Below, one piece after another: positions 1-45,292 of a DNA stretch of 45,292 nucleotides. The notes under the pieces were generated by a model that saw nothing but the letters and a program-made list of their open reading frames with translations, made no database searches and was not told the origin of the DNA. The position numbers and the translations under genes are program-made. Numbering within the stretch: position 1 is the stretch's first letter; each line of letters starts with the position of its first letter. Source of the DNA: Tubiluchus corallicola (Eukaryota > Priapulida > Priapulimorpha > Priapulimorphida > Tubiluchidae); NCBI GenBank assembly GCA_030141605.1, contig JAQGDQ010000563.1, forward strand, positions 35,001 to 80,292, read 5' to 3'.

Positions 1-73
1 CAGAGCAGACCTAAGATTTCCTCCTTCTAGCTCAGACTCCAACATCGCCACCTGTACCTGTAACAGTCTGGAA

Positions 74-400
74 TAGGTCTTATAAGACCTATGACGTTTC
101 TGCTACTGTATGAGCACAGACATAACTAAATGATTACAAATTAGGTATTGTTCTATTCAGCAGGATCTCGGCTGTCCAATCGTGCTGTTTGTTTAAACAT
201 TTATAAGTGATTTAACTCCAAGAAAATGTGCCTTATTCAGGCACTCCAACTTAGCCTATCGAGTAGCTTAGTCTGGTGTACACTTGCGTGATCGTACACA
301 CAATTTTATTGATTACCTGCTTGCTACAACTCAAGAGAAGTGTCTGGTGTACAGAGTTCCAGGAAAAACCAACCAATCAGCCAAAGAGAAATTAAGGTAA
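74..400 (+). repeat. Dispersed repeat family 1, copy A
   Basis: This stretch aligns by eye with 28176-28760. Shared blocks include GTATGAGCACAGACA, AAATTAGG, TTGTTTAA..CAT, AGGCACTCCA, TACACTTGCG, CCTGCTTGCTACA and AAATTAAGGT in the same order. The two copies are clearly diverged, so the family is old. No coding frame is evident. Copy A contains one CTTGCTACA..CAAGA unit where copy B has about eight tandem units. It lies in a PIGN intron or beyond it. The type of element is unknown. Confidence 0.7.
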
Positions 401-742
401 TTTCATCTTTTAATAGGATTTCCTTCTTAAAAATAGAGTAGACTTGAGGCCAAAGTTTATCAGAGTGTTGTGTCTGGATAGTTGAAATTTTCTACATTAG
501 CTGATTTCACACAACACAAGTGATACTGTACATTGTTACAGTGCAAACACTGCAGTTACTGAAAGTTTTCAATTTTCCGGTCAAAAATCGAATTTTAATT
601 TATTTAGGTAAGCAAATGTATTTCATATATAATTATGCACGAAAGTCCATTGTGTGGGGAATAGAAACCTACAATAATTGTCACATATAACCTAATCGCT
701 GCTTAGTGAGAGCAGTTTTTTACGAAACCATTCAAAATGCAA

Positions 743-1186
743 CAAACGCTTACGGTCCTGAAGAAGTTAAGTGTGGGATGTTACTGTATTTATTTTTTTA
801 CTAACACACAGCAAACACTTACAGTCCTGAAGAAGTTAAGTTTGGGATGTTACTGTATTTATTTTTTTACTAACACACAGCAAACACTTATGGTCCTGAA
901 GAAGTTAAGTTTGGGATGTTACTGTATTTATTTTTTTTACTAACATACAGCAAACACTTACAGTCCTGAAGAAGTTAAGTTTGGGATTTTACTGTATTTA
1001 TTTTTTTACTAACACACAGCAAACACTTATGGTCCTGAAGAAGTTAAGTTTGGGATGTTACTGTATTTATTTTTTTACTAACACACAGCAAACACTTACA
1101 GTCCTGAAGAAGTTAAGTTTGGGATGTTACTGTATTTATTTTTTTACTAACACACAGCAAACACTTACAGTCCTGAAGAAGTTAAA
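743..1186. repeat. 69-bp minisatellite, about 6.4 units
   Basis: Unit starts marked by CAAAC(A/G)CTTA fall at 743, 812, 881, 951, 1020, 1089 and 1158, so the period is 69 bp (once 70). The last unit is partial. Units are almost identical. Because 69 is a multiple of three, stretches of the array stay open on the plus strand, but there is no sign of a real protein. The array begins about 50 bp downstream of the 5' splice site of the PIGN exon 1237-1335 (minus strand). On the PIGN strand each unit reads CTTCTTCAG, four bases, then GTAAGT, which resembles an acceptor followed by a donor. Confidence 0.9.
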
Positions 1187-1236
1187 GCATTACTGTGAAC
1201 TGAAATAGAGTTCAGAAACTTGTTCAGCATGCTTAC

Positions 1237-1335
1237 CTTTTGCAAACATTGGCAAGATGTCTGGGCTGCCCCAACACCAAGTGTAACGACTTTCATTAAA
1301 CAATGAGTCGAATTCAACAGGGTTTTCTTTCCAGC
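1237..1335 (-). CDS. PIGN: PIGN internal exon (GPI ethanolamine phosphate transferase 1)
   Basis: PIGN is an ER multi-pass enzyme that adds ethanolamine phosphate to the first mannose of the GPI anchor precursor. This 99-nt exon reads [16 protein letters not shown] and then [12 protein letters not shown] on the minus strand. I recognise this as the conserved part of the luminal alkaline-phosphatase-like domain. Its acceptor is TTGTAACAG before GCTGG and its donor is AAAG before GTAAGC. The exon starts with two bases that complete the Gly codon begun by the exon at 2471-2592 and ends one base into a codon, so the phases agree. The next exon, further downstream in the gene, is not in the window. 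No damage is visible. Confidence 0.93.
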
Positions 1336-1337
1336 CT

Positions 1338-2445
1338 GTTACAAGATAAAAACTGTATCAATATAAAATAAGCTTAGAATTATCCATATTTGGAAGAACA
1401 AATGTAACTACGTCAAAATAGAGTTCATTGCCGACAGACTTCGAACAAACTGTTCATTATCAAGGCATCTAAGAGATAGAAATTTACCAAAATTTAGAAA
1501 CAACATTGAAATGCAATTCAGTAGTTAATAACTAAGACAGATAGTATAGAACTGACAGTTTTGTTACAACTGACATATTTGTTAGTTTGTGGAGTGTTAA
1601 ATAGTTTCGTACCAATCAAGATATGTAATTTGTTAAATTATCTATCTAATATTATATCATATATCTTTTGGCTATTAACTACTGAATTGTATTTCGATGT
1701 TGTTTCTAAATTCTGGAAAATTTCTTTCTTTTGGAAGCTCTTGATAATGAACAGTTTTGTTTGAAGCCGGTCAGCAATAAATTCCATTTTGATGTAAAAT
1801 AAGTTTAGTATAATATCAGGTGATTATAAAATATTATTGCTACGTTGTTATGGAACAAGTTATAAACCCCAATATCGTAACACGAGAAACGGAAAACTAG
1901 AATTTGTTTGGCACATGAGATAATGCCAGCGCTGCCTCCTGTCCTTGACAGATCAGATACGTTTGTCTTTCTTGGTCACTACACGACTTCGCAGTCTTCT
2001 TAAAGGAAAAACCGGACCCAATCTTATAAACTTGTAGCTCAAAACGTCTATCCGACAAAACCTGCTCATTTTTCAAGAAAGACTTATGCGAACGAACCGC
2101 AGAAACGTAACCTCGCATTCGGTGCATCTAGTTCTTCGCTGTTACATGCACTTCATCATTCGCGGTTAGACGTGCAGTAGCAGCTGCATGCCGGAAACAC
2201 ATTGCACAAAAAGCAGGTGCCGTACCTCTGAGTTCAAATATATTCAATTGAGATCACAGAGGTGAAGCAGAATTTTGGACTTTTAAACTTAAAATTTGAG
2301 GACTTTTCGTATATCACGCTGCATGTTGAACTACATTTTCATTTAGCATATCACAACATCAGAAAGAATATAATATACGAACTATGAACCAATGTAGCTA
2401 GACAAATAACGATAAACCACGAGGAGTTTATGCTTACAAACAATT
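1338..2445 (-). other. PIGN intron between the two exons
   Basis: This AT-rich intron of about 1.1 kb separates the PIGN exons at 1237-1335 and 2471-2592. It ends at the TTGTAACAG acceptor before 1335. Short chance ORFs (for example 1897-2127, minus) show no recognisable protein. Apart from the donor duplication at its 5' end, I see nothing in it. Confidence 0.8.
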
Positions 2446-2491
2446 ACCTTTAGTTACTGAAGCCACATACCTTTAGTTACCGAAGCCACAT
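2446..2491. repeat. 23-bp tandem duplication covering a PIGN 5' splice site
   Basis: Positions 2446-2468 and 2469-2491 are the same 23 bp with one T/C difference. On the minus strand each copy ends in AACTAAAG followed by a usable donor: GTATGT at 2470 and GTAATT at 2447. Using the distal donor would add 23 nt and an immediate in-frame TAA. The proximal donor keeps the phase that fits the next exon, so I take it as the real one. Confidence 0.85.
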
Positions 2492-2592
2492 CCTCATAGA
2501 AGCCAGCAATAACTGCAACATTACCTGGTCTAGATTCAGTAGGAACACGTGTGTGAGAAACACCCCAGGATCCAACTTCGTCAATGATATGC
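2471..2592 (-). CDS. PIGN: PIGN internal exon with satellite-embedded acceptor
   Basis: This 122-nt exon of the same minus-strand gene encodes [20 protein letters not shown] and then [14 protein letters not shown], ending in VTK. The block [12 protein letters not shown] is the hallmark of PIGN near its N-terminal catalytic region. The enzyme acts in the ER membrane on GPI precursors. The acceptor is TTTCTTACAG before GCATATCATTG, and the exon enters with two bases already supplied upstream (Arg codon AG|G fits the family). The donor at 2470 gives a phase that matches the exon at 1237-1335. The acceptor and the first 11 exon bases are also the repeat unit of the long array at 2582-6581. Upstream exons (start of the protein) were not found in the remaining 38 kb. 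An AT-rich diverged exon could have been missed. Confidence 0.92.
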
Positions 2593-5500
2593 CTGTAAGA
2601 AACACAGTGATGATATGAGGCACACAATTATATGCCTGTAAGAAACACAGTGATGATGAGATGATATGAGGCACACAATGATATGCCTGTAAGAAACAAA
2701 GTGATGATATGAGGCACACAATGATATGCCCGTAAGAAACACAATGATGATATGAGACACACAATGATACGCCTGTAAGAAACACAATGATGATATGAGA
2801 CACACAATGATATGCCTGTAAGAAACACAGTGATGATATGAGGCACACAATGATACGCCTGTAAGAAACAGAGTGATGATATGAGACACACAATGATATG
2901 CCTGTAAGAAACACAGTGATGATATGAGGCACACAATGATACGCCTGTAAGAAACACAATGATGATATGAGACACACAATGATACGCCTGTAAGAAACAC
3001 AATGATGATATGAGACACACAATGATACGCCTGTAAGAAACACAATGATGATATGAGACACACAATGATATGCCTGTAAGAAACACAATGATGATATGAG
3101 GCACACAATGATACGCCTGTAAGAAACACAGTGATGATGATATGATATGAGGCACACAATGATACGCCTGTAAGAAACACAATGATGATATGAGGCACAC
3201 AATGATACGCCTGTAAGAAACACAATGATGATATGAGGCACACAATGATATGCCTGTAAGAAACACAATGATGATATGAGACACACAATGATATGCCTGT
3301 AAGAAACACAGTGATGATATGAGGCACACAATGATACGCCTGTAAGAAACACAGTGATGATATGAGGCACACAATGATATGCCTGTAAGAAACACAGTGA
3401 TGATATGAGGCACACAATGATATGCCTGTAAGAAACACAGTGATGATATGAGGCACACAATGATATGCCTGTAAGAAACACAATGATGATGATATGATAT
3501 GAGGCACACAATGATACCCCTGTAAGAAACACAATGATGATGAGATGATATGAGGCACACAATGATATGCCTGTAAGAAACACAGTGATGATATGAGGCA
3601 CACAATGATACGCCTGTAAGAAACACAATGATGATATGAGACACACAATGATACGCCTGTAAGAAACACAATGATGATATGAGACACACAATGATACGCC
3701 TGTAAGAAACACAATGATGATATGAGACACACAATGATACGCCTGTAAGAAACACAATGATGATATGAGACACACAATGATATGCCTGTAAGAAACACAA
3801 TGATGATATGAGACACACAATGATATGCCTGTAAGAAACACAATGATGATATGAGACACACAATGATACGTCTGTAAGAAACAGAGTGATGATGATATGA
3901 TATGAGGCACACAATGATACGCCTGTAAGAAACAAATGAACACACAATGATACGCCTGTAAGAAACACATGATGATATGAGACACACAATGATAGCCTGT
4001 AAGAAACACAATGATGATATGAGACACACAATGATATGCCTGTAAGAAACACAGTGATGATATGAGGCACACAATGATACGCCTGTAAGAAACAGAGTGA
4101 TGATGATATGATATGAGGCACACAATGATACGCCTGTAAGAAACACAATGATGATATGAGACACACAATGATATGCCTGTAAGAAACACAGATGATGATA
4201 TGAGGCACACAATGATACGCCTGTAAGAAACACAATGATGATATGAGACACACAATGATACGCCTGTAAGAAACACAATGATGATATGAGACACACAATG
4301 ATATGCCTGTAAGAAACACAGTGATGATATGAGGCACACAATGATACGCCTGTAAGAAACAGAGTGATGATGATATGATATGAGGCACACAATGATACGC
4401 CTGTAAGAAACACAATGATGATATGAGACACACAATGATATGCCTGTAAGAAACACAGTGATGATATGAGGCACACAATGATACGCCTGTAAGAAACACA
4501 ATGATGATATGAGACACACAATGATATGCCTGTAAGAAACACAGTGATGATATGAGGCACACAATGATATGCCTGTAAGAAACACAGTGATGATATGAGG
4601 CAAATGTGTGCCTGTAATAAACACAGTGATGATGAGATGATATGAGGCACACAATGATACGCCTGTAAGAAACACAATGATGATATGAGACACACAATGA
4701 TACGTCTGTAATAAACACAGTGATGATGAGATGATATGAGGCACACAATGATATGCCTGTAAGAAACACAATGATGATATGAGACACACAATGATACGTC
4801 TGTAAGAAACAGAGTGATGATGATATGATATGAGGCACACAATGATACGCCTGTAATAAACACAGTGATGATGAGATGATATGAGGCACACAATGATACG
4901 CCTGTAAGAAACACAATGGTGATATGAGACACACAATGATACGCCTGTAAGAAACACAATGATGATGAGATGCTATGAGGCACACAATGATATGCCTGTA
5001 AGAAACAGAGTGATGATGATATGATATGAGGCACACGATGATATGCCTGTAAGAAACACAATGATGATATGAGGCACACAATGATACGCCTGTAAGAAAC
5101 ACAGTGATGATGAGATGATATGAGGCACACAATGATACGCCTGTAAGAAACACAATTATGATATGAGACACACAATGATACGCCTGTAAGAAACACTATG
5201 ATGATGAGATGATATGAGGCACACAATGATATGCCTGTAAGAAACACAGTGATGATGAGATGATATGAGGCACACAATGATATGCCTGTAAGAAACACAG
5301 TGATGATGAGATGATATGAGGCACACAATGATACGCTTGTAAAAAACACAATGATGATATGAGGCACACAATGATATGCCCGTAAGAAACACAGTGAAGA
5401 TATGAGGCACACAATGATATGCCTGTAAAAAACACAATGATGATATGAGACACACAATGATACGTCTGTAATAAATACAGTGATGATGAGATGATATGAG

Positions 5501-6581
5501 GCACACAATGATATGCCTGTAAGAAACACAATGATGATATGAGACACACAATGATACGTCTGTAAGAAACAGAGTGATGATGATATGATATGAGGCACAC
5601 AATGATACGCCTGTAATAAACACAGTGATGATGAGATGATATGAGGCACACAATGATACGCCTGTAAGAAACACAATGATGATATGAGACACACAATGAT
5701 ACGCCTGTAAGAAACACAATGATGATATGAGGCACACAATGATATGCCTGTAAGAAACACAGTGATGATATGATATGAGGCACACAATGATATGCCTGTA
5801 AGAAACAGAGTGATGATGATATGATATGAGGCACACAATGATACGCCTGTAAGAAACAGAGTGATGATGATATGATATGAGGCACACAATGATATGCCTG
5901 TAAGAAACACGATGATGATATGAGGCACACAATGATACGCCTGCAAGAAACACAGTGACGATGCAATGATATGAGACACACAATGATACGCCTGTAAGAA
6001 ACACAATGATGATGAGATGATATGAGGCACACAATGATACGCCTGTAAGAAACACAGTGATGATATGAGGCACACAATGATATGCCTGTAAGAAACACAG
6101 TGATGATATGAGGCACACAATGATATGCCTGTAAGAAACACAATGATGATATGAGGCACACAATGATATGCCTGTAAGAAACACAATGATGATATGAGGC
6201 ACACAATGATACGCCTGTAAGAAACACAGTGATGATATGAGGCACACAATGATACGGCTGTAAGAAACACAGTGATGATATGAGGCACACAATGATATGC
6301 CTGTAAGAAACACAGTGATGATATGAGGCACACAATGATATGCCTGTAAGAAACACAATGATGATATGAGGCACACAATGATACGCCTGTAATAAACACA
6401 GTGATGATGAGATGATATGAGGCACACAATGATATGCCTGTAAGAAACACAGTGATGATATGAGACACACAATGATACGTCTGTAAGAAACACAATGATG
6501 ATATGAGACACACAATGATACGCCTGTAAGAAACACAATGATGATATGAGACACACAATGATACACCTGTAAGAAACACAA
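2582..6581. repeat. 4-kb satellite of 43/51-bp units made of a PIGN 3' splice site
   Basis: There are about 89 tandem units (counted by eye at the CCTGTAAG motif), basic length 43 bp, with frequent 51-bp variants carrying an extra 8 bp of the GATGATATG type. On the PIGN strand a unit reads TTTCTTACAG, GCATATCATTG, TGTGCCTCATATC, ATCATTGTG. The last unit toward the gene is the acceptor and start of the PIGN exon 2471-2592, so the array begins inside that exon at about 2582. Units differ mainly by T/C at TAYGCC and A/G at CACARTG. No stop codon exists in the minus-strand unit in any frame, which produces very long spurious minus-strand ORFs (up to 1332 codons). I do not consider these genes. 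The array ends at the 5' LTR. Confidence 0.95.
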
Positions 6582-6770
6582 TGTGAAAGTTATAACTGTA
6601 TATTTAGGTGCTGCCATCTATTGATTCGTTACTTGTTTATTCGAAACATTTACTAGTTGAATTCACCCCTTAATGCAATTGTATGTTCCAATGAATATTC
6701 AAACTCACTGTATCTCCCCTATTTTTCTGTAATGGGATATGTGAAGCCCAGTTCTTGCATACTTCTCTAC

Positions 6771-6779
6771 ATATATAAA
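6771..6779 (+). promoter_or_regulatory. LTR TATA-like box
   Basis: The sequence ATATATAAA, also present in the 3' LTR at about 12304, is the best core-promoter candidate of the element. The AATAAA signal lies about 150 bp downstream. Confidence 0.5.
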
Positions 6780-6921
6780 CTGGCTAGATTTCACTGCTAG
6801 TCACTCTCTGTCTCAGGCAGTGCAGTCATGTTACACACTGTCTCTCTGTCACACACTCAGTGCTGTGCAGCAGTTGTGATCATCATTCTACTTGTGCATT
6901 TTACTCATGTGTATTTAGTGC

Positions 6922-6927
6922 AATAAA
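6922..6927 (+). terminator. LTR polyadenylation signal
   Basis: AATAAA within GTGCAATAAAAGTG, repeated in the 3' LTR at 12455-12460, where it would serve to end element transcripts. Confidence 0.6.
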
Positions 6928-7016
6928 AGTGTTTCAGTTCTTGTGCAAATATTTAATCTTGTGTTTAGTTGTTTATACCAGTGTTCAATTTCGTCTTCAC
7001 AAATATCTTTCACATA

Positions 7017-7034
7017 TGGTCCTTCGAGCCGGAT
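7017..7034 (+). other. Primer binding site of the BEL/Pao element
   Basis: Two bases after the 5' LTR comes TGGTCCTTCGAGCCGGA. It starts with TGG, as expected for pairing with the CCA end of a tRNA primer, and contains TCGA as in a T-arm complement. I did not identify the tRNA. Confidence 0.7.
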
Positions 7035-7091
7035 TCGAGCCCAGACAGCGCACAGGGATAACCACACAGGACTTCTACTTCTGTCGTCAAC

Positions 7092-9581
7092 ATGACGGAG
7101 CAAGTGGAGAAAACTAAACGAGTTCGTCGAGCTCTGAGATCTTCACTCACTAAGGCTGACGAGCTAAATCAAGAGATTCCGAGGAAAGAAGAGGTAAGCC
7201 TTCTCTTATCAATTGTTACTGAAAGGGCAGAACGCCTGTTTGAAGCAGACAACAACATCTTGTCACAGTTGTTAGACGCTGACGCCGAACAGGTATCACT
7301 CGATGAGGAAGTCGAATCTGCTGATGAGTACAAATGGCGAATTACACGTGAAGTACATCGTGCCAATCAATTTCTTGGCCCTGCTTCCGCAGCTGACCAT
7401 CCTACCACTGGTCCTGCCGCAGGTGTCAGCCGAGCTGACACTCTCTCTGACAATTCACTTGCTCGTTCAACAGCTTTTACTCGCTTACCTAAGCTAATAC
7501 TGCCGAAATTTGATGGCCAGATTCTGGAATGGCTGGCGTTCTGGGAGCAGTTCGATGCTGCTGTTCATTCTCATGAGCATTTAGCACCTGTGCAGAAGTT
7601 CACTTACTTGAAAGGTCAACTATGCGGTGAGCCTGCCACAGCCATTGCCGGGTTGCCTCTTTCTTCAGCTAATTATGCAACCGCCATTCATCTACTTGAG
7701 CGTCGGTTCGGACGCAAAGAAGCACTAATAAGTGCGCATATGTCAGCACTTCTTCGATTGCAACCATGCACCTCTCTCGATGCGAAGCCACTTCGTAAAG
7801 TGCTCGATCAACTTGAGACAAACGTACGGGGTCTCGAAGCCCTCCATGCCACTTCGGATTCTTATGGTCGGTTACTAATACCGGTCCTGTTGTCTCGTAT
7901 TCCTTCACATCTTCGTCTCCAATGGGCAAAGAAGGATGCGGACGAAGAAGGTACAGTCACGGAACTTATGGAGTTTCTCAGAGATGACATCCAAGCTCGT
8001 GAGCGTGTCAGAGAAGTCAACTACTTCGTCGAGAAGCCTCCTCAACCAACTGTGAAACAGTGTTCTAGTAAACGTTCTACATTTCTGACAAGGGGCACCA
8101 ATAACAGTCAGTCATGTTTATTGTGTGGCGATTCGTGCAGAACCCCTTTCCATTGTCAGAAGTTCTTAAGCTTGTCCGTTGATGCTCGACAGCAGCTCAT
8201 CAGGGACAGACACTTGTGTTTCAATTGTTTATGGTCACATCGATTACAACAGTGCACATCCAAGAATGTGTGTCAAGAATGTGGTTCCTTGCATCATACA
8301 CTGCTGCATCGTGTTTCTTCAAACAGTGCATTCAGCGGAAGTTCTCCTAGTGTTGTTTGTGATCCGCCTTCTTCTAAACTCAACTGCATGGTGAAAACTA
8401 CCAGCAATGGTCACCGCACCGTTCTACAGACAGTTCTTGTCCACATGGATGGAATTGATCGTCCGGTTCGTCTACTCCTGGATAGTGGATCGGAAGAGAC
8501 TTACATCAGCGAAGCTCTCAGTCAACAAATTCAACGCAAACGGGCTACTCAATGTAAGTTGTTTCAAGTTCAAACTTTTGGTGGGACGAATACTTCCTCA
8601 ATTAACAGACAGAAATATGAGTTCAAACTGCGTAGTATGTATGATGATCAATGGTATTTTATGAATTGTTGGGTTGTTCCCTTCATATGTTCACCCCTTC
8701 AGGGTGTTGAATTGTCGTGCTTAACTATGTTACCACAAGGTTTAGATTATGCTGATGATTACAGTCAATTACAATTGCCTATTGATGTATTGGTTGGTAA
8801 TGATGCCCTTCCTCACATCTTTACCCCTAATGCTCCCATCTTCCACTCCAATCTTATGCTGATTCCTACCATCTTTGGTTGGACCTTGAGTGGTTGCGTT
8901 CCTAACTCCCTGTCACAACATTCCTCCTTGGTTCCTCTTGTACGCACTCTGTACTCTAGGAATGCAGATGCCAATATCTGTGAATCTTGGTGGCAGTTGG
9001 AGTCCATGAACATTCATCCTGACACGGAAAAGGACGAGTTTCCTTTATCCATCAAACACATTGATGGTCGATACGAGACTACTTTGCCATGGGCTGGGTT
9101 CGAACGTCCACAGTTCACTAAACAACAAGCCTTGGCACATAGTCGATCTTTCTACAGGTTGCCTCCAGAACGGCAACATCGATACAGAGACTCTTTAAAA
9201 GAGTGGCAAACCCTTGGAATCATTGAAGACGCACCTAACACAGATGGTGGCAATTTCCTACCCCATCATAGTCTCATCCAAGGAACAAAGTTGCGAGTTG
9301 TTTTCAACGGCTCAGCAAAGCCTACCATTGGCCTCAGCATCAACGATTGTCTGGTAACCGGTCCCAACATGCTCAGCGACCTTTTAGCCATTCTGGTACG
9401 TTTCCGCAGTCACCAAATTGGTCTAATTGCTGATATCGAGAAAGCCTTCCTGATGATTGGAATCTCGCCTCCAGATCGAGAATTTCTCAAATTCATTTGG
9501 GACTTGGACGGCAAACAGCACGTCAGCAGATTTGTTCTGCAAGCCCCGCCATTCTTCATGCCATCATTGCGATGCATCTAG
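7092..9581 (+). CDS. BEL/Pao Gag-protease-RT polyprotein, 5' part (frame broken in RT)
   Basis: This frame of 829 codons starts at ATG 7092, about 78 bp after the LTR. Seen in order: a charged N-terminal region; a DUF1759-like Gag region at about residues 132-275 (LPKFDGQILEW, ERRFG); two cysteine/histidine knuckle-like groups at about 342-405 (CLLCG, CFNCL, CQECG); a DUF1758-type aspartic protease with LLLDSGSEE at about 461-469; and the start of reverse transcriptase with RVVFNGSA and ADIEKAF (about 735-786). Reliable RT similarity stops near residue 814, and the last 15 residues are out of frame. The proper frame resumes in the ORF that overlaps from 9497. A short deletion that changed frame and removed the segment between RT motifs is the simplest explanation. 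The protein would be a truncated Gag-protease product. Confidence 0.9.
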   Translation: MTEQVEKTKRVRRALRSSLTKADELNQEIPRKEEVSLLLSIVTERAERLFEADNNILSQLLDADAEQVSLDEEVESADEYKWRITREVHRANQFLGPASAADHPTTGPAAGVSRADTLSDNSLARSTAFTRLPKLILPKFDGQILEWLAFWEQFDAAVHSHEHLAPVQKFTYLKGQLCGEPATAIAGLPLSSANYATAIHLLERRFGRKEALISAHMSALLRLQPCTSLDAKPLRKVLDQLETNVRGLEALHATSDSYGRLLIPVLLSRIPSHLRLQWAKKDADEEGTVTELMEFLRDDIQARERVREVNYFVEKPPQPTVKQCSSKRSTFLTRGTNNSQSCLLCGDSCRTPFHCQKFLSLSVDARQQLIRDRHLCFNCLWSHRLQQCTSKNVCQECGSLHHTLLHRVSSNSAFSGSSPSVVCDPPSSKLNCMVKTTSNGHRTVLQTVLVHMDGIDRPVRLLLDSGSEETYISEALSQQIQRKRATQCKLFQVQTFGGTNTSSINRQKYEFKLRSMYDDQWYFMNCWVVPFICSPLQGVELSCLTMLPQGLDYADDYSQLQLPIDVLVGNDALPHIFTPNAPIFHSNLMLIPTIFGWTLSGCVPNSLSQHSSLVPLVRTLYSRNADANICESWWQLESMNIHPDTEKDEFPLSIKHIDGRYETTLPWAGFERPQFTKQQALAHSRSFYRLPPERQHRYRDSLKEWQTLGIIEDAPNTDGGNFLPHHSLIQGTKLRVVFNGSAKPTIGLSINDCLVTGPNMLSDLLAILVRFRSHQIGLIADIEKAFLMIGISPPDREFLKFIWDLDGKQHVSRFVLQAPPFFMPSLRCI

Positions 9582-11800
9582 ACAGCCTACCGGCGACTTC
9601 AACAGTCACCTCTCTTAGGCACAATATGTATGTCGACAATCTCGTATCCGGTTGCGACTACGAAACCGACATCGATTCATTCAAATCCGAAGCTATTCAA
9701 GCCTTCGCCAGTGCCGGCATGAACCTTCGTGCTTGGCAGACTTCTTCCTCTTCTACAAGAGAACGGTGGGAGTGCAACACTGATGACTTTACCAAAGTTC
9801 TTGGCCTCAGCTGGTGCCATCAATCTGATACCATAGCCGCCAGCCTGAAGCTTTCATCTGAACCTCCCATCACTAAGCGTCAAATGCTAGCCGAAATCTC
9901 CAAGATTTTCGATCCTCTGGGATTTATTTCCCCCTTCACCATACGTCTCAGGATTCTCTTTCAGTCACTCTGGAGAGAGTCACTCAACTGGGAAGATGAA
10001 CTACCTTCCAGTACTGCAGTACAATGGGGTCGTTTCATTGAGGAAACACAGCAACACGAATCCAGGATACACTTTCCTCGATACGTACCAATGACTTCAC
10101 ACTCTGAACTTCACATCCTTTGTGATTCTAGTGAGGCAGCTTATGCAGCTGTTGCGTACATCAAGACAGACACCAATGTCGACTTACTCATTTCGAAGAG
10201 CAAACTAGCCCCACTTAAACCACAGACTCTGACTCTTCCACGTTTAGAGCTGATGGCTGCTCTTCTTGGGGCTCGTCTAGGGACTTACATCCAGCAGCAT
10301 GTACCAGTCCTATCATCATGTCTCAGACATTTCTACTCGGACTCAATGGTAACACTCGGATGGATACGCAGTATGCCAAAAGACGTGTTCGTGAGGAATC
10401 GAGTTCGTGAGATCCACACACTCTCGCAAGCATGCGAGTGGTCTCACGTACCTAGTTCGCAGAATCCCGCAGATCTGCCAACTCGAGGTTGCAAGCTACT
10501 CTACTTGCAACACCTGGACCTTTGGAGACATGGTCCACCTTTTCTCACACTCAGGGAGGAGTCGAACTACTCTGTCTGCGAACAGAAGTCCTCCACTTTG
10601 CTCACTGTAACAACTCCTCTTACAGACTCAGAGAAGACACCACTTTTTCCTGTGGACCGATGGTCTTCCTTACAACGAGCTATAAACATAACCTCTTATG
10701 TGCTCAGATTCGTTCATAATTCACGACTCCTCAAGTCAACTCGCGTCGGCGGACCACTTACGCCACACGAGAGAGTCAAGGCGATAAACGCTCTTCTCAG
10801 AGACAGTCAGTATGTTTACAACTCTGCAGACATACTTAACTTGCAAAAAGATGGTGATGTAACTCCCTCTTCTTCACTTTGGAATGCTCGTCCGCAGTGG
10901 TCCAAATCTCTTCAACTCATTATGTGTACACCGAGAAATGGTGAGCAGATGATACCTTGGTTACACCCAGGCTCGCCACTTACATCACTTATCATCATGG
11001 ATTGTCATCACAAACTTTATCATCAAGGCGTTTCCACAACAGCTACAGAAGTTAGCAAATGCTACTGGCTCCCAAAGCCTCACAGGACTGTCAAGAAGAT
11101 TCTCCAGAAGTGCGTTTCCTGCAAGAAGCTTCAAGGACGACCATACACTTCTACTGAAGGCAGTCTTCCACCATTCAGAGTCACAGAAGCGCGACCATTT
11201 GCGCATACTGGACTTGATCACTTCGGCCCATTGTATCTTGGCGACCAGACCAAATCATGGGTTCTTCTGTTCACATGTGCCGTCACTAGAGCCATACACA
11301 TGGAAGTTGTCACCTCACTCAATGAGAAGGACACTGGACTAGCTATTCGTCGGTTCTTAGCACGCCGTGGACCCGCACAATTCTACAGCGACAACGCTCG
11401 ATCATTCGTCAGCTTGGCGAAACACATGCAGAGGAGTCTAACCTGGACCTTCATCCCTGAAGCTGCACCCTGGTGGGGAGGTTACTGGGAAAGACTCATC
11501 GGAACTATCAAACGTTCTTGTCGCCAGACACTTGGCAGCACATCTTTATCTCTGACTGAACTCACCACAGTGGTCACAGAGTTAGAGGAACGCATCAATC
11601 GGTGCCCTCTCGTTTTGTCCGGAGATGAACCTTTGACTCCAGGACACTTCATCTTTGGAGCTACTCCACCAGCACTTTTGGACATAGGCATCCACGATTC
11701 ACCACCTCCTGAAGATCTACAGAGGAGATGGAAACATCGTCTCACCATCAGCACACATCTTTGGTCCAGATGGAGGAACGAGTACCTTCTATCCTTATGA
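9497..11800 (+). CDS. BEL/Pao RT-RNase H-integrase, 3' part (no independent start)
   Basis: This is the continuation of the polyprotein in another frame. Meaningful similarity starts near 9535 (SPAILHAIIAMHLD). The RT active-site box reads YVDN rather than YVDD (residues 45-48 of this frame). A Pao/A17 region follows (IFDPLGFISP, about 137-146). RNase H-like acidic residues lie at D210, E252 and D282, and NPADLPTRG follows. The integrase zinc-binding module has HH at 503-504 and CVSC at 539-542. The integrase core has D574 (GLDHFGP), D632 (YSDNA) and E665 (YWERL). The frame ends at TGA 11798-11800 after EYLLSL, while coding similarity continues in the same frame beyond it. Confidence 0.9.
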   Translation: MGLGRQTARQQICSASPAILHAIIAMHLDSLPATSTVTSLRHNMYVDNLVSGCDYETDIDSFKSEAIQAFASAGMNLRAWQTSSSSTRERWECNTDDFTKVLGLSWCHQSDTIAASLKLSSEPPITKRQMLAEISKIFDPLGFISPFTIRLRILFQSLWRESLNWEDELPSSTAVQWGRFIEETQQHESRIHFPRYVPMTSHSELHILCDSSEAAYAAVAYIKTDTNVDLLISKSKLAPLKPQTLTLPRLELMAALLGARLGTYIQQHVPVLSSCLRHFYSDSMVTLGWIRSMPKDVFVRNRVREIHTLSQACEWSHVPSSQNPADLPTRGCKLLYLQHLDLWRHGPPFLTLREESNYSVCEQKSSTLLTVTTPLTDSEKTPLFPVDRWSSLQRAINITSYVLRFVHNSRLLKSTRVGGPLTPHERVKAINALLRDSQYVYNSADILNLQKDGDVTPSSSLWNARPQWSKSLQLIMCTPRNGEQMIPWLHPGSPLTSLIIMDCHHKLYHQGVSTTATEVSKCYWLPKPHRTVKKILQKCVSCKKLQGRPYTSTEGSLPPFRVTEARPFAHTGLDHFGPLYLGDQTKSWVLLFTCAVTRAIHMEVVTSLNEKDTGLAIRRFLARRGPAQFYSDNARSFVSLAKHMQRSLTWTFIPEAAPWWGGYWERLIGTIKRSCRQTLGSTSLSLTELTTVVTELEERINRCPLVLSGDEPLTPGHFIFGATPPALLDIGIHDSPPPEDLQRRWKHRLTISTHLWSRWRNEYLLSL

Positions 11801-12016
11801 CAATGGAGAACCAAGACAAGATCTCCAGCTACTCCGAAGGAAGGAGACATCGTTCTCGTCCATTCCAAGCCTCTACCTCGATGGCGTTGGCCACTAGGGA
11901 GGATCGAATCACTGATTCCCGGTCGAGACGGAAATCCACGAGCCGCCTACATCAGGAGTCACGGACGCCTTACTCGCCGTCCCCTTTGTCTCCTCTACCC
12001 CTTAGAATGCACCTGA
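11801..12016 (+). pseudogene. C-terminal DUF5641-like tail of BEL/Pao polyprotein, beyond a stop
   Basis: This tail continues the 9497 frame directly after the TGA. It stays open for 71 codons, with QWRTK, GDIVLV, RWPLGRI and LIPGRDG, and ends at TGA 12014-12016. These are the features of the DUF5641 domain at the end of BEL/Pao integrases. The upstream TGA sits where this family commonly has arginine, so a CGA-to-TGA change is likely (inference). Confidence 0.8.
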
Positions 12017-12110
12017 TCTTTAATGACATACCTCCTAATTTGCATTGTTTCATTTATTTGACATTTTGTATTGTATTGACATGTATTGACACTCTAATTA
12101 TTTTCGTTTC

Positions 12111-12122
12111 AAGGTGGGAGGA
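12111..12122 (+). other. Polypurine tract of the BEL/Pao element
   Basis: AAGGTGGGAGGA lies immediately upstream of the TGTGAAAG start of the 3' LTR, the place and composition of a plus-strand primer. Confidence 0.8.
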
Positions 12123-12547
12123 TGTGAAAGTTATAACTGTATATTTAGGTGCTGCCATCTATTGATTCGTTACTTTAAACATTTACTAGTTGAATTCACC
12201 CCTTAATGCAATTGTATGTTCCAATGAATATTCAAACTCACTGTATCTCCCCTATTTTTCTGTAATGGGATATGTGAAGCCATGTTCTTGCATACTTCTC
12301 TACATATATAAACTGGCTAGATTTCACTGCTAGTCACTCTCTGTCTCAGGCAGTGCAGTCATGTTACACACTGTCTCTCTGTCACACACTCAGTGCTGTG
12401 CAGCAGTTGTGATCATCATTCTACTTGTGCATTTTACTCATGTGTATTTAGTGCAATAAAAGTGTTTCAGTTCTTGTGCAAATATTTAATCTTGTGTTTA
12501 GTTGTTTATACCAGTATTCAATTTCGTCTTCACAAATATCTTTCACA
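12123..12547 (+). repeat. BEL/Pao 3' LTR
   Basis: Direct copy of 6582-7014 (about 99 percent identical apart from an 8-bp gap). It ends CTTTCACA at 12547, followed by GGCACTGCTG, which is neither satellite sequence nor a copy of the left flank. Confidence 0.95.
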
Positions 12548-12612
12548 GGCACTGCTGTTGCTAACGATACTGCTGCTTTACTTTGCTGCTGCAGTAGCCG
12601 TTCTTGCTGCCG
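12548..12612 (-). other. GC-richer, exon-like flank of the BEL element
   Basis: About 65 bp rich in CTGCTG and GCTGCT stand out from the AT-rich surroundings. On the minus strand they read as a Gln/Ala-rich stretch (RQQERLLQQQSKAA) cut off exactly at the LTR. On the plus strand they read as a hydrophobic tail ending in TAA. This may be the remains of a host exon truncated by the element, or only a CTG-rich repeat. I do not recognise a protein. Confidence 0.25.
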
Positions 12613-15585
12613 TGTTTTAAGTAGTACAATGAAGAGTAAATAAAAAATCATGAATCGACTGTAACGTAAACTGAATTAAATTTAGAGTTAATTAAGTTAA
12701 AAACTATTTCAAGATGAAAAAGCTCGTTATTTTTCAGTTCAAACGTTTCACGAGATGTTGTGTTAACAGTCTAGAAGTTTAGGGGGAAGTATGGAAGCAG
12801 TATATATAAGCATTAGAACATGTTAATAGCTATATCTCCGAAATCATTTAAAGAAGTTGTTCAACTCGGTAGTTCACTAATAAATGTCAGACTTTTTTAA
12901 AGGACAAGAATAGGGGCACCTAAAGTTGGTTTCAAAAAAATCGCCTTAAAACTTATACTACTTCACAGCAATTTTACGAACATATCGTACACGCGTTGAA
13001 ACGAATTTTTACTTGATACATTTTAAATCTCCCACAATACTGTTCCGACGTCGCCATTACATGACGTCACTACGCAAACATAAATCAGGGAAAGAAAAGG
13101 AGATGTTAAATTACGTCCCCAAAGCTTTCCAGTCAAAACTATATTGCTTAGCATTTCGCTTACCTGCTGGAAAGACTTATTTAACTAGATGTAATAATAA
13201 TTTAAAATGTTCGTGCCAATTGGTAAAATGTTACTGGCATTCAAGAATGTATGTTTAATCTTATTTACAACATGCAGTAATTGACAGTGTATGCTACGAA
13301 TGCTCTGATTATTTTTTCAAACGTTACTCAGTGTGATCTAAACTTGTTTCAGTCATCAGGGATGTTTAAACTTGCACATTTTATACAGAATTAGGGCCGA
13401 TACAAGTACTACATGCGAAAAGGCATTATGTAAGTTGTATCAAATTTCAAGACACATTTTTAAGCTAAAAGTTATTTGAGGATTTCTTGTGCTTGAAGAA
13501 AGCTTTCACAATCTACGTTGTGTTACAGGTAATTAGCTGTTAACTACTAACTACCACTGTTAACTATTAACAATTGTGGCGATGAAAAGGACATCCTTAG
13601 TAGAAAATATTTAATTAAGATATACCAGTTTGGAGCCACCAGAGAGAAAAAATTTCTTCTTTTTTACAGATTTCGTTAAGTCCTCACAGTTCAGCCATTT
13701 TGAACAGTTTTGCATCCCTTGCAAGTGGAAAAATCCAACAGGACATCTGGAAGATGGTAACACTGAGTGCAACGGCGACGATGACAATGATGACGATGTT
13801 AATGATTTTTTTGATGATAGTAGTGATAAGTAACCTGCAAAAACGAGGCTGTGTTAAGTTACACCACTTTCTATCTAGAAAAGCAATCAAATGGAACAGT
13901 ATTTGAATATGTAAGAGAAAAAATAACAGCACTTGTAACGTAGCTTCTTAATTGTTTTCTACTTTATGTTTTTCTACTTTGTTTAGTGGTTAGAGGTTAG
14001 TGGTTAGAAGAGTCGCTCTTGTTGTGGTGTTAGAAACAGCAGGGTGGACCACTAACCACTGGTCAAGGGGCAGGGCAATAGACGTCAGCTAGTTTTACTT
14101 TTAGGTCGCATCTCCTCATAGGGCTTTTCGTTTCTTCAATTTTGTTTCGCAAACATTTTGTGTTCTGTAGGGCAGATGTGCACCTGGGTTTTAAAAAGCT
14201 GACAAGCTTTAAACACTCGAGGGAGTGGTCAAAACGCAAAATATGGGGTCCCCAGTTGGTGACCTTTTACATGCTGAAGGCTAGAGACACAAAACTCACA
14301 GGGTACGCCATCTTGGCAAAGTTGCCTATATACAGATGTAGCAAGTAGTAGTAGTAGCAGCACTAAATTTATTGACTGATGACAGTCCATTCAAATCCAT
14401 TTAAAATTGCATGTTAAGTTAGTTGTAACAAAAAATTTGATCGTTTGAAAATACTAAATCTCTCATAAGCAAAATGCATTAGATTATGTTGGCCCAAGCT
14501 AATACATAATGACTGTATATTAGTAAAGTCCAAATTGCTATACAGTTCTCTAAAATGTTCACTTTCCCACACTGGCACTGTATGTGTTGTTCTGCAAACA
14601 CAAAGGGAATCTTTCCTGGATATCCTATTCCATCTCGCTCCATGATCCTGTAAACTCAAGTCTTTCACTTCAGGTACATTATCACTGAATTCCTGGTTTA
14701 CGTAGACTTTATGGACTCCTAACTGAGGATTGATTGTAGATTATGTACTTAGATCCAGATGAGTTAAAGATTTTATTTTGCAATATTTTGCCCTTCCACA
14801 TCTATAGGATTTTCTTCACATTAGAAACGTATTTAGCTGCAAGCAGTACAAGTTTCATGATCATGATTTTAGACACCAAAAAGTCTTGATACCCGAAAGT
14901 GTACACTGTACGTCCAATTTTGGAGTTCCTTCATAGGTCTCAATGCATTTCTTATGTTTTTAAGATTTTTGGAGTTTATATTCTGTGAATTAAAGCTAGA
15001 AGAAGAATTTTTGCACTCGATTACTTGCATCTGTAGCAAAAGTTGGCGAGAAATGTAGCCGGCTTTAAAAGATGAAGCCATTTAACCTTTTAAACTTAAT
15101 ATAAAAAGTTTACTATTCTACTTAAGAGAGAATTCTCTGTTTTTAGCTTAATCCTTAACATATCAATGGAATGCAAGATGTATTTCCGTTTTTTCCATTT
15201 AAATTTCAATGGTCGAAAACAGGAGATTTCAGAATTTTTCAAAAATCGTTCCGAACTGCGGATGTATATCTGAAATTCTTCTGGAGACTCCTGACCAAAT
15301 CAGTACTGGTTCATGTACATTTATGAACTCATTCATTCATAAAATGAGACTCATTCTCATTTTAATTTACTGTCCAAAATATACATTTTCTTGGCTAAAA
15401 AGTTAACAATTGTTCTCTTATATTTGAACCTTAAAAGCCAATTAACGGCAACCGAACATGGCTATTGCTTACAGCAGAAACTAACCACAGTTTCTGCAAT
15501 GGCAGGCATCTTTCCTTGCGCGTCAAGCACATTTGCGTAGGTGTTACAGTACTGCTTAAATATTCCTGGTCTTTTTTACAATAGA
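12613..15585. other. Intergenic or intronic sequence with no recognised gene
   Basis: This is AT-rich sequence. A (GAY)n-rich patch at about 13772-13830 yields a short acidic ORF. An inverted TAGTGGTTAG / ACCACTAACCACT pair lies at about 13984-14062. A good-looking acceptor, TTTCTTCTTTTTTACAG, precedes 13669, but no convincing exon follows. Nothing else was supported. Confidence 0.5.
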
Positions 15586-15587
15586 CT

Positions 15588-15800
15588 ATACTTTTACTAT
15601 TAGAAGATCAGTACTTGCAACTTTTACTATTACAAGATCAGTACGTGCAACTTTTACAATTAGAAGCTCAGTACGTGCAACGTTTACTATTAGAAGATCA
15701 GTACGTGCAACGTTTACTATTAGAAAATTAGTACGTGCAACTTTTACTATTAGAAGATCACTACGTGCAACGTTTACTATTGGAAAATCAGTACGTACTA
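15588..15800. repeat. 30-bp minisatellite, about 7 units
   Basis: The unit is roughly TTTACTATTAGAAGATCAGT followed by ACGTGCAACG, repeated with single-base differences. As 30 is a multiple of three, the minus strand shows a chance ORF with a 10-residue period (VARTDLLIVN). It has no other protein features. Confidence 0.9.
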
Positions 15801-18785
15801 CCAATATGCTCACCAATAACAACAATTTGTAGCATCGAAAGGATAACCCAAAACTAAACGTTTATTCAAAACAACTAAGCTATTTGAACTTGACAAATAA
15901 TTCGTACCATAAAATTTTTATTATATTTACCTGTTGCAAACATAGTATCGATGATAAGCTCACATGAATATATAAACATCACAACAAAAAAAGCAATCTG
16001 CCATTCCCTAGTACACCGAACCATTACTGTTGGAACGTTGCTTTGGCGTTGGCGTTGGTCTTTTTCAAACGTCTGGCGTTGGTGTTTAGATTGAAATTAA
16101 CAGAAATGATAAATTCAAAGTGGTGATACAAATTCGGAAGTTCCTTGAATACTATCTTGCAAAACCTAGAAAATTAACGTACACATCATTTTGTAAAGAA
16201 ATTTTTATATAATTAACCTTAGATCGACTATATGATCAACTTAATATAATTCATTATAACTAATAATAATATATATATATAACTAATCAATATATTATAA
16301 TAACACAAAATGTCTATGATCAATTTAAAATTATACTGCAATGTGTTTTAACTCGAAGATTAAACTTACTTATGCGTTCTGTATTTATTTTCACAAATGC
16401 AAAAAAATATATATACCTACACTCCAGTACTGGAAGCTGCCGTGGCTCTGATTACTTGTACCTTGTTAATATTAAAAAAGTTGCTTGTATAAATTGGAGC
16501 TGTCCAAGAACTAACAACGTCTACAATGGTATTAAGATTGAAAAAGCTTTCGTGTAAATCACTCATGTTAGAAAGCTTAAAAACTGGGTTATTTGAATGA
16601 TTACCGAGACGTTCAGAGAAGCAAGATTAATTTAATAAATATGAGAAATTTTGTGCTAAATTGAAATCAAAGATTTCAAGAAATTCCCTATAATCTCATA
16701 GCTACCAAAAAAGCTTCTCGTGGTTTGCATAAAGTATACGGCAGAAGAAAAAGGCAAATACACAAGTAAATACGTGCGTAATGGACTTTACAGCAGTCAT
16801 GCCACTTAGGGGAGTTGATAAGAGCAAAAATTGCTCAATTTTTGATAAAATTTGTACAGCTGTAGCATTTGACAAATCCTTTTAGTTAAATTATAGTTCT
16901 ACGAATTGCTCTAGCTATCTCCATAAAATATTTCTGATCGTAAATAGTGCCACACTAATTAATAAGTTTTGCACATTTTAAAAGGCATATTGGTGCAATT
17001 GCAACAGCTCACTGTGCAACGCTTGTACAAACTTTTCACAATGCCAGATAACACGTGGCAACTACACGTTTTAATATTGTATTGGTCCGACATTTGCAAA
17101 AACAATGTGACATCATTAGTTCAACATTGTCGTGCAACGTGGAATAATTATGGAATACTGGTTGCTTCTGTAACCTCCCCTTATTAAATTAAAATAAGTT
17201 TATACCCGATTCTTCGATTATCTTACATGTTAATATAAATTTACTAATCAATCAACAGGCTCAGCCCGCCATAAGCTTCACTTGGGTTGCTTGATACACG
17301 TGGTGTGAATTTTTTCCTAGTCTTTTAGACACTAAGACTGCTGGTAATAAATCTAGTAGAGCCAATAGTAGCCAAGCTGCTTGTTTTATTAATAGAACGT
17401 AATACGAGGTAATTACATATGTTTTCTAATGTAAAAATCATACGAAACTAGTGGCCAAAGTTTCTGAGGCGGTCAGGAACTGAAGATTTTACAAACAATA
17501 ATTACAGAATTACAATGTTGAAAATCATGATTTTATTGAATTCTAGTTGCTTGATTACCTGGTGGGCCTTGGCAGGTAATACTAGCACTAAAATATCGAT
17601 CTGTGGGAGTTTATTGGAACACAAATGTTTTTTCTGAATCAGTAAGTATGTTATGTAGTATTCTAGAATCCCCTGTGGATTGACCTTTGGGAAATTTTTT
17701 TTGGGTCGGCTGAATTTAGGCCCAGATGAGCCTGAAAATGTAGAAATTTGTGCACGGCAAGAATGAGGTCATACAAGCTTTGAGAGGCTACAATTTTTTA
17801 GCATTATGCTCAAGTATGATTATCTAGATAGTTGCAGAAAAAATTTGAATGGTCCGTCATGACTCACCAACCTAAAAACTGTCCCGTCTCAGAAGAGTCC
17901 ATTAATGTATTGAAGATACACGATGTTCATTTTTCTCAAGCTACTTTTATTACAACTGTAAAATTTTTGCCTATACAGTGTTCTGTTCTTACACACGGTT
18001 AGATAAAGTTCCAGCGTCATGCTTACATAAAATATTACAAAAAAGTGATAAGCACATAGCTTTAGATGCATATTTTTCATTTTACCACCTTAAATCATTT
18101 AAGTTTATGATGAATGATCCTCATTATATTTAAAGAATATTTCTCATTGTATCTCATTGGAACAAATTGTCAAAAGTCTATCCTCGTGTGACACAGGAAC
18201 TTGACTCGAGTCATGTAACCATCCCATCAAGATTAGCCTTAGCAGTAATATCAATTAGTTACAATGGTTACTATTTAAATTAGTAACAGCCTTGGTAAGA
18301 AGGTTAGATTGGATTTTGAGCTGTTTGTAGTGTTTAGGAGTAGGGTGAGTTACACAATTACATTAAAAAAATGTGTTAAGAAGCGAGGTAATTCGGTAGT
18401 TTTTTTTTTACTTAAGTTTCAAACATTTCATAATTGCGGCCATGCAAAAACGAAACCACGATAATCAGGCATCGTATTAGCTGTTTCACATAAAAAAACT
18501 ATTATAAAAACAAAAAGAAATTATTTTTGTCATTTTAGCTTTGTTTAATCTAGAAACTACTAGACCCAAAAAATTTAAAAAAGAAGGAAAATAATAAGCA
18601 AAAAAGTTGTGAAATTTTGATAATGCACCTGGGAGATTAATTGTTACGGGGTCAGTCGAAAATTCTGCAATAATGTCACCATTTTCAAGGTGACCAACAA
18701 GATTTTTGTCGCTAGTTCTTAAAAAATATCACTGAAAAAGCAATGGGCACTGCAAACTGATCAAACTTTGTTATAATTGGTTTGG
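15801..18785. other. AT-rich stretch, no gene seen
   Basis: Contains an A/T-only dinucleotide-like patch at about 16258-16300 and a GCGTTGG repeat patch at about 16037-16080. Only short ORFs occur, with no recognisable protein or splice-flanked exon. Confidence 0.5.
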
Positions 18786-18788
18786 CCT

Positions 18789-18960
18789 GTATGGTAGTAA
18801 TTATTATTATTATTATTCAGTTAAACTTTAACAATATCAACAATACAATACAATCCACATCACTTGTTAAATGCAAAGTCTGTCTGACAAATCACTGTGC
18901 TGCACGAAACAAACTGTTCAATACAGAATCTATAAATCATAAAATATGGTGATGTAAATT
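18789..18960 (+). repeat. Local direct repeat, copy 1
   Basis: Aligns with 19089-19240: GGTAGTAATTATTATTAT, CATTCAGTTAAACT (ATTCAG here), ATGCAAAG, GAAACAAACTGT and CAATACAGAAT occur in the same order, with many substitutions. Confidence 0.7.
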
Positions 18961-19088
18961 GTAACAGTGACTGTAACAAATTTCTGTTATCGTAACGCCC
19001 AGAGTGTCTTAAAGACATACGACTGAAGTAATGGATATTGCCAAAGAATCAACTCTGTCAGCCAACACTTTTGTCAACACTGATTTGG

Positions 19089-19240
19089 TATACAAGGTAG
19101 TAATTATTATTATCATTCAGTTAAACTGTAAAAATATAAACAATAGCATGTATGTCATGCATGTTGGACATGCAAAGCATTGTGCCGTAAGAAACAAACT
19201 GTCCAATACAGAATTTATAAAATGATTTGGTGATACAAAT
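19089..19240 (+). repeat. Local direct repeat, copy 2
   Basis: Second copy of 18789-18960, about 300 bp further on. It has CAGTTAAACTGTAA, CATGCAAAGCATTGTGC, GAAACAAACTGTCCAATACA and TTTGGTGATACAAAT. An old duplication or two insertions of one element. Confidence 0.7.
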
Positions 19241-21300
19241 AACATTAAATCTAAAACAATCTCTCCCATTCAATGCATCTGCCCAGAGCTGTTCAAGCAA
19301 AACAAGTATGAAGAATACGGCAGGCATGGGAAAAATTGTCGGAATTTCTATTTTGTTGTGAAAAGAATGGGAGGGCGGGAAATCATAGAAAACTGTAAAT
19401 TGAGAAAAAAGAAGCCATATTAATGTGATGACTACACATCTACCTGACTCGTTAACTTATTACACACACAATGATATCTCAAAGATTGTATGCAAACATG
19501 CAGTAATAATAAGATGATCTAAATAATACTTCAAAACGTTGTATTAGTAATATGGCAAAACGTATAGAGTTTACTAATAACACTGAAATGTGTGTAGGCA
19601 ACTTGAGTTTCAAAAATAACCAGTCAAACATTATGCTGTGTTCGGTACACAAATATTAGTTATGAAAAAACATGTAACATTTATGTACAAAATTAGACGT
19701 AAAACAAATAGCCAAACACCCAGCTCAAGATCTATAGTGTGATCACTATTCATTTTAATAATTTTTTATACAATAGTAAAATACTTAAGTAAAAAGGTAT
19801 ATTCAGGTTGTTTTCAACTTGTTTTGTGCAAAACTTCTTTCAGTAGCATGACGTCACCAATGCACAAAACTCTTCTGCCTGCTTCAAAATGATTTCTTCT
19901 GTGACGGCTTGAACAGTCAGACAGCTTGGAGAATAGTCAGGTGAAAGTGCGAAAAGGAATAAGTCACATCATCTGCTTCCTTTTGGATTTTAGCAAAGCT
20001 CAATGATGGGTCTAAAAATCTTCAGCTGGTCAGCTGTGGAAGCAATTAAAGCACAATGTTCATTTTTTGCTGTCAATCTTGCTAAACAACTTCTGGAAGT
20101 TTTCCTTATTAATTATTGGAGCCTTTGTTCTGGTATGCCAAACGAGAACCTGAAACAGAAAAGCATTTGTATAAAACAGGCTGTCTTGGCCTTCTACAAA
20201 TTTCTTTGCTTTATCACATAAAAAACAAGACATCGAGATTACTAAAAATGGCGTAACTTCTATACATTAGAAAAATAAGCTATAGTCTCCTGGGAATTTA
20301 GTAGTGTTGTACTAATAATATAACATTGTGTTTATTACTAATGACAACGCAGAGTTTTTTAAGTTTTCAATGAATGGTCATTACATGTATCATATTATAA
20401 TTATTATTTGATCTGTTTTTCATTATTGATGCATGCAATTGATGTTTGAACATATTTTCCATTGATTTCATTGATGATTAGATCACTAACAAAAAAGAAG
20501 AAAGGCACGTTTAGGTACTTTGTTATTTTAGGTACAAATTTAAAATTTCCTTAACAAATGAACAAAGAGACATTTATAACTGATGTTGCCTTTTGCAACA
20601 TATTGTTTGTTTTAGTATAAAAGGTATTTACGTTTTCAAAACTTTTGTGAGTGCCGTGTAACATTCTTAATGCAGCACTTTATTAATTATATGACAACGT
20701 ATTTTATTGTTTCTGTTGTTAAAATTACATGCATCAAAACTGTTGCATCCTGCTTTTTAGTATTGCTTGTTAAATTTTACATTGTTTCTGTTTTTGTGAA
20801 TGTACGAGCATTTTTATAACATGTATGTATGTAACATGTATTTTTTTGCCTGAAATTGGGAGCTTTTGCAACTTTAATAGTTCATTATTGGTTTGTTAGC
20901 TTACCTGAAAATTACCTGTAGATATGGTAAATACAGACTCCAAGTTCTTATGTGTACTTTTTATAACTTATAAAAACTTGATGAACATAGGCATAGTGTC
21001 ACTTTGATTCATTTGTGATTTTCAAACAAGTCTATTGTTTGTTTACTAATCTATTCCAAACAACAAAACATTTTGGCAAATACCTTATGTGATGTGTTTA
21101 CATTGTATTTTTGCTGAATTCTAATTTTTTCTCCACAATCAATTTTTTGGCAAGACATGTAGTGTTGAAAAAGATGAATTCTTTTTTGTTGTTGTTTGTC
21201 TTGTTAAAAACTTTTGCTAAGCCCATAGGACAGTAACGTGCCATATTTGTGCAAGAACTTTAATCACTGGCTAATCTGCAGATATAGATTTTCCGAACAA
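19241..21300. other. AT-rich stretch, no gene seen
   Basis: No ORF longer than about 72 codons, no recognised motif and no repeat structure that I can support. Confidence 0.5.
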
Positions 21301-21308
21301 TTAATGAG

Positions 21309-21330
21309 ACGTTAATTAATTAATTAACGT
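21309..21330. repeat. 22-bp perfect palindrome
   Basis: ACGTTAATTAATTAATTAAC plus GT reads the same on both strands. It sits in AT-rich sequence and may have arisen by chance from the TTAA repeat. Confidence 0.7.
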
Positions 21331-21802
21331 TAAAATCTTTCGACACTTTAACGGTTTTTTTGGGGCATCTTTTCCGGGCCATCTGTCCAGATTTTTAATG
21401 AGATAGAGGTGCTGTACTTAGCAAATATACTCAGCTGCTTCAAGAGACTGTAACAGTCTATTAACTGAATCACTCCTGTTGAAAGCTATAACTGTTAAGG
21501 TCAAGTGAAAATCTTTCACATTTAGAGAATGTGGGTCCATTTGTATGAGGTAGACAGTCTTGGTCGTAAATTTATCTTTTCATGCGGTTTAACAGATTCT
21601 CAAATAAATGTTAGAATGATTAGTAAACAACACAAAATGGTCATATACGCCTTTAATAATATTTTGAATGTGTATACAAGTTTTTTAGCGAAATATGCGC
21701 CAGGGACACGCATGTACATTTTTACAACATGAAATTATGTGTTCGGTTCTTATGCAGACAAGATTTACCGACAATATTTTCGCTGGGGGAAACAGTCTTC
21801 AT

Positions 21803-21841
21803 TCTCTCTCTCTCCGTCTCTCTCTCTCTATACACACACAA

Positions 21842-21932
<91 letters not shown>
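21803..21932. repeat. (CT)n then (CA)44 microsatellite
   Basis: A CT-rich run at 21803-21829 is followed by an uninterrupted CA run at 21845-21932. The ORFs across it are artefacts of the dinucleotide repeat. Confidence 0.97.
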
Positions 21933-21936
<4 letters not shown>

Positions 21937-22580
21937 AATACATATCACAAAATTTAGCGGATATTAGATATTCTTACTTGCTGTTTTTCATAAAATATTT
22001 TTGTATTTATTAACTTTTAATGAGACAGGCTCCTGTCTCTTTTTCATGTTTTGCGATGACTTTTTGTCCAGTGATACTTTGAATAAAAGTGCTGCATTTT
22101 TAGTTATAAGATTTTCATAGTAATTTGGTGAATGTCTGACTGATCAGAAGACAAAATTTATGACCTAATACTTGCATTGCAAGTTGCTAACTACCATGTC
22201 ACTTGAGTATGTAAGTATGCTGAATAGGTAAAAATATGCAAATAAACTGAATAAAACATTAGAAAGTTTAAATTCTGGGCAATAAGTGATCAGTGGAGTA
22301 GCAAGTGCTGGTGGCATCGTGGGGCAAAAAAAATTCTGGCGTCCTGCACTGTTAAACTTTTTAAGATAAGTGGTGAATCCACAAATTGTGCGCGTTTTAT
22401 TGTGTCCCTGAGCCACACTCTCCCATCCTTATGATGGGATAAAGATAAACTATTTTTTTCTAAAAATCACCTTGAGTTGTATTTGCGGTACTGCGCCAGA
22501 ATAAGTCTTTTCTAAGCATTAGTTGTTCATAACACGACATTCCTTAAACATTCAGCTGCAACATTAAAACATGCAAAGTT
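21933..22580. other. No gene; possible old transposon fragment
   Basis: Around 22290 the string AGTGGAGTAGCAAGTGCTGG resembles the ends of some DNA transposons. The match is short and I could not define an element. Confidence 0.3.
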
Positions 22581-22584
22581 TATG

Positions 22585-22700
22585 AAAGATACAGAATTCT
22601 ACAGGTTTTCACAATAATAAAATCGGCACTTAGAGAAACAGTGGAGTTTGTTTAAATGCTGGTCGTATCATTATGAAAACCTGTAGAATTCTGTATCTTT
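22585..22700. repeat. 27-bp perfect inverted repeat with 62-bp loop
   Basis: Positions 22585-22611 (AAAGATACAGAATTCTACAG then GTTTTCA) are the exact reverse complement of 22674-22700. A transcript would fold into a 27-bp stem. The right arm overlaps the 3' end of the exon-like stretch at 22674-22851. No element ends are seen around it. Confidence 0.9.
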
Positions 22701-22702
22701 GA

Positions 22703-22851
22703 CTTAGGCAATTTTGCTGTATCTTGAAAACCTTTATTAATTGTTTTGTTAATGTCAGATAATTGTGTGCTTGCATTGTAAAATCGTCCAAGCCCATCAC
22801 TCATAACTAAGCTGAGATAATCCACGTTGAAGTTGAGCTGCTGGCTACGCA
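22703..22851 (-). other. Exon-like open stretch, product unknown
   Basis: On the minus strand the acceptor-like GTTTTTCAG at 22860-22852 is followed by an open frame reading RSQQLNFNVDYLSLVMSDGL and then GRFYNASTQLSDINKTI. The composition looks protein-like rather than random AT-rich translation. No strong donor follows (the best is AAAG before GTTTTC). I do not recognise the family. It may be one exon of an unseen gene or a piece of a decayed element. Confidence 0.3.
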
Positions 22852-22860
22852 CTGAAAAAC

Positions 22861-24720
22861 GTAATCTTGAGAAAATCACTGTTAAAATAAGCCATCGTTT
22901 TTTGTTGCATTTGTACAAAACACTTATCAATCGCATAAATGTTGGTTGCTACGGATTTTGCAAGAACACGTTGAGATTACGTTTAAATCCAGCTAAAAGC
23001 TCTTTCTGACAAAGATCTGGGCTTGGCAATAGAAAAATTTGAAACAAAATGATTACTTCCATGAGCCACTATTGGAGTTTGAAAATAAAAGTTTTTCTCA
23101 TTGCATCACTTGCTTCTAGCCAGAAAATTGGTTTAAGAATTAGATTTCTAGTATTTTCTGGATAATTTGTTGCTAGAATATTAAAGTCCAACATATTTAG
23201 CTTTTGTTTTTATAACTTTGAAACACTCTCCACTTTGAAACATCATAACACAGTTTTAACTATGTCGACTTATGGCCGATTTTGGTTTGCAAGCACACAG
23301 TTAATAATTAACAGTTATTGAAGAGGTTACAGAGGTTTTCAATTCCTAATATTTTTTAATTTCTTTTGGCGGTATATGTAAGAGGAAACCAGATGTGAAT
23401 CTGCTATTTTCCAAAGAAACTTTGTAACTTGATTTTGCTGGTTTGTTTTGCTTGTTAGATGATGTCAGCAAAATCGAAACAAAGCAAGATGTAATTCGTC
23501 ATCGTTTATGGAGAAACTTGTTTAGATAAAGTGTCGAACATTGTGCGGTTGTGAAGGAGTTATGTAACTTTTAAATGTCAGTTTCTAAACTAAAACCTCA
23601 ACAACATGGCAATTTGTGGCTTCCACTATTATTAAAATAAATTCAGGCCAGTCTCTAACAATTTCACGTTTTTTTTTAAATTGCCATTCTATCTTGCGTG
23701 AACAGCTTTGGACTCTCATTGGTATCCACCCAGAATTGATCTCGTAAGAGCGTCCGATTTCAAAGTACCGTTGTTATGATTGTTTCTGCTCGAATACTGA
23801 TGTGGCAAAGTCAAAAAGCCTAAAGCAGCGTTCACTCTTTAAAAAAAATTATTAAGTGATAAGAGCAACAGAGCTATAAAGTATTATAGCACGTTTTCTG
23901 ACGTGTGAATGCAAATTTAGATGTTCAAAAAAGGAGTGGTGTAATTTTCTTAATTACTTACATCATAGCAGCATATAGTTGGCTCAAAGAGGAAATACAT
24001 GTAGCACCAAGGCAAGAAAATATACAAATATTGAGCAACACAATAACAAAAATTAGCGCCTTAATTCACACATTAGGCTTTGCACATCAGTGACTACGCT
24101 CACACCTTTTACTTGCCTTATACTACTGACACCTGGTGTTTGAAATTCACGAAAAATCCTCACACTAACAATATCTCAATAATTTGAAGCCAAACACAAT
24201 CACTGAATCTGAATAAGCTGCTTAAGTTTAAACTATTATGTAATGAAATTTTAATACTGCTGATTAGTGAAGCTTGGAAAATTAGCTGCGCTGTTGCAAA
24301 AATCAATATAAATTATTTTATCTTTACAGCATGAAACCTATTTTTAGATGGCTACATGACAGTTCAGTTACTATATAGTTATTATGCACATACATCACAC
24401 ACCTCCACATTGTGTTGCTGCCAAATTTTTGAGTATGATGCAACGTACTCATGCAGATACACAGAAAAAGTAATACCAAAAGTAACGATCGGTGAGTTCT
24501 AAAACGTGAAAGTTTTTTACTAACAAAGAGAATAAAAACATCTAAACTTTCCATCTAAGCAACTAAACAACTACCGTACTATGCCTTTGTTATCAATAAC
24601 CGTTGTTGAACGCTCAAATCTAGAGTAAGATGCACTATTCGGTATGATTCTTGTTTTAGTCTCTTTAGCCTGTTTATATTCCTCAGTGATGCCTGAGAAG
24701 CAAATCTAGGCTGGCGAAAC
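22861..24720. other. AT-rich stretch, no gene seen
   Basis: Only short ORFs without motifs or paired splice sites. Confidence 0.5.
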
Positions 24721-24724
24721 AGTA

Positions 24725-24880
24725 TTACCAACTCCTCCTTTTTTCCCAACCAGTGTTAAACGATTCATAAAATTGCTGTTTATATTTTTCAACATATTCA
24801 ATATAAAAAGGCTTTGTTTTACTATTTTCAGGCAGTTTATCCAACTCATAACGAACTTTTGTAGCTCGGTCATGATCGAT
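24725..24880 (-). other. Short protein-like relic, family unknown
   Basis: In one minus-strand frame the sequence reads RATKVRYELDKLPENSKTKP and then FYIEYVEKYKQQFYESFNTG, ending at TAA 24725-24727. This is more protein-like than the longer ORF in the neighbouring frame (24706-25077). There is no start, splice sites or known domain. It may be a transposon relic. Confidence 0.25.
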
Positions 24881-25436
24881 TTAATAGTGCCTTTACGTGT
24901 TAGTATGGCAATAGATGTTTTTGCATATGTAGCGAATACCCTTGTGCTACAATCTCTTGTGCTGCACAACAAACCTGTGTCATGATCCGTTTCTAGCCCG
25001 GCCTCCATTTGGGACTGATAATGCCGTAGCACACACGAATCTGTGTTTACACATTGGATTTGAGCTATTTTGCACAAATGTTAAAATCCTTCATGTTACT
25101 TTCAGTCTTTTAATAAACTTTTCCGCATTTTTCAAAATTTATTTTCTTGCTCTTGTTCTGGCACCTCTCCCTGTGGGCTCTCAATGATAAGACATGATAA
25201 TGATTTAACATGATTAGCACTCTTTTAGACTTTAGCAAAGGAGATTAAATTTTGGTAATTTCAGTTAATAATCTGTTAGTGCCTAGTGGCACAGCTCATT
25301 TGAAGCATGTTGTTCATAGGAATAGCTATAACTTTCAATACTTCACATCATAAACATGATCCTGCTCGGATCATTTGTGATTACAATCCGGTACTTTTAA
25401 CTCAATTGAAGTATTTTGCCATTCTTTCAATGGTGC

Positions 25437-26060
25437 TCCAGGGTGGTGATTTAATTTAAAAAATCTTTATATTCTGTAGACATTCTTGTTGCTTTTCATC
25501 TCTTCTTACCATTCACTGGGGATCTCGAGGTTAGCTAAACAAAAGCTTCTATTGACATTCCTGTCTCTCTACTTGCTAAACGTCTCTTCTTAACAATTTC
25601 CCAGTGAGTTCCACGTTGGTGGTTTAACTGAATAAAAAGCGTCTGCATTCTATTGACATTCCTGTCTATATTTGCTGAGCGTCTCTTCTCAACTCTTTCA
25701 CCGGGACTTCCAGGGTGGCGGTTTAACTGAACAAAAAACTTCTGCATTCTATTGACATTCCGATCTCTATTTGCTAAGCGGCTCTTCTTAACTCTTTCCC
25801 TGGGAGTTCCAGGGAGGCAGCTTAACCAAACAAAAACTCTTCTGTAGACTATTGATATTCCTGTCCCTATTTGCTAAGCGGCTCTTCTTAACTCTTTCCC
25901 TGGGAGTTCCAGGGAGGCGGTTTAACTGAACAAAAAGCTTCTGCAGACTATTGACATTCCTGTCTCTATTTGCTTAGCATCTTTTCTTAACTCTTTCACC
26001 GGGAGTTCCAGGGAAGCGGCTTAACCAAACAAAAAATTCTACAGACTATTGATAATATTC
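25437..26060. repeat. 100-bp minisatellite, about 6 units
   Basis: The marker ATTGACATTC (or ATTGATATTC, with a final diverged ATTGATAATATTC) occurs at 25551, 25652, 25751, 25851, 25950 and 26048, spacing 98-101 bp. Each unit contains TATTTGCTAAGCG, CTTAACTCTTTC, GGGAGTTCCAGGG and TTTAACTGAACAAAAA. A more diverged unit precedes the first. Units are about 85-95 percent alike by eye. Confidence 0.9.
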
Positions 26061-26389
26061 TCTGTCTTTCAGCTCATTCTTTCCGGTATTTAAACAGTAA
26101 CTAGGGTGTGACTAGTATTTGTCTACAATTGCTAAGGTGGGTTATAATTTGTCCACGTGTTTTGTCTCGATTAGTTATCAAAGAATTTAAAAGAATGTAG
26201 GCATTTTGGAGTTTAAAGTTTCTCCTGTGCAGAAAGTGGTACTAAGACATACGCAATAGTTATTGAGGTAATAATGGTTATTGACGCAATAATGAGAAAT
26301 GGCTATTGCTTCACGCTTCTTTGTAGAAAAGATTTTGTCAATTTTAGTGGAATGTTGTACGTAGACTATTATCAGTCTTGTCTGTATTT

Positions 26390-26615
26390 GCTCTGCTTTC
26401 TTTGTTAAATCTTTCACAGGTGTGGAATGCAGCCTTTGAAATTGAAGTGTGTAATCACTCTTCTTTATTTGCTTAACTCTTTCCGAGGTGTGGAATGCAG
26501 CCTTTGAAATTCAAGTGTGTAATAACTCTTCTTTATTTGCTTAACTCTTTCACAGGTGTGGAATGCAGCCTTTGAAATTCAAGTGTGTAATCACTCTGCT
26601 TTATTTGCTTAACTG
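26390..26615. repeat. 68-bp minisatellite, about 3.3 units
   Basis: AGGTGTGGAATGCAGCC recurs at 26418, 26486 and 26554. The unit also contains CTTTATTTGCTTAACTCTTT, which is shared with the 100-bp array at 25437-26060, so the two arrays probably have a common origin. Confidence 0.9.
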
Positions 26616-26719
26616 TTTTGCCGGCGCCATTTTCCAGATTACCCAGGTTAATTTATTGACACAAGAAGATTTTAATTCTGTTTCGGAATTTTGCACTTCT
26701 TTAACATGAATGAAATGAG

Positions 26720-26880
26720 TTCTAAGATAAATATTGCGGCATCTTGGATTGAAAAGCTCTTTGTAGGAAAGCCTTTGAAGAATATTAAGTATTTGTGAAA
26801 TCTCTCAGGTTGTTCAATGTAAAATGCATTGATGAATCCATGTTTACACAGTCAGATATTTCTTCCTGCCTCTTCCTTGG
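26720..26880 (+). repeat. Dispersed repeat family 2, partial copy A
   Basis: Shares AAGATAAATATTGCGGCA, GTGAAATCTCTCAGGTTGTT and TGAATCCATGTTTACACAGT with 27125-27465 and 31315-31685. Confidence 0.7.
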
Positions 26881-27124
26881 TGTTTTTAGGTTTGGTTGAT
26901 TTATACACGAATTTTACGATGTGAGAAAATATTGTCAAAAGAGCTCAGAAAAAGCCATTTAGACACGTTTAAAGTCAATATTAAACCCGAATTTAAAAAT
27001 TTCTACCGTCGTTCAAGTTAATAATGTTAATGAAATGGCTGTTGATGTCTGTTACATCAGAATAGAAGGCTTGTCTTAATAGTTGTAATGAAAAAGCTGG
27101 CAGGTTTAATGAACAGTTCAATAA

Positions 27125-27465
27125 GGGTATCGAACCATCTTGAACAGTTTTGAAGGAATGTTAAATATTGGTGAAATCTCTCTACTTGTTCAAAAGTTTC
27201 TTGGATGATGAATCCATGTTTACACAATCTGATATTTCTTCTTTCACAAGATCTGAACTATAAACTTAATCGTTCAAGCAATGCTACACAATAATTTGTT
27301 TCTGAAATTATAATATATTGAAAACATAATTATGATGTTGAAATAAATGTGTCATAAAGCACAGATTGTTATGTGACGAAATCTCTGGCTCATTATGAAG
27401 GGCAACCCTGTAAAATGAGCTACTGAACTGTCAGAAGCGACTAAGTCGCATTATGCCAGCTAGTG
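27125..27465 (+). repeat. Dispersed repeat family 2, copy B
   Basis: Aligns with 31315-31685 over GTGAAATCTCTC, GATATTTCTT, TTGTTTCTGAAATTATAAT, ATGATGTTGAA, TGTCATAAAG and TGAGCTACTGAACTGTCA. It has no coding potential that I recognise and could be a non-autonomous element. Confidence 0.7.
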
Positions 27466-27754
27466 AATTGTCGTTTGAAACATCCTCCATCCACAAGGTA
27501 AACAGTCAGGATCGCATGGTAAATGAAGCCAAATAAAAAATCAAAACCATGCTCGAAATCATAAGCTACACTAGAGTATTATAATAATCCTGAGATTTAG
27601 TAGACTTCTCTTTGTGCTGAGTTTCAATGTGGATGGTTAAAAATTTCCAAATTACTAATTGAATGATTAGGTATAACGCTTTTCATCTTCCTGTTTAGAT
27701 CACTATTAAATCTTAAGTTGTGTACTTTAAAATTATTATTTTTTGTACGCAAAT

Positions 27755-28140
27755 AGTAGCAAATAGCCAAGCCCCACAAAAGATTTTTGCACATAAATCC
27801 ACAACTACAACCTACACACCACTCACACCTCAATTGACGTCACATCACCCACACCATACCACCCACATCATAAAACATCCACCTCGCCACCCAAACGGCA
27901 ACATGTAAACTACACCACATGACCCACATCGTGCCCTACCCATCACAACTGCCATTCCACAACAGCCACTCCATGCCATTCCCACCAAGCCACGCACATG
28001 ATATCACGCCATGCATTGCAGATGATGATAACAATTTTGATGACCATGATGATGCTGACAATGTTGATGATAGTGACATCTGACGACCAACAATAACAAC
28101 ACAACAGCACAACTGTGAAACATTTTGCACAAATTTTTAG
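27755..28140 (+). repeat. Dispersed repeat family 3, copy A (CCACAY-rich then GAT-rich)
   Basis: Starts AAAGATTTTTGCACATAAAT and CAACTACAACC, runs through an irregular CCACACC/CATCACACC minisatellite on the plus strand, and ends in a GATGATGATAAC...GATGATGCTGAC tract. Copy B at 29500-29990 has the same three parts in the same order. Confidence 0.75.
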
Positions 28141-28175
28141 CTGTGTGCTAAGAAAAATGCTAGTACCTCCTTAAG

Positions 28176-28760
28176 GACCACAAGACCTTACAAAGCCTAT
28201 GGCCTTTTACAATTGTATGAGCACAGACAAAGCTAAATAATTATAAATTAGGCACTGTTCCTATTTGGGAGAACATTAGCTATTCAATCGCGCTATTTGT
28301 TTAAGCATCTATTTGTGATTTAATTGGATCATATTAAGAATAACACGCCCTAACATTTCAGGCACTCCATGTTAGCCCTTTGAGTTGCTAATTGTGGGTT
28401 ACACTTGCGACATTGTACAAACTACTTTGTTATGACCTGCTTGCTACAGCACAAGAACACAGATTTCTACTGCTTGCTACAGCCCAAGAACACAGATTTC
28501 TACTGCTTGCTACAGCACAAGAACACAGATTTCTACAGCTTGCTACAGCCCAAGAACACAGAGTTCTACAGCTTGCTGCAGCCCAAGAACACAGATTTCT
28601 GCTGCTTGCTACAGCCCAAGAACACAGATTTCTACTGCTTGCTGCAGCCCAAGAACACAGATTTCTGCTGCTTGCTACAGCCCAAGAACACAGAGTTCTA
28701 CAGCATTTACAGGAGAATTTCTATCCCATTAGCCAATAACAAATTAAGGTTGACCGGCAC
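28176..28760 (+). repeat. Dispersed repeat family 1, copy B, with internal expansion
   Basis: Diverged relative of 74-400. Homology runs on both sides of the 33-bp array at 28441-28704, which replaces a single unit in copy A. Confidence 0.7.
28441..28704. repeat. 33-bp minisatellite, 8 units
   Basis: TTGCTACAGC recurs (with TTGCTGCAGC) at 28441, 28474, 28507, 28540, 28573, 28606, 28639 and 28672, exactly 33 bp apart. Each unit continues (C/A)CAAGAACACAGATTTCTAC. Because 33 is a multiple of three, the plus strand shows an 11-residue repeat (LLATAQEHRFL). This is probably not a real protein. Confidence 0.95.
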
Positions 28761-28896
28761 AAGTGCGCTGAGTGGCGGAAAAAAACAAAATGTCTCTCCT
28801 ACAAAATCGTAAATTTCAACGTTTGAAAAAATTAAAGTGGAGTTTGCTATATATTTGTAAAAAAATTTCTTTTTAAATCAAGTAAGCAACGTCAAC

Positions 28897-29123
28897 CAAA
28901 ATTTTACGTTCTGGAGACGAAACAATAGAGGTAAGCTGGAATTTGGAACAATATCTACTGAAATTATGTGGCCATGTTTTGCAGGAATTTTCCCGACAAC
29001 GCACATCTGACAAAATTTTACGTTCTGGAGACGAAACAATAGAGGTAAGCTGGAATTTGGAACAATATCTACTGAAATTATGTGGCCATGTTTTGCAGGA
29101 ATTTTCCCGACAACGCACATCTG
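28897..29123. repeat. Perfect 114-bp tandem duplication
   Basis: 28897-29010 and 29011-29123 are identical base for base over 113 positions. Each copy includes ATAGAG before GTAAGC and, 54 bp later, TTTTGCAG before GAATTTTCC, so a 60-nt segment (28985-29044) is flanked by an acceptor and a donor. It reads without stops as EFSRQRTSDKILRSGDETIE. The 54-bp intron-like piece is also stop-free in that frame. The identity implies a recent event or an assembly artefact. Confidence 0.9.
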
Positions 29124-29213
29124 GTAGCACGATTGTAAACAAATTCTGCCGACAGTTTAGTGGATGGTTTCCTGCATTACTCTTCTGTGCAATTTGCTTA
29201 CCATGACGAAATA

Positions 29214-29411
29214 GTAAAGCAAAACGAGAAACTCTTGCCACTCTTGAGCAAGAAAACACAATTTTGAAAACAACTGTAGCCAAATTAGAAGTACAGTTAC
29301 GTAATACCGAAAAAATGTAGATGCTTTAGAACAGTATGATAGGAGAGACATGCTAGAAATTACTGGGATACCTCATGTACAACAAGAATGTACCAACGAC
29401 ATTGTCCAATG
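29214..29411 (+). pseudogene. Relic of a non-LTR retrotransposon ORF1-like protein
   Basis: Plus-strand frames joined by one frameshift near 29315 read a coiled-coil-like stretch (TLATLEQENTILKTTVAKLE) and then LEQYDRRDMLEITGIP, ending at TGA 29409-29411. A coiled coil followed by a box of the type LE-x(2)-RR-x-x-LEI-x-GIP is typical of LINE ORF1 proteins at the start of their RNA-binding domain. It is a short broken fragment. The rest of the element is not seen here. Confidence 0.6.
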
Positions 29412-29499
29412 ACATTGTGAACAGTGAAATGTACATCTTGGTCAAGGAGCTATAGCAACTTTTCATTGCCTGCAAAGGCCAAGGTCTTTAAGTAATAAT

Positions 29500-29894
29500 A
29501 GTAAATAGCTGTGCCCAGCAAAAGATTTTTACTAGTAAATATACAACTACAACCCTCACCCACGCTACACCACCCATCACAAAACCCACTCCATGCCATC
29601 ACCCACCACCCAAACTATGTCACTCACATCATGCCACACCAATCACACAATCCACACACTACATCACACACATCACACCATGCCATCCATAACATCACCT
29701 GCGCCACCCAAATCACCTATTCAATACCAGTCACGTCATACCTCCCACGCAATGCCCCACACCATCTCATCAAGTTATCCAGAAAACACTAAACAAACCC
29801 ACACTCACAACAACAACCCACACGACACTTACCACACTCTCTACCATAAACCACACCACTGCACCATTATGTTGATCTTGATGATAGTGATGAT

Positions 29895-29925
<31 letters not shown>

Positions 29926-29990
29926 CTGACTATGATAATGACAATGACACCAACAACACTAATATCAACAAGACAGTATCATAGAGAAAC
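29500..29990 (+). repeat. Dispersed repeat family 3, copy B
   Basis: Same layout as 27755-28140: GCAAAAGATTTTTAC and CAACTACAACC, an irregular CCACAC/CATCACA tract to about 29865, then a GATGACGATGACGATGACG tract to about 29945. The two tracts are strongly strand-asymmetric. Confidence 0.75.
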
Positions 29991-31314
29991 CAAACGCAAA
30001 CAAAATCATGTGACCCTATGCAATTAGATTTATCAATGGTCAATAATGCACCAGCATTCAACATACTGTCATTTTACTGTTCCTGTGATCGCATTTATTA
30101 ATGCAAAGCCAGCAGAAAGTTTTACTGCATCAAAATTATAAGAAAAGTACAACGGAATGACACGCAAACGTCACTGTAGCTTCAAAGCGAGAACCGCCCA
30201 AAATGGAACTTTCAGTCAACTCGTCGCCATTCTTTTTGGTGGAGCGTCCTAAAAAGTTACCTCTTTTGTCGTGTGGCTATCTTTTGCCTGTAGCCCACTT
30301 TTTGTGTAAAATCATATTTTTTGTGATTGATTTTACAGGAAAACTTAATTTGATGTGTATGAAAATCGCAAAAAATTGGAATTATTTGTCAAGTTAGCTG
30401 CATGTCCCAGCAACTCCAAATGATTCACTAATCAAAATTCATAAATTTTGCATATTTAACTTATGAAAAGATCTCATGTGGTTCAACTTGTTAATCTAAT
30501 AAAAATTCAAAAACTACAAAGAGTGAATTTATTATTCAAAAATGACCTAAACGTGTAACAGTCTCTAAAGCACATTACCTTGGTAGTAAAATTCTTAGGT
30601 TAGAAGACCTTTTTTATTACTAGCTCTATATGTATGAACAAGATTCATTTTCTGTTATTTCCAAACTTTCTCAAAATTTAAGCTAAACCTTGTATAAAAC
30701 GTTATAACACCAGATACAATGGCCTTATAATTTAGGATAAAATACCTGAATGCATTTTAACTCTTTGCGCAGTATAAAATACTGTAAATGTACTAGACTA
30801 TGATAGAAGCCAGTTGAATTACGAATTCACAGGCCATTAAGTCTAATTAGCTAGAAGTTACGAAACATGTTTACAGACATATACTATAATCATGTTACGT
30901 AAGTTTACTGTGAACTTTGTAGGAGCCATCTTAGTAATATTAAATTAAAGAAAATTTTATTTCTAAGATGACTGCCTAAAAAGCAAAAATTTTATGAATC
31001 TAAAATCACAAAACAAAATTAATTGCATGAATAATTTTTGGTAGAAAAGAACATTAAAATCATGCTTTGTAGGTATTTGACAGTCATCTTGGACATGTTT
31101 CAGCTATTTTTCATATAGGTGCCACAGAAAATTTTGTATATGTTACCGGTAAATATCAAATAAGGCATTCTATAGCATCTCTTTTCTATGTAAGGGCAAT
31201 TATAGTTAGACACCATGGAAGTGGAATTACCATCTTATCGGGTGCTATTAAGCACTATTAAGGACAGATTTGAGTCTAAATAGAAAAGAAGTTGCAATTT
31301 ATTTCCTTAATTCT
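29991..31314. other. AT-rich stretch, no gene seen
   Basis: Contains only short ORFs. No repeat period or known motif was found. Confidence 0.5.
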
Positions 31315-31685
31315 TTCACAAGATAATTATTGCGGCAGATTGGATTTGATTGATAGTGCTGAACGATTTTGAAGAAATATTAAATCTTTGTGAAATCTCT
31401 CAAGTTGCTCAAAACGTCATGCGATGTTGAATCTATTCGTACACAGTAAGATATTTTTTGCAGAAGATCTTAGCTTTAAACTTTATTGTACACAATACTC
31501 CATAACAACTTGCTTCTGAAATTATGATGTACTAAGAACATACATATATATGACGTTGAAGTAGCGGTGTCAGAAAACTTTATGTCTGTAGTTTGTCAGG
31601 AGCATGACTATCAATGGCCACCCTCTCAGATGAGCCACTAAACCGTCAAATGTGGCTCAGCCACGTTCGGTTGTGAAACAGACAA
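31315..31685 (+). repeat. Dispersed repeat family 2, copy C
   Basis: Related to 27125-27465: AAGATAATTATTGCGGCAG, TTGTGAAATCTCTCAAGTTG, CTTGCTTCTGAAATTATGAT, TGACGTTGAAGTA, GTGTCAGAAAA and GATGAGCCACTAAACCGTCA occur in order. Confidence 0.7.
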
Positions 31686-34595
31686 ATCAGTACCAGTATG
31701 TCAAAAGAAATTACCCAAATTACCAAATAATTCATGCAATGCACGCGCATTTTTTCACTCGGCATGATCCCGCCTGCAACTTATTTATTTAAAAAGAAAT
31801 CTGTTTAATGTTATTAGGGCTGTGTATATGTATGTATACCATATTGTTGCTTGTCTTTTTTCACAAATGGCTTATTGATTAATTATTCAATTAATCGAAT
31901 GACTCATTCACACTCTTAAATGCTTAAAGACAATTAATTTCGTATCAGATTAATTGCCCGACTCCGAGAGCTTAGGTCAAGCTGATAGGGCGATGATAAT
32001 GTCCCACACAACTGAAACCACAAAATATTGCGTTGTGAGTATAAATCTTTGTCTCTCGAGTTATCAAGCTGACTTCCGCAATAAGCCTTTCAGTGTGAGT
32101 ATACCAGGTTCTTTTAAGCAATTAGTGTCTTTAACGAGTATGTTCTTTTTGTAACTCTTTGAATATTAAAGCAACTCGATATTAAGTTAAAGTGATGAAA
32201 GTTTTATTGTAACAAGGTTCACAATTTAGTTCAGGTTTATACGATACTTTAACAAAACTTTAACTTATACGCTTGTGGGCCCTTATAACTAAATGGTTAA
32301 TTCCGAAGAGATAATCCTGATCATCAAATGAGTTACAAGTTGCAATGTTCGCACTTATGGTGCCAAAGTTACAAAGCTATTACAACTAAAATCAGCCGTT
32401 ACAGTAACAGAAAATAACAGTAAAACGACTCAACTTGTGGCCTGGCCAACCTAACAATCGTAACAACCTAACAATCTGCAGATGACATCCATGACTCTCC
32501 CAGTACTTTGAGTTACCGAACGTTGCAATTCTATCGTCTCGGACCTTAAAATATCGCCTGGGAGGTTAAATTAACCATCAGTAGATGACTTGTTCTGACC
32601 CTAACAATGTGACATCCTAACAGACCATCTGCAAATTGCCAGCCTGTAGCGCATTTTATGTGCGTTAATTGACATTTGAATTCTTTTAACTAGTCGGCAA
32701 TTCGTTTAATCTTCCACTTTTCCCATGCACCAACCCTAACTCAACTCATTAAACTCAAGGTACAAGCTGAGTGAGTCAGTTATAATCAAATTGTACGGTC
32801 TTTGCCATCCAACCAAGGAGGAGTATATTATCTCCGAAATCCTATAATTTAATTCTTCCAATTAATTTTCTAATTAATTTCTTATTCTAAATTTGATTCA
32901 CAACAATATATGTATAGTATAATATGTATATCTATAACTTTTCATTCATTGAATGAGATTTTTTACTTATTTGAAAAAAATTAGAACATCAATATATGTA
33001 TTTAGAAAATCATTATATCACTGAGACAGTAGCATTTCCAAAAAGTATAATAAAATATCTAACATTTGACGAACCTTAACTCGAACATTTTTAGGCTAAA
33101 TGGTTTATTGTTAACGTTTCAAGGTTTGTTACTACCCACAATTCTTCACGCTGACAAAGTTGTCTTGATACTTGCTGAATCAATTTAAAAATGGAGATTA
33201 TTAGGCTGTTGTCTGCGTTTTTAGTCATTACATTATAATCTAATAAGTAGTACGTGTTACTTGCATGGCATAAACTGCGTTTCAGCTTAATACTTTATAA
33301 GATTTCAGTTATTATTAAATTTCACTGTGTTTTTGTACATTTGAGTTTCTTAATTAATAAATGTTATTGTTCCATTCCAAGGACGACCCTTATATCGACT
33401 GCCAGAGTTACATATGCCCGCAATAGCATATTTCAATCATGACCATAACCTGAGGAATAGTGTAAAATTAGCTAAAATGACGTTGACATATAATATAAAA
33501 TTTAACAATTTTGGAATTAATTTTGTCCGTGAAGATATCGTTGAGCTTTTTAAAAGCTTGCCAGAAAATAAAACATTTTGTTTGAAAATTCGTGAAAACA
33601 CTTTGCTTAAATATGGGGTTTGTACGAGTGTGCTCGCTTACTGATAGTCTGGACAGTTGTTACAGTTTCCTCTACAACCTGCGCAAACCTACTTCTAGGT
33701 GGGCAAGCTGTAATTTTTACATGCTGGTTAGTTTCGAATAAATTCATACCTGCTAATTCAGATTTCAATGATCTGAAGTTATAAATTTTTTTTCAACTTT
33801 GCTCAGGTAGGCCATTTGACGCTTGTCATATGATCGGCCTTACGTCCTTAAGTAAATTTGTCCTTTTTTTAAAGTTTATCATACAGTTGTTTTTATCATA
33901 ACTTGCAATCTCATAAACTAAATCAAACTGTTTATTATACTGATAGCAAAACAGTTTAATCTGCAACTATAGAAGTAAGCGTTGTGCATTTCTTCCTGTA
34001 ATAAATGAAGCTATAAAATATATTTCCACTAATTCACTTACAATTTCAATCGACAATAATAATAAATAGAACCCGGCCAATGTTTCTTCTAAATAATGAA
34101 AAGTTGGTGACAGTATTAGTTGCCCGGCAATACGCAGCTGCAGCTAAATGTCCCGAAAGCACGGGGCATTAAATAAGCTCTGCAGGGATGTGAAAAATCT
34201 TGCAACGAGAATGATAGACTTTATACTTGACATCAATACACCTGCTGCAGTTTCTTAGGCTCTCTGTCTCAGTAGTAGGTCACAGGACAAGCAATAGGCT
34301 TAAACAGTTTTTTTTATTATTATAACGTTGAGACTCAGGTGCCATGATATATTAGCTGATGTATTTACTTTAACATTTGTACAACTGTTGATCATGTTTA
34401 CAATTTTGTTGTATATGTGCATTGACAGTGAGACCATGATTTCGAATACAATACAGATCGCAAAGCTAAACCATGTTTTCATTCAGTGACTTCTTCTGTT
34501 TCTCACAAACATTGCAACTACAAAAACAGTCTGATAAACCTGCCAATGTTAGCTCTCCCCAAAACACCCCAGCGACAACTTTAGCGTCACGGCAT
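31686..34595. other. AT-rich stretch, no gene seen
   Basis: Short ORFs such as 33414-33644 (+) lack any recognised domain or paired splice sites. Confidence 0.5.
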
Positions 34596-34600
34596 TGAGT

Positions 34601-34620
34601 TTGGTGCCGAAACCCGGGAG
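34601..34620 (+). other. PBS-like or tRNA-3'-end-like motif
   Basis: TTGGTGCCGAAACCCGGGAG resembles the tRNA-primer sites of some LTR elements. On the other strand it looks like a tRNA 3' end finishing CACCA. No LTR or full tRNA surrounds it, so it may be an old fragment. Confidence 0.3.
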
Positions 34621-34799
34621 CCTTTAGATCAAGAGCAAGAAGAACTCTATTCCGCCTGTGGACAATTCGTGCACAATTACGTCTTTCCATTTAACACGGA
34701 GTGCATAATTCCAGTAGATCGATGTTTGGACATTAGCCAAGTAATAAGCACTGATTTGCCATTAAAAGCACAACAAGACTTACTGATCATACACATACA

Positions 34800-35302
34800 T
34801 CACTGCATCACTACATACATGTCTCTATTCCTACTAACAGTTGTTCGAGAGATAGCTCCAAGGATCTGATTTGCCTTGGCGACTTTGTCATTGATATATA
34901 TCAGGAATTTGAGTTGGTCATCCACATCAACAAATTGATATTGGTATTCATGATTGTTCTTCCCAAGATGTGGCAGTTTACATTTTCCGTCTGCCGTGTT
35001 TAAAGTCATTTGACAGCATTTGGCCTACTGGTTTATTTTGTCTAAATTGGCTTGCAAGTCAGCGATGAGACACACCCTGCAAGCTTAATATCGTCTGAAA
35101 CTTTGCTCAATTCCGTGATGATAATGCTATTAATGTCGTCAATGAAGATCAAGAACAACAATGGTTATAGTATGCTACCTTGGGGCACTCCAGAAAGAAC
35201 TGGAAGTGTCGATAAGTCTAGCGCGTACATCATAGCTTGACAAGTAGACGTTGATGAGGTACCCTCTCAAAAGCCGTGACTAGGTCCAAGTATATAATAT
35301 CA
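34800..35302 (-). pseudogene. CR1/Jockey-like LINE reverse transcriptase relic
   Basis: Minus-strand fragments in shifting frames read IIYLDLVTAFERVPHQRLL, then VPQGSIL, a stop, PLLFLIFIDDI, then SDDIKLAG in place of the usual F/Y-ADD box, and finally KCKLPHLGKNN and KVAKANQILGAISRTT. The order YLDL-x-AF-x-x-VPH, VPQGS, LLF-x-IF-x-DI, DD-x-KL, KVAKANQILG is that of RT in CR1/Jockey-type LINEs. In-frame stops and frameshifts make it inactive. It is only the C-terminal part of the RT. Confidence 0.8.
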
Positions 35303-35963
35303 GTATATAATATTATTGCCAACAACAAATAATTAACAATTGTGGTATGAGTGTGCTTCACGAGACTAGAAAGAGCAACATTAGGATGACACGAGAAGAA
35401 ACAACAGATACATATTAAAACTACTTATAGTCCAAGATCGGAATAATCTCCTCATCGGGAATAATATTCTCGACCATCGTCTATCGAGTGTGGATCTCCA
35501 CAAATGACTACTCATTTGTCATGAGAGCGGGGCTTTCAAAATGATTTGTGCACAGGACTCTAAATATCTCTATGCATAAAATAATTTCAAGTAATTATCA
35601 GCGGCAGACTGATAGTGCAAAAATAGCATTTGTTTTTTTGATAACAAAGATAAACGACAGTTGAGGTCTTAACATATTCACGGTTCGTTTGAAGTGCATA
35701 AGCTGCCCTATAAGCCGGAAAGATATACAAGTGAGATTTTTCTGTTTGGCAGGTAAATGTGTTCAATCTTGCATCACACGTACAATAAGAAGGTTTGACG
35801 AAGCACGGAATTAGGTCTATATATAGCCATGCTTATGCGTATTTTTGTACAAAATTTGATTTGCGTTTTCAGGAATGTGATAAATTCAAAATATTGATTA
35901 CTATCATTTTCGCAGAAAATGCAGTTAAGATTATGTAATAGGAAGTTCATATCAAATAAAATC
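35303..35963. other. Upstream region of the sulfotransferase gene
   Basis: Contains no recognised coding sequence. It probably includes the promoter and 5' UTR of the gene starting at 35964, but I see no clear core-promoter motif. Confidence 0.4.
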
Positions 35964-36057
35964 ATGTTTACCCCAGTTTGTGGTGTATTTTGCAGTGTTG
36001 TTGTTTTAGTCATCCACTTTGCAAATTTGCCAACTGACAGCGACTGCTACAAACAAG
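35964..36057 (+). CDS. Sulfotransferase exon 1 (signal anchor), predicted
   Basis: ATG at 35964 starts a 94-nt open exon with VCGVFCSVVVLVIHFA (residues 5-20), a hydrophobic signal anchor of the type II Golgi kind, then LPTDSDCYKQ. It ends in AACAAG before GTAACT and leaves one base (G). The main sulfotransferase exon at 37963 begins with two bases, so the join is in phase and gives an Ala codon. That match, the position and the expected topology of this enzyme family led me to the assignment. No transcript evidence was available. Confidence 0.65.
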
Positions 36058-36490
36058 GTAACTGTAACTAACTATTTATATGGAGTTGAAATTAGTGAAA
36101 GCTAGTGAACTGATGCACAAGCGTGAAACGGATATTCTAAACAAAATTAAAGCACAAGAAAGCTCTTCATAGATAAGCTTAAAAATTGTTGTGTAAAATT
36201 TTGTATTGGCCACTAGCATGCTGTCTTGTTGCATATAGAGCTTGTATCAGTAGCTTGTAAATTTAAACTACCGCGATGACCTGTAACCTCAGCCATTATG
36301 ACAGCAGGTGTTTGAAACAAGTTTAGATTGCATAAATTGCCACATTGAGTAAGGCTTGAAAATAATCAAAGCTTTCGTTGTGTGAAAGTCATTTTTGAAG
36401 TTGTTGTTCAGTCGCTTTGTTATGATTGAGTTTAGGCACAGAGAAGTATGAATAGGAATAAAAAATCTATAATAAATATTTGCACTGCAG

Positions 36491-36718
36491 ACAACAGAAA
36501 AGTGTTTATTAAACTACAGACACATGAGTAGCACGACTGCTGCACCGAACATTGAACAAACTAGAAAGCAAAAACAGTCAGTAAAACCTGTTTCACAGTC
36601 AGTATATACAGGTACAGAACTTGACCTATGCAGAGTTGCACAGGCTTCACAACAACCATTAATTTTAGATAGGGAGAGGACCAGTGTGTATTCACTGGAC
36701 CATACAGTTATACTGAAG
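36491..36718 (+). other. Exon-like 228-nt open segment in the sulfotransferase intron
   Basis: Preceded by TTTGCACTGCAG and followed by CTGAAG before GTAAGT, it is open for 76 codons (TTEKCLLNYRHMSSTTAAPN and onward, rich in Gln, Ser, Thr). Phase 0/0 does not fit the sulfotransferase exons (phase 1). Inclusion between them would create a stop (TAG). It may be a poison-type exon, an exon of another transcript, or chance. The product is unknown. Confidence 0.3.
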
Positions 36719-36752
36719 GTAAGTCAGCTGGTAGAGTGTAACAGGATTGGCA

Positions 36753-36798
36753 CATAGATGGCAGCACCTAATTACAATATACAATTCCAACTTCCACA
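36753..36798 (-). mobile_element. 46-bp remnant resembling a BEL/Pao LTR end
   Basis: On the minus strand this segment starts TGTGGAAGTTGG and ends AGGTGCTGCCATCTAT. It matches the first ~40 bp of the LTR at 6582: 18 exact bases over AGGTGCTGCCATCTAT and flanking bases, then about 19 of 23, with a 5-bp length difference. Similarity stops after that. It may be a fragment of a related solo LTR. Confidence 0.45.
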
Positions 36799-37962
36799 CG
36801 TTGCATATTCTTCACTAACTAAATAACTTGATACTGTCACTAAGAACACTAACGTGCTTTTTTGGTAAATTAGACTACCCTGGGAGGGAGCTTCGATGCT
36901 GTTTTACCAGGAGAAGCGAACATTACTAAGAAAATCATAAAGAAATGTCAAATTACATAAGTTTTTCAAGCAGGTAACGTAACTTTGTTGGACAGTTGTT
37001 TGAACAATACATTCGTTTCTGTTTAATTTTAGTTTAGTCGCAGGCCTACATGTAATAATTCAGAAATTAAAGAAATATGTTAGGAGAGATGTTAGGAAAA
37101 TCTCATTTATATTCAAAAATAAGAAGGAAATATTGGGAGAGCGGAATGAGCAGAGGGTACCGTTCTTATTAATAACACTGAAGATAAATGGAACTAATTG
37201 TGTGGCAAAGTAGGCAATAACAATATGTGACGTCACAGTTGTCCTCTTCCTTATTAAATATGCAGCTAGGAGTTCATTTTGTATTCCATTTAACGTTTAG
37301 CATAATAAAATGTTCACTTTTGTTTTGTGATGGTATTGGGACCCTGTCCATCCCTCAATACCTCTTCTCATTTTTGATACCAATAATCCGCTGCATCCCA
37401 CGACCTCAATGGTAAATGTTCGCGCCTCTGGGATTCATTGAATCATGACATATAGCTAAAAATTCCCAACTTAATCCAAAATGTAAATGTATATATATAT
37501 ACATATATTTTTTATTTTTTATTATCATAAAAACCAACAATAATACTTTAAATTCAAGCCAAAAGCTGGCTGAGTTCCATATTCAAATTATATGAATTTC
37601 CTTAACAAAATCGGGGAGGAGCGAGTTTATCATCTGAATCTGATTCACCTGACAAACTCAATTAATATCTACTGAAATTCATATTCCGAAATTTATTCAT
37701 AACAATATAACATACAACTAACGAATTGGCCAGTGTGTTTTTTCAACGTGTGCTAATCACAGAAGGCTATTCAGTGTTAATGGGTCGTATTATGAATTTG
37801 GAGAGTCATGTAAAGCTATGTAGAATTACAAAGTATGTCAAAATACAGTAATCACCCTAAGCAGTAGATTTTAGTATGGAAGAGATTTTAACACCTTGTT
37901 GCAGTAATCTTGTATCAGTTTTTAAGCTTAGTTGATTCAAATCATATTAATTCTCTTTTCAG
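36799..37962 (+). other. Sulfotransferase intron, remaining part
   Basis: AT-rich intron sequence with a (TA)n patch near 37487-37502. The acceptor TTCTCTTTTCAG at 37962 is immediately followed by CAG, a tandem NAGNAG acceptor. Confidence 0.5.
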
Positions 37963-38909
37963 CAGATGTGAGAAGAGATGCTTTTAATCACGATGTGAAA
38001 CAAGGAAACTTGGGCGATTTCAGTAATGGGCCATTTCTATGCAAGAATTGCTCATTCTGTGATGAGATTGTTGCTGATACCTATCAAACAAGAATAGCAC
38101 TGGTAGAAAGAGCATGCACAAGACAATATGCAGACGAAGTTTTTGGTGGAAAATTTAATTTGTGGACACAAACATACGTTGATGACATTCATCGCCTGGC
38201 TTATTGCTCAATACCAAAGGCAGCCACCACAAATTGGAAAAGAATTTTCATTAGTTTAATGGCTGCTGATGCAAGTCTTAGTAATGATTCATTAATTCAA
38301 CCGAGTGATTTAGATGAATTACCAGGATACACACCTCATCAACGTGCCCTGAAAGGTGATCTAATAAAACAAATATCAAGATATTCTGTCTACTTGCAGT
38401 CATTTGTATTAAAAAAGTATAAAAAGTTCATGTTTGTTCGACACCCGTTTGAACGTCTTCTAAGTGCTTTCAAAAATAAAATCGAAAGTAAGAACTTCTC
38501 TGATGAAATTTCCCGCATGGCGCATGTTCTTCGAAAACAAAACATAAAAACTTCAAATCACATTGTAAGTTTTACAGATTTTGTCAGGTACTTGGTTGTT
38601 ACTCATCCAAGATTGTATAACGAACACTGGGCTAGAATGAGTGACCTATGTGATCCTTGCACTGTTAAGTATGACTTTATTGGAAAGTACGAGCATATTG
38701 AAGAAGAAAGCAAAGATTTTTTGAAAATGTTGAATGTTTATCATAGACTAGAGTTAAATAGAAAATATGAATTTCGCAACACTGGCCACATCACCAGGTT
38801 AATGAAACATTATTACAGTATGCTGCCTATAGAACTTTTAAGAAAACTGTATAAGATTTACAAAGTTGATTTTGTTATTTTTGGATATAAGCTCCCTGCA
38901 GCAATTTGA
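37963..38909 (+). CDS. Carbohydrate sulfotransferase, HNK-1/chondroitin 4-O type (sulfotransferase family 2), main exon
   Basis: Golgi enzymes of this family move sulfate from PAPS to hydroxyls of GalNAc, GlcA or related sugars on glycans. This exon encodes the whole catalytic domain. The 5'-phosphosulfate loop is CSIPKAATTNWKR (residues 113-125 of the joined protein), and the 3'-phosphate site is VRHPFERLLSAF (about 190-201). Further family features are YQTRIALVERAC near the start, FTDFVRYL, and CDPC followed by YDFIGKYEHIEEE. The stop is TGA 38907-38909. With exon 1 the protein would be 346 residues, normal for this family (about 300-420). A NAGNAG acceptor could give two products differing by one residue near position 32. 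An upstream TTG-started open frame from 37932 is intron, not protein. The exact substrate cannot be told from sequence. No lesion was seen. Confidence 0.92.
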
Positions 38910-38926
38910 GAAATTGAAACTCATTT

Positions 38927-38953
38927 AATAAAGAGATTGTTAAACAGAATAAA
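38927..38953 (+). terminator. Polyadenylation signals of the sulfotransferase gene
   Basis: AATAAA at 38927-38932 and again at 38948-38953, 18 and 39 bp after the stop codon. This implies a very short 3' UTR. Confidence 0.6.
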
Positions 38954-39242
38954 ATGTCAAAGTCTGCATAGGCGAAAAATGTCTGATAGAACAGCAGGTT
39001 TCATTAACATTGACTGTATGATTTTTTAATGCCTCAACTATAGAGGTTTTACTGTGGTTTATAGCAGTGATTATGGACTTAGGTGGACTAGCGTCCGTGG
39101 AATCTCAGACCTTGTTATACAGATACAAAAATATGTATGTCTTAGTAAGACTTTCTGGCAAGTTTAATCTCAAGTTTTTGTTCTCGTCAGCACCAGCTGC
39201 TACAATGTGGTATTAAAAATTTGCACTGGAACAGCATCTTAC

Positions 39243-39567
39243 CATCTCATAAATGGCCTTTGGTGCAAAATTTAGTAGAATATTATTCTTCTGTTTTTTC
39301 ACATCTTCTACTAATGCAGATAAACTGTTGACATCACGTAGACGTTCTCCATTTGAAACAGTGGAATCATGGATAATATTAACAAGATCTTTTGTGCAAA
39401 TACATTTTTATATGAGATTTCGCTATCTCAACATACTTTAGCTGGAATATTGTTCAATACTTTGTCAATGGATATTCCAGTCGCCAACATGCCAGCTGTC
39501 TCTTGAATTAAATGACTGATGTCACCCATGACATGTGAGTACTCCAAGTTGTATATTACTTTTATAT
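39243..39567 (-). pseudogene. Transposase-like relic (MULE/SWIM-type suspected)
   Basis: On the minus strand an acceptor-like TTTTTTCAG precedes an open piece reading NLEYSHVMGDISHLIQETAG and then MLATGISIDKVL. It breaks at 39437 (TGA soon after). A second open piece from about 39410 to 39243 reads DLVNIIHDSTVSNGERLRDV, then SLSALVEDVKKQ, and ends at a donor-like GAGATG before GTAAGA. The second part recalls the segment before the DDE domain in MULE-type transposases with SWIM zinc fingers. This is from memory and weak. The frames of the two pieces do not join cleanly across a GT...AG pair, so I treat it as broken. Confidence 0.4.
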
Positions 39568-39599
39568 CTGAAAAAAGTTAATATTAGTTACTGTTAACC

Positions 39600-40007
39600 T
39601 GAGCTGTCGCGAACGCGGACTAGAATTTATTGGTTTTTATAGTTATTTTATGAATATATTTAATCTTTTACCTTTTAGCTCTTAGTAAAAAGTTGTAATT
39701 TTAAATATATGTGTGAAAGCGATTAATGGGAGACTGAAAACCTTAGAAAATGTGTATTAGAGAGCAAAAACTCGCACGGTTCATACCGTGGGGTCCAGCT
39801 AGTGGTCAAGTAGCTCTTGCTCGTAAATCACCATATGTACAATCAACTCATAAAGTTAGTAGGCTCATGCTAGCTAATCATACTAGCATTTCAACTGCAA
39901 GTTGAACTTTATACATATTTGTAAGATAATTGCCTTATAGTATTATGTAGAGAGTGTTATGCAGAATGCTGCTTATTTTGCCATGACTGTGTTTAAATAA
40001 ATTGTGA
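39600..40007. other. Intergenic, no gene seen
   Basis: AT-rich. The short motif CACGGTTCATACCGTGGGG near 39777 is a partial hairpin and slightly tRNA-like, but no tRNA could be folded around it. Confidence 0.4.
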
Positions 40008-40010
40008 TAC

Positions 40011-40096
<86 letters not shown>
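40011..40096. repeat. (AAT)n microsatellite, about 28 units
   Basis: Uninterrupted ATA/AAT triplet run of 86 bp. Confidence 0.97.
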
Positions 40097-40098
<2 letters not shown>

Positions 40099-42133
40099 AA
40101 ATGTCTAATGACTACTCCACTGCTTTTGTGCAGTAGCAGTTTTTTTCACGAAATTAAAATTTCAAGTAGCTAAGCGATAGGATGTTTTGCCAAGCAGTCC
40201 CGTTGTCAAAAGCTATACTTTGATTGATCAAAATATAGTAAAAATTACCTCATGAGTTGGTGCAAGACAGCGTGAGCGATGCTTAACGTTTTTCTCCTTA
40301 ATTCTCTATAAATACAATGACCCAAACAACTGGGTTATAATAAGAAAAAACAAGAGATTGTATTTCTTTGATTTCTCACAAAAAACTATGCCGTCAAATA
40401 AAGTTCTTGTGTAAACAAACACATACAAAGGCAATAATGGTTAACGTGACAATATAGAAATGGTTCACATAGTCAATTCGTATGTCTCAAAAATTATCTG
40501 GATAAATCTGACATATAGAGTTTAACATTTTACTCAACTTGACAAGGGCTGGGCCCAGCAAAATTGTCCTGGGAGATGGATACCATCAGCAATGCCCTTA
40601 CCACGTATCGTACAATGCTTCCAACCACATGCCAACTCCCTACCATTATGGCTTCCATGACACGTCTGCCAAAACCATCAGCTCCTATGTCTCGAACAAA
40701 TGATCATTGACTCCTCTAGACGGTTCTGCGCTGGATATTGACATTCAGCAACAAAACTGGAACTCAGTCTCCATAAGGAGAAGAGTTTAAAGACAAGCAT
40801 TCAGTCCCGGAAACAACAGAGATGTTCTATACTGCATGGCTTCCACTGACATTACCATCAAGAAACACAATCGGAGATTTCTTGAATAATCAAATTTGCT
40901 CCAAAGCCTCTCTAACCAATAGCCAAGTAGCCCATTAGGTGGCTTTCACTTTCAAGGCACAAACACATGTTAAAAAACGGAATAAATCAACCAATTATTA
41001 GTAGGGCATCACAATAGACAGCTTAGGTCGTCACATAAGGCCCTCTGGCAACTTTTAACCATGACTATAACTAAAACATAGCCAATAATTATACGAATAA
41101 TAATAAGAAGGTATTGCGGTGACCTTATTGAGGTTCATAAGATATTGATCAGGAACGAAAAAATTTTGCCTGAAAATTTCATTAATATAGCTTTTGATTC
41201 ATAAACTAGAGCATGTTAGGAATTTGCAGCAGACTTTAGTACTATAACAATCAGTATTTTGGGTTTTCCACAATGATGATGATAATGGTCTATTACAATG
41301 TTATTTAGGTCACCAAGCACATTTAACAAATAGCTGTAAACTGTGACACACTTATGAAATTAATAAAGCGGAATCCGAATTGTCTAGAATATCCAATGAA
41401 AGCCACGATTTTAACTCCAGTGACTCCAAAAACTGTATAAAGATAAAAAATTAATACGTATTATATGTATATGTACTAAGTGTACTAAGTATATGTAGAG
41501 ACTGAAATGAAGGCCATAAATATCAATTTTAATAAGCCATCTTTTTAATATGCCATTGTTTATTGAAGGTTTGCTGCATCAATAACTTTCATACGATGCG
41601 CGTTTTAGCACAATAAAAGTTTTCCCGTTGCAACTCGTTGTGTTTCAATTTTTGCTATAAGATGGAACCAAAATGCCTATTCGGAAAAGCTAATTTAGCG
41701 GATCTTGCCAGAATGCATCACAAAGGGGTAATTTAACTTCGCCAACATTAACTAGCATTAGGATGAACATAGGTTTGTACATTACCTATCACTAAATTAA
41801 TTACAATCATAAAAGAACATCTATGAACAATGGGATTTTAAATTTCGATACAGTACATACATCTTTCTTTAATGAAAGAAGTAGCCGCTCTGAATACGTT
41901 TTCTTTTACAATGCCCAATACTGCTCAGTCACTCAACTTTAGTCACTAAGCCTACGCCATGAAACTCTGCTGTTTCTCAGCTTAAGCATATATTTTGCTA
42001 AGTCTAAAGGCAGTGGTCGATGCTTTCTTGTTTCTTTAATTTACCGTGCAGTTATGTTCATGCACCCGTATAGTAACAGAAAATATCACCTGTCAGTAAA
42101 TGTTGTCCGCGTATGAAACGAACAGAAAACTTA
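40097..42133. other. Upstream region of the glycosyltransferase gene
   Basis: A GC-richer patch at about 40540-40960 differs from its surroundings and may be an old mobile element or decayed gene. I could not recover a recognisable reading frame. The rest is AT-rich. No promoter motif can be defended. Confidence 0.4.
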
Positions 42134-42178
42134 ATGTTGGAAAATGTGTACACGTGTCGCTGTTTCAAATTTCGCTAA
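42134..42178 (+). promoter_or_regulatory. Overlapping upstream ORF of the glycosyltransferase
   Basis: An ATG at 42134 opens a 14-codon frame that ends at TAA 42176-42178, past the main ATG at 42144 and out of frame with it. If the transcript includes it, it could lower initiation at the main start. Neither ATG has a strong Kozak G at +4 except the downstream one in part (AAAATGT). Confidence 0.4.
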
Positions 42179-43235
42179 AAGAATAGCGTACTCTTTGAAA
42201 ATAACGTTAAAGGCGTGCATGATTTTTTCTTGTTCAATAATCATTTTAAAATTTGTTACCGAGTCTGTTAAACTGAATGGAGACAATAAAAATACGACCA
42301 AAACGGATTCCCATATACAAGTGGACCCGTACTCTCTAAATGTGATAGATTTTCACTTGACCTTAACAGTTATAGCTTTCAACAGGAGTGATTCAGTTAA
42401 AAGACTGTTACAGTCTCTTGAAGCAGCTGAGTATATGGGGGATTCTGTTTCATTGGAAATCTGGATAGATGGCCCAGAGATAGCTGCCCAAAAATCTGTA
42501 AAAATGGTGCAAGGTTTTAATTGGAGCCATGGACAGAAGCGATTACACGTGAGAACCAGACATGTAGGAGCTTACACACAGTGGTATGATACATGGACGC
42601 CTGATCTTCAGGAAACTGGAGAATATAGTCTTATTCTAGAAGATGATTGTGAGGTTTCTCCTCATTATTACAAATGGCTTAAGTCAGCAATTTATGTGTA
42701 TAAAGACTTGGAAGATCTAGGCAGCATTACTTTGTATCGTGGAAGATTTGCAGTAAAACCTGGAGTAGACAGAGATGTTCTCTGCCCAACGTGTACAGAC
42801 AGCGTATTTCTTTATCCAAAGTTTAGTACGTGGGCTTGTTTACCTATGCCAAAAGTGTGGGCGGAGTTTAGGCAATGGTACTTGACAGTAAAACACGATG
42901 AAAAATTTATTCCTCTGATTCCTGGTGATGAGAATCTCGTGATAAATGGATGGATACGTCACTTTCATCCACTGAAGAAAATGAATTCGGCTTACTTTCA
43001 TCATTACTGTGGCAAGCATCAGCTTTATACTATATATCCTAATTTGCCAAATAAACTAAGTTTTGTTTGTAATCACAGAGAACTTGGACTTCATTATGTC
43101 AAAGCGTATAAACGTTTGGGAATTTGTATATATGACTTGGTAAAATCGTGGAACAATAGTTACACAAAATTTCCCAAACATCCAAAACGAATTCATTGGG
43201 ATGGTTACCCAGAAAACAGATTTTTCACTGTTTAA
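42144..43235 (+). CDS. Single-exon type II membrane glycosyltransferase (GT-A-like), substrate unknown
   Basis: The product is 363 residues, intronless. A short cytosolic N-terminus is followed by a signal anchor at about 21-38 (TLKACMIFSCSIIILKFV), a short stem, and a GT-A-like catalytic domain. This begins LTVIAFNRSDSVKRLLQSLE (about 73-92), with EIWIDGP at 105-111 and an acidic metal-binding motif LILEDDCEVSP, E166-D167-D168. Later blocks are YPKFSTWACLPMPKVW and PGDENLVINGWIRHFHP. Sequons NTT, NRS, NWS and NNS suit a luminal protein. The architecture resembles GlcNAc-transferase-I-like and GT2-like enzymes, but I cannot assign a sugar donor. The ATG at 42144 is the first in frame. AATAAA at 43289 follows the stop by about 55 bp. 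No lesion was seen. Confidence 0.85.
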   Translation: MCTRVAVSNFAKRIAYSLKITLKACMIFSCSIIILKFVTESVKLNGDNKNTTKTDSHIQVDPYSLNVIDFHLTLTVIAFNRSDSVKRLLQSLEAAEYMGDSVSLEIWIDGPEIAAQKSVKMVQGFNWSHGQKRLHVRTRHVGAYTQWYDTWTPDLQETGEYSLILEDDCEVSPHYYKWLKSAIYVYKDLEDLGSITLYRGRFAVKPGVDRDVLCPTCTDSVFLYPKFSTWACLPMPKVWAEFRQWYLTVKHDEKFIPLIPGDENLVINGWIRHFHPLKKMNSAYFHHYCGKHQLYTIYPNLPNKLSFVCNHRELGLHYVKAYKRLGICIYDLVKSWNNSYTKFPKHPKRIHWDGYPENRFFTV

Positions 43236-43288
43236 TTCTTTTGCAATACTGATTGAAATGCTAATGACAATGTTGATCCTGCAAAGAA

Positions 43289-43294
43289 AATAAA
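43289..43294 (+). terminator. Polyadenylation signal of the glycosyltransferase gene
   Basis: AATAAA in GAAAATAAAGATATC, 54 bp after the stop codon. Confidence 0.6.
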
Positions 43295-43299
43295 GATAT

Positions 43300-45292
43300 C
43301 TGTGGATAAGGAAAAGATATTTTAAACACATATTTAATCACATTTCAAAATTTACATTTATTAGATGAGGTTTTTCTTATAGTGAATAGTGGATATATCG
43401 TTCCTGTAATAATTACATGTTGCCCCCTGGAAAGTATTCTGTTCTGTAATTTATTTGCTTACCAATAATATTAATTGTAACCACCTATATTCTGATGCAT
43501 GCACTCGGTCGAGTATGTAAAAATCATCATTAAGGTTCCTGTATAGGCTGACAGTACACAGCCATTATAAGATTTGCCCTCTGCCTTTTGATTACCTAAA
43601 AATTGTTTTTTCCACTTGTTATTCTATTGTTGTCAAAAATTAAGTATTGTTGCCCTGTCTAAAGCGATTGTTCTTGCAATTGCAACGATAACACTAAATG
43701 TAGATATTGTTGCCCATTTTGTCATAACCAATGAATTTGTTGACCTCTTCTCGTCATAAACCTTTTTGTAGTGGAAAAAGTTTGAGAGACTGAGAGAAAA
43801 AAGCGCTGACTTTGTAGGCATTAAGATTTCTAGTTTTTTTCAATTAATAGATGGCATATAGTATATAAATTTTGTAACTACGGATGCATCTTGTATGTTA
43901 ACATCTTTTATGGAAGAGAGTTCCACAGTTTGATGCATGTATGCTGTAACGTGATGATTCTAGCTTGGCTGTAGTGAAGTCTTGTAGCACATCTGTTGCA
44001 GAATCTTGTCGAAATAGTTGGTGTACAATTCGGGAGTAGTCTTGTTATTGAAATTATGCATTAGATTGAAACATTTGAATATTGCTCAAAACTGTGAAAT
44101 TTTTACTTTAACCATTACTTCTCGCTCTTTAAACAATTTACAAAGAAAATATAAAAAGCAGCTACTTGATACTTACAGTTTAATAACTAATAAAATGAAT
44201 GAAATTCGTTTTTGTAGTCTAAGTTCTCACAAAACCCTATGCTTTTATGATATTAAATATGTTCTGTATCTTTTACCGCTCTCGTTTACTGTACATTAAT
44301 CATAATTATAGTCATAAATTAGAATAACTGTGATAAAATTAAGAGCTAAAAATACTATTAAAATTTTATGTTGTTAATAGAGACAGAAGCAGTAGGAATG
44401 TCTCTTTTCAGTTGCTTCAATTGCCTGTTAATTGGGCAATTAAGTCTCCTACGCCTCTAAATGCAGTGGTCCGGGTTGGAGGTATTTCCTGTGTTTTTTG
44501 GCTAATTGAGGGTAATTTAGGAATTATAGTGGAGCTTCGAATCTCCTCGTGGGGGTGGGACGAATTAGGTACTTGCCCGGGGGTCTGAGGTCCTAAGGAA
44601 CTTACTTGGATAGTATTAATTTTCTAAATCCTATAATGTTCTCTAATCATCTTGCATGACAGAACAGGCTAGTATTTGTCAAAGAATGCTCTCACAAGGC
44701 GGAGATGAAAAGAGTCGTTTGAATGTGTGCCGTCAGTCGACAAAAGAATAATTTACATTACAGAGAAACCTCTATTATCTGAGATTAACCACTATCAATG
44801 GCATCTATCAGTATAATTGTTTTCTACTATCATGGGTTTAGCAAAACATTCAGAAGAGAAAATTACTTAGCGGATTAACAGGTATAATTCAAATTTTGTC
44901 TGGGCGAGCAGTCATTTATTCAGATATACATAAGGTGCAAAACTTGCTCAAGTCATCTGACTTCTGACACGCACACGGGTGTTCACAGAGTGTTAATTTT
45001 ATAACATTAGCGACACTTTTGACGTGGAATTAGGAGCTGATTCGCGCAGAGATAGCGCGCCGATGAAGGGCATTAGGCTTGTGTTGTTTAGGGATTGCCG
45101 ACTTATCTAATTGCGCTAAATGACTTGTTTGATTGTAAGTTTTTCTGATTTTGCCGCTCGTGTTTTAACTGTGTGTTTTATTGTAGTTGCTAAAGGGTAG
45201 TGTGTCCACATGTTCGTATATGGCGTCTCACAAGGTGAACTTTTGTCGCCGCTTTATGTTTTTATATCAGGCAGTTATTACTGCTGATTGTT
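43300..45292. other. Downstream region, no gene seen
   Basis: Mostly AT-rich. The segment 44390-44620 is GC-richer, with GTCCGGGTTGGAGG and CTCCTCGTGGGGGTGGGAC, and looks repeat-like, but no second copy exists in the window. No coding exon was recognised. Confidence 0.5.

Follow-up and report, generated by a model that had tools for sequence, protein, structure and literature searches.

A mirage-like array of tandem splice acceptors at an exon boundary of PIGN in Tubiluchus corallicola

PIGN exons and the junction array

The window analysed here is a 45,292-nt stretch of the Tubiluchus corallicola assembly (GCA_030141605.1, contig JAQGDQ010000563.1, positions 35,001 to 80,292). Its GC content is 36.4%; that of amphioxus, with which the array is compared below, is about 41%. 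Near the left end, on the minus strand, lie two exons of a gene that we take to be PIGN, an assignment that depends on comparison with the human PIGN sequence. The first, a 122-nt exon translated as (R)...(G) at 2471-2592, was delimited by homology, reading frame and donor, and its translation is 76% identical to the human sequence over 42 residues. The next exon, (G)..., occupies 1237-1335, with boundaries set by homology and by eye, and is 83% identical to human PIGN over 40 residues. Searches of Pfam and PDB with the PIGN exons returned no match.

The upstream exon was located on another contig, C1766 (alignment 964-1164, minus strand), where it ends ...ALYL-AG|GTAACA. This donor phase is compatible with an exon starting at 2592, as AG and the following G form an Arg codon. 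Together with PIGN homology, it confirms from both sides an exon start that an earlier sequence-only reading of this DNA had placed at 2592. More PIGN exons, an incomplete set reaching near the C-terminal end, were found on C2296 (the contig that includes the window), C1270 and C1964.

At the acceptor side of exon 2471-2592 lies a junction array of 89 tandem units (2582-6581, minus strand, which is the PIGN strand), identified by TRF and by splitting into units. TRF reported a period of 43, 88.6 copies and 86% matches for 2582-6580. When split on the PIGN strand, 57 units were 43 nt long, 24 were 51 nt and eight had other lengths, the most distal being a 15-nt stub. The usual 43-nt unit, GC(A/G)TATCATTG TGTG(C/T)CTCATATCATCA(C/T)TGTGTTTCTTACAG, consists of 32 nt of intron end and 11 nt of exon start; the 51-nt units carry 8 extra nt internally. 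Each unit contains a 3' splice site (a CTCAT word, which by consensus we take to be branch-point-like, a pyrimidine tract and ACAG) followed by the first 11 nt of exon 2471-2592. These first 11 nt of the exon itself (2582-2592) lie inside the array, as had been read from the sequence before, and encode part of an R-x-I-I stretch common with human PIGN. Reading frame and homology predict the AG at 2593-2594 (minus strand), the last of the row, as the authentic acceptor.

Splice signals were kept across the units, with AG in 87 of 89, ACAG in 85 of 89 and the full TTTCTTACAG in 78 of 89. Two stray AGs inside units bring the total on the PIGN strand to 89, and the array contained no GTRAG donor word. 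The earlier count of about 89 acceptors in a row holds for the units, with the correction that two have lost their AG and two AGs are stray. All 68 occurrences of TTTCTTACAGGCRTATCATTG in the window (0 expected) fell inside the array. Besides a few dimorphic columns, variation among units was limited to 26 rare substitutions confined to 18 of the 89 units (three of them in the four exon-nearest units, although these numbers are small). Such near-uniformity indicates that the array is young or well homogenised. Two 5-unit blocks were each found again once; a higher-order repeat was rejected, as identity by lag had no clear period.

Both ends of the array carry the same junction word. On C1766, a unique intron stretch of 173 nt, ending ...TTGGTTGCCATA, separates the donor of the upstream exon from ACAGGCGTATCATTG, after which come 18 further units and the contig end. 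At the exon side, ACAGGCATATCATTG leads into ACGAAG of exon 2471-2592. The word ACAGGCRTATCATTG is present at both ends, and the bracketing 15-nt junction words differ by one G/A change. This is the arrangement expected if amplification split the one junction of a 177-nt intron, and it indicates that the array grew from the junction rather than being inserted beside it.

The 18 units on C1766 also bear on array length. The array pieces on the two contigs have an exact stretch of at most 145 nt in common, which falls inside the range of 127-202 nt obtained when non-overlapping parts of the window array are compared with each other, so the pieces do not look like an overlap. They likely belong to one allele, in which case the whole array probably has at least 107 units, an estimate that depends on an assembly with redundancy and a break at precisely this place. 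The extent of 2582-6581 given by the sequence-only reading is correct for the window; in the real gene, the array probably does not stop at 6581.

Acceptor strength, reading frame and origin of the unit

Acceptors were scored with a crude matrix, on which the authentic one reached 7.1 bits. Elsewhere in the window, counting both strands, 8 of 4765 AGs attain this value. Within the array, 76 of 89 AGs scored at least as high on this crude matrix, the authentic one included. In comparison, the distal acceptor at the C1766 end, presumably the ancestral one, scored 0.7 with the same matrix. As to whether RNA structure might hide the upstream acceptors, the RNA fold of 201 nt around the authentic acceptor gave z = -2.2, with 4 of 200 shuffles equally good.

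Use of an upstream AG in the window gave a premature stop before the donor in 88 of 88 cases, 29 of which are in frame, with 27 and 32 in the other two frames. The reading frame supports the earlier proposal that the last acceptor would have to be chosen. In the exon-proximal unit (2593-2635, minus strand), variant comparison and reading frame revealed a private C-to-A change (GCATATAATTG) that creates a TAA 13 codons before the junction. All 29 in-frame upstream AGs meet this TAA, which is the sole stop for 20 of them and is preceded by an earlier stop for the other 9. As 11 of the 135 possible single changes in this unit (about 8%) would create such a stop, this seal may be luck. Of the 26 rare substitutions, 6 lay in the tract and AG, against 7.3 expected (P = 0.38), so these parts were not spared. 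Selection on the array acceptors was rejected, since tract and AG lack excess conservation, and the decoys show no sign of it.

These data are probably best explained by a mirage derived from the boundary itself, in which the exon-proximal acceptor is used and transcripts from upstream acceptors carry a stop and presumably decay. The ancestral intron would have been some 177 nt long, its junction with the exon reading ...TTGCCATAACAG|GCATATCATTG. Duplication across this junction would have produced another acceptor; the pyrimidine tract of this new acceptor (GTGTTTCTTACAG) may derive from the exon coding sequence GTGTTTCTCACA. Through unequal exchange or slippage, the number of units would then have risen to 89 or more, and probably to 107 or more. 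Because extra copies accrue on the intron side, the exon remains intact. Normal mRNA would be made from the exon-proximal acceptor with the help of exon definition, the exon being 122 nt long, and transcripts from upstream acceptors would gain a premature stop and presumably be removed by nonsense-mediated decay. The other array acceptors are most likely decoys.

The possible exon origin of the tract comes from a post hoc comparison, in which the unit tract GTGTTTCTTACA matched exon positions +30 to +41 at 11 of 12 bases. This match sits one base off the offset predicted for a unit identical to the leading 43 nt of the exon. Neither random 32-mers (n=5236) nor pyrimidine-rich AG 32-mers (n=1037) gave any match within 2 nt of the offset, while 18 and 4, respectively, matched anywhere. 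The approximately 18 nt between the matching ends of unit and exon showed no clear similarity by eye, and the middle does not align. The unit spacer is not the same sequence as the upstream intron on C1766. From these comparisons, it appears plausible that the unit formed when the junction was duplicated together with the head of the exon.

A different outcome would be expected if equal acceptors competed, so that some transcripts were destroyed and unit number tuned PIGN output. The many array acceptors that score at least as well as the authentic one would suit such competition, as would the stop after every upstream alternative and the private change that closes all in-frame ones. However, with 11 of 135 possible changes making such a stop, that change may be luck, and the tract and AG are not conserved in excess. 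Moreover, in amphioxus (Branchiostoma), where tandem arrays called mirages lie at exon boundaries, Adh3 data and globin RT-PCR suggest that regular splicing is undisturbed (PMC3087553). We therefore consider tuning by unit number unlikely. An extended version of it is also improbable, namely that the exon wrote its own acceptor, its coding sequence turning into a tract far stronger than the former acceptor, that more than 100 near-equal copies exist with the in-frame ones sealed by a stop, and that unit number, which might vary within the body, sets the amount of functional PIGN mRNA.

A single locus on redundant contigs

The exact junction 21-mer TTTCTTACAGGCATATCATTG was counted 106 times in the 343.5 Mb genome, a count of exact matches in which repeat counts are lower bounds. 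Among the 100 places listed, 33 were on C1270, 33 on C1964, 7 on C1766 and 27 on C2296. C2296 includes the window, in which 33 copies lie, and 33+33+33+7 = 106. All 106 counted matches fit a single locus, represented by three near-identical redundant contigs and C1766. A scan for the unit in viral and prokaryote contigs found 0 and 0, as expected.

Directly beyond the distal array end lies a BEL/Pao LTR retrotransposon (6582-12547, plus strand), with no target-site duplication in the join. Its LTRs (6582-7014 and 12123-12547) are alike except for 4 substitutions and a single gap of 8 nt, and the element is young-looking. A search for the far-side LTR-array junction, the partner expected if the element sat inside the array, gave 0 matches. 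Across the stretch comprising PIGN, array and Pao, alignments of C1270 and C1964 to C2296 covered 12,357 bp at 100% and 12,534 bp with one mismatch. Another 28.3 kb is common to the redundant contigs at 100%, and about 40 kb of PIGN stretch is present on each of the three at 99.99-100% identity. Beyond the outer Pao LTR end, the sequences of C2296, C1270 and C1964 differ (window 12548-45292; C1270 60144; C1964 39166).

We interpret the three contigs as redundant routes taken by the assembly through a dispersed element; they look like redundant copies, not independent haplotypes. From contig comparison, and with the upstream exon and array on C1766, the sequence right of 12547 (12548-45292) is probably misjoined to the PIGN locus at the Pao retrotransposon. 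Genes beyond this point are accordingly not to be called PIGN-intronic. They include a sulfotransferase reading frame at 37932-38909 (PF03567 Sulfotransfer_2, E 2.8e-48). A 366-aa reading frame at 42135-43235 had no Pfam match at 0.001 and is glycosyltransferase-like by eye.

Redundancy of this kind raises the question of whether copy number was inflated or the array is an assembler product. Repetition of the 40 kb stretch with different flanks, and truncation of the array at the start of C1766, would be in keeping with an artefact. However, the units carry shared and private variants, 18 of them lie on a separate contig with its own unique flank, and it is whole contigs, not units, that are redundant. 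An artefact is thus very unlikely. Least probable, and barely credible, is a satellite from elsewhere that landed beside PIGN and by chance supplied an acceptor and 11 exon bases, given that 106 of 106 counted exact matches (lower bounds) fit the PIGN locus, that the junction word stands at both array ends and that the exonic bases encode part of a stretch common with human PIGN. The earlier suggestion that the boundary itself was amplified, which genome-wide abundance of the satellite would have contradicted, agrees with these findings.

Known boundary arrays and other PIGN boundaries

The sequence-only reading knew of no described array of this kind, a statement that does not hold, as amphioxus mirages are such arrays (PMC3087553). 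According to that study, they are known in Adh3 and in the globins BflGb6 and BflGb9, affect both acceptor and donor boundaries, contain AG or GT signals in many units and undergo concerted evolution among units; variation of unit number within a body was reported for Adh3 (PMC3087553). The PIGN array has the same anatomy, with a unit spanning intron end and exon start (PMC3087553). It also shares a local-boundary origin, seen in the exact matches, and splice signals in its units (AG in 87 of 89). The two differ in size, with 89 units in the PIGN window compared with 6 and 3 in two BflGb6 haplotypes, and a unit length of 43 nt compared with 150-160 bp in BflGb6, 157 bp in BflGb9 and 10-72 bp in Adh3 (PMC3087553). 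PIGN is further distinguished from the amphioxus cases described there by four affected boundaries in one gene (PMC3087553). The array is a real, exceptionally large member of the described mirage class, and its origin from the boundary is well supported.

Two human genes offer further parallels. IFI6 (6-16) contains a minisatellite with multiple splice donors, and a 31-bp VNTR lies where exon 13 of CBS meets intron 13. Both resemble the PIGN array in being exon-intron boundary VNTRs that repeat a splice site; they differ in lying on the donor side, in having fewer units and in being human. In the Rogers model, introns are gained by duplication that includes AG/GT proto-splice sites (cited in PMC3087553). 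The PIGN array likewise has new splice signals from duplicated sequence, but here an intron that was already present became longer and received a different acceptor, with no new intron. Repetition of its own boundary would have expanded this intron, initially some 177 nt long, to several kilobases with the protein unbroken. It presents a natural extreme for choice by the spliceosome, with one acceptor among about 100 near-identical ones spaced 43 nt apart.

Duplications were also observed at other PIGN boundaries. TRF identified a 23-bp x 2 tandem duplication (2445-2491, minus strand) of the exon 3' end and donor, with GTATGT in one copy and GTAATT in the second. On C1270, the acceptor and exon start of the PIGN exon SFDPASVY are repeated as 61 bp x 2 with 100% matches (94933-95053), and the end and donor of the exon ...LVLIMSDFMG as 65 bp x 6.0 (96347-96738). 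Including the large array, 4 of about 26 boundaries seen carry duplications. If this rate holds genome-wide, the animal would be well suited to studying how splice sites evolve, perhaps in a lineage other than amphioxus.

Tandem repeats are abundant here, making up 10.5 of the 31.4 kb of PIGN stretch examined, 5 kb of which was withheld (about a third, in 19 arrays). Circular shift of the 19 arrays gave 8.1 spanned boundaries expected against 4 observed. When placement was limited to the largest exon overlap observed (44 nt, a post hoc limit), 0.8 were expected (P = 0.006), with 4 of 13 acceptors in this list off AG (two by one base, one by two and one from an alignment end). The boundary lists for the two nulls (25 and 26 boundaries) were set by eye. 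As the nulls disagree, we claim recurrence and not enrichment.

A further array, of 69 bp x 6.4, lies at 743-1185 of the window, starting roughly 50 nt beyond the donor that follows PIGN exon 1237-1335. Its unit on the PIGN strand contains TTCTTCAG, four bases and GTAAGT, forming an acceptor-like and a donor-like site.
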